Assembly (NCBI RefSeq): GCF_008729015.1
Contig: NZ_RKSM01000003.1
Span: forward strand, 186,001 to 250,000
Length of the DNA stretch: 64,000 nucleotides
Reading direction: 5' to 3'
Source of the DNA: Haloarcula sp. CBA1129
Lineage (GTDB): Archaea > Halobacteriota > Halobacteria > Halobacteriales > Haloarculaceae
Shown: positions 1 to 64,000 of the stretch, in pieces
Numbering within the stretch: the stretch's first letter is position 1
Layout: the number at the start of each line of letters is the position of its first letter
Notes under the pieces: model-generated
Told to the model about the DNA's origin: nothing
Databases searched by the model: none
Seen by the model: the letters and a program-made list of their open reading frames with translations, nothing else
Translations under genes and position numbers: made by a program

Positions 1-145
1 CGCGTTCGGCGATAGCTTCGGCGTCGAGCGTGTCCGTCCCGAGCGGTGCGTGTGGGCCGTGTTGCTCCGTACTCCCGACGGGGAGAAGGGCCAGATTCGT
101 CTCGACGTCCGCCATATCGGTCCACGTCTCCGTCTGCAGATCCAT
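1..145 (-). CDS. Creatininase family protein, N-terminal part (cut by window edge)
   Basis: Only the first 48 codons are in the window; the gene continues beyond base 1. The translation contains LLPVGSTEQHGPHAPLGTD, the hallmark N-terminal motif of the creatininase/MftE family: the Glu and His (EQHG) bind the active-site metals and the later Asp (LGTD) belongs to the same site. Family members are metal-dependent amidohydrolases acting on creatinine, formamides or modified peptides; which one applies cannot be told from this piece. The ATG is the first start in this frame and is followed directly by the conserved core, so the N-terminus is about the usual length. Confidence 0.8.
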   Translation of the reverse strand, partial: MDLQTETWTDMADVETNLALLPVGSTEQHGPHAPLGTDTLDAEAIAER

Positions 146-271
146 AGTGAAATCTCTGTACGGGACGGAATAAAGCCCGGTCTCTCCCCACCTGTTACGG
201 TTGAGTGCTATGTGCCAACGAAATCGAATACGCACGGACGGCCCAGACCCATTCAAATGGGGAGCGACTGG

Positions 272-1150
272 TCAGTCCCCGGTCGAGGCGGAGATCGTCC
301 GCTGTGACCAAATAAGCGGTGTCTCGTCAGAGTCTCCTAGCCGAACAGTGAGGGAGACCAGCGAGACGATGGCGGCGTACTCGATCACGCTGGCCACCAG
401 ATGTAGCTCGGACGGGATGCTCACCGAGACGATGATCGGCGGGTGGTTCATCGACGCATGGAACAGGGCGACGAGCCAGAGGTTGCCCGTCAGTGCATAT
501 ACGCACCCGTAGGCGAGTCCCATCAGTGTCAGCCCGAGGAGTCTGACTGCAAGCGCGGACCCGACACCGTGCCCCGATGCGAGAAACCACCGCGGGAGGT
601 GAAACAGGGCGAACAAGAGTGCGACGAGACCGATGCCAGACAGCGCTGCACGCCGAGTCGCACCACCGGCCAGCCTCGTGAATTTCTGCTGCAGGTACGT
701 GCGAAAGAGGAGTTCTTCCGGGATCGCAGTGAACAGAAGCGAACTGAAAAGCGCCGCAAGATACAGCAGCGGGTGGGACGCAGTTCTCGACAGCGAGGCC
801 TCGAACCCGGAGATGCCACCCATTGCGAGGGCGACCGCAACAAGGTTGTACAGCCCCCAGAACGCGGTGACCACCCCAATCACGGGTACCAGTGTGCGAA
901 CAGGCGGGAGCAGAGGGCGCAGTGAGCCGGTCTCGATTCTGAGCACACCAATCGTGAGTGCAACAAGGAAGACACCCCAGATCATTCCCAAGACGGGCGG
1001 CGGCGACGCGCCGGCGGAGATGGTCACCAGTCCGGAGAGCACGACAATCACCAAGAGGTACGTTACAACGGGAACCAGCGGCCCGCCGCTGAATCTCGGC
1101 AGGCCAATGTCAGGGCGCAACATCCAGTCGGAGTCCAATGGCGAGCCCAA
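272..1150 (-). CDS. CPBP family intramembrane metalloprotease (CAAX protease/bacteriocin-processing type)
   Basis: A 292-residue, very hydrophobic protein with about seven to eight predicted membrane segments. The three CPBP (Abi, Pfam PF02517) motifs are in order: EELLFR at about 145-150 (paired Glu plus Arg), HLPRW at about 184 and HASMNH at about 231-236. These form the intramembrane metal site of Rce1-type proteases. The natural substrate is unknown; haloarchaea carry many paralogs. An internal ATG at base 1123 is an alternative start that would remove a polar nine-residue leader. It stands alone, with its 5' end facing a 530-bp gap. Confidence 0.88.
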   Translation of the reverse strand: MGSPLDSDWMLRPDIGLPRFSGGPLVPVVTYLLVIVVLSGLVTISAGASPPPVLGMIWGVFLVALTIGVLRIETGSLRPLLPPVRTLVPVIGVVTAFWGLYNLVAVALAMGGISGFEASLSRTASHPLLYLAALFSSLLFTAIPEELLFRTYLQQKFTRLAGGATRRAALSGIGLVALLFALFHLPRWFLASGHGVGSALAVRLLGLTLMGLAYGCVYALTGNLWLVALFHASMNHPPIIVSVSIPSELHLVASVIEYAAIVSLVSLTVRLGDSDETPLIWSQRTISASTGD

Positions 1151-1681
1151 AATTAGCTTCTATCTCGTATTCGGGATGAATCCGTCGACGACAAGTATCG
1201 AGTCATGGCAGTTGTTTACAACCCTCGTTGCTCGATGTTTAAAACCAGTTTTTAGTCTCTGATAGTTTTAGTATGCTCCCGGCCGACAGTTCAAACGCCG
1301 GCGACCGCCTGAGACGGTTCCCGGCTGCCAGCGCCCTCCCCGTGCGCCGCGGTTTCCACGAATCGGAATCCATCCCAGTCCGGTTGTCCACACGACAGCG
1401 GGTACAACCCGCCCTCCCCGTTGTCGAGTGCTCAGTTCACAGTGGGTCGGTGCTACTGTTGGACCCACATCACAGAGCAAAAGTACTCATGAAACGACGT
1501 GTACGTCGATTAGACTGTTGCGATGTAAATATGCCTGCGTCGAGATGCAGAGACGACGTGGTCTGCGATGTGTCTCACCGAGGAGTCGGACATCTCGGTA
1601 CGGCACTCGATACCCGGGCAATGTTCGCTACGAGACCGACGCTCCACATCCCGGCGGTAGTATCGCGGAAGGTGGTCAGCA
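1151..1681. other. 531-bp intergenic region with a possible small gene relic
   Basis: No convincing complete gene. An AT-rich stretch at 1236-1275 (TTTAAAA) probably holds the promoter of the minus-strand CPBP gene. On the minus strand from 1431 to 1291 there is a 46-codon open segment with haloarchaeal codon use, ending in TGA and preceded in frame by TGA. It reads like the C-terminal end of a lost protein but I do not recognise the family. GGAAGGTGG, 5 to 9 bases before the GTG at 1682, is a plausible ribosome binding site for the subtilase. Confidence 0.4.
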
Positions 1682-2983
1682 GTGCGTGATCGGACCGTAT
1701 TGTTACTGGCCGTCGTCGCAATCGTCTCACTCACTGGTAGCATCGCGACGCTCGCAGTGACAGAGTCGGCAGACTCCCGCCTCGATCAGACCGATGACAC
1801 ATCAGTATCGGTGTCGGACGGAGCAACCGGCCGGTTCGCACGTCTCCACGCAGCCGGCGTCACAGGTTCAAACGTCTCGGTCGGCATCGTCGATCCGACC
1901 GGATTCGACACGGAGTCGAAAACGATTGCCGGGCAGGTCGCCGAAACGCGGGGCTTCGGTGTTGGGCCCGTACACAATACCCGCGAGACACACGGAACCG
2001 CGACGGCCGCCGTCGTGTCACGGACCGCACCGGACGCAGACCTGTATCTCGCCCGGGTCGACAGCGTCGACAGTTATCGACAGGCAGTTGAGTGGCTTGT
2101 TCGAGAGGACATCGACGTGATTGTCGCCCCCGTTTCCTTCTACGGGCAGCCGGGCGATGGAACCGGACCAGTCGCTCGGAGCGCGACACAAGCGACGGAG
2201 AGTGGCTCAGTGTTCGTTGCCCCAGCCGGTAATCTCGCGCAATCCCACTGGTCAGGACAGTACACATCCGAAGTCGTCCAGAATCGGACAGTCGCGTTTA
2301 CCAGCGAGAGCCGAGAGAATTACATCCGGGGCGGGACCGAAATCACGGTCTGGCTCTCGTGGGACAGAGACCACGCGGGCGAGGAGTACACAGTCGAACT
2401 GTATCGGACGAACGGAACCGACGCCCGCCTCGTCGCCCGCTCACAGCCCTACCGCGGCGACGATGTGCCAAACGAGCGTATCGTTGCCGACGTCAGACCC
2501 GGCGACTACTACCTCGTCGTTCGAGGCCCAGCATCGCCGACTGGCGCACGACTCCGACTCGTGTCACCGACGCACGACCTCCAGCACACGACGACTCGGA
2601 ACAGCATTGTCGCCCCGGGCACGGCCCGAGAAGTCATCACTGTCGGGGCATACAACAGCCGTGTCGACCAGCTCGAACCGTTCAGTTCACGAGGCCCGAC
2701 AGTCGATAATCGGGTCGGCGTCGACATCGTGGCACCTGACAGACAGTTCGCCGACGCCGCACCAGACGGTTTCGTCGGCTCTTCGGCCGCAGTCCCATAC
2801 GTCGGTGGCACCGCGGCCCTACTACTGGACGCAAACGATTCGCTGTCTCCCCACGAAACCGAACGCCTGCTGGAACGGACCACGAGAGACGTGGGACAGT
2901 CGGGGCTCGACAACGGGACCGGCCACGGGACGGTCAACCCGGTCCGTGCGGTCCGGACTGCACAGAACCGTACCGATGGTTAA
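1682..2983 (+). CDS. Secreted or membrane-anchored subtilisin-like serine protease (S8 family)
   Basis: A 433-residue protein with an N-terminal hydrophobic segment (about 5-26) acting as signal or anchor. The subtilase triad is in order: Asp71 in VGIVD, His104 in ETHGTA and Ser368 in VGSSAAVP; the oxyanion Asn is about 184 in APAGN. Between His and Ser lies an insert of about 100 residues (about 195-295) resembling a prepeptidase-type beta domain. The protein begins its catalytic domain soon after the signal, with no long inhibitory propeptide, which is unusual for exported subtilases. The start is GTG: an in-frame TAG lies 24 bases upstream and no ATG comes between. Confidence 0.88.
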   Translation: MRDRTVLLLAVVAIVSLTGSIATLAVTESADSRLDQTDDTSVSVSDGATGRFARLHAAGVTGSNVSVGIVDPTGFDTESKTIAGQVAETRGFGVGPVHNTRETHGTATAAVVSRTAPDADLYLARVDSVDSYRQAVEWLVREDIDVIVAPVSFYGQPGDGTGPVARSATQATESGSVFVAPAGNLAQSHWSGQYTSEVVQNRTVAFTSESRENYIRGGTEITVWLSWDRDHAGEEYTVELYRTNGTDARLVARSQPYRGDDVPNERIVADVRPGDYYLVVRGPASPTGARLRLVSPTHDLQHTTTRNSIVAPGTAREVITVGAYNSRVDQLEPFSSRGPTVDNRVGVDIVAPDRQFADAAPDGFVGSSAAVPYVGGTAALLLDANDSLSPHETERLLERTTRDVGQSGLDNGTGHGTVNPVRAVRTAQNRTDG

Positions 2984-3047
2984 ATCTCGTTTTAACCCAG
3001 CCATAGGACTTTGAGGAACCCCGTAGCATGTATTCGACAGTGCCGCC

Positions 3048-3659
3048 ATGTCGAGCCTCATCGAAACGATACAGGAGCGGACCGGGACAACAGACGAATC
3101 ACCGCGGGTACTCGATGTTTCGGGGACTGAAACCGACGACGTGCTCGACGCGCTCGCGTCGGACACCAGTCGGTCGCTGTTCCGCACGCTCTACGACGAG
3201 CCGGGCACCCCGTCCGAGATAGCGGACCGGTGTGACACGTCGGTCCAGAACGTCCACTACCACGTCTCGAATCTCAAAGACGCAGAGCTTATCGAGCCGG
3301 TCGAAACGGTCTACTCCTCGAAAGGCAACGAGATGACCGTGTACGGTCCCGCCAGCGATCCGATCGTTCTAGTTGGCGACCATGACTTAGCGCCGCGCAT
3401 CCAGCAATCGATGGCCAACGTTGTCTCGGGGCTGGGGCTGATCGGCTTTGCGAGTCTCTTCGTTCAATGGGGTGCAGAAAGACTAGCGGACTCACCCGCT
3501 GGCGGCGGGGTCTTGGCTCCAGCGAGTCCGCAGACAGGGCCGATCAGTGGAACCAGTACACTCGCGTGGTTCGTTTTCGAAGTCGTCGAGCCGGGCGTGT
3601 TGTTTTTCTGTCTCTGTCTCACCGTTCTGGGTATCGCTGCGTTGCTGGCCGATCAGTGA
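3048..3659 (+). CDS. ArsR-type winged-helix regulator with C-terminal membrane anchor
   Basis: A 203-residue protein. Residues about 25-95 form an ArsR/HTH_20-like winged helix: an LDALASDTSRSLFRTLYDEP helix, then the recognition region PSEIADRCDTSVQNVHYHVSNL and a wing ending near YSSKGNEM. The last 70 residues contain two hydrophobic segments (about 125-140 and 170-200), so the DNA-binding domain is tethered to the membrane. This layout is common in haloarchaea for regulators that respond to envelope conditions. It lies 64 bases downstream of the subtilase on the same strand; co-transcription is possible but unproven. Target genes are unknown. Confidence 0.82.
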   Translation: MSSLIETIQERTGTTDESPRVLDVSGTETDDVLDALASDTSRSLFRTLYDEPGTPSEIADRCDTSVQNVHYHVSNLKDAELIEPVETVYSSKGNEMTVYGPASDPIVLVGDHDLAPRIQQSMANVVSGLGLIGFASLFVQWGAERLADSPAGGGVLAPASPQTGPISGTSTLAWFVFEVVEPGVLFFCLCLTVLGIAALLADQ

Positions 3660-3852
3660 CTCCGAATAAGTGAGGTCACAGGAGCGATACCGCTGCCGTG
3701 GATAACCTCTGCTCAAAAGAACATTGTTCACTGTCCCAGCACCAGACCTACAGTTGGAGGTGAGTCAGTGAGAGGTGGTGTCCGGATGAAAAATGCACCG
3801 CGAACAGTCTCGGTATCGTTTCAAAACCGATGGGTAGACGACTGTCACAGCC

Positions 3853-5211
3853 TCAGTTCATGATAGATCGCAAGCAGATCCCCACACCAGCGATAGCGAG
3901 GACGCCGCCGACGGCGAGAGCGCCAGCACCGATGCCGAAGTCACTGTTCTGTGACTGCTGTGTGGCTGGCGTTTCGCCGGTAACTGAATCGACACCATCT
4001 GAAGCCGCGTCCGCGGACGTGGTGTTGCTGTCGACAATGACTAGTGTTTCGATTGCATCGGGCTGACCAGCCGTTTCAGTCCCACGAAACAGCGACATGT
4101 CGTAGTTGGCCGCAGCGAGTTGCGAATCCAGCGCGACTTCCGAACCGGATTCGACTGCCACAGCGTCGGCATCCGCCGCAGTTTCGAGTGTGGGTTCGTC
4201 GTGTCCAGCTGCCGTGGTGTCAAACAGGAGAACGACACGGGAATCGCCGTTCCCGTCGCGAACGGTCGCATTGATCTCGTAGTTGGTGTCCGGGCTCCCG
4301 ATAGAAACAGTGGCTGCGTCAGCAGTTGCGAGAACGATGGGAATCCGGCCAGTGTCGCCCTGTTTGATTTGGGACACCGTCTCCTCGAAACCGAAGTCAT
4401 CCGTCTCCTCGACCTCGAACTCCTCGTTTGCCGTCCCGTTTGCTTCGATGACGAGGGTTCCAACAGTCGGCGTGCCATCCGTTGTCTGGCCGTCGAACAG
4501 ACGGTAGGTGTACGCGGCAGGGGCAAGCGTCGAGGGGAGGTCCGGCTCTGGCGCAGTCACGCTCACGGAGTCACCGTCGTCCGCAACACTGAGTGTCTCC
4601 GAATCCATGCCGGCAGCCGCAGTGTCGAACAGAACCAGCACCTCACCGTCATTGTCGTCGTCACTGACGGTCGCGTTGATCTGGTAATTGACCGCCTCGC
4701 TACCGACGGACAGGGTTTTCTTCCCGCCGTCAGCCATCGACACCGGAATTTCAGCGGTCTCGCCCTGAGAGACGGTGACGACGTTTTCGTCGCTGTCAGC
4801 CTGTTTCGGGGTCTCTGTTTCCGGGACCGTATCAGTACAGTCGCCGTCACACTGGGCGATGGTCTCAGTCCGTTCAAACAGCGTGTCGCCGTCGACATGA
4901 GCAGACAGTTCATAGGACGTGTTCGCTGGCACGCTATCCAGATCGAACTGGGCGACGAATGTCCCATTGGGTTGCACGCTGACCTGACGTTGGTAAAGGA
5001 ACGGGTTCGACGCATCGGCCGACTTGACCTGAACGGTCATCTCAGTTCCGGGTTCCAACGCGGTCTCTCCAGTGACCACCTGTTGTTCATCGGCGTGCAG
5101 CGGAAGGCTGTCCTCTGAGACCGTAGCTTGCTGCTCAGCGGCGGCCAGTCCCGGACCCGCCGCCGCTGCGGCGATAAGCACCGCGGCCAGTGCTACCGAC
5201 CGAACGCTCAC
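3853..5211 (-). CDS. Surface glycoprotein-like protein with duplicated beta modules (BGTF-type)
   Basis: A 452-residue, Asp/Glu/Thr-rich exported protein. It has an Ala-rich signal peptide (residues 1-26), an N-terminal beta domain with N-glycosylation sequons, then two tandem modules of about 110 residues that each begin with xQGxTxxIPV, contain NYxINATV and LFDTxAAG, and end near TLVIxxN. A Ser/Thr-rich stretch and a C-terminal hydrophobic helix (about 425-448) ending in a few charged residues suggest anchoring in the cell envelope. It resembles haloarchaeal BGTF-domain surface proteins. The start is GTG with a perfect Shine-Dalgarno just upstream (5216-5224). Confidence 0.75.
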   Translation of the reverse strand: MSVRSVALAAVLIAAAAAGPGLAAAEQQATVSEDSLPLHADEQQVVTGETALEPGTEMTVQVKSADASNPFLYQRQVSVQPNGTFVAQFDLDSVPANTSYELSAHVDGDTLFERTETIAQCDGDCTDTVPETETPKQADSDENVVTVSQGETAEIPVSMADGGKKTLSVGSEAVNYQINATVSDDDNDGEVLVLFDTAAAGMDSETLSVADDGDSVSVTAPEPDLPSTLAPAAYTYRLFDGQTTDGTPTVGTLVIEANGTANEEFEVEETDDFGFEETVSQIKQGDTGRIPIVLATADAATVSIGSPDTNYEINATVRDGNGDSRVVLLFDTTAAGHDEPTLETAADADAVAVESGSEVALDSQLAAANYDMSLFRGTETAGQPDAIETLVIVDSNTTSADAASDGVDSVTGETPATQQSQNSDFGIGAGALAVGGVLAIAGVGICLRSIMN

Positions 5212-5215
5212 AGAA

Positions 5216-5224
5216 TCACCTCCT
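5216..5224 (-). promoter_or_regulatory. Strong Shine-Dalgarno AGGAGGTGA for the surface protein
   Basis: On the minus strand AGGAGGTGA lies four bases before the GTG at 5211. It matches the 16S anti-Shine-Dalgarno over nine bases and fixes the GTG as the start. Most other genes here are leaderless or lack such a site. A TATA-like AGTATAGAT lies near 5255-5264. Confidence 0.7.
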
Positions 5225-5558
5225 GTGGAGCGGGTACCTGTGTGTACATTCGAGATCTATACTGCCGACAGTACCGTATCGCAGGTGGAGGGCAATTCGC
5301 TGGCATACGACTGGCAGTTAGGGTGGGAGTGAAAAACCGGCTCCGATAGCTTAAAACTACGTTGAACTCGCGATGCTGACTGGACCGAGGAGTCGGTGGG
5401 TCCGATATGACGTAACCGGTAGTATCTGTTAGGCCGTTTCGACGGAACACTGTGCCAGTTACCCACAGACGCAATCGTTTTCGGGGAAGAGACGGCAGAG
5501 CACAGAGAGTTAGGTGAGATGCAGTATTTTTATGGTAATTTCCGTATGAATGACTAGT
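5225..5558. other. Divergent promoter region, about 330 bp without a gene
   Basis: No coding sequence supported. It holds the minus-strand promoter of the surface protein near 5255 and, at 5526-5535, a T-rich TATA-like element (TATTTTTATG) placed about 26-28 bases before the ATG at 5559. That spacing supports a leaderless transcript for the PRC-barrel gene. Confidence 0.45.
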
Positions 5559-5837
5559 ATGCGAACGGTCCTCGCAAACCAGCTCTCCAACGTCCGGGTC
5601 GTGAGTACCGATGGCCGCGAAGTCGGCACACTGCAAAACATTACGCTCGATACAACTACAGGAGAACTTCAGACGATTGTCATCAACAGCGACGTTCCAG
5701 AGATATTCGGCGTTGAACGGGATCACGACGGCGACATTCGATTGCCGGCGTCCCTCATCGAATCGATGCGGGATCACCTGACCATTCAGCCGCCTGCAGA
5801 ACAGAGTGTCGCAGATAGCGATACCGTGGACTCATAG
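5559..5837 (+). CDS. PRC-barrel domain protein
   Basis: A 92-residue protein that is almost entirely one PRC-barrel domain: VRVVSTDGREVGTLQNITLD, then GELQTIVIN, and a closing segment IRLPASLIESMRDHLTI. PRC-barrel proteins in haloarchaea are small soluble beta-barrels related to RimM/CdvB-type adaptor domains; several bind cell-division or ribosomal partners, but no specific role can be assigned here. The ATG at 5559 was preferred over 5550 because the conserved domain starts right after it and the TATA-like element fits a leaderless start. Confidence 0.82.
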   Translation: MRTVLANQLSNVRVVSTDGREVGTLQNITLDTTTGELQTIVINSDVPEIFGVERDHDGDIRLPASLIESMRDHLTIQPPAEQSVADSDTVDS

Positions 5838-6038
5838 GCAACCCGTCGGCTGTGCAAACGGGCCGGAACGAATGCAGTTGTTAGCTGTGTGTATTCAGTT
5901 GTCGGTGACTAACGGGGAGAGCGGCTACAGGACTTCAGGGTGGCTTGTGCGAGGGCAGACCGCTCCGTGCTGTAGTTCCAAAGACTGGTCACGACTCGCA
6001 ACGCATGCCGACTGAACACCGATGAGGCAGGCGACTGG

Positions 6039-6629
6039 TCACCGTAACATCGCGTCGGCGTACTCACTCGCCGTCTGTCGGGCCGTTTCGAGTTCCCCGG
6101 TGTCGTCTAGCATCACGGCCCGGGTCCGGGCACCGTCGATGATCGTCAGCAACGAACGGGTAACGTGACCTGCATCGACATCGTTGAACACACCCTCGTC
6201 GATGCCGTGATTGATGACCGCCTTGAGCATATAGCGGATGTACTCATCGTTCTGGCGGAACCGGTCGCTGAACGCTTCCTTATACGGTGCTTGACTCCGC
6301 ATCTCAAGCAGCGCAACCGAGAGATCTGGGTTTTCCTGAGGTTTAACGAGCAGTTCATCGAGCAAGAGGTCCAGTCGTGCTTCGGGGTCCGTTGTCTCGA
6401 CGTCGTGAATCGAATCGACGAACCGCTCCAGCAGATAATCGAGAAAGGCCGCAAGAAGGTCGTCTTTCGTGTCGTAATAGTAGTGCACTGCAGCCGTCGA
6501 TTTGCCGTACTCGTCTGCGATCCGTTGTATCGTGAGATCAGCGTACCCGTGCTCACGCAACGCCCGGTAGGTCGCTTGCATTATCTCCTCGGTCTGGTCC
6601 GAGAAGGAACGGTCCGATGGTCCAGCCAT
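6039..6629 (-). CDS. TetR family transcriptional regulator (divergent to TetR-MATE operon)
   Basis: A 196-residue TetR/AcrR regulator. The N-terminal helix-turn-helix spans about residues 15-60, with HGYADLTIQRIADEYGKSTA and the diagnostic VHYYYDTKDDLL. The remaining helices form a ligand-binding/dimerisation domain. It is a paralog of the divergently transcribed TetR at 6808 (both share HYYYDxKxxLxxxFLDxLxER and AxLEMxxQAPY-like segments). The two share a 178-bp intergenic region that contains repeated CAGTTAGTA sites, so each may control both directions. A ligand is not predictable; the adjacent MATE pump suggests a toxic small molecule. Confidence 0.88.
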   Translation of the reverse strand: MAGPSDRSFSDQTEEIMQATYRALREHGYADLTIQRIADEYGKSTAAVHYYYDTKDDLLAAFLDYLLERFVDSIHDVETTDPEARLDLLLDELLVKPQENPDLSVALLEMRSQAPYKEAFSDRFRQNDEYIRYMLKAVINHGIDEGVFNDVDAGHVTRSLLTIIDGARTRAVMLDDTGELETARQTASEYADAMLR

Positions 6630-6695
6630 TGTGTACCGGTTCCTCCCATGGTTGGATAATCGTTGTGACCCGCATACTATTGCCCAAATGAATTA

Positions 6696-6710
6696 TTAGT
6701 CAGTTAGTAT
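6696..6710. promoter_or_regulatory. TTAGTCAGTTAGTAT element, probable TetR half-sites
   Basis: It contains CAGTTAGTA, the same nine bases that form the right half of the palindrome at 6776-6789, and lies in the promoter of the minus-strand TetR gene. A shared operator for the two paralogous TetR proteins is inferred. Confidence 0.5.
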
Positions 6711-6775
6711 CGCTGATACCCAAATGGTGCTAATAATCGTCCTGAATTCATATTTCGGACTCCAAAGCGTTTTTG

Positions 6776-6789
6776 ACTAACCAGTTAGT
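6776..6789. promoter_or_regulatory. ACTAAC-CA-GTTAGT palindrome, probable TetR operator
   Basis: Perfect six-base arms around a two-base centre, 18 bases before the ATG at 6808, immediately downstream of a T-rich run that can serve as the TATA region. That position would let a bound repressor block initiation of the TetR-MATE operon. Confidence 0.6.
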
Positions 6790-6807
6790 AAGCATATCAC
6801 AGCCGCT

Positions 6808-7407
6808 ATGGATGACGATACAGCCACGGAAATTCTTGAGGCGACGTACCGCGCCCTCTGCCAGCACGGGTACGCCGCGCTCACGGTCAAAGACATCGCT
6901 GCTGAGGCAGACCGGAGCAAAGCGTCTATTCATTACTACTACGACAGCAAAGAGCACCTTTTTACCGAGTTTCTGGACTTCTTGTACGAACGATACACTG
7001 CAAAGATAACGGATGTTGACGGGAGTACGCCGCGGGAAGAACTCGATTCGCTGTTGAACACAGTTCTCACTGATGGACGAACGACGCCCGGGAAAGAGTT
7101 CAGAACGGCAATGCTCGAACTAAAGGCGCAGGCCCCATACAACGACGCGGTCCGGACACAACTCGCCAAGTTCGATGCCGTTCTCTTCGACCAGTTACGG
7201 GAAATCATCGCGGCCGGCGTCGAAACCGGTCAGTTCGACGACGCGGTCGACCCGGCCATCGCAGCTGAGTTTCTCGTGACGACCATTACTGGAGCCCATA
7301 CCCGCCATGTCGCCACAGACCGTTCGATAGACCGGTTCAACGAGACGATTGTACGGTACACTGAGGCCCATCTCCTGACAGACACGCCAGCGGAGGCGAC
7401 GCGCTAA
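6808..7407 (+). CDS. TetR family transcriptional regulator, first gene of MATE operon
   Basis: A 199-residue TetR protein. The HTH covers about residues 8-52 (YAALTVKDIAAEADRSKASI, then HYYYDSKEHLF). Its stop codon overlaps the start of the MATE gene (TAATG at 7405-7409), so the two are translationally coupled. The operator-like palindrome just upstream suggests autoregulation that also sets exporter level, the usual logic for TetR-pump pairs. Paralog of the divergent TetR gene, probably a local duplication. Confidence 0.9.
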   Translation: MDDDTATEILEATYRALCQHGYAALTVKDIAAEADRSKASIHYYYDSKEHLFTEFLDFLYERYTAKITDVDGSTPREELDSLLNTVLTDGRTTPGKEFRTAMLELKAQAPYNDAVRTQLAKFDAVLFDQLREIIAAGVETGQFDDAVDPAIAAEFLVTTITGAHTRHVATDRSIDRFNETIVRYTEAHLLTDTPAEATR

Positions 7408-8876
7408 TGGGGATTCGAAGTCGCGTTAGTGCTCTGTTCAGAGGCCCCGAGGAGTTCGACCTCACGTCGGGTGGCATCGGGAAGCCGCTGTTTTTCCTCT
7501 CGATGCCGATTGTCATCACGAATCTCTTTCAGACCGCGTACAACCTCGCGGACACGTTCTGGCTCGGCCAGTATAGCACGGACGCGCTGGCGGCGATCAG
7601 CTTCGCCTTCCCGATGGTGTTTCTCCTCATCTCTCTCGGAATGGGGATATCCGTGGCCGGCAGCGTGCTCGTCGCACAGTTTACCGGCGCGGACGAGGAG
7701 CGCGAGGCCGAGTACGCTGCCTCTCAGACGGTCACGTTCGCCGTCATCATCTCGTTCGTTCTCGGTATTGTGGGCTATTTCGGCGTTGATACGTTTCTCA
7801 GCCTGATGGGCGCGTCCGAGGACGTCCTCCCGATGGCGACCAGTTACATGGAGGTCATCTCGCTTGGCCTGCTGTTCATGTTCGGCTTCTTCGTCTTCGT
7901 CGCGCTCATGCGGGGCTATGGCGACACGATAACGCCGATGCTGGTCATGTTCGGCTCGGTCGTCCTCAACATCATCATCGACCCGTTCCTGATATTCGGC
8001 TGGACGGTCGTCGAGAACGCGCCACTGGTCGGGACGGTCTCGTTCCCCGAACTCGGGATCGAAGGGGCCGCTATCGCGACCGTGTTCTCGCGGGCGCTGG
8101 CGCTGGTGGTCGGGCTGGCGATCATGTTTCGAGGGAACCGCGGCGTCCAGATTCACCTCCGCGATATGGCACCGGATCTTTCCTATCTCCGCCGTCTCGT
8201 CCGCATCGGTCTCCCCGCCTCCATCGAGGGAACGGGTCGTGCGCTGTCGATGAATCTGCTGTTGGTCATCGTCGCGATGTTCCCGGATACGGTCGTGGCC
8301 GCCTACGGCATCGGGACGCGCGTGTTCTCGGTCGTCTTCCTGCCGGCTATCGCGGTTGCCCGCGGCGTCGAGACGATGACCGGCCAGAACATGGGTGCCG
8401 ACAAACCGGACCGGGCAGCGAAAGCAGCTGGCCTTGCGGCGACGGTGCTGTTCGGCGTGCTCACCGTGGCTGGCATCCTCGTCTGGTTCACCGCCGCACC
8501 GATAGCTGACCTGTTCACGACAAACCCCGAGGTCGTCGACATCACGACACAGTTCCTTCGCTACGTGGCTTTGTCATTCGGGTTCATCGGAATCATGCGG
8601 GCCTACACCGGGAGCTTCCGCGGTGCCGGGAAAACGCTCACGGCCGCGGCCATCTCCGTGTTGATGCTTGGGATCATTCGCTTCCCGATTGCGTGGTTCG
8701 CCACTGTGCCGTTCGGAGAGGCCGGGATCTGGCTTTCGTTTGCCGTCTCGAACGTCGCGGGGGCGATCATCGCGTACGGCTGGTATCGACGCGGAACGTG
8801 GCGGGACAGCAACCTCACCGAGGCCCAAGTCGACATTGACGAGACAGGCGTCGAGATGTCGGCAGAGGGCGACTGA
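7407..8876 (+). CDS. MATE family efflux transporter
   Basis: A 489-residue protein with twelve predicted membrane segments in two homologous halves, the usual MATE length. Family features are the N-terminal PLFFLSMPIVITNLFQTAYNLADTFWLGQ region, the repeat PMVFLLISLGMGISVAGSVLVAQFTGA in half one and GIGTRVFSVVFLPAIAVARGVETMTGQNMGA in half two. MATE proteins export cationic drugs or metabolites using Na+ or H+ gradients; a Na+ coupling would suit a halophile but is inference. Translationally coupled to the upstream TetR, which probably represses it. Confidence 0.92.
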   Translation: MGIRSRVSALFRGPEEFDLTSGGIGKPLFFLSMPIVITNLFQTAYNLADTFWLGQYSTDALAAISFAFPMVFLLISLGMGISVAGSVLVAQFTGADEEREAEYAASQTVTFAVIISFVLGIVGYFGVDTFLSLMGASEDVLPMATSYMEVISLGLLFMFGFFVFVALMRGYGDTITPMLVMFGSVVLNIIIDPFLIFGWTVVENAPLVGTVSFPELGIEGAAIATVFSRALALVVGLAIMFRGNRGVQIHLRDMAPDLSYLRRLVRIGLPASIEGTGRALSMNLLLVIVAMFPDTVVAAYGIGTRVFSVVFLPAIAVARGVETMTGQNMGADKPDRAAKAAGLAATVLFGVLTVAGILVWFTAAPIADLFTTNPEVVDITTQFLRYVALSFGFIGIMRAYTGSFRGAGKTLTAAAISVLMLGIIRFPIAWFATVPFGEAGIWLSFAVSNVAGAIIAYGWYRRGTWRDSNLTEAQVDIDETGVEMSAEGD

Positions 8877-8951
8877 CAGCGGTAGCAGCGAGCGCGCGTG
8901 ACACCATTCGGGTGAACCAATGCTTTCAGTGGAGCCATCGTTACTACTGTT

Positions 8952-9620
8952 ATGCCCCCAGCATCGAATCGCAGTCAGGAGCCCTCGTCGCCGCTGTTTG
9001 CAGCTATCTACGACCCGGCAACGGCGCTCGTCGAGCGGACGCTCTTGCGGCCACATCGCGAGTATCTGGTGGCGAATCTGGATGGAACGGTTCTGGACAT
9101 CGGTGCTGGAACCGGCGCGATGTTTCCGTATTTTGATGCCGTTGCGGCCGCGTCGACGGAGTTTCACGCGACCGAACCGGACCCACATATGCGGCGGCAG
9201 GCAGCGGAGAAGGCGAACGCGCAGGCCACGTCGATTCGCATCGAGTCGGCACCGGCGGAAGCCCTCCCGTACGACGACGCCACGTTCGACGTTGTCATCG
9301 CCTCGATGGTGTTCTGTACGATTCCGGATATCGAGGCCGCGATGAGCGAGATCACCCGGGTACTCAAACCCGGCGGCGAACTGCGGTTCTTCGAGCACGT
9401 CATCGACGATGGATGGCGAGCGGGGATACAGTCAACCCTCGCACCGCTTTGGAAGCGTCTCGCAGGCGGTTGTCACCTGACCCGACAAACAGGGTCGCGG
9501 CTCGTCGCTAACCAGTCGTTCGACGTCGTCGAAATCAAGCGACTCAATCTCGGCGTCACACCGATCCGACCGTTCGTTCGGGGACGGCTCCGCAAACGAG
9601 CCGTATCTCCGACGCGGTAA
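8952..9620 (+). CDS. Class I SAM-dependent methyltransferase (UbiE/METTL7-like)
   Basis: A 222-residue enzyme. Motif I is VLDIGAGTGAMFPYF at about 47-60, the acidic loop is TEPDPHM, and motif IV/post-I is FDVVIASMVFCTIPD followed by LKPGGELRFFEHV. The C-terminal GGCHLTRQT is typical of the METTL7/UbiE-like branch that methylates thiols or small lipophilic acceptors. Substrate is unknown. It starts 75 bases after the MATE gene on the same strand and may be a separate unit. Confidence 0.82.
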   Translation: MPPASNRSQEPSSPLFAAIYDPATALVERTLLRPHREYLVANLDGTVLDIGAGTGAMFPYFDAVAAASTEFHATEPDPHMRRQAAEKANAQATSIRIESAPAEALPYDDATFDVVIASMVFCTIPDIEAAMSEITRVLKPGGELRFFEHVIDDGWRAGIQSTLAPLWKRLAGGCHLTRQTGSRLVANQSFDVVEIKRLNLGVTPIRPFVRGRLRKRAVSPTR

Positions 9621-9631
9621 TTCGGTGGCAG

Positions 9632-10303
9632 CTAGCTCTGGCTCTGGGTGACAGACCCCTCCTCGTTCGGCTGGATGACGACGAACCCATCGTCGCCGGT
9701 GAACTCCATCTGTATCGATTCCCCGGAGGTCTGGCCGATTTCGAACGTCTTGTTCATCTCGATAGACGGCGAGAGGTTCGAACTCCACGCAACGGTCGCA
9801 TCCGGGTCGGTGAAGACCGGCGGCGTCATCACCAGTGGGTCGCCGTGGGTTGTCAGCGCGACTTCGCCGGGGCCGGTAAGATACACGTTCGTCAGGCCGC
9901 CAGCGGCCATGCCGGAGAGGCTGCCGACAGTGTTGATTTCGTAGTCGATAGTTGATTCGAACGCGAGCACGTCGGTACCGTTGACCGATATCGACTCCCC
10001 GTCATCGAGGCGAAGCACCTGTACCTTCTTGCCGTTCTCGGCTACGTAGAGATGGCCGCTCCCTTCGGCCTCCATGACCGGCGTCCCTTCGCCGCTCACG
10101 GCCTCCTTGACGAAGCCCGTGATACCGCCTTCCGCCGAGGACTTGCCAGTGAACGTGACCTCGCCGGTGTACGCGACCATCGAGCCGGCTTTGACCATCA
10201 CCGTTCCGTCGAGCGGGATATCGAGCAGCCTGTTGTTCTCTTTCTGGAACCCATCGCCGCCGTCTTCGGGGGCGTTAGAGCGCACAAATTCCTGTAAATC
10301 CAT
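9632..10303 (-). CDS. AIM24 family protein
   Basis: A 223-residue beta-rich protein of the AIM24/TIGR00266 family (Pfam PF01987). Typical elements are DIPLDGTVMVKAGSMVAYTG, GGITGFVKEAVSGEG, SGHLYVAENGKKVQVL, a DVLAFEST motif, and GLTNVYLTGPGEVALTTHG. The double-psi-like beta barrel has no established enzymatic role; in mitochondria AIM24 supports inner-membrane organisation. The ATG at 10303 was chosen because the next upstream ATG (10336) adds 11 residues with no family similarity. Its 3' end faces the methyltransferase 12 bases away. Confidence 0.85.
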   Translation of the reverse strand: MDLQEFVRSNAPEDGGDGFQKENNRLLDIPLDGTVMVKAGSMVAYTGEVTFTGKSSAEGGITGFVKEAVSGEGTPVMEAEGSGHLYVAENGKKVQVLRLDDGESISVNGTDVLAFESTIDYEINTVGSLSGMAAGGLTNVYLTGPGEVALTTHGDPLVMTPPVFTDPDATVAWSSNLSPSIEMNKTFEIGQTSGESIQMEFTGDDGFVVIQPNEEGSVTQSQS

Positions 10304-10439
10304 AGTACATCGAGACACTGGATCGGCCATGGTCATAGGCTTCGTGAAGGATTAAAACACGTTTTGTGCGAATGGGTTACATGCTGATGGGCCGCAGCTA
10401 CCGGACAGCGACGGAGCCGAGTTTGGTATATCCGAATAG

Positions 10440-10690
10440 CTATTCCAGATAGCTATATAGTCGTTCGGGGAGCCCAGTAACGCCGGCTTTCGTTTTGAGA
10501 GAGCGTCGCTCCCCATCGGTGTCCGAACAGCGTAGTTGTACACGACGCTGTCCGGGCCTTTGCGGCGAGATTACCGACGAAGACGAGAGGGTCCGCGGTA
10601 GGATCCAAACGATCCAAGAGCCGTTCGAGCGTCGGGCGACAGCCGTGGACGTCGTCGACAACGTAGATCTCCGCCCATTCGTGGCCGTGG
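10440..10690 (-). pseudogene. Relic of a calcineurin-like phosphoesterase (frameshifted, truncated)
   Basis: Reading the minus strand from about 10690 gives EIYVV-DDVHGCRPTLERLLDRLDP, then PLVFVGNL: a clear match to the N-terminal metal-binding blocks GDxHG and GDL of diadenosine-tetraphosphatase-type phosphoesterases, with the metal-binding Gly-Asp pairs changed to DD and GN. Around 10543-10550 the frame shifts by one base, and the next frame continues KGPDSV before diverging into an open frame with no family similarity. There is no start codon in the first frame after its upstream stop. The remaining two thirds of the enzyme are absent. A dead gene fragment in a 450-bp gap. Confidence 0.6.
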
Positions 10691-10751
10691 ATTCACTGGT
10701 GTGGCGCGCGAGGTCGGGATGAAACGTCGGTGGTGGTTCGAGAGCGTCGAG

Positions 10752-10997
10752 TCAGCCCTCGACAGCATCTCTGGTGTGTTCGGCATCCAACCCGAACAAC
10801 AGTCCGGCGAGAAACAGCAGTTCGTTACCCTGATAGTACTGTTCGATTACGAAGTTGATCAGGCCGATATCCGGTGTCGTCGCTCCCAACAGCACCAGAA
10901 CGAGCGCGAGAGCGGCAGCAAGTCCGGCGACCCACCGTACGACGATACCTGAGAGCAGCCCCACGATGAAGACAACAACAGCAGTGAACAGACTCAT
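10752..10997 (-). CDS. Small two-helix membrane protein, unknown function
   Basis: An 81-residue protein with a first hydrophobic helix at about 3-20, a second at about 23-44, a short amphipathic stretch (LINFVIEQYYQG) and a third hydrophobic segment LLFLAGLLFGL near 59-70, ending in a charged tail. No family recognised. Codon use is typically haloarchaeal with strong third-position GC, which supports it being real. It is 107 bases downstream of the hydrolase gene at 11105 on the same strand and could be co-transcribed with it. Confidence 0.6.
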   Translation of the reverse strand: MSLFTAVVVFIVGLLSGIVVRWVAGLAAALALVLVLLGATTPDIGLINFVIEQYYQGNELLFLAGLLFGLDAEHTRDAVEG

Positions 10998-11104
10998 GTC
11001 TTGCTCCAGCGTGTTGCAGTTGTTGATCTGACAGTATCTTCCATAGGGTGAACAACAGTTCCACTGTATATAGTTCTACTAGCAGCAGGGAAGAGAGAGT
11101 CACA

Positions 11105-11950
11105 TCACTCGATTTCGGCAGCGACACGCGCCAGACAGCCCTCACCCGGTTCGAAGTACGAGTAGTGGTCGGCGACGAGGTCAGAGACGTTCACGTCTTG
11201 GTAGCCGTCGGGAAGTGTCCCCACGTCACGAGTTCCAGCGTGGCCGACGGCGTGTGTCCGGTCCGACGCTCGGTAAATCCACGAGAGGACCCTGTCGTTG
11301 TGGCTGTAGAAATTCGACACCGGCGCGTCAACGGTTCCGATAGCGTCGCCGTAACGGCCACCCTGCACCACGCTATTGTATGGGATAGCACCGCCGAGCA
11401 ACGACACTGAAGCGAGGGCGTCGGTCGCCCCTCGCTCGGCGAGTGCCCGGAGCGTCTCGCCGGTCACCCGCGCGCCGAGCGAATGAGCGAGCAAATGGAT
11501 GGGCCGTCCGTCGGTTTCAGCCCACTCGACCAGCCACTGGGCGAGAGGAGTACTGTTCGCCTCGGCGTTGGCCTTCGCCTGCTCCCAGTCGACGTTAGAA
11601 TCCCAGCTGTATGCGACGACCGGTGCGGACGTGGTCCCTTCGAGCGCTACCTGTGCGGTATAGGCATTGTCGAGGGCCGTCTCGGCGTCGGTACTGAATC
11701 CGTGGACGAACAGGAACACGGCCGACGCGTCGTCGAACGACCACGTACCATCAGTCTCGAAGGCCGGCTCATCCGCTGGGTCGAGGAGCCCGCGCGTAGT
11801 GACGACTGGCTGTGAGTCCGGCGCACTGTAGTCGCCGGAATCGCCTCGCAACGACCAGTACACGTAGGCACCACCGCCGCCGATCAGACCGAGCCCACTC
11901 CCGAGACCGAGAAGCAGCCGTCGTCTTGTCACGCCGTTTTGACTGTCCAT
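11105..11950 (-). CDS. Tat-exported alpha/beta hydrolase (DUF900-like)
   Basis: A 281-residue protein. The N-terminus TRRRLLLGLGSG followed by a hydrophobic stretch is a twin-arginine signal. The hydrolase core begins with VFLFVHGFSTD (oxyanion loop) at about 78, has the nucleophile elbow LLAHSLGAR near 152-160, an acidic residue in NDRVLSW near 222 and a His late in the protein (DHYSYF, about 262). The AHSLG elbow and overall size fit the DUF900/lipase-like group. Without a lipobox it is probably released or anchored by the signal helix. Substrate unknown; an esterase or lipase is most likely. Confidence 0.78.
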   Translation of the reverse strand: MDSQNGVTRRRLLLGLGSGLGLIGGGGAYVYWSLRGDSGDYSAPDSQPVVTTRGLLDPADEPAFETDGTWSFDDASAVFLFVHGFSTDAETALDNAYTAQVALEGTTSAPVVAYSWDSNVDWEQAKANAEANSTPLAQWLVEWAETDGRPIHLLAHSLGARVTGETLRALAERGATDALASVSLLGGAIPYNSVVQGGRYGDAIGTVDAPVSNFYSHNDRVLSWIYRASDRTHAVGHAGTRDVGTLPDGYQDVNVSDLVADHYSYFEPGEGCLARVAAEIE

Positions 11951-12083
11951 TGCTGGTAGCTTGTGGGTAGGTCACAGGTGTACCGATAAGTCAGTTGAGA
12001 TTGTCGCGCTCGGAAACGAAATACAACCCAAAAGCTGTGTCACAGCCCACAGGCTCATGTCCCGGCGGGCAGTCATCGGAGCC

Positions 12084-12686
12084 ATGACAACTTGGGACGA
12101 GCGATACCGAACGGGCGCGTACCCACAGTGCCCGGACCCACATTCGGTGTTAGACCGATACCTGCCGACCTTCCCGGAGGGGCGGGCGCTGGACATCGCA
12201 ACCGGGACTGGGCGGAACGCGCTTCCGGTCGCAGCGGCCGGGTACCGCGTCGATGCGGTCGACCAGTCACGCGAGGGGCTTCGTATCGCTCGGGAGAACG
12301 CACACACAGCGGGCGTCGAAGACGATATCGAGTGGCTACAGGCGGACCTCGACTCGTTTACGTATCCGGCGTCCACGTACGACCTCATTACGATCAGCTT
12401 CTATCGTCCCGTCGACCGCCTCCCCGACATCATCGAAGCGCTGGCCGACGGCGGCTGTCTGTTCATCCAGCACCACCTCCGGACGAGCGACGACGTGGAC
12501 GGCGGCCCCTCCGGGGACCGGTATCGGTTCGCTTCGAACGAACTGCTCAGGGCCGGACTCGGGCTGACCGTGTTGCACTACGACGAGCGCACCACAACGA
12601 CGGGTGAGACAACCGCCGCCACCGCCCAACTGGTCGCCAGAAAGTCCCACGGAAGCAGACAGTCGTATCCGGATATCTCGGAGTAA
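12084..12686 (+). CDS. Class I SAM-dependent methyltransferase (TehB-like)
   Basis: A 200-residue methyltransferase beginning with WDERYRTG, a start signature of the TehB/thiopurine-type group. Motif I is ALDIATGTGRNALPVAAAGY, followed by DAVDQSREGL (acidic ribose contact) and YDLITISFYRPVDRLPDI, then GGCLFIQHHL. These resemble enzymes methylating tellurite, halides or small thiols, but the acceptor is not determinable. The ATG at 12084 was chosen because similarity starts there; an upstream ATG at 12057 would add nine residues. Confidence 0.8.
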   Translation: MTTWDERYRTGAYPQCPDPHSVLDRYLPTFPEGRALDIATGTGRNALPVAAAGYRVDAVDQSREGLRIARENAHTAGVEDDIEWLQADLDSFTYPASTYDLITISFYRPVDRLPDIIEALADGGCLFIQHHLRTSDDVDGGPSGDRYRFASNELLRAGLGLTVLHYDERTTTTGETTAATAQLVARKSHGSRQSYPDISE

Positions 12687-12817
12687 GATAGCAGATGGAG
12701 ACAAGAGTCAAACAACGCTCCACAGGCTATTGGTTTCAGGCAGTGTACCCTGAATAAACTGCACAGCAGATCTGCGGATTGACTGGAATATCAAACAGAG
12801 AAAAGACTAGGCGCTAC

Positions 12818-13198
12818 TCATTCTTGGATACTGAATTCAATCTCAGCCTCGTTTATCGTGACGATAATGTTTGACCCCATCTGGAGGTCGTATTCTTCGA
12901 TATTGAATGGATACTCCTGTTCACGCCCATCACCAAGGGAGATTGTGAGCGTATAGTCGCCAGTCTCGGAGATACCCGGATACACATTTTTTCTGCCGCT
13001 GGGAGTGACTGCTGTTTCGCCTTCAAACACGACTGAGTCCCCTGTCACGACTGATACCGCCACTGTGGCTTGTTCCGAAGTCTCATTATCGAGTACGACG
13101 AAAATGTCTTCTGCAACATCCGGGTCGGTCTCTGCGGCACAGCCAGCAAATGGAATCAGTAAGGGCAAGAACGACAGCAGTGATCGTCGCTTCATCAC
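12818..13198 (-). CDS. Small exported lipoprotein, unknown function
   Basis: A 126-residue protein. MMKRRSLLSFLPLLIPFAGC is a lipoprotein signal with the lipobox Cys at 20. The mature part is acidic, predicted all-beta, with a VFEGETAVTPSGRKNVYPGI stretch typical of Ig-like haloarchaeal lipoproteins. No family name can be given. It is transcribed away from the methyltransferase and its flanks are AT-rich. Start could also be the second Met (13195). Confidence 0.72.
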   Translation of the reverse strand: MMKRRSLLSFLPLLIPFAGCAAETDPDVAEDIFVVLDNETSEQATVAVSVVTGDSVVFEGETAVTPSGRKNVYPGISETGDYTLTISLGDGREQEYPFNIEEYDLQMGSNIIVTINEAEIEFSIQE

Positions 13199-13342
13199 TC
13201 GACGAGCGACCTGCCAGCAGTAAATGTCTTGTCTGTACTGACTGCTTCAAAGTGGGTGTGACGACGATATAGAACACCGTAGATGAGACCGTGGAACCAC
13301 GAATAAGGAGACCGCAGATGGGAAGCCGAACTGATTCGAGGA

Positions 13343-15109
13343 TCAGTCCCCGGACGGTTCTTCTCCGCCGTCAGCAAGCGCCGGCAGTCGCTCGCGCTCG
13401 AACCACGCGAACTCTCGTGGGAACTGTTCCGTCGCCGCCAAGTCCCAAGGGTCGCCATCCGTGACCAGTGGCCCCTCAAGCCACGAGCTCACGAGGTTCC
13501 AGACGAAGATGAGCTGGCCGATAACCAGAAGGACGACGCCCAGCGTCGCCAGTTGGTGCAGGAGCGTAAACAGGTCCACCGGGCCGGCAGTCACGGAGTA
13601 CGTGGCGTACCGCCGGGGCATTCCGGCGTAGCCCAGCAGCACCATCGGGAAGAACGTGACGTTGGTCCCAATAAGTGTCAGCCAGAAGTGCCACTTCGCC
13701 AGCGACCGCTGATACCACCGACCGGTGTACAGCGGGAACCAGTAGTAGATGCCCGCGAAGACGGCGAAGGCGATTCCGCCCATGATGACGTAGTGGAAGT
13801 GGGCAACGACGTGGTAGGTGTCGTGGAGAATGAGGTCCACGGGAATGGCAGCCTCGAAGACGCCGGTGACGCCGCCGATGATGAAGTTCCCGACGAACCC
13901 GACACAGAAGAGGAACGGCGCGGTCGGCCGCAACGCGCCGTTCCACATCGTCGCCATCCAGTTGAACGTCTTCACCGCGCTCGGGATGGCGATAGCGATA
14001 GAAACGGCCATGAACGAAGCCCGAAGTCGGGGGTCCATTCCGGTCGCGAACATGTGATGGGCCCAGACGCCAAAGGAAAGGACCCCAAGCGCCAGCGTGG
14101 AGTAGACGACAAACTTGAAGCCGAACAGCTTCCGTCCGCAGAACTTCGGCAGAATATAACTCACGAGCCCCATCGGCGGGAGGACGAGAATATACACCTC
14201 GGGGTGGCCGAAGAACCAGAACAGGTGCTGCCACAGCAGCGGGCCGCCGCCGTCGAGCGCGAAGAACGTCGTTCCGAGGTTGCGGTCGAGCAGGAGCATG
14301 ACCAGTGCACTGCCCAGCAGTGGAAAGGCAAACAGAATCTGTGCAGACTGGACCAGAACAGTCCACGAAAAGATATCAAGGGTCGCCCACGTCACGTCCT
14401 CGCTTCGCTCGGTGAAAATAGTCGCAATGAAGTTGATCGCCCCCATCGTCGCCGCGACACCCGAGAGGTGGAGGCCGAGGAGCATCAGGTCCACGCCGGG
14501 GTTCTGCTGTTCTATCGACAGCGGCGTGTACATCGTCCAAGCGGTCTGTGCCGGTTCGATGTTTTCGAGGAACGGCCCGCCGAGGACGCCGCCCCAGATG
14601 AGCAGGGCGGCCGGTGGTAGCAGCCAGAACGCGATGGCGTTGATTCGCGGGAAGGCCATGTCGTCGGCCCCGATGAGCAGCGGGATCAGATAGTTCGAAA
14701 ACGCCGCCAGCATAGGCGTTCCAAACAGGAACAGCATCGTGATGCCGTGGGTCGTCAGGAGCCCGTTGTACGCGTTCGTGCTGAGGAAGTCCTCAGCGGG
14801 GTACATCAGTTCGAACCGCATCAGGACGACGGCGATACCGCCCCAAGCGAACGCGACGACCGCGAACACGCCGTAGAGAAGCCCGATATCTTTGTGATCG
14901 ACTGTCGTCAGCCACCGGAGAATCCCGCTCGGTTTCTCCGCATGGGTCCGTTCGTGAGCCCCGTGGCCGCCACCTATCGCAATCGTGTACGACCGCCAGT
15001 CTTCGATCCGTGCGAGTATCCCAGCGATACCGACGAGCAGTCCCGCCATCAGGACTGTCGTCGCCAATGCGCCTACAGACACCATTTGGAGGGTCTTTAT
15101 ACGGACCAT
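13343..15109 (-). CDS. coxA: Cytochrome c oxidase subunit I, A1-type heme-copper oxidase
   Basis: A 588-residue membrane protein, catalytic subunit of a proton-pumping terminal oxidase. Visible ligands: His in TTHGITMLF (low-spin heme), FFGHPEVYILVLP with Cu-B His, proton-channel Glu and the crosslinking Tyr, WAHHMF (two Cu-B His), and HDTYHVVAHFHYV carrying the ligands of both hemes. The Glu in GHPEV and the Lys in AVKTFNW mark the A1 type with D and K channels. An extra N-terminal helix precedes the core. The start at 15109 fits a TATA box at 15144-15151. No subunit II or III gene is adjacent. Confidence 0.95.
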   Translation of the reverse strand: MVRIKTLQMVSVGALATTVLMAGLLVGIAGILARIEDWRSYTIAIGGGHGAHERTHAEKPSGILRWLTTVDHKDIGLLYGVFAVVAFAWGGIAVVLMRFELMYPAEDFLSTNAYNGLLTTHGITMLFLFGTPMLAAFSNYLIPLLIGADDMAFPRINAIAFWLLPPAALLIWGGVLGGPFLENIEPAQTAWTMYTPLSIEQQNPGVDLMLLGLHLSGVAATMGAINFIATIFTERSEDVTWATLDIFSWTVLVQSAQILFAFPLLGSALVMLLLDRNLGTTFFALDGGGPLLWQHLFWFFGHPEVYILVLPPMGLVSYILPKFCGRKLFGFKFVVYSTLALGVLSFGVWAHHMFATGMDPRLRASFMAVSIAIAIPSAVKTFNWMATMWNGALRPTAPFLFCVGFVGNFIIGGVTGVFEAAIPVDLILHDTYHVVAHFHYVIMGGIAFAVFAGIYYWFPLYTGRWYQRSLAKWHFWLTLIGTNVTFFPMVLLGYAGMPRRYATYSVTAGPVDLFTLLHQLATLGVVLLVIGQLIFVWNLVSSWLEGPLVTDGDPWDLAATEQFPREFAWFERERLPALADGGEEPSGD

Positions 15110-15143
15110 CCGTGGTTCTTGTCCGGAAGATGTTCGGAAGCAG

Positions 15144-15151
15144 TTTATATA
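15144..15151 (-). promoter_or_regulatory. TATA box of coxA
   Basis: TATATAAA on the minus strand, preceded by a GC-rich region that may include the BRE. It lies 38 bases before the ATG at 15109, giving a predicted transcript start near 15121 and a leader of about 12 nt. It argues against the much longer open frame reaching 15346. Confidence 0.7.
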
Positions 15152-15364
15152 CACCCCGGGTGCGAACGGTGGCAGCCACAGACGAAGGGGTTCGGGGCGG
15201 AGACTTTCCGTCGTGCGGTCGGAACTCCGTCCGATGAACCCGCAGTACCGAAACCGACAGCGAGGGACTGCCTCAAGCGCCAACAACCGATCGGGACTGT
15301 ATCGACTTGAGACGGGCTTCGTACCGACAGTTGCTCGTGAGTACACTCACAGTGAGGATTCACG

Positions 15365-15736
15365 ATGACGGCGACTGACTTCGACGCCGCCCGGGCGTAC
15401 GACGACGACCAGTTCTCGGCGGTCGAAGTGTTCCGCAGCGACCGAATGAAAGTCGTCTGTGGCTACTTCGAGCCCGGACAGTTCATCCCGGTGCATGCGC
15501 CCGCAAGCGACGTAGCGATACACGTCCAGTCCGGGACCGGTCTGGTCCGTGACGGGGACACAGAGCGGGCGGTCGAACCGGGCGACGTGGTGGTCGTCGA
15601 TGCTGACACCGACCGCGGTGTCAAAGCGGACGGAGATGGGCGGCTAGAAGCGTTACTGGTGACCGCACCGCCGCCGACCGATGCAGAACACGACCCGGTC
15701 CGGAAAGGGCTCAAGCAAAACGAGTTCGACCCGTAA
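15365..15736 (+). CDS. Cupin domain protein
   Basis: A 123-residue single cupin barrel. The first cupin motif appears as FIPVHAPASDVAIHVQSGTG (His residues for metal) and the second as VEPGDVVVVDADTDRGVKA. Such small cupins bind a metal and often act as redox or sugar-sensing proteins. It is divergent from coxA and shares its promoter region of 255 bp, so a role linked to respiration is possible but only by position. Confidence 0.8.
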   Translation: MTATDFDAARAYDDDQFSAVEVFRSDRMKVVCGYFEPGQFIPVHAPASDVAIHVQSGTGLVRDGDTERAVEPGDVVVVDADTDRGVKADGDGRLEALLVTAPPPTDAEHDPVRKGLKQNEFDP

Positions 15737-15777
15737 GGCCCGAGTCGAGTTGGTTCCATAGTCGACAACGGCCGACA

Positions 15778-16083
15778 TCAGTCGACGACGTAGGAGCGGT
15801 GTGACCCACGGGTTCGTACGTCGACGAAATGGTGGCGGGTCGCATCGCCAACGTCGCCGGTGGCGGACTGAGTCGCGGCGGCTTCACCGTATACCTCGTC
15901 CGCCGGGAGCAGGTCGCGGTCAGCCAGCTGGTCAACGACAGCGGTAGGTACCGGTTCGCCGTCGCGGACATCGACGATGAGTAGCCGGTCTGTGAAGCTC
16001 TTTGCGAGGAACGCGTCGGTAATCGCCGCATTATCGGTCAGCTCCCCAGCCATCGTGCGGAGTTCCGCCTGCCGGTCAGTCAT
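15778..16083 (-). CDS. Conserved haloarchaeal protein of unknown function
   Basis: A 101-residue soluble acidic protein: an N-terminal helical half (RQAELRTMAGELTDNAAITD), then a beta-rich RLLIVDVRDGEPVPTAVVDQL and a C-terminal HHFVDVRTRGSHRSYVVD. No family recognised. An upstream ATG at 16107 would add eight residues; 16083 (MTDRQAEL) was preferred. It converges with the cupin gene 41 bases away. Confidence 0.6.
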   Translation of the reverse strand: MTDRQAELRTMAGELTDNAAITDAFLAKSFTDRLLIVDVRDGEPVPTAVVDQLADRDLLPADEVYGEAAATQSATGDVGDATRHHFVDVRTRGSHRSYVVD

Positions 16084-16143
16084 CGATAGCCGGTAGGTCC
16101 GCCGCATCGAAAGCCGTGCCTGCGAACATCTTCCTCCCGAGAG

Positions 16144-17067
16144 TCACAGCTCGTCTATGATTTCACTGGCGAACGTCGTCATCGCCGCCTCCGACTCCGC
16201 CGCCCGAAGCCCGACGATAACGTGGGCAAGGCCGTAATCTTCGAGTCGCCTGAAATACTCTCGAAACCACTCGACGCCAGCCCGATAGCCCTGATGGAGC
16301 GGTTCTGGCTCTGCCGTCGGGTCACCGGCGAATTCGACCTGCACGGCAATCGTGAACGGCTTCTCCGACGCGTGGCTCCGCCACGTGTCCAGATACGATT
16401 CCAGCGTCGAATCGGGGAGGTGATAGAATATCCAGCCGTCGCCGTTCTCGGCGATCCACTCCGTCGACTGTCTCGCGTTACCAGTCGGAAAAAGCGGGAG
16501 CGTGTCCGTCGTCGGTTTGGGGAGGACATCGAGTTCGCCGTCGAGGCGGCCCCAAGAACCGTCGAGAGACGGGTACTCCTCGTGCCAGAGCGCGCGGAGC
16601 GCGTCGACGCTTTCGCGGACGAGCTGCCCTCGGTTCTCCGGCTCGACACCGAACGCCGGGTACTCCGGGTCGCGGTCGCCCGAGGCGACGCCCAGCACGA
16701 GACGGCCGTTGGAGAGCCGGTCGATAGTCGCAGCCGACTTCGCTACGTGGATGGGATGGCGAAGCGGGAGAACGATACTTGCGGTGCCAAGCGCCACCGA
16801 CTCGGTGTGAGCTGCGACGTGGGACAGCAGTGACCACGGGTCGAAGGCCCCGCCGGCGTCCCCGAACCGCGGCCAGTACGTCGGTACGTCCCGTGCCCAG
16901 AGCGCGTCGAAGCCGACTGTTTCGGCGTGGTTTGCGAGCCGGAGTTCCGCGTCGATATCCGGTGTCGACTCCGTTTCGCCCGTGAGCGGAAAGCCGACAC
17001 CGAACGAGAGGCCGTCCCGTTCGAACAGCCGCCGATAGCCGGCGTTCGCGTGGTCCACGTCAGTCAT
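16144..17067 (-). CDS. LLM class flavin-dependent oxidoreductase (luciferase-like, BA3436/TIGR03571 type)
   Basis: A 307-residue luciferase-family barrel. LSFGVGFPL near the start, FDALWARDVP, FDPWSLLSHVAAHTESVALGT and VLPLRHPIHVAKSAATID followed by LVLGVASGDRDPEYPAFG are diagnostic of the BA3436 subfamily. These enzymes use reduced FMN or F420; the cofactor and substrate are not certain here. An upstream Met at 17166 exists but would overlap the preceding gene and encode a very basic, non-haloarchaeal leader, so 17067 was chosen. Confidence 0.88.
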   Translation of the reverse strand: MTDVDHANAGYRRLFERDGLSFGVGFPLTGETESTPDIDAELRLANHAETVGFDALWARDVPTYWPRFGDAGGAFDPWSLLSHVAAHTESVALGTASIVLPLRHPIHVAKSAATIDRLSNGRLVLGVASGDRDPEYPAFGVEPENRGQLVRESVDALRALWHEEYPSLDGSWGRLDGELDVLPKPTTDTLPLFPTGNARQSTEWIAENGDGWIFYHLPDSTLESYLDTWRSHASEKPFTIAVQVEFAGDPTAEPEPLHQGYRAGVEWFREYFRRLEDYGLAHVIVGLRAAESEAAMTTFASEIIDEL

Positions 17068-17116
17068 CACGAGGGCTTCCCGCTGGAGGCGTATGAGCAC
17101 ACGGGTGGGTTGCTTA

Positions 17117-17863
17117 CTACGGGCCGTCTTCCGGGGTTTCGACTGTGATGGTTTCCGACGCCCCACTCCCGGGGAGTTGCCAATCGATATTTTCCGCGCG
17201 CTTCGGGAACGATGGCTTCGCTACGACTTCCAGCGTTCGGTCGGCGGCTGCCGGCGTAACAGGCGCAGCAATCATCAGTCGGGCCACGTCGGCCCGCGAA
17301 ACACTCCCCCAGAGCTTCGCTCCGGGCTCGGCGACTGAGACGGTGTCAGTTCGCGGCCCGTTCGTGAGCACGCCCGGACGGAGAATCGTATGTCGAACCG
17401 GGGCGTCGCGAATCGCGGCCTCAGCTTCTGCTTTCGCACGCTGTATCGGCTGGATGACGACATCGAAGGCCGCCGCGAGCGGACTGGCTGGCTCGTCACC
17501 GACGCCGATAGCGGATTCCATGACGAACGCCTCGACACCGGCATCGACAGCCGCATCGAGGAGATTGATTGTCCCCGCGCCGTCGACGTACTGGTCCCGG
17601 GACCAGACAGCCGTGATGTTCGAGCCGACGGCGCTCAGGACGACATCGACATCCGATAGCGCATCGGCGAGCGCGGTCGGGTTCAGCAAGTCGTCGACGA
17701 CAACCTCGTCAGCACCGGCCGCCTGCAGGTCGTCTGTTTTCGACGGCGTGCTGGTCAGTACTCGGACCGTCGGCACGCGCGGACTGAGAAGTCTAATCGT
17801 CGCCCGCCCGGTCCCGCCGCTGGCTCCGGCGACGAACACTGTCTCCACGTCAGACGGTTCCAT
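17117..17863 (-). CDS. NAD(P)-binding NmrA/SDR-like protein
   Basis: A 248-residue Rossmann protein. The dinucleotide motif is VFVAGASGGTGRATIRLL near the N-terminus, followed by VRVLTSTPSKTDDL, DVVLSAVGSN and FVMESAIGVG. There is no YxxxK catalytic pair in the classical SDR place, which fits the atypical NmrA/HSCARG group that senses NADP(H) or reduces quinones. It ends 50 bases before the LLM gene, so the two probably form an operon. Start at 17863 (MEPSDVET) was chosen over 17911. Confidence 0.82.
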   Translation of the reverse strand: MEPSDVETVFVAGASGGTGRATIRLLSPRVPTVRVLTSTPSKTDDLQAAGADEVVVDDLLNPTALADALSDVDVVLSAVGSNITAVWSRDQYVDGAGTINLLDAAVDAGVEAFVMESAIGVGDEPASPLAAAFDVVIQPIQRAKAEAEAAIRDAPVRHTILRPGVLTNGPRTDTVSVAEPGAKLWGSVSRADVARLMIAAPVTPAAADRTLEVVAKPSFPKRAENIDWQLPGSGASETITVETPEDGP

Positions 17864-17988
17864 ATCGTAGCTATGGGCTTGCCGGTACATGACTGGCGTG
17901 GCCTGTCTCACTAACTGCGCAGTGACGCTATGACGAACGTCAGAATCCGGCGTGTCGAGACACCACTGGCGTCGTCCTGTCGACTTGC

Positions 17989-19008
17989 TCAGTCGTCACA
18001 CGGTGGCGTCTGCTGGGACGACGATGACTGGTCGAAACGCCGATAGAGCCGGCGCAGTTCCATGCGGATAGTCACGCGCTCGATGAGGGCAAAGCCCGCA
18101 ACGACGACGAGGAAGCCGACGAACGTCCACAGAGACACCGACGAGCCGAGCAGCACCCAGCCCATGAGCGCGGCGAATATCGGCACGACATACGCGACCA
18201 GATTCGCACGAACTGGGCCGATGCGCTTGATGAGGCCGAAGTAGATAGCGTACGCGACCGCCGTCGACGGGATTCCCACAGCGATGATGCTCGCAATCGT
18301 TTCAGGACCGATCCCGATCACGGCTGTCGGCGGCTCCCCGAGTAGCAGGCTCGCGACGTGGAGCAACACCGCGCCGACAGCCATCGCCCACGCAGTCAGC
18401 GGCGTGCTGTCCATCTCCGGGCCGACGCGCTGGAGGAGCACACTGCCCAGAGCCACGGCCGCGGCCGCGCCGAGGACGAGTAGCTGTCCGATAGCGCTCG
18501 CGTCGGTAAACGTCGACGGCGACGGCTGCACGATGAGGATAACGCCGCTCAGCGCGATACCGATACCGAGCGCGCCGAGCCACGAGAGCCGGTCGCCCAG
18601 CAGCCACCAAGCGAACACGGGAGCGAGTATCGGGTTCAGGCCGTACATCACGGACGCCGCTGCGGGCGTCGTCGCGCCTTGGCCGAGGAACAGCAGGCCG
18701 TTGTTGAGCGCGATTAGGAACAGCGCTGCCATCCCGATACCCACGACATCTCCACGAGTCCGCGGGAGCCACGTTGACCGGGGCCGGGTGAAGACAATGT
18801 AGCCGAGCAGCGTCACTGCCGCCAAGTCGAACCGGAGGCCAGCAAACAGCACCGGTGGCAGCTCACGGAGCCCAGTTTTGATTGCGACGAACGAGCCACC
18901 GAACAACACAGCGAGCAGAACGAACAGCGCGGTGTCGCGGTAGCGGGCCGGAATTGAGGGACGGGCGGGAAGCGTAGACCGCAGTGTGGTCCGGGTCAGT
19001 GGGACCAC
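17989..19008 (-). CDS. EamA family (DMT) transporter
   Basis: A 339-residue protein with ten predicted helices in two EamA repeats: LFVLLAVLFGGSFVAIKTGL in the first, and MAVGAVLLHVASLLL to VPIFAALMGWVLLGSSVSLW in the second. DMT/EamA proteins usually export amino acids or metabolites. It is related to the EamA protein at 43714 (both carry SFVAIKTGL and PPVLxAxxR), so they are paralogs. Stand-alone gene. Confidence 0.9.
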   Translation of the reverse strand: MVPLTRTTLRSTLPARPSIPARYRDTALFVLLAVLFGGSFVAIKTGLRELPPVLFAGLRFDLAAVTLLGYIVFTRPRSTWLPRTRGDVVGIGMAALFLIALNNGLLFLGQGATTPAAASVMYGLNPILAPVFAWWLLGDRLSWLGALGIGIALSGVILIVQPSPSTFTDASAIGQLLVLGAAAAVALGSVLLQRVGPEMDSTPLTAWAMAVGAVLLHVASLLLGEPPTAVIGIGPETIASIIAVGIPSTAVAYAIYFGLIKRIGPVRANLVAYVVPIFAALMGWVLLGSSVSLWTFVGFLVVVAGFALIERVTIRMELRRLYRRFDQSSSSQQTPPCDD

Positions 19009-19132
19009 CCATGAGAGCGAAACTGTTTCATTACCTGTTCAACGGGTCGAAATGTGAAGAGGGCTGTGAGAGACATGGTGTCACGGGCCGACAGTCGCAT
19101 CCGCAAAGCCTACCGAGAAAGTCCGAAAGCGC

Positions 19133-19966
19133 TCAGTCCCACGCGGCTGGCGACCAGTCCGGATCAACGCGTCGGTCGACCGTCTCAATACTGTCGATAC
19201 GGTCGATTTCGCCGTCTGTCAGCGACAGGTCGAGGCTTGCTAGGTTGTCCGTGATGTGGGCCTCGCTCGTGGCCTTCGGGATCGCTGTCACGCCCTTCTC
19301 GCGGAGCCATGCGAGGCTGACCTGTGCCTCACTGGCGTCGTGGTCGTCAGCGATGGCTTCGATGACATCGTGGCCGAACACTTCACCGCGTGCCAGCGGG
19401 GAGTACGCGACCAGTTCGTAGTCCTGCTCTGCCGCGTGCTCGCGAAGTTCCGACTGCTGGAGGAACGGGTGCGTCTCGACCTGATTTGCGAACACCGGTG
19501 CATCGAGCACGTCCATCGCCGTTTCGACGTGGTGCGGTTCGAAGTTCGAGACACCGACGTTGTCGATCAGACCGCGGTCGACGAGTTCGTCAAACGCCGG
19601 GAGCGTCTCTTCAGGCTCGTACTCGCCCGCCGCCCAGTGGACGTACAGCAGGTCCACCGAATCGACGCCGAGTTTGTCGAGGCTCTCCTCGGTCGTCTCA
19701 ATCACGTCGTCATGCGAGAGGTTCGAGATCCACACCTTCGTCGCCAGAAAGATATCGTCGCGGTCAACGTCAGCCGCGGCGATACCATCACCGACGGCGC
19801 TTTCATTGTCGTATATCTGTGCAGTGTCGATATGTCGGTAGCCGGCCTCAAGCGCCGTCTGGACGCTCTCGGCGCACTGTTCTGCGTCTTCATTCTGCCA
19901 CGTACCGAGACCGAGCATCGGCATGCCACTCGCTCGCGGACCGCCATCTGTCTGTTGCTGAGTCAT
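19133..19966 (-). CDS. Aldo/keto reductase
   Basis: A 277-residue TIM-barrel oxidoreductase. The AKR tetrad is visible: Asp47 and Tyr52 (HIDTAQIYDNE), Lys77 (ATKVW) and His110 (LYVHWA). LVAYSPLARGE and a C-terminal IPKATSEAHITDNL give the NADPH-binding region. It reduces aldehydes or ketones, probably 2,5-diketo-acid or methylglyoxal type; substrate not determinable. The length is normal and all active-site residues are present. Confidence 0.92.
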   Translation of the reverse strand: MTQQQTDGGPRASGMPMLGLGTWQNEDAEQCAESVQTALEAGYRHIDTAQIYDNESAVGDGIAAADVDRDDIFLATKVWISNLSHDDVIETTEESLDKLGVDSVDLLYVHWAAGEYEPEETLPAFDELVDRGLIDNVGVSNFEPHHVETAMDVLDAPVFANQVETHPFLQQSELREHAAEQDYELVAYSPLARGEVFGHDVIEAIADDHDASEAQVSLAWLREKGVTAIPKATSEAHITDNLASLDLSLTDGEIDRIDSIETVDRRVDPDWSPAAWD

Positions 19967-20073
19967 TATCAGATACTGATGCTTGCGCCTTTAAGCCGTT
20001 TGGGAGGCGGCGGGTAGCGCCGACTATCGCGCGCTCTGTAGAGAGGCGGGCTATCACGGTAGCACGGAGCCGT

Positions 20074-20694
20074 TCAGAAACCGTACGAACCGAAAATCCA
20101 GAGCGCGACGATGGGCGATGCAGCGAGGAACGCTCCAAGGACGACCGTCCCCAGAACCGTGTCCCACCCCAAGCCCCGCACTGGTCTCTCGTACCGCCAC
20201 AACTGGACCGTGACGTAGACACCGGCGATGACCACGCCGCCGAGCAACAAGAACGGCGGAAACCCGAGCGATGGAAACAACGTGAAGCCGACCGCCGGAA
20301 ACGGGTCCGAGCCACTCGAAGCCGCGAAATCGAGACCGATGCCGACAGCGCCGACGGCGGTGGCCGCAACGACATACGAGGTGCCGGCGATGACGTGCCG
20401 GAGTGCCGCCGTCAGCGCGAACGGCTCTGCGTCGGTCGGCAACACCTCCGGGGCCGCGTAACTACCGATGCCGGTGTAGAGGAACGGGACAGTTAGAACA
20501 CCGACGGCGACGGCATACGGAAGGACCGACGAGATAGCGACAATGAGAACCGCCGTGGTCAGGGCGTATGTGCGTCCGGTTGCTGCCCCGAGAACCAGAG
20601 GCGGCACGAACAGCACAGCAGCCACCACGACGGCAAACAGGCAGATCGGAACGGAGTAGGGTCGGAACCGCCCAGCAAAACCGGAAGGAGACAT
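20074..20694 (-). CDS. Polytopic membrane protein, unknown function
   Basis: A 206-residue protein with about six hydrophobic segments (for example CLFAVVVAAVLFVPPLVLGA, ALTTAVLIVAISSVLPYAVA and VLGTVVLGAFLAASPIVALW). No transporter signature seen. It begins at ATG 20694; the longer open frame to 20805 runs through unlikely basic sequence. Resembles the many small conserved haloarchaeal membrane proteins. Confidence 0.68.
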   Translation of the reverse strand: MSPSGFAGRFRPYSVPICLFAVVVAAVLFVPPLVLGAATGRTYALTTAVLIVAISSVLPYAVAVGVLTVPFLYTGIGSYAAPEVLPTDAEPFALTAALRHVIAGTSYVVAATAVGAVGIGLDFAASSGSDPFPAVGFTLFPSLGFPPFLLLGGVVIAGVYVTVQLWRYERPVRGLGWDTVLGTVVLGAFLAASPIVALWIFGSYGF

Positions 20695-21019
20695 GCAGTG
20701 CCGTTTCGGACCCAAGTGCATAGGGTTTCGGCTCCCCGGTGAGAGAGGTGTCCCCGTTCTCTTCCGTTCTACTGCAGGTCCGTGACACGATACTGTCATT
20801 ATCACGGACGAGACGCGCCATCGGCACCGGCGAGCCGTTGGCCCGCGTGCTCGAAAGAATCATCGGAGATTTCGCCACCCGGGGTGGCGAATACCGTAAC
20901 GAAGTTACCTCCAACAGTATGAATCGCGAGGCCCCCCGTTGTCCGCTGTATCGCAGTCAAGCGCCCGTACACCTCTCTGCTAACTGGCTGCTTATCAGCG
21001 TCGAGCCGAAAGTATCGCT
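20695..21019. other. 325-bp intergenic region with a 21-bp palindrome
   Basis: No gene supported. It separates the divergent membrane protein and alcohol dehydrogenase. The outstanding element is the palindrome at 20871-20891 (separate entry). Just before the ATG at 21020 the sequence AAAGTATCGCT may be part of the promoter. Confidence 0.4.
20871..20891. promoter_or_regulatory. Perfect 21-bp palindrome TTCGCCACCC-G-GGGTGGCGAA
   Basis: Ten-base perfect arms around one central G. The lack of a loop makes it more likely a protein-binding operator than a terminator hairpin. It lies about 130 bases before the alcohol dehydrogenase start. Confidence 0.45.
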
Positions 21020-22036
21020 ATGTCAGACACAATGCAAGCGGCAGTCGTGCCTGAGCCGGGGGCTGACTTCGAGGTCGTCGAGCGAGACATCCCCGACCCG
21101 GACCCCGGCGAGGTACGGGTCGCTGTCGACGCCTGTGGCATCTGTCACAGCGACGTGTTCACGAAGGAGGGCACCAACCCGGTCGTCTCCTATCCGCGGG
21201 TTCCCGGCCACGAGGTGGCTGGACACGTAGATGCCGTCGGCGACGCTGTCGACGCTTGGGACGTGGGTGACAGAGTTGGCGTCGGCTGGCACGGCGGTCA
21301 CTGTTCGACGTGTGAGCAATGTCGACAAGGGAACTTCCTCCAGTGTGAAAACGGCGAAATCACCGGATTGAGCTACGACGGCGGGTACGCCGAGTACATG
21401 ACTGCACCGTCGGAAGCCCTCGCAAAGATTCCGGAGGCGCTGGATGCGGCGGCCGCGGCACCGCTGCTCTGTGCGGGTGTGACGACGTTCAACGCGCTGC
21501 GGAACAGCGATGCGAACGTCGGGGATCTGGTCGCCGTGCAGGGCGTCGGCGGACTCGGCCACCTCGGCATCCAGTACGCTCACGCGGCCGGCTTCGAGAC
21601 GGCCGCCATTTCCCGAACGCCGGAAAAAGAGTCGCTGGCGAAAGAGCTTGGAGCCGACCACTTCATCAACGCGGCGGATGTGGACGCCGGTCAGCGGCTG
21701 CAGGAGCTTGGTGGGGCCGACGTGGTGCTGGCGACAGCACCGTCCAGCGACGCCATCAGTTCCATCGTCAGCGGGATCGGTGTCGACGGTTCTGTTGTGG
21801 TTGTGGGCGTCCCCGGCGAGCCAGTAGAAGTCAGCGCACAGCAACTCGTCCAGAGCCGGGGCGGTGTCGAGGGCTGGGCCTCCGGACACGCACGCGACTC
21901 ACAGGACACACTGGAGTTCAGTTCGCTCCGCGATATCGCGCCGAAAATCGAGACCTACCCGCTGAAAGACGTCAATGAGGCATATGGGCAGATGATAGAC
22001 AACGAAGCGCGGTTCCGGGCCGTACTGGAGCTGTAG
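21020..22036 (+). CDS. Zinc-dependent alcohol dehydrogenase
   Basis: A 338-residue medium-chain dehydrogenase. Catalytic zinc ligands are Cys42 (CGICHSD), His64-Glu65 (PGHE) and Cys151; structural zinc ligands are Cys95, Cys98, Cys101 and Cys109. The NAD(P) motif is VQGVGGLGHLGIQYA near 173-187. This pattern is that of AdhA/AdhP-like primary alcohol dehydrogenases. Stand-alone gene, possibly controlled through the palindrome upstream. Confidence 0.93.
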   Translation: MSDTMQAAVVPEPGADFEVVERDIPDPDPGEVRVAVDACGICHSDVFTKEGTNPVVSYPRVPGHEVAGHVDAVGDAVDAWDVGDRVGVGWHGGHCSTCEQCRQGNFLQCENGEITGLSYDGGYAEYMTAPSEALAKIPEALDAAAAAPLLCAGVTTFNALRNSDANVGDLVAVQGVGGLGHLGIQYAHAAGFETAAISRTPEKESLAKELGADHFINAADVDAGQRLQELGGADVVLATAPSSDAISSIVSGIGVDGSVVVVGVPGEPVEVSAQQLVQSRGGVEGWASGHARDSQDTLEFSSLRDIAPKIETYPLKDVNEAYGQMIDNEARFRAVLEL

Positions 22037-22157
22037 TCGGGTCCGTCGCGATACCGGCGAAATACGTGTTCTGCGGCCCCAAGCCGACGCTACGCACGCC
22101 TACGGTGAATCCCCGGAGAGCAACGCCTTTGTCTGTGGGTCAAGAACCCGTATTCCA

Positions 22158-23492
22158 ATGGACGGCACCGCCGACGACCGCGTGTACTACGTCATCAGCG
22201 ACCTCCACATCGGCGGCGACGAGCAGCTAGAAGAGGTGGAATTTCTCGACGAACTGCTCGATTTTCTGTCACGGCTAGAGACCACCGACGAGGACGTCGA
22301 GTTACTCATTAACGGCGACGCGTTTGGGCTGTGGGAGTTTACCGGCATGTCGGGACTGGAGAAGTTCGACGCCCTCGAAGAGACCTATCCGTCGCTGTTC
22401 GAGCAACTACGAAAGACCGGTGAGAACATCCAGATCACCCTGATACCGGGGAATCACGACCACGAACTCGCAGCCTACGACGAGTACGTAGAGCGGTTCG
22501 CGGCGTACAACGTCACGCTCGTCCAGTCGAAGTCGATTACCCGGCCGGTGGGAGAGGAGGCCATTCACCTCGAACACGGCAATCAGCAGGACCCTAACAA
22601 CCGCATCGAGGACTGGGGCGAGACCAACGTGACGCCGCTTGGCTACTACTACAACACACTGGTGACGAGTCGGGCCGGCCAGCTCTCGGACCGAGGTCGG
22701 TACAACTGGCTCAAGGACGTGCAGGCTGTGACGCCGACGGAGCGGGTCCCGGTGTGGATGCTCTCGAAGTACTTTTACCGGGAGATGAATCCTCTGTTAC
22801 GGTACGCGCTGGTCCCGTTCCTGTTGCTGTTCAACATCAGCGCCATCCTTGCAGTTCTGGCGGCGCTGAACCTGCTCGGCGTCTGGTCCGCGCCGGTCGA
22901 AACGACAACGTCGTTTCTGGGCCAGTTCGGCACGGTCGGGACCGCTATCTGGGTGCTGCTCGTCGTGAACGCCTCACTGGCTGGCCTCCTGTTGCTCGTG
23001 GGCATTCCGTTGTATCTTCTGCGGCGGGACATCAAGAAGACCATCAACCGCTTTGGCGTCTTCGAGACCGATCTCACGGTCGATACCCGGACACCATACA
23101 AGGAAGCCGCCCGGGAAGTATTCGAAGAGAAGGAAGACGTTGTTGTCTTCTGTTACGGCCATACGCACCGTCCGAGCGTGCAGTCGGTCGACGGCGGCTT
23201 GGTCGTCAACAGCGGGACGTGGCTCAAGCGCCTCCACCGTCGGGACGGGATCATCGGGCTCCTCCCTCCGGTGTTTTACCCGTCCTACCAGCTCTGTGCG
23301 GTGCGTATCACCGCCGAGGACGGGCAAGTGGTCGTCGACTACGAGGAAGTCCAAAAACCGAGCCCCAGTCCGGAGGAACTGACACTCACCGAACGCCTGC
23401 TGACGATCGGCCGGACACCCAACCCCGAACTCCCCGACCGTGCGGTTGTGGAAACCGAACAGTCGGTGCCCGCGCCGGAACCGGCCGAGTGA
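22158..23492 (+). CDS. Membrane-embedded calcineurin-like metallophosphoesterase
   Basis: A 444-residue protein. Metal-binding motifs are in order: DLHIGGDE near 15-22, NGDA near 54, GNHDHEL near 97-103 and GHTHRP near 334-339. Between the third and fourth motifs sit two hydrophobic segments (about 218-245 and 258-288), so membrane helices are inserted within the phosphoesterase fold. The enzyme would act at the inner face of the membrane on a phosphoester such as a lipid or nucleotide. Start ATG follows a short AT-poor leader. Confidence 0.82.
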   Translation: MDGTADDRVYYVISDLHIGGDEQLEEVEFLDELLDFLSRLETTDEDVELLINGDAFGLWEFTGMSGLEKFDALEETYPSLFEQLRKTGENIQITLIPGNHDHELAAYDEYVERFAAYNVTLVQSKSITRPVGEEAIHLEHGNQQDPNNRIEDWGETNVTPLGYYYNTLVTSRAGQLSDRGRYNWLKDVQAVTPTERVPVWMLSKYFYREMNPLLRYALVPFLLLFNISAILAVLAALNLLGVWSAPVETTTSFLGQFGTVGTAIWVLLVVNASLAGLLLLVGIPLYLLRRDIKKTINRFGVFETDLTVDTRTPYKEAAREVFEEKEDVVVFCYGHTHRPSVQSVDGGLVVNSGTWLKRLHRRDGIIGLLPPVFYPSYQLCAVRITAEDGQVVVDYEEVQKPSPSPEELTLTERLLTIGRTPNPELPDRAVVETEQSVPAPEPAE

Positions 23493-23679
23493 GGAGGAGG
23501 GCTGGTCCAGACGAGGGCGTGGCCGCCTTGGCACCCTGAATCAGCGAGTGGCATGACGACCCGTTTCGGTGCTTCTGGTTGGGGACGCTCGCTTTCCTTC
23601 GTGTGTGAATGGGACCTCTCAAGCGCCGGACGGGGACAGGCCGTTTGCTCCCGGATCGGAGCGCTCTGCAGAAAAGTCT

Positions 23680-23697
23680 ATTACATACGACTGTAAT
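23680..23697. promoter_or_regulatory. Operator-like inverted repeat ATTACA-N6-TGTAAT
   Basis: Perfect six-base arms, nine bases before the ATG at 23706 and overlapping the place where a TATA box for a leaderless start is expected. It probably binds the HTH protein encoded immediately downstream (autoregulation, inferred). Its core TACA-N6-TGTA is also the core of the palindromes at 31657 and 31731. Confidence 0.6.
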
Positions 23698-23705
23698 GGC
23701 TACGT

Positions 23706-24278
23706 ATGAGCAATACCGCGGACGATGGTCGGGCTGACGGTTCGCCACCGTCCACGGAAGAGTTCACACCGGAGCGAGTGCTCTCGGTGTTTCAAGATCG
23801 GGCGGATCAGGCGAAGCCGTTGACGGCAACCGATGTGATGGACGCACTCGGCTGTTCCCGGAAAACGGCACACAACAAGCTCGACGTACTCGTGGAGCGA
23901 GGGGATCTGGAGACGCGAAAGGTCGGCGCGCGGAGTCGGGTTTGGTGGATCCCGTTCTCCCAGCTCGTCGGCACGGGCACGGACCCACAACAGGACCGAG
24001 AGCCACCGGTCGAGCACAGTATCGCCGACGCGGACCTGCCGGGGACGGGGGCGGTGCTCGACGACCGACGCGCGGCGCTGAAGGCTGCGTACGACTACCT
24101 CCGTGAAAACCCCGACACGGATGCCGGGAAGCTCATTACCGAGGTTTTTCAGGACCATCCGGCGGGCTATAAGACCGCTGACGAGTGGTGGGACGCTATC
24201 GGGCCTGCGCTTGAGGACCTCCCACAGATTGACTTGGCTGCCGATCATGAACACGTCTGGCACTACGTCGGTGGGTGA
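23706..24278 (+). CDS. Winged-helix transcriptional regulator, first gene of Nramp-like operon
   Basis: A 190-residue protein. Residues about 20-85 form a winged helix (LTATDVMDALGCSRKTAHNK, then LVERGDLETRKVGARSRVWW), a common haloarchaeal MarR/DprA-like HTH. A second region (about 115-190) with YDYLRENPDTDAGKLITEVF and WWDAIGPALEDLP is helical and probably binds a partner or ligand; I do not recognise it. Its stop overlaps the GTG start of the Nramp-like gene, so the proteins are made together. The palindrome upstream suggests it controls its own operon. Confidence 0.78.
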   Translation: MSNTADDGRADGSPPSTEEFTPERVLSVFQDRADQAKPLTATDVMDALGCSRKTAHNKLDVLVERGDLETRKVGARSRVWWIPFSQLVGTGTDPQQDREPPVEHSIADADLPGTGAVLDDRRAALKAAYDYLRENPDTDAGKLITEVFQDHPAGYKTADEWWDAIGPALEDLPQIDLAADHEHVWHYVGG

Positions 24279-26041
24279 GTTCACCGATGCCAGAGGAAAA
24301 GCCGACGGAACAGTCGGACGTAGCGGAAGACGCGGGGTCGGAGACATCGGAAGTGTACGCCTCTCGCACGGAGCAGCGCTATCCGATCTCCTCGTACACC
24401 CCGGTCGCATACGACAACCTCGAGGCGGCACCGGAGAGCGACGACCATCCAGACACCGGGACCGGCGGGCGGTTCAGAGAACTCTCCCTGCCGAAAGTAC
24501 CGAAGCTCCGCCACGTCGTCGGTCCCAGCGCGATCATGCTCGGGGCGTCACTTGGCAGCGGTGAGACGCTGTTCTGGCCGCATCTAGTCGCCAGCTACGG
24601 GTGGGGGCTGTACTGGCTGTTCCTCGTGGCCGTCTGCCTCCACTTCGTCGTCAACACAGAGATACAGCGGTGGACACTTGCGACCGGTGAGAGCGTGTTT
24701 CGGGCGTTCGAGCGCGTACATCCGGTCCTCCCGCTGGCCATGCTACTCGGCGGGTTCGTCAGTCTCGGCTGGCCGGGGTGGGCCGCGAGCGCCGCACAGA
24801 TCGGTGCGCAGGGGCTCGCACTCGGCACGTACGACCTCGCCGGCGTCGAGATCGTCGGCTGGCGACTGTTCGGTATCGCGCTCATGGTGTTCATCTGGGT
24901 CACCTATCAGGTGACGCCGCTGATGTACAACGTCGTCGAGAGCCTCCAGCTCATTCTGGTGGCACTGTCCATTGCGTTCACGCTGCTGCTGTTCGTTCTC
25001 ATCGGGTCGGTCGACGTGCTATTCAGTGTCCCGGGGAGTCTGACAGAGGTTGGTGACTACTCGCCGGTCGGGACCATCGCCGTGTTGGTCGGGGCGCTGG
25101 CCTACGCCGGGGCGGGCGGCTACCTCAATCTCTCACAGAGCCTCTGGATACGCGAGAAAGGCTACGGGATGGGCCGATACCAAGGCCGGATCAAGAACCC
25201 CTTCGCCGGCGACGACCCCGAGACGGTCCACGAGGACGGGTTCACGTTCATCCCAGACACGCAAAACCTCAAACGGTGGCGGGGCTGGTGGCGCGTGACA
25301 CAGCTCGAACACCTGTTGACCTTCCTGCTGGGCCTCCTCCTCGTCACGACGATGCTAGTCGTCATCGCAGTGTCACAGGCTCCGGGGGCGACGAGCGACG
25401 CGGTCGACATGTGGCTCATCGAGATCGCCCCGTCAGTCGGTGGATTCACGACGAGCGTCATCTACGTCACGCTGTTTCTGGCCCTGTTTACGACCGAATA
25501 TGCGATCATCGAGTCGTTCGTCCGGAACAGCTCCGACATCATTTACGAGCTGTACGGTCGGGACGCGGGCTGGAGTCTGCCGCGGCTGTTCTGGGGGTTG
25601 CTGACCGTTTTCTGTGGCTGGGGGATTCTCATTCTTAGCCTCCCAATATCGATATCCGACCCCTTCGGGCTGCTGGTCGTGGGGGCGGCGATGTCCGGGC
25701 TGTTGATGTGGCCGTACATCGTCATCGTCCAGCTCGTCAACACAGTCCGGCTGCCGGAGCATACGATGCCGGGCTGGGGCCGCATCGTCGCGATGTGGGT
25801 CGCAGCGGCGTTTTTCGGCTATTTCAGCGTCCTCCTAATCGGGACTGGGCTGGCGACACGGCTGGGGCTGGGGACGTTTACTGTCCAGACGGCGGTGCTC
25901 GGGAGCGCACCGGCTGGGTACGCCCTCTGGGCGATCTACCTGCTCGTGCAGGCATATACGATGTATCGGGTCGGGCGTGCGAAGGTCGCGGCGGACGGAA
26001 CGGTCACTGACGCCGCCACCGCGAAAGGGTGGTTCTCGTGA
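24275..26041 (+). CDS. Nramp-related membrane transporter lacking canonical metal motifs
   Basis: A 588-residue protein with a polar N-terminus of about 80 residues then about eleven to twelve helices. The fold is Nramp/LeuT-like: helix 1 reads GPSAIMLGASLGSGETLFWP and the helix 6 region GALAYAGAGGYLNLSQSLWI. The canonical Nramp DPGN and MPH metal-binding motifs are replaced by GSGE and a Gly-rich segment, so transport of Mn or Fe is not supported. This resembles an uncharacterised Nramp-related clade. Starts at GTG 24275 (overlap with the regulator stop) or ATG 24287. Overlaps the next gene. Confidence 0.8.
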   Translation: MSSPMPEEKPTEQSDVAEDAGSETSEVYASRTEQRYPISSYTPVAYDNLEAAPESDDHPDTGTGGRFRELSLPKVPKLRHVVGPSAIMLGASLGSGETLFWPHLVASYGWGLYWLFLVAVCLHFVVNTEIQRWTLATGESVFRAFERVHPVLPLAMLLGGFVSLGWPGWAASAAQIGAQGLALGTYDLAGVEIVGWRLFGIALMVFIWVTYQVTPLMYNVVESLQLILVALSIAFTLLLFVLIGSVDVLFSVPGSLTEVGDYSPVGTIAVLVGALAYAGAGGYLNLSQSLWIREKGYGMGRYQGRIKNPFAGDDPETVHEDGFTFIPDTQNLKRWRGWWRVTQLEHLLTFLLGLLLVTTMLVVIAVSQAPGATSDAVDMWLIEIAPSVGGFTTSVIYVTLFLALFTTEYAIIESFVRNSSDIIYELYGRDAGWSLPRLFWGLLTVFCGWGILILSLPISISDPFGLLVVGAAMSGLLMWPYIVIVQLVNTVRLPEHTMPGWGRIVAMWVAAAFFGYFSVLLIGTGLATRLGLGTFTVQTAVLGSAPAGYALWAIYLLVQAYTMYRVGRAKVAADGTVTDAATAKGWFS

Positions 26042-26475
26042 CCGACGAGCTTCGCGTCCATTTGCACTACACGATGCGAGGCGCGTATCCGCTCCGTCTG
26101 CTCGACGTGTTGTTCTGTACGGAGCAGGCCTATTTCGTCGAATACGACTATCTGACACCTGTCGACCTGCTGCTTGGAGCGCCGGACCAGCGGGCCGCAG
26201 CGTTCGCCACAGAGGTGGTCGAGGAGGGTGTCCACACAGCCCTCGAGACCGCCGAAGCAGTCGAGAAACAGTCATATGACGCACTCGAACGCGTCGACAT
26301 CCACTCGGGCGGCCGAATCGGTCGGCCGAAAATCACAGCGCACCCCCGCGCCGGCTCAGCGACCACGGTCAGGGTGCACGGCCGGTTCGACGCTGAACCC
26401 TTCACGCAGGCGCTTCGGTCGACGGTTGACGGGCACGACGTGACAGTCCGACAGCGAGACGGTCTCGGAATCTGA
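26038..26475 (+). CDS. Small soluble protein in Nramp-like operon, unknown function
   Basis: A 145-residue protein starting at a GTG that overlaps the transporter stop codon (GTGA), so translation is coupled. An N-terminal hydrophobic-basic part (MRGAYPLRLLDVLFCTEQAYFVEYDYLTPV) is followed by an acidic helix (AAAFATEVVEEGVHTALETA) and a beta-rich end. No family recognised. The strict coupling in a three-gene operon argues for a role with the transporter, for example as a cytosolic regulator or substrate-handling protein. Confidence 0.68.
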   Translation: MTDELRVHLHYTMRGAYPLRLLDVLFCTEQAYFVEYDYLTPVDLLLGAPDQRAAAFATEVVEEGVHTALETAEAVEKQSYDALERVDIHSGGRIGRPKITAHPRAGSATTVRVHGRFDAEPFTQALRSTVDGHDVTVRQRDGLGI

Positions 26476-26511
26476 ACCGAAACGCGCGGTATCCACGGCC
26501 CGAGACTCCAC

Positions 26512-29500
26512 TTATCGTATCGCCGCCGCGACCAGCTCGATGGGATGTGGCGGTTCCGTGTCGCCGTCGCCGAAGTCGTCGATCTGGGACCGGCAGGACG
26601 CGCCCGGAGCGACTACCTGCCCGGCGGGCGAGTCATCGATCTGACCCAGCAGGAGGTCCGCGATGCCCTCGCTCATCGAGTAGTGTTCGGCTTCGTACCC
26701 GAAACTGCCGGCCATGCCACAACAGCCCGAATCAAGCGGATCAACGGTGTACCCGGCACGGCGGAGGACGCCGACAGCGTGGTGGTCCTTCTTCGTCGCC
26801 TTCTGGTGACAGTGGCCGTGATATGCAAGCGAGTCGCCCGACTCGTCAAAAGAGATGTTCTCCCCCAGCCGGAACGTGTCGAGGTACTCGCAGACGCCGT
26901 ACGTGTTCGCCGCGACGCGCTCGACATCGTCGCCCGAGAGCAGGTCCCGATAGTCGACCTGGTACATGACCGCATCGGAGGGTTCGATGGTGACTACGTC
27001 CCAGCCGTCGCGGATTCGCGGGGCGAGCGCGTCGACGTTTGCCCGCGCCGTCTCGCGAGCGTGGTCCAGCATACTTTTCGAGAACGCGGGACGGCCGCTA
27101 TCGGTCACGCCGTCAGGCACGACCACGTGGACGCCCGCTGCCTCCAGCACCTGTACGGCCGCTTTCCCGACATCTGGGTGACTGTAGTTCGTGTACGGGT
27201 CGGCGAGCAAGAGCGCCTTCCGGTCGGCTTTGTTCGCCGCGACCAGTGCCCCGCCGCGATCCGCCCACCAGTCCCGGAACGTGGTCCGGTGGAAGGCTGG
27301 CAGCGTGCGCTCCTGTGTGATACCGACCGTGTTCTCCATGAGGAACCCCGAGCCCGGCAACTCCATCAGCCAGTTCGACACCGGGGCGAAGGTGCTCCCA
27401 AGCGAGAGCACCGTCTCGACGTTGGCGAACAGTCGGTCACGGAGCGAGATACCCTCGCGCTGGTGGTGTTCGTGGACCACCTCGGCTTTGAGCTTCGCCA
27501 TGTCGACGCCGCTCGGACAGTCCTTCTTGCAGCCCTTACAGCCGATACAGAGGTCGAGCACCTCGGTGACGAACTCCTCCTCGAAGGGGTCGTCGGGGAG
27601 GTCGCCGTCCATCGCCGACCGAAGCATATTCGCCCGGCCGCGAGTGCTGGTGATCTCCTCCTCGGCGGCGCGGTAGGTCGGGCACATGACGCCGCCAGTG
27701 GTCTCCTGATGGCCGGTACAGCCCGCACAGCCGTGACAGAGTTCGACCATTCCTTGGAGCCCGTTCTCGTTGTCCCAGTCGAGCGTGGGCTCGAAGCCCG
27801 CGTCGAACGCGTAGTCCGGGTCGTATCGGAGGTTTTCGGCCGGGTCGTGGTCGCCACAGATGTTGCCCGGGTTCAGCCGCCAGTCGGGATCGAACGCCGA
27901 CTTCAGGTCGCGGAACGTCTCCCAGAGGTCGTCGCCGTACAGTTTGCGGTTCCACTGGGTCCGAGCACGGCCGTCGCCGTGTTCACCCGACACGGACCCG
28001 TCGTACTGGACGACGAGGTCCGTGATGGCGTCGGAGATTGCTTCCATCGTCTCGATGCCGTCCTCTGATTTCAGGTTCAACAGTGGCCTGATATGCAGGA
28101 CGCCGGGACCCGCGTGGGCGTAGTAGGAGGCGAAGGTTTCGTGCTCGTCGAACAGGTCCCGGATGTCGGCGACGTACTCCGGGAGGTTCTCGGCTGGGAC
28201 CGCGGTGTCCTCGACGAACGGCCAGTGCTTGTCGTCGCCCGTCCGCGAGAGCAGAATCGGCAGGCCGGCCTTGCGCATCTTCCAGAACTTCGCCTGCCGG
28301 TCCGCGTCGTAGGCTTCCAGTGCGTCGACGGCATTGACCGGGGCGTCGGTGACCGAACCCGCCCCGTCGCGCGGCGACTCCCGAGCGTCGTAGTCCGGCA
28401 ACCGGTCGGCGAGCAGGTCGGCGACCTTCTGTGCGCCGTCGTCGGCCGAATCCGCGTAGAACTCGACGAGCAGCGTCGAGTCCGTCTTTTCGGGGAGCAT
28501 GCCGACGACATCGGCGAACTCCGGTGTCTCCGCGGCGAGGTCAAGGAGCACGTCGTCCATCACCTCGACGGCCGAGGGGTCGTGGTCGAGAATCGGGGCG
28601 ACATCCTCCATCGCGGAGATGATGTCGTCGTAGGTCAGCATGGCGACGGCCGTGGCGTCGGGAACGGGTTCAAGCGAGACAGTTGCCTCGGTGACGACCG
28701 CGAGGGTCCCCTCGCTCCCGGCGAGCAACCGTGCGAGGTTGACCTCGCCGCGCTCTTCCGCGCTATCGATCAGTTCGTCCAGATTGTACCCGGAAACGTT
28801 GCGTTTGAGTTCCGGATATCTCGCGTCGATCTCTTCGGCGTCTTCTGCAAGAATCTTGGCGACTTCGGCATAGATCCGAGTTTCGAGGTCGGCGTCCGGG
28901 CCGGCCTCAGCCGCTCGCGATTCGAGGTCTGCGACATCGACCCAGCCAAACGTGGTCTGAGTACCGTCAGCAAGAACGACCTCGCACTCCTCGATGTAGG
29001 CGTCCGTCTTGCCGTATTTCAGCGAATGTGCGCCGGTCGTGTTGTTTCCGATTGCACCGCCGAGGACGCTCTTGTCGCCCCACGCAGGGTCCGGCGCGAA
29101 CTTCAGCCCGTGGGGTTCGAGCCGGTCGTTGAGTCGGGCGATGGTGATACCGACCTGTGCGCGGGCCCGCCGGGCCTCCGGGTCGACCGACAGCGTCTCG
29201 TCCATGTGCCGCTTGAAATCGAGGACGACCGCCTCGTTGACGGCCTGCCCGGCAAGACTGGTCCCGCCGCCCCGTGGAAGCACCGGGATTCCCTCCTCGG
29301 CGCAGTACTCCATCACCGCGACCACGTCGTCGGTCGAGACCGGCGAGACGACGCCGATAGGGAGCTGCTCGTACGCGCTGGCGTCGGTGGCGAACAGCTC
29401 GCGGGTGTACGTATCGAACCGCACGTCGCCGTCTACGCGGCGCTCCAGAGCCGCCACGAGGTCCGGTCGGTGGACGCTGTCGCTCTGGTAATCGTAGTTC

Positions 29501-29556
29501 GCACTCGGGTCTGTCGCCGGGTCACGCTGCTTGGGGGGTCGGGAGTCGTAAGCCAT
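26512..29556 (-). CDS. FAD-binding and Fe-S dehydrogenase, D-lactate/glycolate type (GlcD-GlcF fusion)
   Basis: A 1014-residue cytosolic-membrane flavoprotein. The N-terminal half is a GlcD/D-LDH-type FAD domain (VLPRGGGTSLAGQAVNEAVV, GNNTTGAHSLKYG, GSEGTLAVVTEATV). The middle has two cysteine clusters for 4Fe-4S centres, CHGCAGC and CIGCKGCKKDCP. The C-terminal third is a GlcF/CCG domain ending with HGHCHQKA and SGCCGMAGSFGYE. Such fusions oxidise D-lactate (or glycolate) and pass electrons to the quinone pool. The lactate permease 25 bases upstream in the same operon makes D-lactate the likeliest substrate. Confidence 0.9.
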   Translation of the reverse strand: MAYDSRPPKQRDPATDPSANYDYQSDSVHRPDLVAALERRVDGDVRFDTYTRELFATDASAYEQLPIGVVSPVSTDDVVAVMEYCAEEGIPVLPRGGGTSLAGQAVNEAVVLDFKRHMDETLSVDPEARRARAQVGITIARLNDRLEPHGLKFAPDPAWGDKSVLGGAIGNNTTGAHSLKYGKTDAYIEECEVVLADGTQTTFGWVDVADLESRAAEAGPDADLETRIYAEVAKILAEDAEEIDARYPELKRNVSGYNLDELIDSAEERGEVNLARLLAGSEGTLAVVTEATVSLEPVPDATAVAMLTYDDIISAMEDVAPILDHDPSAVEVMDDVLLDLAAETPEFADVVGMLPEKTDSTLLVEFYADSADDGAQKVADLLADRLPDYDARESPRDGAGSVTDAPVNAVDALEAYDADRQAKFWKMRKAGLPILLSRTGDDKHWPFVEDTAVPAENLPEYVADIRDLFDEHETFASYYAHAGPGVLHIRPLLNLKSEDGIETMEAISDAITDLVVQYDGSVSGEHGDGRARTQWNRKLYGDDLWETFRDLKSAFDPDWRLNPGNICGDHDPAENLRYDPDYAFDAGFEPTLDWDNENGLQGMVELCHGCAGCTGHQETTGGVMCPTYRAAEEEITSTRGRANMLRSAMDGDLPDDPFEEEFVTEVLDLCIGCKGCKKDCPSGVDMAKLKAEVVHEHHQREGISLRDRLFANVETVLSLGSTFAPVSNWLMELPGSGFLMENTVGITQERTLPAFHRTTFRDWWADRGGALVAANKADRKALLLADPYTNYSHPDVGKAAVQVLEAAGVHVVVPDGVTDSGRPAFSKSMLDHARETARANVDALAPRIRDGWDVVTIEPSDAVMYQVDYRDLLSGDDVERVAANTYGVCEYLDTFRLGENISFDESGDSLAYHGHCHQKATKKDHHAVGVLRRAGYTVDPLDSGCCGMAGSFGYEAEHYSMSEGIADLLLGQIDDSPAGQVVAPGASCRSQIDDFGDGDTEPPHPIELVAAAIR

Positions 29557-29581
29557 GAATGAGAGAGGAAGATGGATTGAG

Positions 29582-31360
29582 TTAGAATGCGGCCGGTGCG
29601 ACGACGTAGGCCAGAATGAGCGTCAGTATGCCAGTGAACACGCCGTAGTACAGCACCGGAATCAGTTCGAGACGGATGACGCGTCCCTCCTCGCCGATGA
29701 GGCCGACCACCGTGAGGGCGGCGACCACGTTGTGGATGGCGATGAGGTTCCCGATAGCACCGCCGACCGCCTGTGCGGCGACGACGATCTGGGTCGGCGC
29801 GCCGATCTGCTGGGCGGCTTGGAACTGGAACAGCCCGAACAGGATGTCGCTGACCGTGTTCGAACCGGCGATGAACGCGCCGAACGCGCCGATGAAGCCC
29901 GAGAAGAACGGGAACATCTGTCCGGTCGTATTCGCCGTGATCTCCGACAGCAGACCGAGCATCCCGGAGTTGATCGGCGCAGCTTCAAGCACGACGGCAC
30001 TGCCGGTCCGCTGCATTATCATGACCGTCGCGACAGCGAACCACAACGCGACGACAGCCGGCGCAATGTTCCGGAGCGCCTCGCTCCACGAGGCCTTGAT
30101 TCCGTCAGTGTCCATCCCGTGAAGCGCGTACGTGACGACGGCCACGAGAACGAAGAGGCTCCCGGGGAGGTAGAACAACTCGACGCCTTCCGAGAACGGC
30201 GTCCCGAGGATGTTGTTCCACATGAGAACGCCGTTCGTCGCCAAGAACTCCTGAACCGGAGCAACGACGCGAGTCACGACGAGCAACGCAGCGACGAGGA
30301 GGTACGGCAGCCAAGCCATACCCAGCGACATATCCTGTGAGTGGGCCTCCTCGAAGGTTGCCGTACCGCCGTCGGCCGCGACAGTCCCCTCACGGCTCCC
30401 ACCCGACGTGGTGCCGACGCCTTCTCCGGGTTCGATGCTACCGATCCAGTGGTCCGGCCACTGGTCCTGCGGGCCGAAGTCCCACTCGTCGTCCGGAAGG
30501 AAGTATCCAGCACGAAGCGTGGTCGTGACCACGAGCAGCCCGACCATCGCCCCCAGCAGTGCCGGGAACGTCGGACCGAGGAAGTACGCGGTGGCGACGT
30601 ACGGAATCGCAAAGGAGGCCCACGCGAACAGGCACAGCGGCAGCACTTCAAGCGCCGGCTTGATAGACCGCTCCTCGCCGAAGAAGCGCGTCATCATCGC
30701 CACACCGATGAACGGGATGGCGATACCGACGATGGCGTGGATGAGCGCCGCCCACACACCGATCTGGGCGACGTACGCACCGACGCTCTCGAAGCCACCC
30801 TGCTGGAGCACCTGCTGAGAGGCGCCCGTGCCCTCTGCGAACACCACGTCGCGCAGTCCGATAATCAGCGGCGTCCCGACCGCGCCGAACGTGATTGCGA
30901 GGATGTTCCCTGTGAGTGCAACGACCACCGCGGCCAGCGGCGGGAAGCCAAGGCCGACCAGCAGCGGGCCGACGATGGCCGCGGGCGTCCCGAAACCGGC
31001 CGCGCCCTCGATGAACGACCCCATGAGGAAGACGAGCAGAATGACCTGCACGCGTCGGTCGTCGCTTATCGAGGAGAACCCGGCGTTGATGACCTCGAAC
31101 GCACCGGACTGTTTCAGCGTGTACAGCAGGAGTATCGCTCCGAAGACGATGACCAGAATTCTAGTCGCTGTCAGCGCGCCGCGTATCGACGCGGCAGCGA
31201 TCAGTGTGGGCGACATCTGCCAGCCGACAAAGGCAGCGATAGCCGCAATCGCCCATGCAATGGGCATCGTCCGTGTCGCAGGCTGGTACAGCCCGACCAT
31301 CAGCACCGCAATCGTCGCCAGCGGCAACAGTGCCAGAAGCACAAGCGTGTGTTCAGACAT
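29582..31360 (-). CDS. lctP: L-lactate permease (LctP family)
   Basis: A 592-residue protein with about fourteen membrane segments, normal for LctP/LldP. Family segments include GSFIEGAAGFGTPAAIVGPLL, TGNILAITFGAVGTPLIIGL, FSGFIGAFGAFIAGSNTVSD and QAVGGAIGNLIAIHNVVAAL. It imports lactate or glycolate with protons or Na+. The stop lies 25 bases before the D-lactate dehydrogenase gene, giving a two-gene lactate utilisation operon. It has a good ribosome binding site, GGAGGTGA, six bases before the ATG. Confidence 0.93.
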   Translation of the reverse strand: MSEHTLVLLALLPLATIAVLMVGLYQPATRTMPIAWAIAAIAAFVGWQMSPTLIAAASIRGALTATRILVIVFGAILLLYTLKQSGAFEVINAGFSSISDDRRVQVILLVFLMGSFIEGAAGFGTPAAIVGPLLVGLGFPPLAAVVVALTGNILAITFGAVGTPLIIGLRDVVFAEGTGASQQVLQQGGFESVGAYVAQIGVWAALIHAIVGIAIPFIGVAMMTRFFGEERSIKPALEVLPLCLFAWASFAIPYVATAYFLGPTFPALLGAMVGLLVVTTTLRAGYFLPDDEWDFGPQDQWPDHWIGSIEPGEGVGTTSGGSREGTVAADGGTATFEEAHSQDMSLGMAWLPYLLVAALLVVTRVVAPVQEFLATNGVLMWNNILGTPFSEGVELFYLPGSLFVLVAVVTYALHGMDTDGIKASWSEALRNIAPAVVALWFAVATVMIMQRTGSAVVLEAAPINSGMLGLLSEITANTTGQMFPFFSGFIGAFGAFIAGSNTVSDILFGLFQFQAAQQIGAPTQIVVAAQAVGGAIGNLIAIHNVVAALTVVGLIGEEGRVIRLELIPVLYYGVFTGILTLILAYVVAPAAF

Positions 31361-31366
31361 TGGTTC

Positions 31367-31374
31367 TCACCTCC
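31367..31374 (-). promoter_or_regulatory. Shine-Dalgarno GGAGGTGA of lctP
   Basis: Six bases before the lctP ATG. With the TATA-like TATAAATA near 31537-31545 (minus strand) this gives a leader of about 155 nt, unusually long for haloarchaea. Confidence 0.6.
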
Positions 31375-31656
31375 GGGACCTGCTCGGCCGAGCTGGTCGG
31401 ACTGTCACCAGTCAGCCGCTCCGGAAGACCATATCTTGATCTCATTTCGGAGCCACCTCGATACGTGGCTCTACCGCTCGAAACCGTCCGATACCGTGGT
31501 TTCTGATGGGGTGCATCAGTCACGTCGTCTGGCAGGGAGTATTTATACCTATCTACTGTTTACATTATTGTCCACCCAGAATAACGCCGAGATAGAAGCG
31601 AGAAGCGCTGAAACTACAAAAATCGGGGGCTATTCTGTACGAACGAATGGAACGGC

Positions 31657-31672
31657 ATACAGTCGTGTGTAT
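31657..31672. promoter_or_regulatory. Palindrome ATACA-N6-TGTAT, copy 1
   Basis: ATACAGTCGTGTGTAT. Nearly identical to the copy at 31731 (one base differs). Centres are 74 bp apart, close to seven helical turns, so two bound dimers would face the same side of the DNA. Confidence 0.5.
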
Positions 31673-31730
31673 CCGGTATAGCGGGGCTTTACTCCGCGAT
31701 TTCACTCGACTGTACTCCAACAGGAAACCC

Positions 31731-31746
31731 ATACAGTCGTCTGTAT
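31731..31746. promoter_or_regulatory. Palindrome ATACAG-N4-CTGTAT, copy 2
   Basis: ATACAGTCGTCTGTAT, with six-base perfect arms. Preceded by CC and followed by TTGCG; the first copy is preceded by GGC, so similarity is mostly limited to the palindrome. Confidence 0.5.
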
Positions 31747-32032
31747 TTGCGGGACTCAGGGCCGCAGTCACAGCCCTGTGGATACGGCTGGAACGCGGAT
31801 CGTATCGGGTTCAGGATCGAAGCTGTCATAGCTCCTGCGTAGCGGCGCTGGCGCGCGGTGGAGCGCAACAGATTCTCTGGACGGAACTGTACAGAACAGT
31901 ATCTGAGAAAGAGAGTGGTGTTCGAGATGAGTTCTTGCGAACACTCCATCGACGCCAAAACCGAGGGCGTCCACTCGTCGTACGGATTGCCGCTTGGCGA
32001 ACGCCGTTACGGCGGAAGTGGAAACCACGGGT

Positions 32033-32773
32033 ATGACACGTGTCACAGTCTGGAACGAGTACGTCCACGAGCAGGAGCACGAAGCGGTCGCGGACCTGTA
32101 CCCCGACGGGATTCACGGCGCTATCGCCACGGCACTGCAGGAACGCGGGTTCGACACGGAGACCGCGACACTCCAAGAGCCCGAGCACGGCCTCACTGAG
32201 GATGTACTAGCAGAAACGGACGTTCTTACTTGGTGGGGCCACGCCGCGCACGACCGGGTCGACGACGAGGTGGTTTCCAGAGTGAAAGAGCGCGTCCTCG
32301 ACGGCATGGGACTCATCGTCCTCCACTCGGGCCACTACTCGAAGATTTTTCGCGAACTGATGGGGACGACCTGCAGTCTGAAATGGCGCGAGGCCGCCGA
32401 AACCGAGCGATTGTGGGTCGTCGAACCCGGCCACCCCATCGCCGATGGCGTCGACGAGTACATCGAGCTTCCGGAGACCGAGATGTACGGCGAGCGGTTT
32501 GACATCCCCGCACCGGACACGCTCGTGTTCAACTCATGGTTCGAGGGCGGGGAGGTGTTCCGGTCAGGGTGTTGTTACCGCCGCGGGGCGGGCCGGATTT
32601 TCTATTTCCGCCCGGGCCACGAGACGTATCCGATCTACCACAACGAAGACATCCAGCAGGTCCTCGCCAATGCCTGCGAGTGGGCCGCCGCTGGAGACGG
32701 TCCGGAGCCATCGTTTGGCAACGCAGACCCGATCGAAGCTATCGACGAAAGCGACGAGCGGTCAGTCCACTGA
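32033..32773 (+). CDS. ThuA domain protein (trehalose-utilisation family)
   Basis: A 246-residue ThuA protein, a glutamine-amidotransferase-like fold. It carries the family core in order: [93 protein letters not shown] and YPIYHN. ThuA proteins are linked to sugar (trehalose, inositol) catabolism but their reaction is unresolved. It stands alone here, with no sugar dehydrogenases beside it. Start at 32033 (MTRVTVWN) was chosen because the conserved fold begins there. Confidence 0.9.
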
Positions 32774-32862
32774 TTTCGGCGTCTGGTTTAGCAAAATCGT
32801 ATTTAACAGAGGTCTAATACGCCCTATTACAACGCATACGTACAGCAGTGGCCCCTGCGCAG

Positions 32863-33432
32863 TCAGTGCGGGAACACGGACTGTGTTTTATTCCGCCATA
32901 GGTCAGCGCTTCCAAGATGGCCTATATCAAGCTGTAGCCCGGTCCGAAGGGTCGATTCGAGACGATCGAACAGCGGGTCAAGCGACGTCTCGACCGGCGA
33001 CAGCACCCGCCACCGATACGTACCGCCGCTGCGCTCCGATTCGAAGACGACACCGGCGCCGATGTAGTCGGTGACGACAGCAGGCACGGTACAACACCGG
33101 TCAGTCTGGGCATGATACGTATATACAGTGCTGGCGGCCGGTCGCCGGTCGAGAACCGCATATTCCCGCGTCCCGGAACAGCAGTGTTCGTCGAGACACT
33201 CGTTACAGCGTTCCTCGTCGAGAAACACCGCATCGAACGCAGTGATGGCGTCAGTGGGGCCGTCTACATGGTCGATGCGCCACATCGCGTTTTCAGTCAC
33301 GGTACACGTAGCGTTCCGGAGTCGCAGGGTGGGATACTCATGAAACAAATCCATTACCGGATCAGCACCCACAGTGAACTGGATGTTGAACTCGAACTCC
33401 TTCACAGCGAACACACTGCTCTGTGATGCCAT
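32863..33432 (-). pseudogene. HTH_10-type (bacterioopsin-activator-like) regulator lacking its HTH, truncated
   Basis: A 189-residue product matching the N-terminal sensor part of haloarchaeal Bat/HTH_10 regulators: a beta-rich start (FEFNIQFTVGADPVMDLF), ENAMWRIDHVDGPTDAITAF, a Cys-rich CNECLDEHCCSG loop, a second CC pair and VLSPVETSLDPLFDRLESTL. The open frame stops right after QSVFPH, where intact relatives continue into the HTH_10 DNA-binding domain. Bases below 32863 show repeated stops and no HTH. It may be a dead gene, or an accessory sensor made without a DNA-binding part. Confidence 0.6.
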
Positions 33433-33990
33433 AGTGAATCAGCCCCTAATATGGCTGGTCAGCTTCAGAGCATCAAACCGACTGCAGGGGGTGTCCTAAA
33501 GGCAGCAGTGCCACAAATTACGCAGTTGCTTAGCACCGTCTGGCCCGAGTTTACAGAGCGGAGAGTGCAGTCTGTACTCGGCCGCCAACGGCCAGAAGCG
33601 TGGTGTGTAGTGGGTAACAATGAGATAGGCACGTCCGGAACCGTTTCGGAGCCTACTCCTCGGGACCGAACACCGCGTCCGCGTCGGCGGGCGTATCGAA
33701 GTCGTGGAAGTGCTCCCCTTTCTCCTTCGTGAGAATATTCAGGGCCGCCGCCGCGCCGTCGCCCGCAGAGATGACGGCCTGCCACTCCTCGGCTCTGACC
33801 ATGCCTCCCGTCGCGTAGGCGTCGTCAACGCTCGTCTCCATCGTCACGTCAACATCGACAACATCTTCGTCAGTCATCTCACAGCCAAGGGATTCGGCGA
33901 GGGTACGGTTAGCACCTGTCGCGAGGACGAGGTAGTCTGCATGATGCGTATCATCCTCGGTTGTAATCTCGAAACCACCGTCCGTTTGCT

Positions 33991-33997
33991 CCACGCC
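33991..33997. repeat. Target site duplication CCACGCC, left copy
   Basis: Seven bases abutting the left end of the insertion sequence, repeated exactly at 35066-35072 at the right end. An intact duplication shows a simple and probably recent transposition. Confidence 0.85.
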
Positions 33998-35065
33998 GAG
34001 GGTGTCATAGAACGAGTAGCACACCAAAGAGCAGGGTGAACGCTGAGGTGGATGAGTCCAGCGACCCTGCAAGATGATCCTTCGGTAGAGTCGTTCTTCA
34101 ATGTCGTGGAGACGGAAACGTTAGCGTTGTTTGAGCACCTCTCCTTCGAGTTTCTCGAAGGGTTCGACGTGTTCGCCCCGGCAAAGACGGGGCGAACACG
34201 AGACCACGAACCACCAGAGCTGATGCGTGGCTTTCTCCACTGCTACTACAAGGACATTTACGGCATTCGTCCGGTTGAGCGGGAGCTTCGGAACACGGTT
34301 GTTTGGCTGAGCTGTGGCTTCGATCGACCGCCGTCGAGAGACGCGGTCGATCGCTTTCTCACCGACCTCGAACACGTCGTCAACGAGGTCTTTGACCGAC
34401 TCGTCGAGCAGGCCGCCCGACGCGGCCTGCTCGACTTGACCTACTGTATCGATTCAACCGACGTGAGGGCGATGCCCACCGATCCAGACGCGTCGAAGTG
34501 CTACGATCCAACCGACGACGAGTACTACTACGGCTACGGTTGCACGATCGTCTCGACCGGGCAAAAGATCCCGATTGCAGCCGAGTTCACCGAGAGCAAA
34601 CAAGCACCGGAAGAGACGGCGATGCGCGTCACACGTGACGCGCTCGCCGTTGAGCAACCAATCTGGATGGTTGGTGACAGCGCCTACGACACGCTCGACT
34701 GGCACGACCACCTGCTGACCGCAGGGGTCGTGCCAGTCGCTCCGTACAACGCGCGAAACACTGATGACCCGAAAGACATCGAGTACAGGATCGAAGACCG
34801 CATCGAGGAACACAGTGAGGGCGTCCAGCTGAAGCAATCAATCCTAGACGAGACGTACAACCGCCGTACTGGCGTCGAACGAACCAACGAATCAGTGAAG
34901 GACTGCGGCCTCGGGCGAACGCACGCCCGAGGCCGCGTCCACGCACGATCGCAGGTGTTTCTTGCTCTGTGCCTTCGCCTCGTCGTCGCTATCACCAACT
35001 ACGAACGCGGAGACAATCCGGGAAGCACGATCATCACGGTGTGACAAGAGTTCTATGACACCCTC
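33998..35065 (+). mobile_element. Insertion sequence, 1068 bp, with terminal inverted repeats
   Basis: Left end GAGGGTGTCATAGAAC at 33998-34013 is the exact reverse complement of 35050-35065; beyond six unmatched bases CACACC at 34020-34025 is matched by GGTGTG at 35038-35043. So the inverted repeat is about 28 bp with a mismatched centre. The element holds one DDE transposase filling nearly its whole length and creates a 7-bp target duplication. It belongs to the IS4/IS5-like superfamily with a DUF772-type N-terminus; I cannot assign the exact ISH name. Confidence 0.9.
34052..35044 (+). CDS. IS4/IS5-like transposase (DDE type)
   Basis: A 330-residue transposase. The N-terminal DUF772-like part contains VERELRNTVVWLSCGFDRPP and AVDRFLTDLEHVVNEVF; the catalytic part has the first Asp in CIDSTDVRAMP, the second in MVGDSAYDTLDW and the Glu in the YNRRTGVERTNESVKD region (Y-R-E signature). 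It is complete with no frameshift, so the element may still be active. Its coding strand is opposite to the gene it interrupts. Confidence 0.9.
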   Translation: MSPATLQDDPSVESFFNVVETETLALFEHLSFEFLEGFDVFAPAKTGRTRDHEPPELMRGFLHCYYKDIYGIRPVERELRNTVVWLSCGFDRPPSRDAVDRFLTDLEHVVNEVFDRLVEQAARRGLLDLTYCIDSTDVRAMPTDPDASKCYDPTDDEYYYGYGCTIVSTGQKIPIAAEFTESKQAPEETAMRVTRDALAVEQPIWMVGDSAYDTLDWHDHLLTAGVVPVAPYNARNTDDPKDIEYRIEDRIEEHSEGVQLKQSILDETYNRRTGVERTNESVKDCGLGRTHARGRVHARSQVFLALCLRLVVAITNYERGDNPGSTIITV

Positions 35066-35072
35066 CCACGCC
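35066..35072. repeat. Target site duplication CCACGCC, right copy
   Basis: Exact match to 33991-33997, directly after the right inverted repeat. Confidence 0.85.
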
Positions 35073-35419
35073 GGTTACCTCAGTACCCTGCTTTCGGTCA
35101 ACGCCGAAACTGTCGACCTGTGTCCGGGCTGTTTCCATGAACGCGGACCCGTCCTGAGAGCCGACCCCGAGATAATTGAACAGGTGCGCTTTGTGCATCC
35201 AAGTTCCGTCAGTGTCGAAGACTGTCGTTTCCAGACCGTTTTTTTGCGCAAACAGTGCAGCACTCAGGCCGGCGGGGCCACCGCCGACAACGTGGACATC
35301 TGCCATGCTCCCAAATTTTGTCTCGCCACTGGTAATTGTTGTCATCTAATACAACTGGCGAAGAGGACGTACTGAAACAGCATGAGAACGGTTTTGCACA
35401 GCCACCCCGAAATAAGCGT

Positions 35420-36460
35420 ATGCGCGCAGCCATCTATCGTGGGCCCGGTGAGATCACCGTCGAAGAGGTTCCCCAGCCGGAGATCGAATCGCCAACTGAC
35501 GCGATTGTACGCGTGACCCACACCGCCGTCTGTGGCTCCGACCTGTGGTTCTATCGTGGCCAGAGCGACCGAGAGGAGGGGTCCCGCGTCGGCCACGAAC
35601 CGATGGGTATCGTCGAGGAAGTCGGCGAGGGCGTGCGCTCAGTCGAACCCGGCGACCGGGTGTTCGCTCCGTTTCTCATCAGCTGTGGCCGGTGTGAGTT
35701 CTGCCGGAAGGGACTGCACACGTCGTGTGTCAACGGCGACTCATGGGGCGGGGACAACGGCGGCGGGCAAGGCGAGTACGTCCGAGCGACAGAAGCTGAC
35801 GGCACGCTCGTCCGGGTCCCCGACCGCCACGCCGACGACGAGGACACACTGGAAGCGATTCTCCCGCTGACTGACGTGATGGGCACCGGCCACCACGCCG
35901 CGGTCAGCGCCGGCGTCGACGAGGGCGACACCTGTATCGTCGTCGGCGACGGAGCCGTCGGACTGTGTGGCGTGCTCGCGGCTCGCCGCCTCGGTGCGGA
36001 ACGTATCGTCGCGATGGGCCATCACGAGGACCGTCTCGAACTCGCGGAATCGTTCGGCGCGACGGACACTATCTCCGCCCGCGGGCAGGATGCCGTGGAT
36101 GCGGCAGAGGAGCTGACCAACGGCGGTGCGAATCACGTCATGGAGTGTGTCGGTGCGGCCTCGGCGATGGAGACCGCCATCGATGTCTGTCGCCCGGGCG
36201 GGACGGTCGGCTACGTCGGTGTCCCACACGGCGTCGACGACTCCGGACTGGATGTATTCTCGCTGTTTGGCGACAACATCGCGCTCAATGGCGGTGTTGC
36301 GCCGGTTCGTGCCTACGCCGACGAACTGCTAGCTGACGTGCTACAGGGCACACTCGATCCGTCACCGATCTTCACAAAGACCGTCGACCTCGACGGCGTT
36401 CCCGAGGGGTATCGGGCGATGGACGAGCGCGAAGCGATCAAAGTGCTCGTCAAACTGTAG
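35420..36460 (+). CDS. Zinc-dependent medium-chain dehydrogenase
   Basis: A 346-residue enzyme. Catalytic zinc residues are Cys38 (TAVCGSDLW) and His59-Glu60 (VGHEPMG); structural zinc Cys89, Cys92, Cys95 and Cys103. The Rossmann motif is CIVVGDGAVGLCGVLAARRLG. The GSDLWFYRG and LTDVMGTGHHAA segments resemble the class that includes glutathione-independent formaldehyde and threonine dehydrogenases, and the Asp in LTDV replaces the third zinc Cys as in those enzymes. An upstream Met at 35336 would add 28 unrelated residues. Divergent from the disrupted flavoprotein gene. Confidence 0.9.
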   Translation: MRAAIYRGPGEITVEEVPQPEIESPTDAIVRVTHTAVCGSDLWFYRGQSDREEGSRVGHEPMGIVEEVGEGVRSVEPGDRVFAPFLISCGRCEFCRKGLHTSCVNGDSWGGDNGGGQGEYVRATEADGTLVRVPDRHADDEDTLEAILPLTDVMGTGHHAAVSAGVDEGDTCIVVGDGAVGLCGVLAARRLGAERIVAMGHHEDRLELAESFGATDTISARGQDAVDAAEELTNGGANHVMECVGAASAMETAIDVCRPGGTVGYVGVPHGVDDSGLDVFSLFGDNIALNGGVAPVRAYADELLADVLQGTLDPSPIFTKTVDLDGVPEGYRAMDEREAIKVLVKL

Positions 36461-36608
36461 TTGGTCAACCCCTGCTGTCACCCACACAGACCACGGAATA
36501 ACTCAGCATCCGTTTTGCGACTCGTTCCAGAGCAGTGTCCACCAACCAAGCTCCGGGGTTGTCAGTGCGACCGTTCTGTCCTAAGCAACTGCAGGCCCCT
36601 GAAGGCCA

Positions 36609-36746
36609 CTATACTAGTTTCCCGCACGACCGACAGCGAGGACGGTCAGCCGACGGGTCGTAGGCTAGCGCAACGTCGTTGCAGTGACGACAATATCGGT
36701 CGGAACCAGTGGTGTAGGAGTGCGTGTTTCCTTCGTGTACTAACAT
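36609..36746 (-). CDS. Small zinc-finger protein (haloarchaeal micro-protein)
   Basis: A 45-residue protein with two Cys-x-x-Cys knuckles, YCRHC at about 18-22 and RCRSCGK near the end, forming a single zinc ribbon. Haloarchaea encode dozens of such CPxCG-type proteins, some shown to affect swarming, biofilm or stress responses; the specific role here is unknown. A longer open frame reaches 36815, but a TATA-like TTTATACT lies 26 bases before the ATG at 36746, the spacing for a leaderless transcript, so the shorter form is preferred. Confidence 0.65.
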   Translation of the reverse strand: MLVHEGNTHSYTTGSDRYCRHCNDVALAYDPSADRPRCRSCGKLV

Positions 36747-36767
36747 ATGAGATAGAATGACACGGTA

Positions 36768-36777
36768 GTATAAATTC
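36768..36777 (-). promoter_or_regulatory. TATA box of the small zinc-finger gene
   Basis: AATTTATACT on the minus strand, centred 26 bases before the ATG at 36746. It supports a leaderless start. Confidence 0.55.
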
Positions 36778-36919
36778 TTTCTGGACAAACAAGCCACTAT
36801 ATCCTTATATACCATATATACTGGCAGTGATTGCTATTGTATTAGACCGTTCATCCAAATCTTCGAGGGCGGTTCTGGCTCTCTTCACCCCTGTACAACT
36901 GGAAAGTGGTAAATCACAG

Positions 36920-38140
36920 TTAGAGATCGCCGTTCACAATATCGGTGACCCGCTGTCGGTCGAACAGTTGCTCCTCCTCCGGGGTATTGCCGAGGCCATG
37001 CCACTCGCCGAACACCTCGGGGTAGAACTGCTTGGCGGCGACTTCCGTCTGGAAGAGGTTAATTATCGGGCCTTGGTACGAGGTCCCGCCGCGGTAGAGT
37101 CGGTCGTTCCGGACCGCCGAAAGCTGCTGGCCGATGGGATCCTCGCGTATCGTGGCCATTCGGTCTTCGAACTCCCCGGTCGAGACGTGCGAGAAGCCGT
37201 ACTGGAACAGCAGGATGTCGGGATCGGCAGCGAGGAGTTGCTCGTAGTCCCATTCGGCGTAGCTCCCGTCGATAACATCGTCGAACGCACCACGCATCCC
37301 CAAGTCACGGTACTGCTTGTGCCCGTTCCCATCGTTGACGGGGTAGGCGTAGAACGACCCGCCCTCGAAGTCGGAGTTGACCGAGAGGAGGCCGACCGTC
37401 GGCCGTTTGTCCTCGACCGGGAGCCTGTCGTCGATTTCCGTGAGCAGCGAATCGTGGATTTCAGCGAACGCCGCGTAGCGTTCGTGTTCCTGAAACGTGT
37501 CGGCGATTAGTTCAAAGGCCTCGTACAGTGAGTAGTACCGGTAGTCGTGCCAATCATCGGTCCGTCGCCGGATGCTGTTCCCGATGATTGGGCCGATGTT
37601 GCTTGCGACCTCCGTGAAATCCGCAGTTGTCCAGGTGTCATCAAGCACCTGAACGAAGTTCGGGTCGAACAGGTGGACGTCACAGTCCATCTCGTAGAAC
37701 GCCTCCTTGTCGAGACCCCCTTCACTCATCAGCTGTGGGATATCATCAAAGGTCACGTTGACATCCGGGACAGCGTCGAAAAACGCCATCGGCCAGTTCT
37801 CGGTGAAGATCAGCCCCGCAAGGCTCTCAAATTGGCCCAGCGCGATAGCCATGTCGCCGTAGGTGCTGAAGTAGGCCATCCACCGCTCCGGGGCCGAATC
37901 GAACCGTACTGCACCCATCGGCTCCATCGTAACCGTGTACGAGTCCGCTGTCGTCGGTGTCGTCGTTGAATCGGTCGTTTCGGCGGCGGTCGGTGTGTCA
38001 CTGTCTGGTGATACCGGCGTCGACTGTGAGTCAGCATCGCCGGTACAGCCGGCGAGCAACCCACCACTGATGATTGCACCGCCGTATTTCAGATAGGCTC
38101 TGCGTGTCCGTGCGTCGGCTGCGGTGTCGTTGTCGCTCAT
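36920..38140 (-). CDS. Iron/siderophore ABC transporter substrate-binding lipoprotein (second copy)
   Basis: A 406-residue exported protein. The N-terminus has a twin-arginine motif (RTRRAYLKYGG) and lipobox SGGLLAGC, so it is a Tat lipoprotein. A Thr/Ser-rich linker (about 37-65) precedes a FepB/BtuF-type periplasmic-binding fold with WDYEQLLAADPDILLFQYGF and IREDPIGQQLSAVRNDRLYR typical of siderophore receptors. Its start overlaps the stop of the paralog at 38137 by four bases (ATGA), so they are co-translated. The two are diverged duplicates, suggesting two ligands for one permease. Confidence 0.88.
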   Translation of the reverse strand: MSDNDTAADARTRRAYLKYGGAIISGGLLAGCTGDADSQSTPVSPDSDTPTAAETTDSTTTPTTADSYTVTMEPMGAVRFDSAPERWMAYFSTYGDMAIALGQFESLAGLIFTENWPMAFFDAVPDVNVTFDDIPQLMSEGGLDKEAFYEMDCDVHLFDPNFVQVLDDTWTTADFTEVASNIGPIIGNSIRRRTDDWHDYRYYSLYEAFELIADTFQEHERYAAFAEIHDSLLTEIDDRLPVEDKRPTVGLLSVNSDFEGGSFYAYPVNDGNGHKQYRDLGMRGAFDDVIDGSYAEWDYEQLLAADPDILLFQYGFSHVSTGEFEDRMATIREDPIGQQLSAVRNDRLYRGGTSYQGPIINLFQTEVAAKQFYPEVFGEWHGLGNTPEEEQLFDRQRVTDIVNGDL

Positions 38141-39342
38141 GACTCGAACGCCCCGTTGATGATGTCTGCGACCCGCTGGCGGTCAAACAGCTGTTCTTCG
38201 GCAGGGATCTCAGGATACGGCCCGTCAGTGTAGGTCGGCCACTCGCCGAACTGCTCAGGGTACAGTTGCTTCGCGGTCATCTCCAACTGGAAGAGATGCA
38301 GAATCGGTCCCTGATATCTCGCCCCCTGTGGGTAGATGCGGTCGTTCTGTACCGCCGTGATTTCCGACCCAACCGGGTCGGATTTGAACACTTCTCGTCG
38401 CTCCGGAAGACTCGTACTCGGCTCGAACCCACCGAGATGCAGGATCACGTCTGGGTCCGCCGCAAGCAACGTCTCGAAGTCGACCACGGAGTTCGTCTCG
38501 ACCGACCCCTCGAAGGCGTCCCGTGCACCGAACGGGCGGGTATGTGCAGTCAGGAATCCGGGATTGTCCAGCGTGTACGCGTAGATCTCGTCAAGGTCAG
38601 CCGCGGCGAGCAGCACCGCCGACGGGCGCTCCGACTCGGGCGGCAGGTTTGCGTCGATGGTCGAGCGCATCTCGTCGTGAATCGCCGCGAGCGCCTCGTA
38701 GCGGGCCTGCTCCTGAAACGCCTCGGCCACGAGTTCGAACTGCTCCCAGAGAGTGTAGTACTCGTAGTTCTCCCATCCAGACGGGGGTTCGGCATGCCGG
38801 TCACTCAGTGAGTTTCCGAACCAAGGTGAGACGTTGGTGGCAATCTCCTCGAAGTCCTCCCGGCCCCAGCTGTCCTGTTTGGCGATCCAAGCTGGGTCTG
38901 CCAGATGGATATCACTGTCCAGCTCGTACAGTTTCTCCTTGCTCGGTTCCCATGAGGAGTACAACCCAGTCCAGTCCAGTGACACGCCCGGCAGTCGTTC
39001 GACGAACTGGTTCCACAGTCCACTGTAGTAGTCCGGGGCGTGCATTGCCGTGACAGTGTCTCCACGGCCCAGAGCGAACGCCATGTCGGCGTGATGTGTG
39101 AGCCGCGTGAAGACAGTCTCCGGCGGTGATTCAAATGTGACGTCTCCGGTTGGCGACATCGACACGGAGTACGACTCATCTCCGGGAGCCGTGTCCGTTG
39201 CCGTCACAGACTCCGTCGATGTGACACCGGCTGCCTGCTCAGCGTCACCGCTGCAGCCTGCAAGCAATCCGGCGCTGAGAACGGCCCCTCCGTACTTCAC
39301 GTACTCTCTCCGTGTCGGTGTGTCGGTGGCGTCGTCACCCAT
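38137..39342 (-). CDS. Iron/siderophore ABC transporter substrate-binding lipoprotein (first copy)
   Basis: A 401-residue paralog of the next gene with the same plan: twin-arginine start (TRREYVKYGG), lipobox LLAGCSGD, Ser/Thr linker and a binding fold with VDFETLLAADPDVILHLGGF and FKSDPVGSEITAVQNDRIYP. It would capture a ferric siderophore outside the membrane and hand it to the FecCD permease. A perfect palindromic iron box sits two bases before its ATG, between the TATA box (CTATATG, 39364-39370) and the predicted leaderless transcript start, an ideal repressor position. Confidence 0.9.
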   Translation of the reverse strand: MGDDATDTPTRREYVKYGGAVLSAGLLAGCSGDAEQAAGVTSTESVTATDTAPGDESYSVSMSPTGDVTFESPPETVFTRLTHHADMAFALGRGDTVTAMHAPDYYSGLWNQFVERLPGVSLDWTGLYSSWEPSKEKLYELDSDIHLADPAWIAKQDSWGREDFEEIATNVSPWFGNSLSDRHAEPPSGWENYEYYTLWEQFELVAEAFQEQARYEALAAIHDEMRSTIDANLPPESERPSAVLLAAADLDEIYAYTLDNPGFLTAHTRPFGARDAFEGSVETNSVVDFETLLAADPDVILHLGGFEPSTSLPERREVFKSDPVGSEITAVQNDRIYPQGARYQGPILHLFQLEMTAKQLYPEQFGEWPTYTDGPYPEIPAEEQLFDRQRVADIINGAFES

Positions 39343-39343
39343 A

Positions 39344-39361
39344 TTTTAGGCTAGCCTAAAA
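39344..39361. promoter_or_regulatory. DtxR-like iron box TTTTAGGCT-AGCCTAAAA
   Basis: A perfect 18-bp palindrome resembling DtxR/IdeR/SirR operators (TTAGGCTAACCTAA type). It lies between the TATA box and the start of the binding-protein pair. Haloarchaea use DtxR-family iron repressors, so iron-dependent repression is inferred. Confidence 0.75.
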
Positions 39362-39474
39362 ATCATATAGATGTTCCGATTCCCCGACCCAGAAGATGGT
39401 CTGTCAATCGCTGAATCCGGCGTCCGTGTCAAAAGCCCGGCGCGCAGAGATCGGTATCGTGGTCGTCGGCTCCC

Positions 39475-40407
39475 CTATTCGGCCACGATCTCCTCGCTGC
39501 GGTCCGGTTCGGCACTTTCGTCACCAGACGGATATTCGTCGCCGTCGTGGCGGGCACGGATCGGATTCACTCGCGGCCCGTGTGGCGTGGCCGAGACCTC
39601 CGCCTCGATCTCGAATACATCCGCGAGTAATTGCTCCGTCACGACGGCTTCTGGCTCCCCCCGGGCCTGTATTTCGCCGTCTTTGAGTGCGACCATCTTG
39701 TCGGCGAGGCGGGCCGCCTGTTCGATGTCATGGAGGACCACCACGATGGTGATGTCGCTTTCGTCCCGAAGCGTCTCGATGATCTCCATTACCTCAAGCT
39801 GATGGTGGAGGTCGAGGAACGTCGTCGGTTCGTCGAGCAACAGTACGTCGGTGTCCTGTGCGAGGACCATCGCAATCCAAGCGAGTTGTTTCTGGCCACC
39901 ACTGAGGCTGCCGACTTCACGCTCACGGAGATGTCCACAGCCAGCCAGATCAATCGCCCGCTCAACAGCCGCCTCGTCCTCTTCGGTGACACTGTCGAAG
40001 AACCCACGATGTGGGTAGCGGCCGTGATACACCAGATCCTCGACCGAGATGCTGTTTGGCGACGTACTCTCCTGAGAGAGCAGGCCGAGCTTGCGAGCAA
40101 TCGCTTTAGTTTCGAGTGTCTGGATGTCTTGCCCATCTAGCAGTACCGAGCCCGCGTCCGGTTCGAGCTGATTGGCGAGACCTTTCAGCAGCGTGCTCTT
40201 GCCCGACCCGTTCGGGCCGACGAGTGCGGTCACGGCCCCGGGTTTGGCAGTGATCGATTCACCGTCGATGACCGGTTCATCTGTGCTGGAATACGAAAGT
40301 TCCACATCATCACCGATCAACGGCCAGTCCCGGCGGCCGGGGACAGACCCAGCAGCGGTGTCATTGGGCGTGGCGATACCGTTCGAGTTAGAGTTGTCCT
40401 GTGACAT
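39475..40407 (-). CDS. Iron/siderophore ABC transporter ATP-binding protein (FecE/FhuC type)
   Basis: A 310-residue ATPase. Walker A is GPNGSGKST at about 64-72, the Q-loop SQES, the signature SLSGGQ and Walker B DVLLLDEPT followed by the D-loop FLDLHHQ and H-loop VVLHDIEQA. This arrangement is that of FecE/FhuC/BtuD importers. The N-terminal 30 residues and an acidic C-terminal tail are extra, a common halophile feature. The start codon overlaps the permease stop by one base, so it is in the operon with 40407 and 41522. Confidence 0.93.
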   Translation of the reverse strand: MSQDNSNSNGIATPNDTAAGSVPGRRDWPLIGDDVELSYSSTDEPVIDGESITAKPGAVTALVGPNGSGKSTLLKGLANQLEPDAGSVLLDGQDIQTLETKAIARKLGLLSQESTSPNSISVEDLVYHGRYPHRGFFDSVTEEDEAAVERAIDLAGCGHLREREVGSLSGGQKQLAWIAMVLAQDTDVLLLDEPTTFLDLHHQLEVMEIIETLRDESDITIVVVLHDIEQAARLADKMVALKDGEIQARGEPEAVVTEQLLADVFEIEAEVSATPHGPRVNPIRARHDGDEYPSGDESAEPDRSEEIVAE

Positions 40408-41522
40408 TAGATTTCACCCATCTGTTCCTGTCGCCGCATCAGGTAGAGGAAGTACGGTCCACCGACGACGCCAGTGACGACGCCGACCGGGACCTGTGCG
40501 GGGTTCAGAGCCAGCCGTGCACCGACGTCCGCGACGACCATCAGCGCCGGACCGACGAACACGCAGCCGATGATGAGCCGGCGGTAGTCGCTCCCGACGA
40601 TAAGTCGGACGATGTGTGGAACTACGAGGCCGAAAAACCCGATGATCCCTGCAACGGAGATCGCCGTACTGGCCGCCAGAATGGCGACCGCGGACAGCAT
40701 GAACCGGACCCGCTCGACACTCATCCCGAGTGAGCTCGCAGTCTCCTCGCCGAGCAGGAGAAGGTTCAGCTGCCGTGCACCAGCCAGTGCGAGTAGCGTC
40801 GCGGCTAGTGTCGGGATGACAGCGATGCGGAACTCCTCCCAGCCAACGCCCGTCAGGGACCCCGTAATCCAGGCCAGTGCTGACTGGACAACGCCCAGAT
40901 CGTCGGCGAAGAAGAACAGCCCCCGCTGGAGGGAGGTAAACACCATGTTTACGATGACACCGGCTAGAACCAGTCTGACCGGGCTCGTTCCCCCCTTCCA
41001 CGCGATCATGTACACGAGCAGGAACGCGATGGAGCCGCCGACCGCCGCAAACAGCGGCAGAAACGGGGCGAGGCTACTGAACAGAACGAGAGTCAGCAGA
41101 ACGGTGAGCCCCGCTCCGGAACTCACGCCTAGCACGAACGGGCTCGCCAGCTCGTTTCGTGTCACAGCTTGGAATATCGCCCCGGAGACGGCGAGACACA
41201 TCCCTGCAAGCACCGCAACGAGTACCCGCGGCATCCGGATGTTCCAGACGATGAGCGTCCGCCTTGGCAGTTCGGGAAGCTCGGCCCCAAAAAAGAACGA
41301 CTGCCATGCTTGGACACTGAGCCACACTTTCGGGTCAAACACGGCCTGCCAGGCCTGAACGATCGTCATCGAATACGCCCCGAAGCTTACCTGCAGGAGA
41401 CCAGCCCCAAAGGCGACAGCAACGCTTGCGACACACAGCCCGAGCAGGGACCCGTCGGGGGTGTCGAGCCAGGATCTGGCTCGCGACCACGCATCGGTAG
41501 CTCCCCGCGTCTCGCTCGCCAT
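40407..41522 (-). CDS. Iron/siderophore ABC transporter permease (FecCD family)
   Basis: A 371-residue protein with about ten membrane helices. FecCD signatures include MPRVLVAVLAGMCLAVSGAIFQAVTRNELASPFVLGVSSGAG and the C-terminal GIIGFFGLVVPHIVRLIVGSDYR with the L-loop contacting the ATPase. It transports ferric siderophore or heme/cobalamin across the membrane; iron is favoured by the iron boxes. Overlaps the flavoprotein and ATPase genes by one base on each side. Confidence 0.93.
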   Translation of the reverse strand: MASETRGATDAWSRARSWLDTPDGSLLGLCVASVAVAFGAGLLQVSFGAYSMTIVQAWQAVFDPKVWLSVQAWQSFFFGAELPELPRRTLIVWNIRMPRVLVAVLAGMCLAVSGAIFQAVTRNELASPFVLGVSSGAGLTVLLTLVLFSSLAPFLPLFAAVGGSIAFLLVYMIAWKGGTSPVRLVLAGVIVNMVFTSLQRGLFFFADDLGVVQSALAWITGSLTGVGWEEFRIAVIPTLAATLLALAGARQLNLLLLGEETASSLGMSVERVRFMLSAVAILAASTAISVAGIIGFFGLVVPHIVRLIVGSDYRRLIIGCVFVGPALMVVADVGARLALNPAQVPVGVVTGVVGGPYFLYLMRRQEQMGEI

Positions 41523-42502
41523 TACTCGCTCACCTCCGCGCGTCCGTCGCTCGCGCCGAGGTAGTCCCGGATCCTTTCGTCGTCCATTGCATCGAGAACA
41601 GCGGTCTGATCAAGCCCCGAAACGACCGCTTCCGGGTCCAGGTAGCCCGCCAGTGTTTCCTGCCCCGTCTCAGTCCGGGTAGCTATCTCCTCAGACGTGA
41701 TATACGACGACCGCCGTTCGTCGATGACCGCATCACGGACCCGCCGGAACCGAGCCGAATCCGGCTCGACAGGGGCATCCTCGGCGTACCGGTCGTCGAA
41801 ATAGTCGACCCAAGTCGCCCGGTCGGTCCACTCGTCGTCAAGTTCGACCTCGCGGCGAACCCAGTCCACGCCGTCAGCGGCGGACTCCCACCAGCCGTCG
41901 TCTGTTCTCGTATCTGTGATCACCCGGCGTGCGACCCGTGCGCCTCGACCGGCTGCAATGATAGCCTGCATATCCGCCGCCTCGGACGGTGACGCAACAT
42001 AGAGACGCGGGACCGGTGTCGTGCCGTCGGCGTCGGCGTACCCGCTGTCGAAGGTTTCGTGTTCCTCGCCGTCGTGCTCTATCGTCTCAAACATCGCCGC
42101 GTCGTCGTCAAGACCGCGCATATACTCGCCGTCGTAGCGGGTCGCCGCAATGACGCGACGGGACGTAGCTGTCTCCCCGTCCTGTGTCTCGACGACGAAC
42201 CCCGCCCCGCCTGCAGTTCTGTCGAGTGATTCGACCAGCTCGGAGACGATGGTACAACCGGCGGTTTCGGCGTGGTCCTGTATCCGGTCGTACAGCGTCT
42301 CTATGTCGATGCCGGCCGGAAAGCCGAGGTAGTTTTCGAGGTACGCACACCGCTTGAGCGACGACCGACCGCGGTCGTAGATGACTGTATCGAGGTCTGC
42401 TCTGGCCGTGAACACCCCCGCCGAACAACCGGCTGGACCGCCTCCGACGATGATGACATCATGGTCGAACGACGTCTCCGTCCGGGTCCCCGTCGTCGCC
42501 AT
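41522..42502 (-). CDS. FAD-dependent oxidoreductase, first gene of siderophore uptake operon
   Basis: A 326-residue flavoprotein. VIIVGGGPAGCSAGVFTARAD (FAD GxGxxG) lies near residues 16-36, followed by VIYDRGRSSLKRC and NYLGFPAGIDIETLYDRI. This is a thioredoxin-reductase-like fold, but I see no CxxC disulfide motif, so it is not a thioredoxin reductase. The last 110 residues form an extra helical region. One-base overlap with the FecCD permease ties it to iron uptake; reduction of the ferric siderophore inside the cell is the likely role (inferred). The iron box at 42587-42602 lies 85 bases upstream. Confidence 0.8.
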   Translation of the reverse strand: MATTGTRTETSFDHDVIIVGGGPAGCSAGVFTARADLDTVIYDRGRSSLKRCAYLENYLGFPAGIDIETLYDRIQDHAETAGCTIVSELVESLDRTAGGAGFVVETQDGETATSRRVIAATRYDGEYMRGLDDDAAMFETIEHDGEEHETFDSGYADADGTTPVPRLYVASPSEAADMQAIIAAGRGARVARRVITDTRTDDGWWESAADGVDWVRREVELDDEWTDRATWVDYFDDRYAEDAPVEPDSARFRRVRDAVIDERRSSYITSEEIATRTETGQETLAGYLDPEAVVSGLDQTAVLDAMDDERIRDYLGASDGRAEVSE

Positions 42503-42586
42503 GTTTAGGACGCTCCGTCCGGTGTCGGTGTCACTGACAACCGGTGTGGTAGTGCCGAAGTGTCAGTCGATTCTGTTAGCATACTG

Positions 42587-42602
42587 TTTAGGCCAGCCTA
42601 AA
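42587..42602. promoter_or_regulatory. DtxR-like iron box TTTAGGC-CA-GCCTAAA
   Basis: Seven-base perfect arms, nearly the same as the box at 39344. It is 85 bases before the flavoprotein start, so the two transcription units of the locus appear to share one iron regulator. Confidence 0.7.
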
Positions 42603-42685
42603 TGAATAAAGGGTTTTCGAATTTTAGGCGGACCGAACTTTACCTCGGCGGTTCCGTGCTCGTTGCCAGATCGCCGCTCACAGCT

Positions 42686-43662
42686 TCACTCGTCGGAGGC
42701 CACGCTGAGTTCGGGGAAATACCGGCCGTGAAAGTCGAACGGAGCTGCGTGGGGGAGCGATGCTCTGGCGCGCTCCTCAAACGTCCGGCCGTCGAGTACG
42801 AGCAGCCGGGAACGCTCGGCGTCCGCGTCCAGTGCAACGACTAGCACCACGCCATCATCCTCAGCGGCGGTGTCCGGTGCAGGGACAAACACCGGCTCGC
42901 CGAAGTAGTCCCCGCCGTCGTCGAACGCCTCGACAGCGCCAGTGTCCGTGTCAAGCTTCAGCACACGATGGGCCCACTCGGTGACGGGGGTATCCATTCC
43001 CATCGCGTACACGTAGCGGTGCGGGCGACACCAACGAGACGGTGAAACAGTCGGCAGCGCGCTCCCGTCGCCATACAACATCTCGCGCGACACCGCCGGG
43101 TCGGCGTCACCGTATCTGTTCCCATCGGTTTCGGTGCCGAGGTCCACAGTGAACCGCTCGATTCGGCCGACGATAGCGCCCATCTCGCCGGCCCGGAGAT
43201 TATCCAGATACAGCGAGTCGATAGTCGTCGCATCGGGGACTGTTTCGAGATCGAACACGAGTTCCCTGCCACCCGCTCGTTCGAACGCGTTGACGTGGTG
43301 GAAGCCGAATACGGCGTCAATGACCGGTTCAGCGACGACGGTTCCCGTAGTGCGCTCCATGACGATGATTCGGGTCCCGCGGTCAGGGTCCCACTCGAAT
43401 TGCTCGATGAAGGGTGCCTGTCGACCGGGCTTGAGAAAGCGTCTCGGATCGAGGCGAAGCGGGAACTCCGTCAACACGACGTACCGTGGCGTGAGCGCGA
43501 AACTGTGCATATACGCCGGCTGGTCGGTGTCGACGCTCCCGACATGTCGCCGGGTCCGTTCCGGATGAGACTGCCACGGAGCCAGTCGGGAAGTGTCCCG
43601 GTCACGGAGATGGATGCCGCTGTCTCGTCGTATAGCGAGTGGAACCCGGGATGGGAAGACAT
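42686..43662 (-). pseudogene. Carotenoid oxygenase (RPE65/CCD family) with internal deletion and frameshift
   Basis: The N-terminal end (43662 down to about 43560) reads SISVTGTLPDWLRGSLIRNGPG, the typical start of carotenoid cleavage dioxygenases. From about 43560 a different frame continues HVGSVDTDQPAYMHSFALTP and then a normal C-terminal half with ELVFDLETV and a closing FHGRYFPE. An intact family member of about 480 residues has roughly 150-170 residues between these blocks, including the first two iron-binding His. Only the His of MHSF and the last His remain. Frame and active site are lost, so it is a deletion pseudogene. Confidence 0.82.
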
Positions 43663-43713
43663 ACCATTACAATGTGTGGCAACGGCTAAGTCCTGACGCC
43701 CCTCCTTGGGGTC

Positions 43714-44703
43714 TCAGTCCTGCGTCGAGTACGCGTTCCCGCTGACGACGACACAGTCCTCCTGTGGCCCGTACGGGCGGTACGACTGCGAGCCCGTTCG
43801 GCGACGGCGTACCGACCGAAGCACGTCGGCTTTCACCCACGCGAAGCCGACGACGATGACAGCGAAGCCGATGATAGTCACCGGACCGAGTGTCTCCCCG
43901 AGCAGGAGCCAGCCGCTGATGGCCGTCACTGCCGGGACCACGTAGGAGACCAGACTGGTTTCAGCGGCCCCGACTGTGCTGATCAGGCGGAAGTAGAGGA
44001 GGAACCCGATTGCGCTGGCGACGATGCCAAGATATGCGATTGCCGCGAGCTGTTCGAGCCCAACTGTGACGGTTCCGAGTCGCTCCGAAGGGAGCCCTGC
44101 GCTGACGGCGTGCAGGATGCCCGCACCGAGCAGCGTCATCCAAGCTTGGAGGCTCACGAGCGGGAGCGAACTGGTGTAACGTTCCGTCAGGACTGCGCCG
44201 ACGGCGAAGGCGACAGCCGAACTGATGAGCAGGGCGACGCCGAGTAGCCGGCCACCGACCGCTCCGGGAGTGGGGTTCGCGATGATGACCACACCGATGA
44301 ACCCACAGACAGTGCCGATGAGTTCGTGCGGTCGAGCCCTGTAACTCGGGATCAGCGTCGATGCGAACGCCGGCGTCACAACCGGCGTGAGACTGAGCAG
44401 GATTGCGCCGAAGGAACTCGGGACGTACTGCTGTCCGAGAAACAGGAGTGCGAAGTGTGCACCGATGAGGACAGTGCCGCCGATGAGAATCAGCGACCAG
44501 TCATCGCGGGTCTGTGGGCGCAGTGACCGGCCCCGCCAGAGGGCATAGCCCAGCAGGACGACTGCAGCGATATCGTGTCGGACAGCTGCCAACAGCACCG
44601 GCGGGACGCTTTCGAGACCAGTCTTGATCGCCACAAAGGAAAGTCCCCAGATGAGTGCGAGCGCAGCAAACAGCAAGCCAATATGTCGTGTCGAGCGTGT
44701 CAT
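43714..44703 (-). CDS. EamA family (DMT) transporter, second paralog
   Basis: A 329-residue protein with ten helices in two EamA repeats: FAALALIWGLSFVAIKTGLESVPPVLLAAVRHD, then LVSYVVPAVTAISGWLLLGETLGPVTIIGFAVIVVGFAWV in the second half, with a basic C-terminal tail. Likely exporter of amino acids or metabolites. Paralog of the gene at 17989. Start at 44703 avoids a 23-residue non-conserved leader. It ends 50 bases upstream of the carotenoid-oxygenase relic (separate strand order: both minus). Confidence 0.9.
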   Translation of the reverse strand: MTRSTRHIGLLFAALALIWGLSFVAIKTGLESVPPVLLAAVRHDIAAVVLLGYALWRGRSLRPQTRDDWSLILIGGTVLIGAHFALLFLGQQYVPSSFGAILLSLTPVVTPAFASTLIPSYRARPHELIGTVCGFIGVVIIANPTPGAVGGRLLGVALLISSAVAFAVGAVLTERYTSSLPLVSLQAWMTLLGAGILHAVSAGLPSERLGTVTVGLEQLAAIAYLGIVASAIGFLLYFRLISTVGAAETSLVSYVVPAVTAISGWLLLGETLGPVTIIGFAVIVVGFAWVKADVLRSVRRRRTGSQSYRPYGPQEDCVVVSGNAYSTQD

Positions 44704-45008
44704 TCCAGTAGAGACCAATCGTATGTGCTGGAGGAGTATGAAGCTTCTATCGCCACTGTGACGCACACACACGGCCCCTATCGCCGAATACGCCGTTCAG
44801 AAATTTCGACAAACAGTGTGTGTCCGAAGTACTATCGAAGCCAGTTGTACCGAGACGTATTGTTCTACTCGGGTACGGAACACAGAGTTCTCATTCGGTC
44901 ACCGAACAGTCTCTCAGGTCACTGTCAGTAGCGCAAAAGCGAGGATGCTGCCCACGTCGGCAGCCACGAGTAGCTGCTCCGGGTCAGCGCCCAAGTGTAT
45001 GGCCCGAG

Positions 45009-45278
45009 TCAGGTCGACACCGTGTCGAAATGCCAGCCCGGGTCAGTCCCGGTTTCGTCAATGTGCTCGGATCGGCACGCGGGACAACAGTCAGGGACCG
45101 CGGTTTCGGACCGAGGAACGTACACCGCGCCGTCACACTCCACACAGGCGTCCGCGACGACGGTCACGCAGTCGGCACAGAGATTGAAGTCGTCGACTGT
45201 GAGGTCTCGCAGGGGTTCGAGTTGTTTGTCCAAGAGGTACTCGTCGATAGCCGCCTGACAGTTTTGGCACAGTTGCAT
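45009..45278 (-). CDS. Zinc-ribbon protein with four CxxC knuckles
   Basis: An 89-residue protein with CQNC near the start, CADC in the middle, CVEC and CPAC, enough for two zinc sites. Between them lies DEYLLDKQLEPLRDLTVDDF, a helical linker. Family unknown; zinc-ribbon proteins of this size in haloarchaea are thought to bind nucleic acid or partner proteins. Start at 45278 (MQLCQNC) chosen over 45311 because the conserved Cys begins there. Confidence 0.7.
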   Translation of the reverse strand: MQLCQNCQAAIDEYLLDKQLEPLRDLTVDDFNLCADCVTVVADACVECDGAVYVPRSETAVPDCCPACRSEHIDETGTDPGWHFDTVST

Positions 45279-45403
45279 AGCGATCCAACTTGACGCATGA
45301 TACCGTGACACAAATAGTTGCTGCCCGGTTATCGATTGTGAAGTTACCGGCGGGTCGCTATCCGATGACAGAACCGACGAGCAGTGACAGCTACAGGTGA
45401 GAG

Positions 45404-46027
45404 TTACGGTGCACGGAACACGCGAATGGTGTCCCGGGACGTGGGTTCCCGAATGAGTTGCGCGAACCCGAGTTCCGAGAACACCTGCTTCCAGTTGCGG
45501 TGATACAGCGGAAACTCGTCATTGACGTAGCTTACAGCAGTATCCTCGCGTCCACGTTCGGGGCTGTTACCCTCGTTTTCGGCGATTACGAGGAGGTCAC
45601 CCGCAATGCGAGCGATCTCTTCAAACACCCACGCATCGTCCGGATGGATGTGCTGGAGCGTCTCAACCGAGTAGACGACATCGAAGGCGTCGTCCTCGAA
45701 CTCGGTGACGATGTCCTCCAGCGCTCCGGTGTGGAACGTCCCCGAGTCCGCGAGCCGAGGGTAGTGCTCGGCCATCACGTCGAAGGATTCGTCGTTGATG
45801 TCGATACCCGTGAGATTCGCATAGCCGTTGTTCTTGAGGTGTGCCAGATGCCGGCCCGAACCACACCCCAGTTCGATGATCCGGGCGTCATCCTGAACGT
45901 AGTGGTCGAGCACGTTGCGCAGCGTCTTACTCACTTCGTTCGGTCCGATTTCAGCGTAGTACGCCGGCGAGAACTTCCCGGAGCGGGAGGCCCAGTCGTC
46001 GCGAACGTCGTCCGGGTCCATACCCAT
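45404..46027 (-). CDS. Class I SAM-dependent methyltransferase
   Basis: A 207-residue enzyme. Motif I is IIELGCGSGRHLAHLKNNGY near 49-68, the acidic loop TGIDINDESF, and motif IV FDVVYSVETLQHIHPDDAWVF. A final aromatic segment (PLYHRNWKQVFSELGF) is usual for this family. Acceptor unknown. Start is the first Met of the conserved part; the next upstream base run is AT-rich. Confidence 0.85.
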   Translation of the reverse strand: MGMDPDDVRDDWASRSGKFSPAYYAEIGPNEVSKTLRNVLDHYVQDDARIIELGCGSGRHLAHLKNNGYANLTGIDINDESFDVMAEHYPRLADSGTFHTGALEDIVTEFEDDAFDVVYSVETLQHIHPDDAWVFEEIARIAGDLLVIAENEGNSPERGREDTAVSYVNDEFPLYHRNWKQVFSELGFAQLIREPTSRDTIRVFRAP

Positions 46028-46158
46028 CGTACAGTGTTGCAGAATAAATGTACCACGAAGTGCGTGTCAGACGGCCGTGGGCGCAGTCGGGACGTCACAG
46101 TGCACAGTTCTACAAGTGGCCTCTCCGGCCAGACTCACAGCGCTGCCAGTGTCGCGGC

Positions 46159-46446
46159 CTACGGCTCGTACTGGAGCAATCGGTCGGCCCGCGTTTCAAG
46201 CTCCGTTTCGTCGATTTCTCCCGACGCGTACTGCTGTTTCAGCGTCTCCAGTGAGTCCGGCTCAGCGGTCACCTCACGCTGTAGCTGTACGTACAGCAGG
46301 ACCCCTATCGCCACAGCAGCGATGACGAACGCTACGAACAGTAGCCACCAGCCACCCGGAGCCATGCCCATGCCCGTTGCCCCACCGTGGGGCCCCATCG
46401 GTCCGTGTTGGAGTAGCGTAGTTGTTGGCAGTAGCATCTGGGACAC
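46159..46446 (-). CDS. SHOCT domain membrane protein
   Basis: A 95-residue protein. One hydrophobic helix at about 33-53 (WWLLFVAFVIAAVAIGVLLYV) is followed by a SHOCT domain, LETLKQQYASGEIDETELETR, at the C-terminus. The N-terminus is Gly/Met/Pro-rich. SHOCT domains act as oligomerisation or membrane-associated modules. No particular role known. Confidence 0.82.
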   Translation of the reverse strand: MSQMLLPTTTLLQHGPMGPHGGATGMGMAPGGWWLLFVAFVIAAVAIGVLLYVQLQREVTAEPDSLETLKQQYASGEIDETELETRADRLLQYEP

Positions 46447-46589
46447 CTCTATGTATAGCTACGGGCCCCACAGCATAATGACGTACGCTGGTTCCCACGG
46501 ACTGAGAACTCAGCACGGACCGAGCGGCCGTGAATGAAGCGCTGAGGGTGATTCTGGAGCAGTGGTATCAGTGGGTCGTGACACCTGTT

Positions 46590-47024
46590 TCACCCGACTC
46601 GGAATTCCCGTCCGTACCAGTCATCGATTCGAAGTTCATACGGCGTCGTCGTCGATGTATCGTCCCAGCTGACTGGGTTGGGGGCGAACTGTGTGTTGCT
46701 GGCCAGCGAGGCAAGTGCCGGCTCTACCTCGCCGTACGTCGCCTCTACCAGCTCACCCGTAACCACGACACTCCGCCACACGGATTTAGGTTCCGTCTCT
46801 TCATACACCGTGAATCCGACCGTGGCGTCCGCCGTCAGATAGCGGTGTTTTTGACTCTCCTCGCTCTCTGAGAGGTGAAACGCCAGACTATCCGTCGCCG
46901 GGTCGTACCCGAACGCGACCGGAACCGGATACGGGGCCGCCCCTGTCGGGCCAGACAGTGCCAGCACGCCGATTCCGTTGTCAGTGAGGACGTCGACGAC
47001 CGCTTCGTCACGTAATTCTCGCAT
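46590..47024 (-). CDS. Pyridoxamine 5'-phosphate oxidase-like FMN-binding protein
   Basis: A 144-residue split-barrel protein. Features of the PNPOx-like/nitroimidazole-resistance group: VLTDNGIGVLALSGPTGAAPYPVPVAFGYD, LAFHLSESEESQKHRYL, ATVGFTVYEETEP and SVVVTGELVEA. The alternative upstream ATG (47048) adds eight residues; 47024 (MRELRDEAVV) is preferred. Members bind FMN or F420 and reduce small quinones or nitro compounds. Confidence 0.85.
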   Translation of the reverse strand: MRELRDEAVVDVLTDNGIGVLALSGPTGAAPYPVPVAFGYDPATDSLAFHLSESEESQKHRYLTADATVGFTVYEETEPKSVWRSVVVTGELVEATYGEVEPALASLASNTQFAPNPVSWDDTSTTTPYELRIDDWYGREFRVG

Positions 47025-47126
47025 CCCGAATGCAATGTTAACTGGCAACTACTTGGAAAGCAGACCGCATTTTCACTCGGTGGGAACGTGAGAGTTACTT
47101 TTCAAATAATGGGTAACAGAACAGGT

Positions 47127-48962
47127 ATGGGCACAGACTCGACGGGGAAGTTCGCCGAGTGGGATGAAGAACGGTACAGCACAAATGTCGAGCGGTTCGA
47201 CGAGCAGCACAAGCGCCTGTTCGGGCTGCTGAACGACCTCCACACGGCGATGAACGAGGGCCATTCCGAGGAAGAAGTTGGTGACATTCTCCGGGAACTC
47301 GAACGATACACGGAGTATCATTTCGGTGACGAAGAGGAGTTCATGCAGAACTGTGGCTACGCCATGGACTGCAGCGACTGTTTCTACAACCACCGTGAAA
47401 TGCACGAGGAGTTCGCTGGGAAAGTGCGAGAGCTTCGCGAGAAACACGAGAACGGAGAGTACGTCACGATGGAGGTCTTGACAGTTGCTCGGGATTGGCT
47501 CGATGCACATATCGCCGCTGGCGATGAGGACCAGAACTACGCTGACTACTTCGAGACGGAGGTCAGCGACGACTACGAGTACGAACCCGGCCAGCTCTAT
47601 CATGACCGAACGGCATCAGAAGACCCGGTCCCAGTTGACCGCCAGAGCGAAGACGCCGGCGTGCGTCTCGACAGCGATATCTACGACGGCGGCTCGCTTT
47701 CAGTCCCGGAGGGGTCAGTAGCGGCTTGGTTCGAAGACATCGTGTCGGAACACGGAGACCGGACCGCAGCGCTCGTCAGAGATAACGGCGAGTTCGTCGA
47801 ACGGAGTTTCGAGGAGATGGCCGAGCGGGCGAAAGCAGTCGCGGGCGGGCTCCTCTCGACGGAACTTCGCCCCGGGGACCGACTGGCCATCAGAGCACAG
47901 TCCCAGTACAAGTGGTCCGTGCTCGACTTGGCCTGTCATTTCGCCGGGCTTGTCCCGGTTGCACTCTACCCGTCTGCAAGCGACGACCGGGCAGCCCAGA
48001 TTATCGAGCGGACCGGCGCAGTCGGACTCGTGGCAGCCGGAGGCGTGGCCGAGGACCTCACGATGGCAGTCGAAACTGTCCTCGAGTTCGACGATCTACC
48101 GACTGCTGAGGCGAGAGTGCTTCCCGGCCTCCAGACTGACGGAGACGAGGTTGCGACAGTCGCGTTCGACGTGGCTTCCCCTGCAGAGAAGGCCGGCTGC
48201 GCGCTGACACACCGGAATCTGCTGGCAGCAGCAGCGAGCCTCCGCGAGGAACTTCCTGCCGGTCCCGGGGCGACGGGGACCTGTTCGCTCCCGCTGGCAC
48301 ACATCTACCAACGTGTCGCGACGTACTACCTCTGGGCGACGGGAAGCGCCGTCGCCTACCTCGGAGCCGAGGCGTTCATCGACCAGCTCGCGGCGGTAAA
48401 GCCGGACGTGCTTGTCGGTGTCCCGAAGATGTACCAGCAGCTCTACGGGACGATACAGGACCGTCTCGGCGACATGGGCTGGATGAAGCGGAAGGTCGGC
48501 GGTCGAGTTGCATCCTACGGGCAGGGAATCGTCGAAGGACGGGGAACGCCGCTGAAATACAGGGCCGCCAAGCGGCTCGTGTACAAGCCGCTCCGGAAAG
48601 AGGCGGGATTATCGAACCTCAGATACGCCCTCTCCGGGACCGGCCAGCTCGACGATCATCTGCTGTACTTCTTCCGAGGGCTGGGCGTTCCGATATGCGA
48701 GCTCTACGGCTCCGTCGGAACAACTGGTGTCGGCGCACTGAACCCGGCGGAGTCCTTCGTGGAGGGGTCAATCGGCGACCCGATGCCGGGCGTGGAAATC
48801 GCTGTCTCCGAAAGCAGGGAAATACTGGTCCGTGGCCCGACTGTCCTCGGTGGGTTCCTCGACGGTGACCAAAGTGGCGCACAAACGCTCCGGGACGACT
48901 GGTACCACACCGGCGAAGTCGGTGAGGTGGGGCCGGACGGCGAGCTGTCGCTCGCCGAGTGA
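47127..48962 (+). CDS. Hemerythrin domain fused to a degenerate AMP-binding (acyl-CoA synthetase-like) domain
   Basis: A 611-residue two-domain protein. Residues 1-145 are a complete bacteriohemerythrin: di-iron ligands His28, His65, Glu69, His89, His93, His128 and Asp133, with Cys76, Cys82 and Cys85 nearby. After a linker, residues about 195-611 follow the long-chain acyl-CoA synthetase pattern (PLAHIYQRVATYYLW, KPDVLVGVPKMYQQLY, ELYGSVGTTG). The ATP-binding loop YTSGTTG-PKG is replaced by AFDVASPAEKAGC (about 346-358), TGD is TGE, and the C-terminal subdomain with the catalytic Lys is absent. It is probably an oxygen-binding protein with an acyl- or CoA-binding, non-adenylating domain. A TATA-like element near 47099-47110 supports a leaderless start at 47127. 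Confidence 0.85.
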   Translation: MGTDSTGKFAEWDEERYSTNVERFDEQHKRLFGLLNDLHTAMNEGHSEEEVGDILRELERYTEYHFGDEEEFMQNCGYAMDCSDCFYNHREMHEEFAGKVRELREKHENGEYVTMEVLTVARDWLDAHIAAGDEDQNYADYFETEVSDDYEYEPGQLYHDRTASEDPVPVDRQSEDAGVRLDSDIYDGGSLSVPEGSVAAWFEDIVSEHGDRTAALVRDNGEFVERSFEEMAERAKAVAGGLLSTELRPGDRLAIRAQSQYKWSVLDLACHFAGLVPVALYPSASDDRAAQIIERTGAVGLVAAGGVAEDLTMAVETVLEFDDLPTAEARVLPGLQTDGDEVATVAFDVASPAEKAGCALTHRNLLAAAASLREELPAGPGATGTCSLPLAHIYQRVATYYLWATGSAVAYLGAEAFIDQLAAVKPDVLVGVPKMYQQLYGTIQDRLGDMGWMKRKVGGRVASYGQGIVEGRGTPLKYRAAKRLVYKPLRKEAGLSNLRYALSGTGQLDDHLLYFFRGLGVPICELYGSVGTTGVGALNPAESFVEGSIGDPMPGVEIAVSESREILVRGPTVLGGFLDGDQSGAQTLRDDWYHTGEVGEVGPDGELSLAE

Positions 48963-49031
48963 GCGCGTTCAGACGGTCGGCAAGCACTCCTGTTTACCGT
49001 TCGATCAAGTGAAATTGTGGTTCAGGCTATC

Positions 49032-49505
49032 TCAGACGACCCGGGACCCGAGTGCGACAAGTGGCACGAGAACGAGCAGATACGCGGCCGCCGAAATCGC
49101 CCAGTCGCGTCGGATATCCGCCATCCGAGTCGACGGGAGCCGGGACCGCGGGAGCACGACGAAGACGAAGAAACCGACCATTAGCGTGTAAAGGACAGCA
49201 GCAGCGACTACTGTCGCAAGTATCGACTGCCCACCTACGAGCCCTTCACTGGTGAGAAGCATCCAGACGAACAGCGGGCCAGTCAGCCAGCCAGCGATGT
49301 AATGGACCACGCTCGCGAGTCGCTCTGGGGCATCCTCTGGAACGGTGTTCGTCAACACACCTGACGCAATGAACGGCGCTGTTTCGCCTTCCGGCAGTCT
49401 GGCCATCACCAAGTCCATCGCGACCGTCGCGGCGACACTGGCAACAACACCGATAACAAACCGGAATGACACCGTAAGCGTCGTGACGAGAAGTGCCGAC
49501 TGCAT
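49032..49505 (-). CDS. Four-helix membrane protein, conserved in haloarchaea (DUF6789-like)
   Basis: A 157-residue protein with about four membrane helices. The first helix region (FRFVIGVVASVAATVAMDLVMARLP) is followed by VPEDAPERLASVVHYIAGWL and TGPLFVWMLL. The layout resembles the haloarchaeal DUF6789-type proteins, though the family label is from memory. Function unknown. It lies between the hemerythrin fusion and the next unknown gene. Confidence 0.65.
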   Translation of the reverse strand: MQSALLVTTLTVSFRFVIGVVASVAATVAMDLVMARLPEGETAPFIASGVLTNTVPEDAPERLASVVHYIAGWLTGPLFVWMLLTSEGLVGGQSILATVVAAAVLYTLMVGFFVFVVLPRSRLPSTRMADIRRDWAISAAAYLLVLVPLVALGSRVV

Positions 49506-49611
49506 GTCTTTTTGACAGGACCGGGCCGTATTCTGTCTGGCGGTTCAGACCGACAGTGATACCGATTTGTTGGGTGCGAAAGCCTGTGAGGCCGTCCCCC
49601 GTAGTGACTTC

Positions 49612-50382
49612 ATGCGCACACAAGACGCGGGACATCGGGCCGCGGCAGTAGCCGCCATTGCTGACCGCGATTACCGTCGCGCTGGAGACGAGTACACACG
49701 GGCCGGGTGGCGAGTTCTTTCGGACCCACGAGAAGGTCTCGGCCCCTTTAGCGCCGATGAGAAAGGATGGGTCGGCGACGGGCTCCAGTACCTCGCGACG
49801 AGCGCAGTCTGTTACCGGGTCGCTGGACAGGACACGCGCGCCACCCGCCGCGGCGTCGAAGGGGTCGCCGTAGCGAAAGATCTGGGCAACGGGCTCGAAC
49901 ACCCCGTTCAGCACGCCTGCCTCAAGGAGTTCGTCGGAGACTTCCGAGCAGTCGCAGGACTCGACGGTGTCGAGGCGGCGTACCGCGAAGCGGAATCGGC
50001 CTACAAGGACGCTGGAAGTGCTGTTGACAACCCGCAAGCGTGGGGGACGACGCCGCTGTTCGAGGCCGCTGCGACCCTCATCCAGCAAGTCGCCCGTGGC
50101 CCCGCTAACGGCGAAATCGCTCTTCCCTGGGAAGACCTCCATGGCGCGGATCCTGACGACCCCGGTAGCTTCCTCGCACAGCGAGCCATCGTCAAACGAC
50201 AACGGTTCCCTAGTCTCATCGAGCAGGTGATCGACGACGGCTTCCTCCCCACGCCTCGCGGAACCACAGAGTACGACACCGACCACCACCGCTGTCCGCA
50301 CTGTGACTCGACAGACGTGAACTGGGTCGCAGAGAGCGTTGTCTGCCTTCGGTGTTCCCGTCCGACGGCAGAAACAAACTGA
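49612..50382 (+). CDS. Haloarchaeal protein with C-terminal zinc ribbon, unknown function
   Basis: A 256-residue acidic protein. The first 190 residues are helical (HRAAAVAAIADRDYRRAGDEYTRAG and similar), consistent with a TPR-like or alpha-solenoid fold. The C-terminus has CPHCDSTDVNWVAESVVCLRC, one zinc ribbon. No family recognised. Start ATG 49612 follows a stop-free leader of 15 codons that does not look coding. Confidence 0.62.
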   Translation: MRTQDAGHRAAAVAAIADRDYRRAGDEYTRAGWRVLSDPREGLGPFSADEKGWVGDGLQYLATSAVCYRVAGQDTRATRRGVEGVAVAKDLGNGLEHPVQHACLKEFVGDFRAVAGLDGVEAAYREAESAYKDAGSAVDNPQAWGTTPLFEAAATLIQQVARGPANGEIALPWEDLHGADPDDPGSFLAQRAIVKRQRFPSLIEQVIDDGFLPTPRGTTEYDTDHHRCPHCDSTDVNWVAESVVCLRCSRPTAETN

Positions 50383-50593
50383 GACAGAACGTCTGCTTCC
50401 AGAGATGTCGGTATACCGCATCTAAAGATTCAGATAGTCGCTTTTTAGCACTAAATAGCCAGATGTGAGATTGTCTGGGAGATATACCAAGAATACAGTA
50501 TCTGCCGTATCTGTTTTGAGTGTATATGTATTTACTTGTGTTGATAGTACTTGAGGATTTTCGAAAGTAGATGTATATGGAGGTCTGGGAAAG

Positions 50594-51442
50594 TCACGTT
50601 GTCGGTTCGGTCGACTCGGGCAGTGAGGGCGAGTCGGGGCGTGCTTCGACCAGAAGTCGCCGATTAACAATGTGCTCAACGACAGTAGTGCTATCGAGAA
50701 TTTCCGTCTCACCGTCGTGGGTTTCTGGCTCGCCGGCGTACCGCCGTATCTTGAACGAATCCATCGCGTTCCGGTTCTCCGAGACTGGCTCGATAACTTC
50801 GAGATACTCGTCGGTGGTAGTGTTGTGATAGGTTTCGTCTGTGGCAAAGCCAACGACGGGGACATCCACAGGCCACTCCCATGCGAACGCCCGAAGATAC
50901 TGGTCGAACTGCCAGACGAGATGCGCCGGGTCGAGGTCGTCATCAAGCGCACCCACAGCGGCTGAATCGAGTGTCCGGTCCCAGTAATCGACGACGCAAT
51001 CCTTGAGGTCTTCCTGTAGACAGTCGTCAACAAGCTTCTGTTCGATCGGATAGCCGATTTCGATGGCAACGATGGCGTGTCGGTCGAGATGGGTGAGACA
51101 GCGCTGGCACTCGATCTCAAACACAGACAGACCAAGTGGGTTATCCGCAGTCAGATGTGCCAGTTCGTTCCCACAACTGGGGCACCAGAGAAACAACACC
51201 CCATTGTCTGCACCGGTCAGCTCGCCTAGGACAGTCAGGTCATCAAATGCGGTGTCGGGCTCCTTCGTCCGGGACTCGGATGACGACTCCGGAACGGTCT
51301 CTGCGGCATCGTCCGCATATTTCGCCAGCTTTCGGTCTTTCAGCAGCGACTTGATAACCGAATCATGCGAGGAGTGGGACTCCGTGTCACGTATCTTCTC
51401 GATCTGTTCTTTCGTCCAATCTCGCACGCGGATAGTTGCCAT
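50594..51442 (-). CDS. RHH-like protein with central zinc ribbon, unknown function
   Basis: A 282-residue protein. The N-terminus (ATIRVRDWTKEQIEKIRDTE then SHDSVIKSLLKDRKL) has the beta-strand-helix-helix pattern of ribbon-helix-helix proteins. A middle segment has CPSC and CQRC (zinc ribbon). The C-terminal half is helical and rich in acidic and aromatic residues. No family assigned; a DNA-binding role through the RHH is possible. It is followed downstream (50383-50593) by a very AT-rich stretch. Confidence 0.62.
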   Translation of the reverse strand: MATIRVRDWTKEQIEKIRDTESHSSHDSVIKSLLKDRKLAKYADDAAETVPESSSESRTKEPDTAFDDLTVLGELTGADNGVLFLWCPSCGNELAHLTADNPLGLSVFEIECQRCLTHLDRHAIVAIEIGYPIEQKLVDDCLQEDLKDCVVDYWDRTLDSAAVGALDDDLDPAHLVWQFDQYLRAFAWEWPVDVPVVGFATDETYHNTTTDEYLEVIEPVSENRNAMDSFKIRRYAGEPETHDGETEILDSTTVVEHIVNRRLLVEARPDSPSLPESTEPTT

Positions 51443-51528
51443 TTAACACACGTTCAAACCGGGCTACAAAAACAGTTTCCATTGATGATGATAGTTAATC
51501 TTCGCGCGCACCCACCGCGTAGGGATCG

Positions 51529-52455
51529 TCAATGACTGGCTGCAGTGATACGGCGCTTGATTTCGGCGTTCGAGACACGTATCTGGTTGGCTGCCAGCCG
51601 ATGGGTAACGAGGTCAAGCAGATCCAGTTCCGACAGTAGTCGCCGGGCATGTGTCTGGTTCAAATCGAGACGCTGGGTCACCTCGTCCAGAGAGGTGGAC
51701 TGAGTAACAGTCTGTGCGAGTTCGGCCACAGTCACGTCCTGTGAGATGCCGAGTCCATCCGCGACGAGATTGTCGTCGCTGTCCTGAGAATCCGCCTCGG
51801 CGAGCAACGCAGCGACAGACCGGGCACCCAGTCCGTCCGGTTCTTCGGGCTGACTATTGTCGCCCGCCCTGTCGTCAGAAGGGTCTGACTCGCCAGAGGA
51901 GCTTGCATCGATATCGGTATCGGAATCTGCCTGCACGTCTGCAAGACTGAGTCCGCCTGCCTGTGGCGTCGTATCAGTCGGGTCGTGGATATCGTACTCC
52001 ACCATATACCGACGGACCGTTTCGGAGGTCACGTCGGCGTCAAGCGCCTCGGTCATCTCCGGGAACGTATCGCAGGCGTCGTAGGCTGCCTGAAGTGCTT
52101 CGGGGTCTTTGTATGCTGGCACGGAATCCGACTGCGAGAGGGACTGTGCCAGTTCAGTGGACGCCTCCCCTTGATCTGACGGTGGCACCGGTATGTCAGT
52201 TCCGACTGGGACAGTCACCGTCACGTCGATCTCAATCCGCTTATCAGTCACATCGAACTCCTCAGCGTCGACAGAGACGTCATCGTGTATCGATACCCCG
52301 CCGAATACCGGCGTCGCGAGCGTCAGGTCAGCACTGATTTCGTCGTTATCCGCGGTCGTCTGGCCCCTGACTGAGACTGATTTGACCTCAGTGTCAGACG
52401 AATCGAGGCATTCGAGCACCTGCGTGAACGTCTCAAAGGCGTCACTGACTACCAT
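51529..52455 (-). CDS. HTH-containing protein, unknown function
   Basis: A 308-residue very acidic protein. A beta-rich N-terminal part (about 20-95: VKSVSVRGQTTADNDEISAD, IDVTVTVPVGTDIPV) is followed by an HTH-like segment YKDPEALQAAYDACDTFPEMTEALDADVTSETVRRYMVEY and, after a long Asp/Ser-rich linker, a second HTH-like segment near the end (TSLDEVTQRLDLNQTHARRLLSELDLLDLV). Both elements suggest DNA binding. Function unknown. The start at 52455 was preferred over 52470. Confidence 0.6.
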   Translation of the reverse strand: MVVSDAFETFTQVLECLDSSDTEVKSVSVRGQTTADNDEISADLTLATPVFGGVSIHDDVSVDAEEFDVTDKRIEIDVTVTVPVGTDIPVPPSDQGEASTELAQSLSQSDSVPAYKDPEALQAAYDACDTFPEMTEALDADVTSETVRRYMVEYDIHDPTDTTPQAGGLSLADVQADSDTDIDASSSGESDPSDDRAGDNSQPEEPDGLGARSVAALLAEADSQDSDDNLVADGLGISQDVTVAELAQTVTQSTSLDEVTQRLDLNQTHARRLLSELDLLDLVTHRLAANQIRVSNAEIKRRITAASH

Positions 52456-52562
52456 ATGACACCCACGCACACAGTCCCACTATTACATACGGGAACCGGA
52501 AACATTTGCGACCGTACACTGCAGAGACGGATTTCCCCCGTCAACCCCGCTATGGTCGAAAT

Positions 52563-52593
52563 ACCGTGTGTACAGAATGTGCACACTAACGGT
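52563..52593. repeat. Inverted repeat ACCGTGTG...CACAC-TA-ACGGT
   Basis: Stem ACCGTGTG pairs with CACAC and ACGGT, with a TA bulge. First of three palindromes in this gap. Confidence 0.45.
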
Positions 52594-52618
52594 AAAATCG
52601 AAATATCGGCCTTTGTTT

Positions 52619-52635
52619 TACACCCTTAGGGTGTA
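52619..52635. promoter_or_regulatory. Palindrome TACACCC-TTA-GGGTGTA
   Basis: Seven-base perfect arms around TTA. Its core is repeated imperfectly in the palindrome at 52686, 70 bp away (centre to centre). Confidence 0.5.
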
Positions 52636-52685
52636 GTTATTTTAGTGGACACAGAGGGGCTTTCTGAGAGTTATCGAGGAAATAA

Positions 52686-52708
52686 GTATACACCCTAAGA
52701 GTGTATAC
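52686..52708. promoter_or_regulatory. Palindrome GTATACAC-N7-GTGTATAC
   Basis: Eight-base perfect arms and a spacer of seven (CCTAAGA). It shares TACACCCTAAG-like core with 52619-52635, so one protein may bind both, or each acts as a terminator hairpin. Confidence 0.5.
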
Positions 52709-52760
52709 TATGTAGCTCCAAATCTACAGCGATCCGGGACAGACCCGTCCGGCAGCTGAC

Positions 52761-54059
52761 CTACAACCGCTCCCAGAGTTCGGCACTCGCATCGCCGACA
52801 GTAGCCATATCCGCACCATCGACTCCGGTGACGCCGGATTTCTGGTCGTACACGGTCTTCCCATCGATAATCGTCCGGGTAACGTCTGCACTGCTTGCAG
52901 CGCTGACGACGTAGTAGGGCGCACTCCCCTCCAACACGGGATTTGGCCCCAGATCCAGCGTGACAAAATCACCGCGTTTGCCGACCTCGATACTTCCAAC
53001 GGCGTCGTCCATCCCTAGTACCGCCGCACTACCAATTGTCGCCCATTCAAGAGCGGTAGCCATGTCGAAGCCGCTCGGGTTGTGTTGCTTGAGTTTGTGG
53101 ATGCCGACGGCCGAACGCATGGTCTCGAACATGTCCGGGTCCCACCCATCGTCACCGAGCCCGATTGTCATCTCGTTGGCTTGCATCGTTTCCACATCAG
53201 CGATACCGACGGCGTTGTTGATGTTGGAATAGGGATTGTGGGCGACGTTGACGTCGTTTTCTGCGAGGATTTCGATCTCGGACTCGGTCGAGTGGACGCA
53301 ATGAGCGGCGATAATCTCGGCGTCGAAAAACCCCATATCCTCAAGCGCCGGCACCGGTCGTTTCCCGTAGTCGGCGATGGATTCGTGTACGTCGACCAGC
53401 CCTTCTTCGAGATGTATCTGGATAGGGCGGTCATCGTCGGTAGCCCGGTTGACGCACTCTTCAACGATATCTTCGGTGTTGGTGAACAGCGTGTGGAGGC
53501 AGTAGTGGCCGGACACGGTGTCATACTGGTCTTCCGCTTCATTGATGAATCGCCGATTTTCCGCGATTCCGTCTCTGGCCTGAGCCTCTGAGTTTCGGGC
53601 CGTTGCCTCGAAGCTAATCATCCCGCGGATCGGCGTCTGTGCGACGCCCTCTGCAACGGCGTCGAGACCGCCCGGCAGCGTGTTTGGCCCGGAGTAGTTG
53701 TCACAGAACGTGGTGACGCCGCTCTGAAGCATCTCCGCACACGACCCCAGTGCTGATAGGCGAGCGTCACGCTCGGTAAACGCCTCGTCGACGTTCCACC
53801 AGATGTCGACGAGCGATTCGTAGAAGCTCTCGGGTTCGGCAGCGAGCGGTGCGCCACGGATCGGCAGCGCGTACATGTGGGTATGGCAGTTCACCAGTCC
53901 CGGGATGACGACTTCGTCAGTAGCATCGATCACGTCAGCGCCCGACGCGTAGCCGTCTTCGATAGCGACGATGTCACCGTCCTCGACGACGACGTGTGCC
54001 TCCGACCGGACCGTGCGCTCATCGTCCATCGTGACGAGCGTCCCTGCGTTCAGTATCAC
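52761..54059 (-). CDS. Amidohydrolase/deaminase (TRZ/ATZ, SsnA-like)
   Basis: A 432-residue metal-dependent hydrolase. Metal ligands: His59 and His61 (NCHTHM), the third His in IQIHLEEG, the fourth in AAHCVHS and the Asp in GLGDDGWD. The N-terminal beta-sandwich and C-terminal ADxxxxD region (KRGDFVTLD) are typical. Members deaminate guanine, adenosine derivatives or similar rings; the IWW-NVDEAFTERD and LGDDGW parts are close to SsnA-like proteins. Divergent from the hydantoinase gene 141 bases away, so both belong to the nucleobase locus. Confidence 0.85.
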   Translation of the reverse strand: MILNAGTLVTMDDERTVRSEAHVVVEDGDIVAIEDGYASGADVIDATDEVVIPGLVNCHTHMYALPIRGAPLAAEPESFYESLVDIWWNVDEAFTERDARLSALGSCAEMLQSGVTTFCDNYSGPNTLPGGLDAVAEGVAQTPIRGMISFEATARNSEAQARDGIAENRRFINEAEDQYDTVSGHYCLHTLFTNTEDIVEECVNRATDDDRPIQIHLEEGLVDVHESIADYGKRPVPALEDMGFFDAEIIAAHCVHSTESEIEILAENDVNVAHNPYSNINNAVGIADVETMQANEMTIGLGDDGWDPDMFETMRSAVGIHKLKQHNPSGFDMATALEWATIGSAAVLGMDDAVGSIEVGKRGDFVTLDLGPNPVLEGSAPYYVVSAASSADVTRTIIDGKTVYDQKSGVTGVDGADMATVGDASAELWERL

Positions 54060-54200
54060 AAGTGGGGGGATACCGGCAGCCGACTAAAAGCTATCCGCCC
54101 CAGAGCGGCCGTAGCAGCCACCATTTCACAACTGACGTGTGCGCCGGATGTGGCGTCTCACACACCAACTGTTTTCCTCTCTCGCCCGGGCCCTACAGGT

Positions 54201-55544
54201 ATGACAGATGTTCACATCAGAGACGCACAGGTGGTGACGGCTCGCGGCGTCCAGCACGGTGAGATTGCGATTACTGACGGCACCATAGACGCCGCTGGTC
54301 CGGCGTCGTCGGTCCCGACTCCCAGTAACCCGGATATCGTCATCGACGCGGACGAGATGGTCGCGATCCCGGGCGCTGTCGACGTGCATACTCATATGCA
54401 CGACGACGAGCTGTTTCCGGACGGAATCGACTTCGCGTCACAGACCGCAAGTGCGGTCGCCGGTGGGGTGACGACAGTCATTGAGTTGCCGACGCAAACA
54501 CCCGTCACAACTCCCGCTGCACTGCAAGAAAAAGCAGCGACGTGTGCGGACCTTGCACACGTCGATTTCGGCCTCGTTGCGGGTAACGTTCAGGAGCCCG
54601 ACATCGACGTGACTGGTATCATGAGCGCTGGCACGGCAGATTTCAAGACGTTCACCGCCGACCCGTACTTGGCAGACGACGAAACCATCGCCAGACTCAT
54701 GCGGCAGGTCGGCGATGCCGGGGGCACGGTTCGCGTCCACTGTGAGACACAGGGACTGCTCGACGACGCGCGGTCGACTATCGACGGCGACGAGCCAGAC
54801 GTGTACATGGACTCACGGCCGCTCGAAGCTGAACTGGACGCGATTTCCCGGGCGTGCTGCTTCGCGGAGTACGCCGACTGCCCGCTGCACGTCGTCCACA
54901 TCTCCAGCGGAAGCGGCGCACGCGAGGCCGCCCGTTTCAATTCGCGAGCGAACGTCCCAGTCACGCTCGAAACCTGCCCGCAGTATCTGGCCTTCTCGAA
55001 GGGCGACGTTGCAGAAAAGGGCCCGTTCCTGAAGGTCAATCCCAGCCTCAAATCCGACGCCGAGCGGGAGCGACTCTGGGACGCAGTTCGAGACGGGACC
55101 ATCGACCTCATCGGCACAGACCACTTCCCGACCTACCGCGAGACGCGCGAAGCCGGCTGGGAGGACATCTGGGAGCCCGACGCCGGCCTCCCGGGCGTCG
55201 AGACGATGGTCGAGTTCCTCGTCAGCGAGGGCGTCCACGAAGGTCGGATTTCGTGGCCGCGACTCCGCGAACTCGTGTGTGCAGCACCGGCCCGGAACGC
55301 CGGTATCTACCCGAAAAAAGGCTCGCTGCAGGTTGGAACAGATGCGGACGTGATGCTCGTCCGGACCGAAGAGTACGAGGTCACCGCCGACGACCACGCG
55401 TTCGTCGGTGGCTGGACGCCATACGAGGGACAGTACTGGAGCGCGCGCGTGGACACTGTCATCGCTGGCGGAGAGGTCGTCGCAACGGACCACAGGGTCC
55501 AGTCAACGGCGGGCCGTGGCCAGTTCTTGGACCGCCCGCTGTAG
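54201..55544 (+). CDS. Cyclic amidohydrolase (hydantoinase/allantoinase/dihydroorotase family)
   Basis: A 447-residue binuclear metalloenzyme. Ligands in order: His63 and His65 (DVHTHMH), the carboxylated Lys149 (ADFKTF), His180 (VRVHCE), His233 (LHVVHISSG) and Asp307 (IGTDHFP). These match D-hydantoinases and allantoinases that open cyclic ureides. The open frame extends far upstream to 53877 but overlaps the divergent gene; 54201 starts right at the conserved domain. With the nearby deaminase and nucleoside importer, a ring-opening step in purine or pyrimidine breakdown is likely. Confidence 0.9.
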   Translation: MTDVHIRDAQVVTARGVQHGEIAITDGTIDAAGPASSVPTPSNPDIVIDADEMVAIPGAVDVHTHMHDDELFPDGIDFASQTASAVAGGVTTVIELPTQTPVTTPAALQEKAATCADLAHVDFGLVAGNVQEPDIDVTGIMSAGTADFKTFTADPYLADDETIARLMRQVGDAGGTVRVHCETQGLLDDARSTIDGDEPDVYMDSRPLEAELDAISRACCFAEYADCPLHVVHISSGSGAREAARFNSRANVPVTLETCPQYLAFSKGDVAEKGPFLKVNPSLKSDAERERLWDAVRDGTIDLIGTDHFPTYRETREAGWEDIWEPDAGLPGVETMVEFLVSEGVHEGRISWPRLRELVCAAPARNAGIYPKKGSLQVGTDADVMLVRTEEYEVTADDHAFVGGWTPYEGQYWSARVDTVIAGGEVVATDHRVQSTAGRGQFLDRPL

Positions 55545-55674
55545 CGGTTTTGGTATCCATCAACCTGATAGATTGTTCACAAATGTATGTGTGGCGTGTG
55601 CGGTCCGTGTGTGGCGGTGTGGCGGCCACGACAGAGGCGGTTCGCCTCACAACCGGGCTGAAGCCGCAGTACGG

Positions 55675-55682
55675 TTTTATAC
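55675..55682 (+). promoter_or_regulatory. TATA box TTTTATAC of the PLP enzyme gene
   Basis: Centred 26 bases before the ATG at 55705, the spacing for a leaderless transcript. It also rules out the longer frame that begins at 55408 inside the hydantoinase gene. Confidence 0.7.
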
Positions 55683-55704
55683 CCGGTTGTACTCAGGATG
55701 TAGT

Positions 55705-56964
55705 ATGGGCATGACGCAAGTCACGACCCTCGAGTGTACACTCTGTGGGGCGGAGTACGACCCGAACCAGATCATCTACACCTGTCCCGAACACGAGGGC
55801 GTGAAGGGCATTCTCGAAGTAACGTACGACTACGACGCTATCGACGACGCGTTCGACGGCGACCTCGGCGGACCGATTGCGAGCCAATGGAAGTACGAGG
55901 CGTTTCTCCCGGTCGCGTCGGACGCCGACATCGTGACGCTCAACGAGGGCGGGACGGACCTCTTCGACGCGCCGAACCTCAGCGAGGCGCTGGGCGTCGA
56001 GACGCTCGTCAAAGACGACGGACGAAACCCGACGGGGTGTTTCAAGGACCGCGCCAGCGCTATCGCCGTCACGAAAGCCAAACACGCCGGCCGCGACATC
56101 ATCACCTGCGCCTCGACGGGCAACGCCGCCGCGTCGCTATCGGGCTATGCCGCCCGCGGTGGGATGGACTGTCGGATCTTCGTCCCCGGTGACGCCCCGA
56201 CGGGCAAGCTCGCACAGCCGCTGGTCTACGGTGCGGACGTACTCGCTGTCAACGGCAGCTACGACGAAGCCTACGACCTCAGCGTCGAAGTGACCGAGAA
56301 GTACGGCTGGTACAACCGCAACGCCGCCATCAATCCCTTTCAGGTCGAGGGCAAGCGCACGGTCGGCCACGAACTCGCCGACCAGTCTATCGCCCGTGGC
56401 CACGTCCCGGACTGGGTCGTGTTCTCGATGGGTGACGGCTGTACCATCGCCGGGGCTTGGAAGGGGTTCAAGGAGTTCTACGACATGGGCTACGTCGAGG
56501 GCCACCCCAAAATGCTGGGCGTTCAGGCCGAAGGGGCGTCAGCCATCCACGACGCCTTCCACGACCACGACGACGTCGACGACATCGCCGAGACGCTGGC
56601 CGACTCCATCGCGGTCGGTCGACCGCGAAACACCGTCAAGGCCTGCCGGGCGCTCGAACAGAGCGGCGGAACCGCGCTGCTGGTCTCCGACGACGAGATT
56701 TTAGAAGCCGAGAAACTGCTGGGCAGCACCGAGGGCATCTACTCCGAGCCGGCGGGCGCGACGCCCGTCGCCGGCGTCCGAACCGCACTCGACCGCGGTA
56801 TCATCGAACAAGACGAAACGGTCGTCGTGGTGTCCACCGGCTTCGGCCTGAAAGACACGAAAAGCGCCGAGAAGGCGACCGGCGGCGTCGACAGGATCGA
56901 CCCTGAAATCACGGAAGTCGAGCGCCTGTACGGCACAGCAGCGGAGGCCGCGGCCGACGACTGA
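55705..56964 (+). CDS. Threonine synthase-like PLP-dependent enzyme
   Basis: A 419-residue fold-type II PLP enzyme. An N-terminal zinc-ribbon-like segment (Cys11, Cys14, Cys27) precedes the catalytic part with PLP Lys114 in NPTGCFKDRAS, the phosphate loop CASTGNAAASLSGYAARGG and VFSMGDGCTIAGAWKGFKEF. This matches archaeal threonine synthases, though some relatives are diaminobutyrate or cysteate enzymes. Position beside catabolic amidohydrolases is unusual for threonine biosynthesis, so a paralog with a different beta-replacement or lyase role is possible. Leaderless start; separate promoter. Confidence 0.87.
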   Translation: MGMTQVTTLECTLCGAEYDPNQIIYTCPEHEGVKGILEVTYDYDAIDDAFDGDLGGPIASQWKYEAFLPVASDADIVTLNEGGTDLFDAPNLSEALGVETLVKDDGRNPTGCFKDRASAIAVTKAKHAGRDIITCASTGNAAASLSGYAARGGMDCRIFVPGDAPTGKLAQPLVYGADVLAVNGSYDEAYDLSVEVTEKYGWYNRNAAINPFQVEGKRTVGHELADQSIARGHVPDWVVFSMGDGCTIAGAWKGFKEFYDMGYVEGHPKMLGVQAEGASAIHDAFHDHDDVDDIAETLADSIAVGRPRNTVKACRALEQSGGTALLVSDDEILEAEKLLGSTEGIYSEPAGATPVAGVRTALDRGIIEQDETVVVVSTGFGLKDTKSAEKATGGVDRIDPEITEVERLYGTAAEAAADD

Positions 56965-56982
56965 GGGGCGGTCCAGAACAGC

Positions 56983-58017
56983 TTACAGGTAGCCGTCGGC
57001 GAACTCGTCTATCATCAATCGCCGGTCGTCGCCCAGCGGATAGAGAATCGGACACTGACAGCCCGTTTCTGCGTACTCGCGGACCTTCTCGCGGCACTGT
57101 TCGGGCGTCCCGCTGGCGGTGAGCTTGTGGACCACGTCGTCCGGGATGAGGTGCATCCCCTTCTCGATGTCCTCGTGGTCGGCCGGCCAGCCGCCGATGG
57201 TCTCGCCTACCTCGTCGATGAGGTCCTGACTGACGCCGCTGGCTTTCATGATGTGCGGTTGCTGACCGAGATACTGGGTGATGAGTTCACGTGCGTTGTC
57301 CAGTGCTTGCTCCTCGTCGTGGTCCATCGAGCAGACGACGAGTTGGGGTCGGTCGATGTCCTCCAGCGAGCGGTCGCCGCGTTCCGCCCCAGTCTCCAGT
57401 GCGTCGAGGGCCTTCTCGTTGTACTCGGGGCTGACGAGGTAGTTCAACAGCGCGCCGTCGGCGAAGTGCCCGGTGAGTTCCAGCATCTTGAACCCGGTCC
57501 CGCCGACGTAGACGGGCACGGTTCGTGGCCCGTCGTCGCCGTGGACCACGTCCAGTTCCACGTCCCGCATCTGGACGAACTCCCCGTCGTAGGTGACGTT
57601 CTCCATGTCAAGCAGGTCCTGTGTCACCTCGACACACTCGCGCATCGCCCGCAGTGCGCCACTGCGGTCGATGCCGACTTTCTCGGCCAGCGGGTCCCAC
57701 CAAGCCCCGATGCCGCACATGATCCGGTCCGGCCCGGCGAGTTCCTCCAGCGTGCTCATCGACTGCGCGATCAGCGCCGCGTTGCGCGTCCAATTATTGA
57801 TGACCCCGGTCCCGAGTTTGATGTCGTCGGTGACAGCGGCGTACGCGCCGAGCGGGGAGACAGCATCGCGTGCGAGCCGCGATTCGGCCTGCCAGATTTC
57901 GTCGATGCCCTGCTGCTCCGCGTACTGCACGAGTTCCACGTTCTCTTCAAGCGAGTGTTTATCTTGCAAGTAGATACCGACACGGTCGCCTCTCTCGAAG
58001 ACCTGATTGGCGCTCAT
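56983..58017 (-). CDS. LLM class flavin/F420-dependent oxidoreductase (Mer-like)
   Basis: A 344-residue luciferase-family barrel: RVGIYLQDKHSLEENVELVQYAEQQGIDEIWQAESRLARDA at the start, IKLGTGVINNWTRNAALIAQSMSTLEEL, RIMCGIGAWW and PVYVGGTGFKMLELTGHFADGALL. These features match Mer (methylene-H4MPT reductase)-like and F420-dependent members rather than bacterial luciferase. It converges on the PLP gene 19 bases away. A TATA-like element at 58043-58052 supports the leaderless start at 58017. Could oxidise a nucleobase or its product; unproven. Confidence 0.88.
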   Translation of the reverse strand: MSANQVFERGDRVGIYLQDKHSLEENVELVQYAEQQGIDEIWQAESRLARDAVSPLGAYAAVTDDIKLGTGVINNWTRNAALIAQSMSTLEELAGPDRIMCGIGAWWDPLAEKVGIDRSGALRAMRECVEVTQDLLDMENVTYDGEFVQMRDVELDVVHGDDGPRTVPVYVGGTGFKMLELTGHFADGALLNYLVSPEYNEKALDALETGAERGDRSLEDIDRPQLVVCSMDHDEEQALDNARELITQYLGQQPHIMKASGVSQDLIDEVGETIGGWPADHEDIEKGMHLIPDDVVHKLTASGTPEQCREKVREYAETGCQCPILYPLGDDRRLMIDEFADGYL

Positions 58018-58106
58018 GAGACATGCTGAGTTCTCCGAATATGGATAAATAGATTTGCCACACACACGGTCTGTGGGAGGTGTGGCCGTTGGTTTCGGAC
58101 GGCCCG

Positions 58107-59099
58107 CTAGTCCGTCTCGCGGCTGTATGACTGCAACAGCGCCGAGGGGACCGCGAGTTGGTCGCTCTTGGTCCGGATGACGGCGTAGGCCAGTACGATA
58201 ATCGTCGCCAGATACGGGTACGTCCCCATGATCTGTGGCGTCATGAGGAACTCGACGACGGGATTGATAACACCCGCGAGTGGCGCGTCGGGGCCAAGCG
58301 TCAGCGAGATGGACTGCGAACGGATCTGGAGCGCGTCAAGCAGGCCGAACAGGTAGGCCCCGACCAGCATCCGACGGGGCCGCCACTGCGCGAAGATGAC
58401 CAGCGCGACGGCGATCCAGCCCCGGCCCGCGGTCATCCCGGGCACCCAGAGCTGGGAAAAGGCTAGCGAGAGGTGTGCCCCAGCCGCGCCGGCGAACCCG
58501 CCGCCGATGAGCACCGCCAGATACCGCAGCCGGAACACGGACACGCCCATCGTGTCCGCCATCTCGGGGTCCTCGCCGACGGCGATCATCTCCAGCCCGA
58601 GGTTCGAGTGGTACAGGAAGTACCAGACCACGACCAGCAGGCCGAGCGCGAGGTAGTCCGTCGCCGTGCTTCGGAAGAACGCCTCACCGATGACCGGAAT
58701 CCCGACAAGGTACTGCCCGACGAGCGGGAGCGTCATCTGCGGGAAGCCGTCGATTGACTCCTCGACCCAACCAGAGCCGAAAAACGTCGTGAGACCGGTT
58801 CCAAGCAGCGTCAGCATGACGCCGCTGATGACCTGATTCGACTTCAGCGTGATACAGAGGAAGGCATGAACCAGCGCCAGCACCATCCCGAGGAGGATGC
58901 CGACGCCGAACCCGAGCCAGTGGCTCCCCGTCACGACGGTAGTGATGAACCCACCGAGCGCGCCGACGAGCATCATCCCCTCGACGCCGAGGTTGAGGAC
59001 GCCCGCCCGCTCGCTGATGAGTTCCCCCATCCCGGCGAGCAGGAGCACCGTCGCCGCCTGAACGGTCGCATCGAGCAGGCCGGCGATGAAGCTCACCAT
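58107..59099 (-). CDS. Nucleoside ABC transporter permease, second subunit
   Basis: A 330-residue integral membrane protein with about nine to ten helices, from the BPD_transp_2 family (NupQ/YufQ, BmpC-associated). Typical segments: AGMGELISERAGVLNLGVEGMMLVGAL, TLKSNQVISGVMLTLLGTGL and FAGAAGAHLSLAFSQLWVPGMTAGRGWIAVALVIFAQW. It overlaps the upstream permease by one base. Together with the other permease, the ATPase and BMP lipoproteins it forms a nucleoside importer. Confidence 0.9.
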   Translation of the reverse strand: MVSFIAGLLDATVQAATVLLLAGMGELISERAGVLNLGVEGMMLVGALGGFITTVVTGSHWLGFGVGILLGMVLALVHAFLCITLKSNQVISGVMLTLLGTGLTTFFGSGWVEESIDGFPQMTLPLVGQYLVGIPVIGEAFFRSTATDYLALGLLVVVWYFLYHSNLGLEMIAVGEDPEMADTMGVSVFRLRYLAVLIGGGFAGAAGAHLSLAFSQLWVPGMTAGRGWIAVALVIFAQWRPRRMLVGAYLFGLLDALQIRSQSISLTLGPDAPLAGVINPVVEFLMTPQIMGTYPYLATIIVLAYAVIRTKSDQLAVPSALLQSYSRETD

Positions 59100-60199
59100 C
59101 AGTCGTCACCCCGCTGTGGCCGGGCCGGCGTCTCCGCCGGTCCGCGCGTGATGTCAATGCCGACCCGGTAGCTCTTGAAGAACTCCGCGGTGATGAGGAA
59201 GAGAATGACCAGCGCCTGAATGATTTCGACCAGTGCCGCAGGCACGCCGAAGGCGACTTCCATGCTCGATCCGCCGACGAACAGCACGGCGAAAAACAGC
59301 CCCGCGAGCATCACCTTGAGCGCGCTGTTGCGGCCGAGGAGTGCAATCGGAATGGCGGTGAAGCCGTATCCGGGTTCAAATCCGGCGCGGTATCGACCCT
59401 GTGCGCCAGCGATTTCGCTGATACCGCCCATGGCGGCGAACGCACCCCCGACGACGAACACCAAGAGGTACACGTAGAACTTGCTCATCCCCGCCTGCTG
59501 TGCGGCCTCGTGGTTCGATCCGACGAAGGTGATTTCGAACCCGAGTCGCGTTCTCGTCATCAGGACGTAGGTCACTCCGACCATCGCGACGGCAGCGAGC
59601 AGGCCGGCGTGGATCCCGCTGACCAGTTCCGGAATCGTCGCGGCCTCGGAGAACCGCTCCGACTGCGGGAAGTTCCCGGTGCCGCCCTGCATCGGCCCCC
59701 GGAGCAGGTAGCTCTGGAGTTCGAGCGCGACGAACGTCAGCAGTAGCGAGGTAATGATCTCGTTGACGTCCCACTTTGCGCGAAGGTAGGCCGGAATGCC
59801 CGCCCAGATACCGCCAGCCGCGGCTGCGGCAACGAACATCAACGGGATCAGTGCCAGACCCGGGAGCGAGACGTTCAGTCCGATCCAAGTCCCAGCGAGC
59901 GCACCGGCGACGAGTTGCCCCTCGGCACCGATGTTGAACAGCCCCGCTTTCAGCGGGAGATACACCGCAAGGCCCGTGAGAATCAGCGGTACCGCCTTCG
60001 TCAGCGTCTCGGTCAGGCCGAACTCGGTAACGAGCGTGTCGACGAACATCGTTGCGTACGCCGCGACGGGATTTACGCCGAGGACGACCAGTGCGATGGC
60101 GCTCACCGCTAGCGCGGCCAGTACGGTGAACACAGGCGTCCCGTAGGCCAGCCAGACGGGAATATCCTCGCGCGCATCGACGTTTACTGCGACATTCAT
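59099..60199 (-). CDS. Nucleoside ABC transporter permease, first subunit
   Basis: A 366-residue BPD_transp_2 permease (NupP/YufP type). Characteristic: PLILTGLAVYLPLKAGLFNIGAEGQLVAGALAGTWIGL, WDVNEIITSLLLTFVALELQSYLLRGPM and GNSALKVMLAGLFFAVLFVGG near the end. About ten helices. It overlaps the ATPase gene at 60199 and the second permease at 59099 by one base each, so the three are one operon. Confidence 0.9.
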   Translation of the reverse strand: MNVAVNVDAREDIPVWLAYGTPVFTVLAALAVSAIALVVLGVNPVAAYATMFVDTLVTEFGLTETLTKAVPLILTGLAVYLPLKAGLFNIGAEGQLVAGALAGTWIGLNVSLPGLALIPLMFVAAAAAGGIWAGIPAYLRAKWDVNEIITSLLLTFVALELQSYLLRGPMQGGTGNFPQSERFSEAATIPELVSGIHAGLLAAVAMVGVTYVLMTRTRLGFEITFVGSNHEAAQQAGMSKFYVYLLVFVVGGAFAAMGGISEIAGAQGRYRAGFEPGYGFTAIPIALLGRNSALKVMLAGLFFAVLFVGGSSMEVAFGVPAALVEIIQALVILFLITAEFFKSYRVGIDITRGPAETPARPQRGDD

Positions 60200-61860
60200 C
60201 AGCTCTCACTCTCCTGTGTGACGCCGGACTGTGGCGTCGACGCGACCGTCTCGCCGTCGTCGTCACCACCGCCGGTCATCTCTAGACCGATTCGTTCACG
60301 GTCGGCCTCGGCCGGTGTCGTTTCGTAGACGAACTTACCCTCGTAGACGACAAAGATTCTGTCGCTCAGGTCGAATATCTCGTCCAAGTCCTCCGAGAGG
60401 AGGATGATACCGGTGCCTGCCTTCCGCTGTTCGAGCAGGGTCTCCCTGATGAACTCGATGGCCCCGACATCGACGCCACGGGTCGGCTGGTTCGCGATAA
60501 GTAGGTCCGGGTCGCGGTATATCTCTCGGGCCAAGATGAGCTTCTGGAGATTCCCCCCGGAGAGGTCGCCGGCGTTGGTCTCAGTCACGTCGCTGACACC
60601 GCGGACATCGAACTCCTCGACCAGTGTTTCGGCGTAGTCACGGAGTTCTCCGTAGTCTAGGAACGGCCGGTCGCCGAACCGGCCGTCTCTGAAGTCCTTC
60701 ATCGTGGCGTTGTGCATCACCGAGAGATCCTCGGCACAGCCGTACCGGAGCCGGTCTTCGGGGACGAACGAGACGCCGCTGTCGACGAACGTCTTCGGTT
60801 TCGCGCCGGTGATGTCCTCGCCGCCGACCACTAGCTCGCCGGCGGTCACGTCCCGGATGCCGGCCATGACCTCAGCCAGTTCCTTCTGGCCGTTGCCGCT
60901 TACACCTGCGATACCGACGATTTCGCCCTGTCGGACCGTCAGGTCGACGCCGGAGAGAGCCTCGATACCGCGGTCGTCGTCGGCCTCGACTCCGCGTGCA
61001 CGCAACACCGGGTCGCCGAGATCGACCGCTTCCCTGTCGATTTCGAACAGGACTTCGCGGCCGACCATCATCTCCGCGAGGTCCGCCCGGGAGACCGAGG
61101 ACACCTCGGCAGTACCGACGTTTTGCCCCTCCCGGAGCACCGTCACCCGGTCGACGATGGCGTCGACCTCGGTGAGTTTGTGCGTGATGAAGATTATCGA
61201 AAGACCCTCGTCGGTTAGCCGTTCGAGCGAGTCGAAGAGCCGCTCAGCCTCGGTCGGCGTGAGGACCGCCGTCGGTTCGTCGAGAATCAGGAGGTCGACA
61301 TCCCGGTACAGCGCCTTGAGTATCTCGACGCGCTGTTGCTGGCCCACGTCGAGTTCCCAGATCTTCGCGCTCACGTCGATGTCGAACCCGTACTGGTCCG
61401 CCAGATCCTGAATCTGCTGCTCGGGAACGTCGAGCCCGAGCGAGAACTGGCCGGCGAGCGACTGGACGAGGCTGTTGTTCCGAACCGCCGCTGGCAGCCA
61501 GCTGTCCTCGGCATCGCTGCGGAACACTGTGGCCGGTTCACGCTCGCCGAGTACGACGTTCTCAGCGACGGTGAGGCGTGGTATCAGCATGAAATGCTGG
61601 TGGACCATCCCGATGCCGGCATCGATGGCGTCCTGTGGCGACTCCAGATCGAGTCGCTCGCCGTCGAGATAGATATCGCCGTCGTCCTGCGAATAGAGCC
61701 CGTACAGAATCTTCATCAGCGTACTTTTTCCCGCACCGTTTTCGCCAAGGAGGCCGTGGATTTCCCCGCGCTCGACGGAGAGGTCGACATGGTCGTTGGC
61801 GACGACCCCGGGGAACTCCTTCAGAATCCCCTCCATCCTGAGCGTGGTGTGTTCGGACAT
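60199..61860 (-). CDS. Nucleoside ABC transporter ATP-binding protein (two ATPase domains)
   Basis: A 553-residue protein of the BmpB/NupO/RbsA type with two fused ATPase domains. Domain 1 has Walker A GLLGENGAGKST, signature-like VGQQQRVEILKAL and Walker B DLLILDEPT. Domain 2 has a degenerate Walker A (GIAGVSGNGQKEL), signature LSGGNLQKLILAREI and Walker B-like DLLIANQPT. That asymmetry is normal for this family, where one site does most hydrolysis. First gene of the operon reading 61860 to 58107; the lipoprotein genes are divergent. Confidence 0.92.
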   Translation of the reverse strand: MSEHTTLRMEGILKEFPGVVANDHVDLSVERGEIHGLLGENGAGKSTLMKILYGLYSQDDGDIYLDGERLDLESPQDAIDAGIGMVHQHFMLIPRLTVAENVVLGEREPATVFRSDAEDSWLPAAVRNNSLVQSLAGQFSLGLDVPEQQIQDLADQYGFDIDVSAKIWELDVGQQQRVEILKALYRDVDLLILDEPTAVLTPTEAERLFDSLERLTDEGLSIIFITHKLTEVDAIVDRVTVLREGQNVGTAEVSSVSRADLAEMMVGREVLFEIDREAVDLGDPVLRARGVEADDDRGIEALSGVDLTVRQGEIVGIAGVSGNGQKELAEVMAGIRDVTAGELVVGGEDITGAKPKTFVDSGVSFVPEDRLRYGCAEDLSVMHNATMKDFRDGRFGDRPFLDYGELRDYAETLVEEFDVRGVSDVTETNAGDLSGGNLQKLILAREIYRDPDLLIANQPTRGVDVGAIEFIRETLLEQRKAGTGIILLSEDLDEIFDLSDRIFVVYEGKFVYETTPAEADRERIGLEMTGGGDDDGETVASTPQSGVTQESES

Positions 61861-62168
61861 GCTCTCTGATCTTGGCCGGGTATCAACAATGTAGTGGCAT
61901 AATTGTTTCCAAAGGTAGCCATATTCGCCGTCCAGAACGGGAAATGCCGGACATTTGCCAAGTATCAGTTGTGGTGTGTTACTGTCCGTTGTGGATCTGG
62001 GTTCCGTCTGTCGGCACTAGCAATAGTATGAACATATGATCCATATAATTGCCAGATGGTACTATATTATCCCATTTCTATAGCGTATATTTGAATGATA
62101 ACGCAGAGAAAGCTGCGTTAACGGAACGATTTAAGTAATTGTTTCTGCAATGGCTACCCGGTTAGTGA
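61861..62168. other. 308-bp divergent promoter region between ABC operon and BMP lipoproteins
   Basis: No gene. AT-rich, with a perfect 22-bp palindrome at 62099-62120 and a TATA-like GATTTAAGTAATT at about 62128-62140, about 35 bases before the lipoprotein ATG. The palindrome just upstream of this element may bind an activator or repressor of nucleobase uptake. Confidence 0.5.
62099..62120. promoter_or_regulatory. Palindrome TAACGCAG-N6-CTGCGTTA
   Basis: Eight-base perfect arms and a six-base spacer, about ten bases upstream of the TATA-like element of the first BMP lipoprotein gene. Probable operator for the nucleoside uptake genes; it could serve both directions. Confidence 0.55.
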
Positions 62169-63311
62169 ATGGTTGACAAGAAATGCACCAAATCGAGACG
62201 GGAGCTACTGACAGCGCTTGGCGCAGCAGGACTAGCCGGGCTAGCCGGTTGTAGCGGTGGTGGCGGTGGAGGTGACGGCGAAGCGGCCACAAACACCGCC
62301 GACGGCGGCGCTGCTGACGGGACGACGACCAGCAGTGACGGAGCGGATTCGGTCACTGCCGCTTGGGTGTACAACTCGGAGGTCGGCGACCTCGGGTGGT
62401 CATGGGCCCACAACGAGGGTCGAGAAGCGGTCGCAGAAGAGTACGACTGGCTGGAAACGGAGTACACCGAAGCCGTTGCCCCCGCTGATTCCGAGCGGGT
62501 GTTCGAACAGTACGCACAGGGTGATGCGGACATCATCTTCGGCTGTACGTTCGAGTATCAGGACCCGATGGCGTCAGTCGCGGAGCAGTACCCCGACACG
62601 TACTTCGAGCACAACACCGGCTACCTGACGATGGAGAACATGGGGCGGTACATGGGCCGGATCTATCAGCCCCGCTATCTCGCCGGACAGGCCGCCGGGA
62701 GCGTCACAGAAACAGATACACTGGGATACGTGGCAGCGTTCCCGATTCCGGAGGTCATCCGTGGCATCAACGCCTACGCGCTCGGGGCCGCGTCTGTCAA
62801 CGACAGCGCGACGCTGAAGGTCAGATGGACGAACTCTTGGTTCGACCCCCCGACCGAGAGCGAGGCGGCAAACGCCCTGCTGGACGAGGACGTCGACGTG
62901 ATGGCCCAGCATCAAGACTCGCCCGCTGCACTCCGTGCGGCCTCCGATGCGGGTATCTGGGCGACCGGCTACGACGCCCCGATGGGCGACATCGCCGGCG
63001 AGAACTATCTCACCTCTCCGATCTGGCACTGGGAGGAGTTCTACGGCCCGACTATCGAGTCAGTCAGAGACGGAACTTGGGACTCCGACGCGTACTGGGA
63101 AGGGATCGACGCAGGTATCTGTAGTCTGGACGACTGGGGGCCAAACGTGCCTCAGGAAGCGAAAGACACCGTCTCGGAGTCGCGGTCGGCGATACTCGAC
63201 GGACAGCTAGACGTCTGGGCGGGCTCGGCGTTCGAAGGCGAGAGCGACGAGTTCCTCTTCCAAGAGATGAGTAGCTACGTCGACGCCGTCGAGGGGGAGG
63301 TCCCAAGCTGA
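62169..63311 (+). CDS. BMP family nucleoside-binding lipoprotein (first copy)
   Basis: A 380-residue Tat lipoprotein: SRRELLTALGAAGLAGLAGC with lipobox Cys28, then a Gly/Ala/Thr-rich linker. The mature part is a PnrA/BMP substrate-binding fold: SVTAAWVYNSEVGDLGWSWAHNEGREAV, AQGDADIIFGCTFEYQDP, YLTMENMGRYMGRIYQPRYLAGQAAG and GDIAGENYLTSPIWHWEEFY. BMP proteins bind nucleosides outside the cell for BmpABC-type importers; the exact ligand is unknown. Divergent from the importer operon. Confidence 0.93.
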   Translation: MVDKKCTKSRRELLTALGAAGLAGLAGCSGGGGGGDGEAATNTADGGAADGTTTSSDGADSVTAAWVYNSEVGDLGWSWAHNEGREAVAEEYDWLETEYTEAVAPADSERVFEQYAQGDADIIFGCTFEYQDPMASVAEQYPDTYFEHNTGYLTMENMGRYMGRIYQPRYLAGQAAGSVTETDTLGYVAAFPIPEVIRGINAYALGAASVNDSATLKVRWTNSWFDPPTESEAANALLDEDVDVMAQHQDSPAALRAASDAGIWATGYDAPMGDIAGENYLTSPIWHWEEFYGPTIESVRDGTWDSDAYWEGIDAGICSLDDWGPNVPQEAKDTVSESRSAILDGQLDVWAGSAFEGESDEFLFQEMSSYVDAVEGEVPS

Positions 63312-63506
63312 TTCTGCCACCGGGACACAGCTGCCGCACTCACCTGCATGTACTGTGGCCTTCCGGACAACTCCAACAGATTTCGTGTTATTACTGACGC
63401 TCGAAATAGACATTCAGTCAATTTTGCCCGAATGTATTTGTTCGCTGCAAGGTCAAAGATGGTATCTCTTAAGTAGAAGTTTTCGCTACATCTACCCAGT
63501 TCAGTA

Positions 63507-64000
63507 ATGGTGAATACCAACCGAACGATATCGCGGCGGGAAATGCTAGGTGCCCTCGGGGCGTCGGGGGTAACTGCGCTAGCCGGCTGTAGTGGTGGCG
63601 ACGGCGGGAGCGGCGGCACAACAGACGGTACGACCACCAGCGGCGATGGTGGCTCCGGGTCTGACTCGGTCACTGCTGCATGGGTGTACATCTCAGAGGT
63701 CGGCGACCTCGGGTGGTCATGGGCCCACGACGAGGGGCGAAAGACGGTCGACGAGAAGTACGACTGGCTGGAAACCGAGTACACAGAAGCTGTCGCGCCA
63801 GAAGACTCGGAACGCGTTTTCGAGCAGTACGCGCAGGGTGACGCCGACATCGTCTTCGGGACGACGTTTGGCTACCAAGACCCGATGTTCAACATTGCGG
63901 AACAGTACCCCGACACGTACTTCGAGCATGCGACCGGCTATCGCACCCGGGAGAACATGGGGCGATACATGGGCCGGATTTACCAGCCCCGGTATCTGGC
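63507..64000 (+). CDS. BMP family nucleoside-binding lipoprotein (second copy, cut by window edge)
   Basis: The first 164 codons of a close paralog of the preceding gene, with SRREMLGALGASGVTALAGC lipobox Cys28, SVTAAWVYISEVGDLGWSWAHDEGRKTV and MGRYMGRIYQPRYLA. It continues beyond base 64000. It sits 195 bases downstream of the first copy with its own AT-rich region and TATA-like CTTAAGTAG near 63466, so it may have its own promoter. Two binding proteins with one importer suggest two related ligands. Confidence 0.92.
   Translation, partial: MVNTNRTISRREMLGALGASGVTALAGCSGGDGGSGGTTDGTTTSGDGGSGSDSVTAAWVYISEVGDLGWSWAHDEGRKTVDEKYDWLETEYTEAVAPEDSERVFEQYAQGDADIVFGTTFGYQDPMFNIAEQYPDTYFEHATGYRTRENMGRYMGRIYQPRYL

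Follow-up and report, generated by a model that had tools for sequence, protein, structure and literature searches.

A hemerythrin fused to an acyl-CoA synthetase domain that has lost its catalytic motifs, and its divergent PPOX-type partner gene, in Haloarculaceae

Gene Organization of the Locus

The fusion gene described here lies in a 64,000-nucleotide stretch of the genome of Haloarcula sp. CBA1129 (contig NZ_RKSM01000003.1, positions 186,001–250,000), referred to below as the window. Its product consists of a bacteriohemerythrin domain, a linker, and a domain related to acyl-CoA synthetases (ACSs), and the gene is divergent from one encoding a small PPOX/PNPOx-like protein (Table 1). The start codon is shared with the RefSeq orthologs HAH_RS18715 of Haloarcula hispanica and RR_RS03455 of H. 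marismortui, which are located on the megaplasmids pHH400 and pNG700, respectively, and are annotated simply as "bacteriohemerythrin." The intergenic region likely serves as a shared promoter region for the two genes. The Haloarcula sequences aligned there are too alike to establish a conserved regulatory palindrome.

Table 1. Features of the hemerythrin fusion locus, in window coordinates.
Feature	Coordinates	Strand	Basis or remarks
PPOX/PNPOx-like split-barrel protein, 144 aa	46590..47024	-	PF12900, AF2 model, Foldseek, co-occurrence
Intergenic region between divergent genes, 102 bases	47025..47126	.	Sequence; alignment in Haloarcula
Hemerythrin-pseudo-ACS fusion CDS	47127..48962	+	611 aa, ATG 47127, stop 48960-48962
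Bacteriohemerythrin domain, residues 10-142	47154..47552	+	NF033749; PDB sequence match 4xpx, E 3e-13
Cys triad loop C76-x5-C82-x2-C85, between second and third helices	47352..47381	+	Alignment
Variable low-confidence linker, about residues 151-198	47577..47720	+	pLDDT <50 at 157-177; alignment
Pseudo-ACS domain, residues 199-611	47721..48959	+	PF00501; large N-terminal domain only, stops at hinge
Degenerate A3 P-loop FDVASPAEKAG	48165..48197	+	Consensus YTSGTTGxPKG
Degenerate A5 motif CELYGSVGTTG	48696..48728	+	Free relatives EGYGATE
A7 motif WYHTGEVG	48900..48923	+	TGE in place of TGD

The Hemerythrin Domain

Profile searches assigned the N-terminus of the window protein to the bacteriohemerythrins (NF033749, residues 10–142) with 110.7 bits against a cut-off of 84, and to PF01814 (residues 20–133) with 46 bits against a cut-off of 25.3. 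The full set of seven di-iron ligands that had been predicted from the gene alone (H28, H65, E69, H89, H93, H128, and D133) is present with the spacing of the family. Among 19 aligned fusions the five His ligands and the Glu are invariant, but at position 133 Asp is found in 14 and is replaced by Asn in the other five, so that this position is less fixed than the original prediction implied. The N-terminus of the window protein belongs to the O2-binding type of di-iron hemerythrin and would be expected to bind iron and O2 itself; given the substitution of Asp133 by Asn, some of the fusions may not bind O2 reversibly. The five proteins with Asn at this bridging-ligand position (window codon 47523–47525) come from Halovenus, Salinibaculum, and strain SHR40; none of the 19 fusions deviates from Asp at position 135. 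The residues Cys76, Cys82, and Cys85 are likewise all retained in the 19 fusions, and also in eight stand-alone haloarchaeal relatives, and form a triad specific to this hemerythrin clade. One further Pfam match to the window protein, PF16450 (E 0.013), fell below its cut-off and was taken as noise.

The Synthetase Domain Keeps Its Fold and Has Lost Its Catalytic Motifs

The second domain was identified by PF00501 (AMP-binding) with 135.7 bits against a cut-off of 29.9 over residues 202–577. An AlphaFold2 model of the fusion protein (mean pLDDT 80.7) gave a fold match (VIA) to 8wev_B with Z 46.4 over 364 residues at an rmsd of 2.0, involving model residues 195–611; because the list of the fold search was filled by matches to the ACS domain, this result covers the ACS part of the fusion. 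The matched segment corresponds to about residues 1–396 of solved adenylating enzymes (3–388 in 8wev_B), which is the large domain alone, up to the hinge. Together, the profile and fold matches identify the large N-terminal domain fold of the ANL superfamily, as had been proposed for this part of the protein.

The motifs of the domain were compared between the 19 aligned fusions and 33 free haloarchaeal synthetases. The A3 P-loop, YTSGTTGFPKG in the nearest free synthetases, is FDVASPAEKAG in the window protein, and the A5 motif reads YGSVG instead of YGATE, with Leu for Gly at residue 526 and Gly for Glu at residue 531. The window protein accordingly lacks four features of a functional ACS, namely the A3 P-loop, the YGxTE of A5, the TGD of A7, and the C-terminal subdomain; the A4 motif is retained. 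The P-loop Lys, the A8 hinge, and the A10 Lys region are absent from all 19 fusions and kept in all 33 free synthetases. The fusions of Halovenus, Salinibaculum, and SHR40 are less decayed and mostly retain TGD and the TE of A5. These comparisons bear out the original prediction of a replaced ATP loop, a TGD-to-TGE change, and a missing C-terminal Lys subdomain, and they locate the intact motifs in the free homologs. From its motifs, the domain should be dead and unable to adenylate, in agreement with the suggestion that it does not activate a ligand.

The accompanying suggestion, that an acyl or CoA ligand is bound by the domain, is not supported. In solved adenylating enzymes, the first Gly of the GYG in A5 lines the substrate/adenylate pocket, and the C-terminal domain of ACSs takes part in the CoA half-reaction. 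This Gly is replaced by Leu, Ile, or Val in all 19 fusions, which is expected to narrow the pocket, so that ligand binding there cannot be assumed, and the C-terminal domain is gone.

Distribution and Origin of the Fusion

Whole-protein searches at E 1e-80 yielded matches in 29 of 391 genomes of the class. In 26 of these the match is the fusion, and every one belongs to the family of the window; the remaining three (G155, G158, and G305) carry a free synthetase. A broad haloarchaeal distribution was excluded by this confinement to one family among the 391 genomes. Within the family, a hemerythrin of the same clade occurs in 36 of 146 genomes, as a fusion in 35 and solely as stand-alone copies in G332. 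The named carriers comprise Haloarcula, Halorientalis, Halosimplex, Halomicrobium, Halovenus, Salinibaculum, and strain SHR40, and related fusions with the same truncation are found in at least seven genera of Haloarculaceae. Two irregular cases were seen. In Halomicroarcula sp. SYNS111 (L110:5007-5402), the hemerythrin has lost its first helix and continues in frame into the final ~30 residues of the pseudo-synthetase; the bulk of the latter domain is deleted, and the copy looks broken. The genome G294 carries two near-identical fusion copies near opposite ends of one contig (C1:3351873-3353666 and 67160-68611; L026 and L032), which differ in their frame disruptions.

The recurrence of the fusion in many genomes, at up to 94% identity, shows that it reflects neither chance nor an assembly error, and a sequencing or assembly artifact was excluded by its presence in the named genomes. 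A frameshift near 48960 that hides the end of a longer synthetase was also considered. A tblastn search of ~2 kb downstream with four C-terminal domains, applied to the window gene and to those named fusion loci that were long enough, found no C-terminal-domain remnant (best E 0.09, compared with 1e-27 to 1e-101 for positive controls). Since all fusions also share an identical end point, a frameshifted or truncated longer synthetase was rejected.

In the synthetase tree the fusions form one clade (support 100/99), with L029–L031, three intact free synthetases, as the nearest entries, and the fusion is of single origin. The closest free ACSs keep every motif, indicating that catalysis was lost within the fusion lineage. 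When an outgroup was included, the tree of the hemerythrins had too little resolution to show whether the fused or the stand-alone forms are older. Positions fixed in the fusions and differing from free ACSs include L365, L402, G431, R446, and G534.

The Divergent PPOX-Type Partner Gene

The product of the divergent gene scored 53.5 bits against PF12900, well above the cut-off of 27, and its AF2 model (pLDDT 83.4) matched the split barrel 2hq9 in Foldseek with E 2e-9. Foldseek matches of the model include flavin-, F420-, and heme-binding split barrels, and the cofactor of the protein may be FMN, FAD, F420, or heme.

This gene adjoins the fusion in 28 of the 35 fusion genomes of the family. At E 1e-25, a member of its subfamily was detected in 28 of the 142 genomes searched from the family and 21 of the 382 searched from the class. 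Each of these genomes also has the fusion, and the subfamily was found in none of the searched genomes of either set without one. The association with carriers of the hemerythrin clade gave p 9e-23 at the family level by Fisher's test, a value that is uncorrected for relatedness among genomes that are not independent, and co-occurrence by itself is no sign of contact between the proteins. The distance from fusion to partner was 78–205 bases in the 19 genomes measured, while the other neighbors change between genera, making simple inherited synteny a poor explanation of the pairing. Within the genome of Haloarcula sp. CBA1129, other PPOX proteins are at most 38% identical to the partner, as against 46–59% for the partners in other genera. 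The same search found no partner in seven fusion genomes: five of the genus Haloarcula, H. rara among them, Salinibaculum KK48, and one in which the contig is 4.7 kb. The linked gene, which like the Cys triad and the HemAT association described below did not figure in the original prediction, is the strongest lead.

Proposed Function

The features established for the locus are its two domains, the loss of catalytic motifs from one of them, selection on both, the single origin of the fusion, and a linked partner gene that was missing from every searched genome without the fusion. The reading that we favor, at a probability of roughly 0.4, is that the fusion and the PPOX-type protein form an O2- or redox-responsive two-gene module, in which a hemerythrin-pseudoenzyme with a non-catalytic binding or interaction domain works with a flavin or deazaflavin partner. 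The fusion product would be cytosolic. Binding of O2, another oxidant, or NO at the di-iron site, or oxidation of the site, would serve as the input and change the conformation of the protein, and the PPOX-type protein with FMN, FAD, or F420 would supply or sense electrons; reduction of met-hemerythrin is one way in which it could do so. The pseudo-synthetase domain would then relay this state through an interaction with another protein or a small molecule. Such a module may involve physical contact and electron transfer between the two proteins, a signaling or regulatory role for the pair, and a ligand for the pseudo-synthetase.

A more specific proposal, which we regard as rather doubtful, is that the hemerythrin drives a pseudo-synthetase that either senses a metabolite, be it acyl-adenylate, AMP, or a CoA species, or docks onto a metabolic enzyme, with a dedicated PPOX-type flavin or deazaflavin protein setting the redox state of the di-iron site. 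If true, it would couple oxygen state to lipid or nucleotide metabolism in haloarchaea.

Selection on the Synthetase Domain

Among the alternatives, the one that fares best is nevertheless unlikely. In it the hemerythrin is the working part, which binds, stores, or detoxifies O2 or NO, and the synthetase is a decaying passenger retained mainly for folding, solubility, or oligomerization. Estimates of dN/dS bear on this directly. Within Haloarcula the hemerythrin had a value of 0.034 and the pseudo-ACS one of 0.114, indicating purifying selection on both domains and excluding a pseudogene; a direct comparison in five genomes gave 0.108 for the pseudo-ACS and 0.074 for the N-domain of an intact Haloarcula ACS. 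The pseudo-ACS thus evolves somewhat faster than its intact counterpart and faster than the domain to which it is joined, and the long branches of H. rara and Halomicrobium katesii, together with the SYNS111 deletion, point in the same direction. A dN/dS near 0.11 still denotes strong purifying selection, however, and the full-length domain persists in at least seven genera with residues fixed specifically in the fusions, whereas the SYNS111 copy has also lost the first helix of its hemerythrin and looks broken.

Stand-Alone Relatives and Gene Neighborhoods

Stand-alone relatives of the fusion hemerythrin occur in Halohasta, Halomicrococcus, Salinibaculum, Halorientalis marina, and a few others. 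In seven of the eight intact cases examined (Salinibaculum, Halohasta, Halomicrococcus, Halorientalis marina, G085, G294, and G332), the gene directly precedes one for a Protoglobin-MCP transducer (HemAT). The pairs lie on the same strand (L105:4989-7052, L106:4980-7046, L108:4989-7003, and L109:4989-7056; also L114, L115, and L116), which suggests a two-sensor aerotaxis operon. HemAT is an aerotaxis transducer, and these neighbors tie the hemerythrin clade to O2 sensing.

The fusion itself could be an aerotaxis accessory that tunes O2 signaling to chemotaxis transducers as its HemAT-adjoining relatives may do, and in SHR40 the fusion and its PPOX-type neighbor do lie between two MCP transducer genes (L071:6146-7837 and 11328-13001). 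No transducer adjoins the fusion in the window or at most other fusion loci, however, and the HemAT-like gene of Haloarcula sp. CBA1129 is on another replicon; we consider this role unlikely. A different neighbor, a type III RuBisCO gene (TIGR03326), comes immediately after the fusion in Halovenus aranensis, H. salina, and one Salinibaculum locus, and one gene further on in S. litoreum (same-strand loci L100:5001-8157, L104:5001-8160, L096:5001-8176, and L111:5001-8830). An O2 scavenger or storage protein that shields oxygen-labile metabolism, such as this enzyme in Halovenus and Salinibaculum, would fit these loci; the link is limited to those two genera, with no RuBisCO gene beside the fusion elsewhere, the window included, and the idea is improbable for the fusion as a whole. 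Continued catalysis, with the C-terminal domain supplied in trans or a different reaction performed, is very improbable, since the nucleotide-site residues kept by the Halovenus, Salinibaculum, and SHR40 fusions (the TE of A5, TGD, and a GTxxHPRG-like loop) are set against the loss of the P-loop Lys, A8, and A10 and the bulky residue at the first Gly of GYG, both in all 19 fusions, and against the lack of a C-terminal domain nearby at the loci searched.

Relation to Known Systems

The best-known hemerythrin fusions have signaling domains as their outputs. The fusion described here has instead, as its conserved output, a metabolic enzyme whose chemistry was lost and on which selection was kept; it arose once, has been retained by seven or more genera, and in the majority of these is tied to a PPOX-type gene that was not found without it. 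It offers a tractable case of a pseudoenzyme derived from adenylating enzymes, and the two genes provide a concrete target for studies of O2 or redox sensing in haloarchaea. Both are present in Haloarcula hispanica and H. marismortui, in which knock-outs should be feasible.

Hemerythrins in Halobacteria were already noted in a 2008 survey (PMC2556348), and a hemerythrin plus AMP-binding architecture was listed for an archaeal protein, under "Methanococci" and with no function, by Alvarez-Carreno et al. (2016; PMC4919030). The original prediction that no function had been described stands in the mostly non-subscription literature searched, although the bare architecture was on record. The 2016 entry, compared here by its listed architecture alone, has the same two Pfam domains as the fusion and, unlike the present analysis, includes no motif analysis, partner gene, or function. 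In the same, mostly non-subscription literature we found nothing on the catalytic loss, on the partner gene, on the Cys triad, or on the link to HemAT.

The hemerythrin domain shares its family, ligands, and ligand spacing with bacteriohemerythrins (NF033749) such as McHr of Methylococcus capsulatus (4xpx) and DcrH-Hr of Desulfovibrio vulgaris (2avk), but the fusion differs from them in an extra loop with the invariant Cys triad, in the attached pseudo-ACS, and, in some members, in Asn for Asp133. The second domain has the large-domain fold and the A4 motif in common with FadD-type long-chain ACSs, Feruloyl-CoA synthetase (8wev), and the N-domain of FACL13 (3t5c), while it lacks the A3 Lys and the C-terminal A8/A10 domain of FadD-type and other ANL enzymes and is altered in A5 and A7. 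In MCP-Hr (DcrH) and Hr-GGDEF signaling fusions, the hemerythrin is likewise the sensor at the N- or C-terminal end of a multidomain protein; the output of the present fusion is, in contrast, a dead metabolic enzyme rather than any known signaling domain. The HemAT-linked stand-alone hemerythrins of Halohasta, Halomicrococcus, and Salinibaculum are 66–75% identical to the fusion hemerythrin and carry the same Cys triad, but they have no pseudo-ACS and adjoin HemAT instead of a PPOX-type gene.
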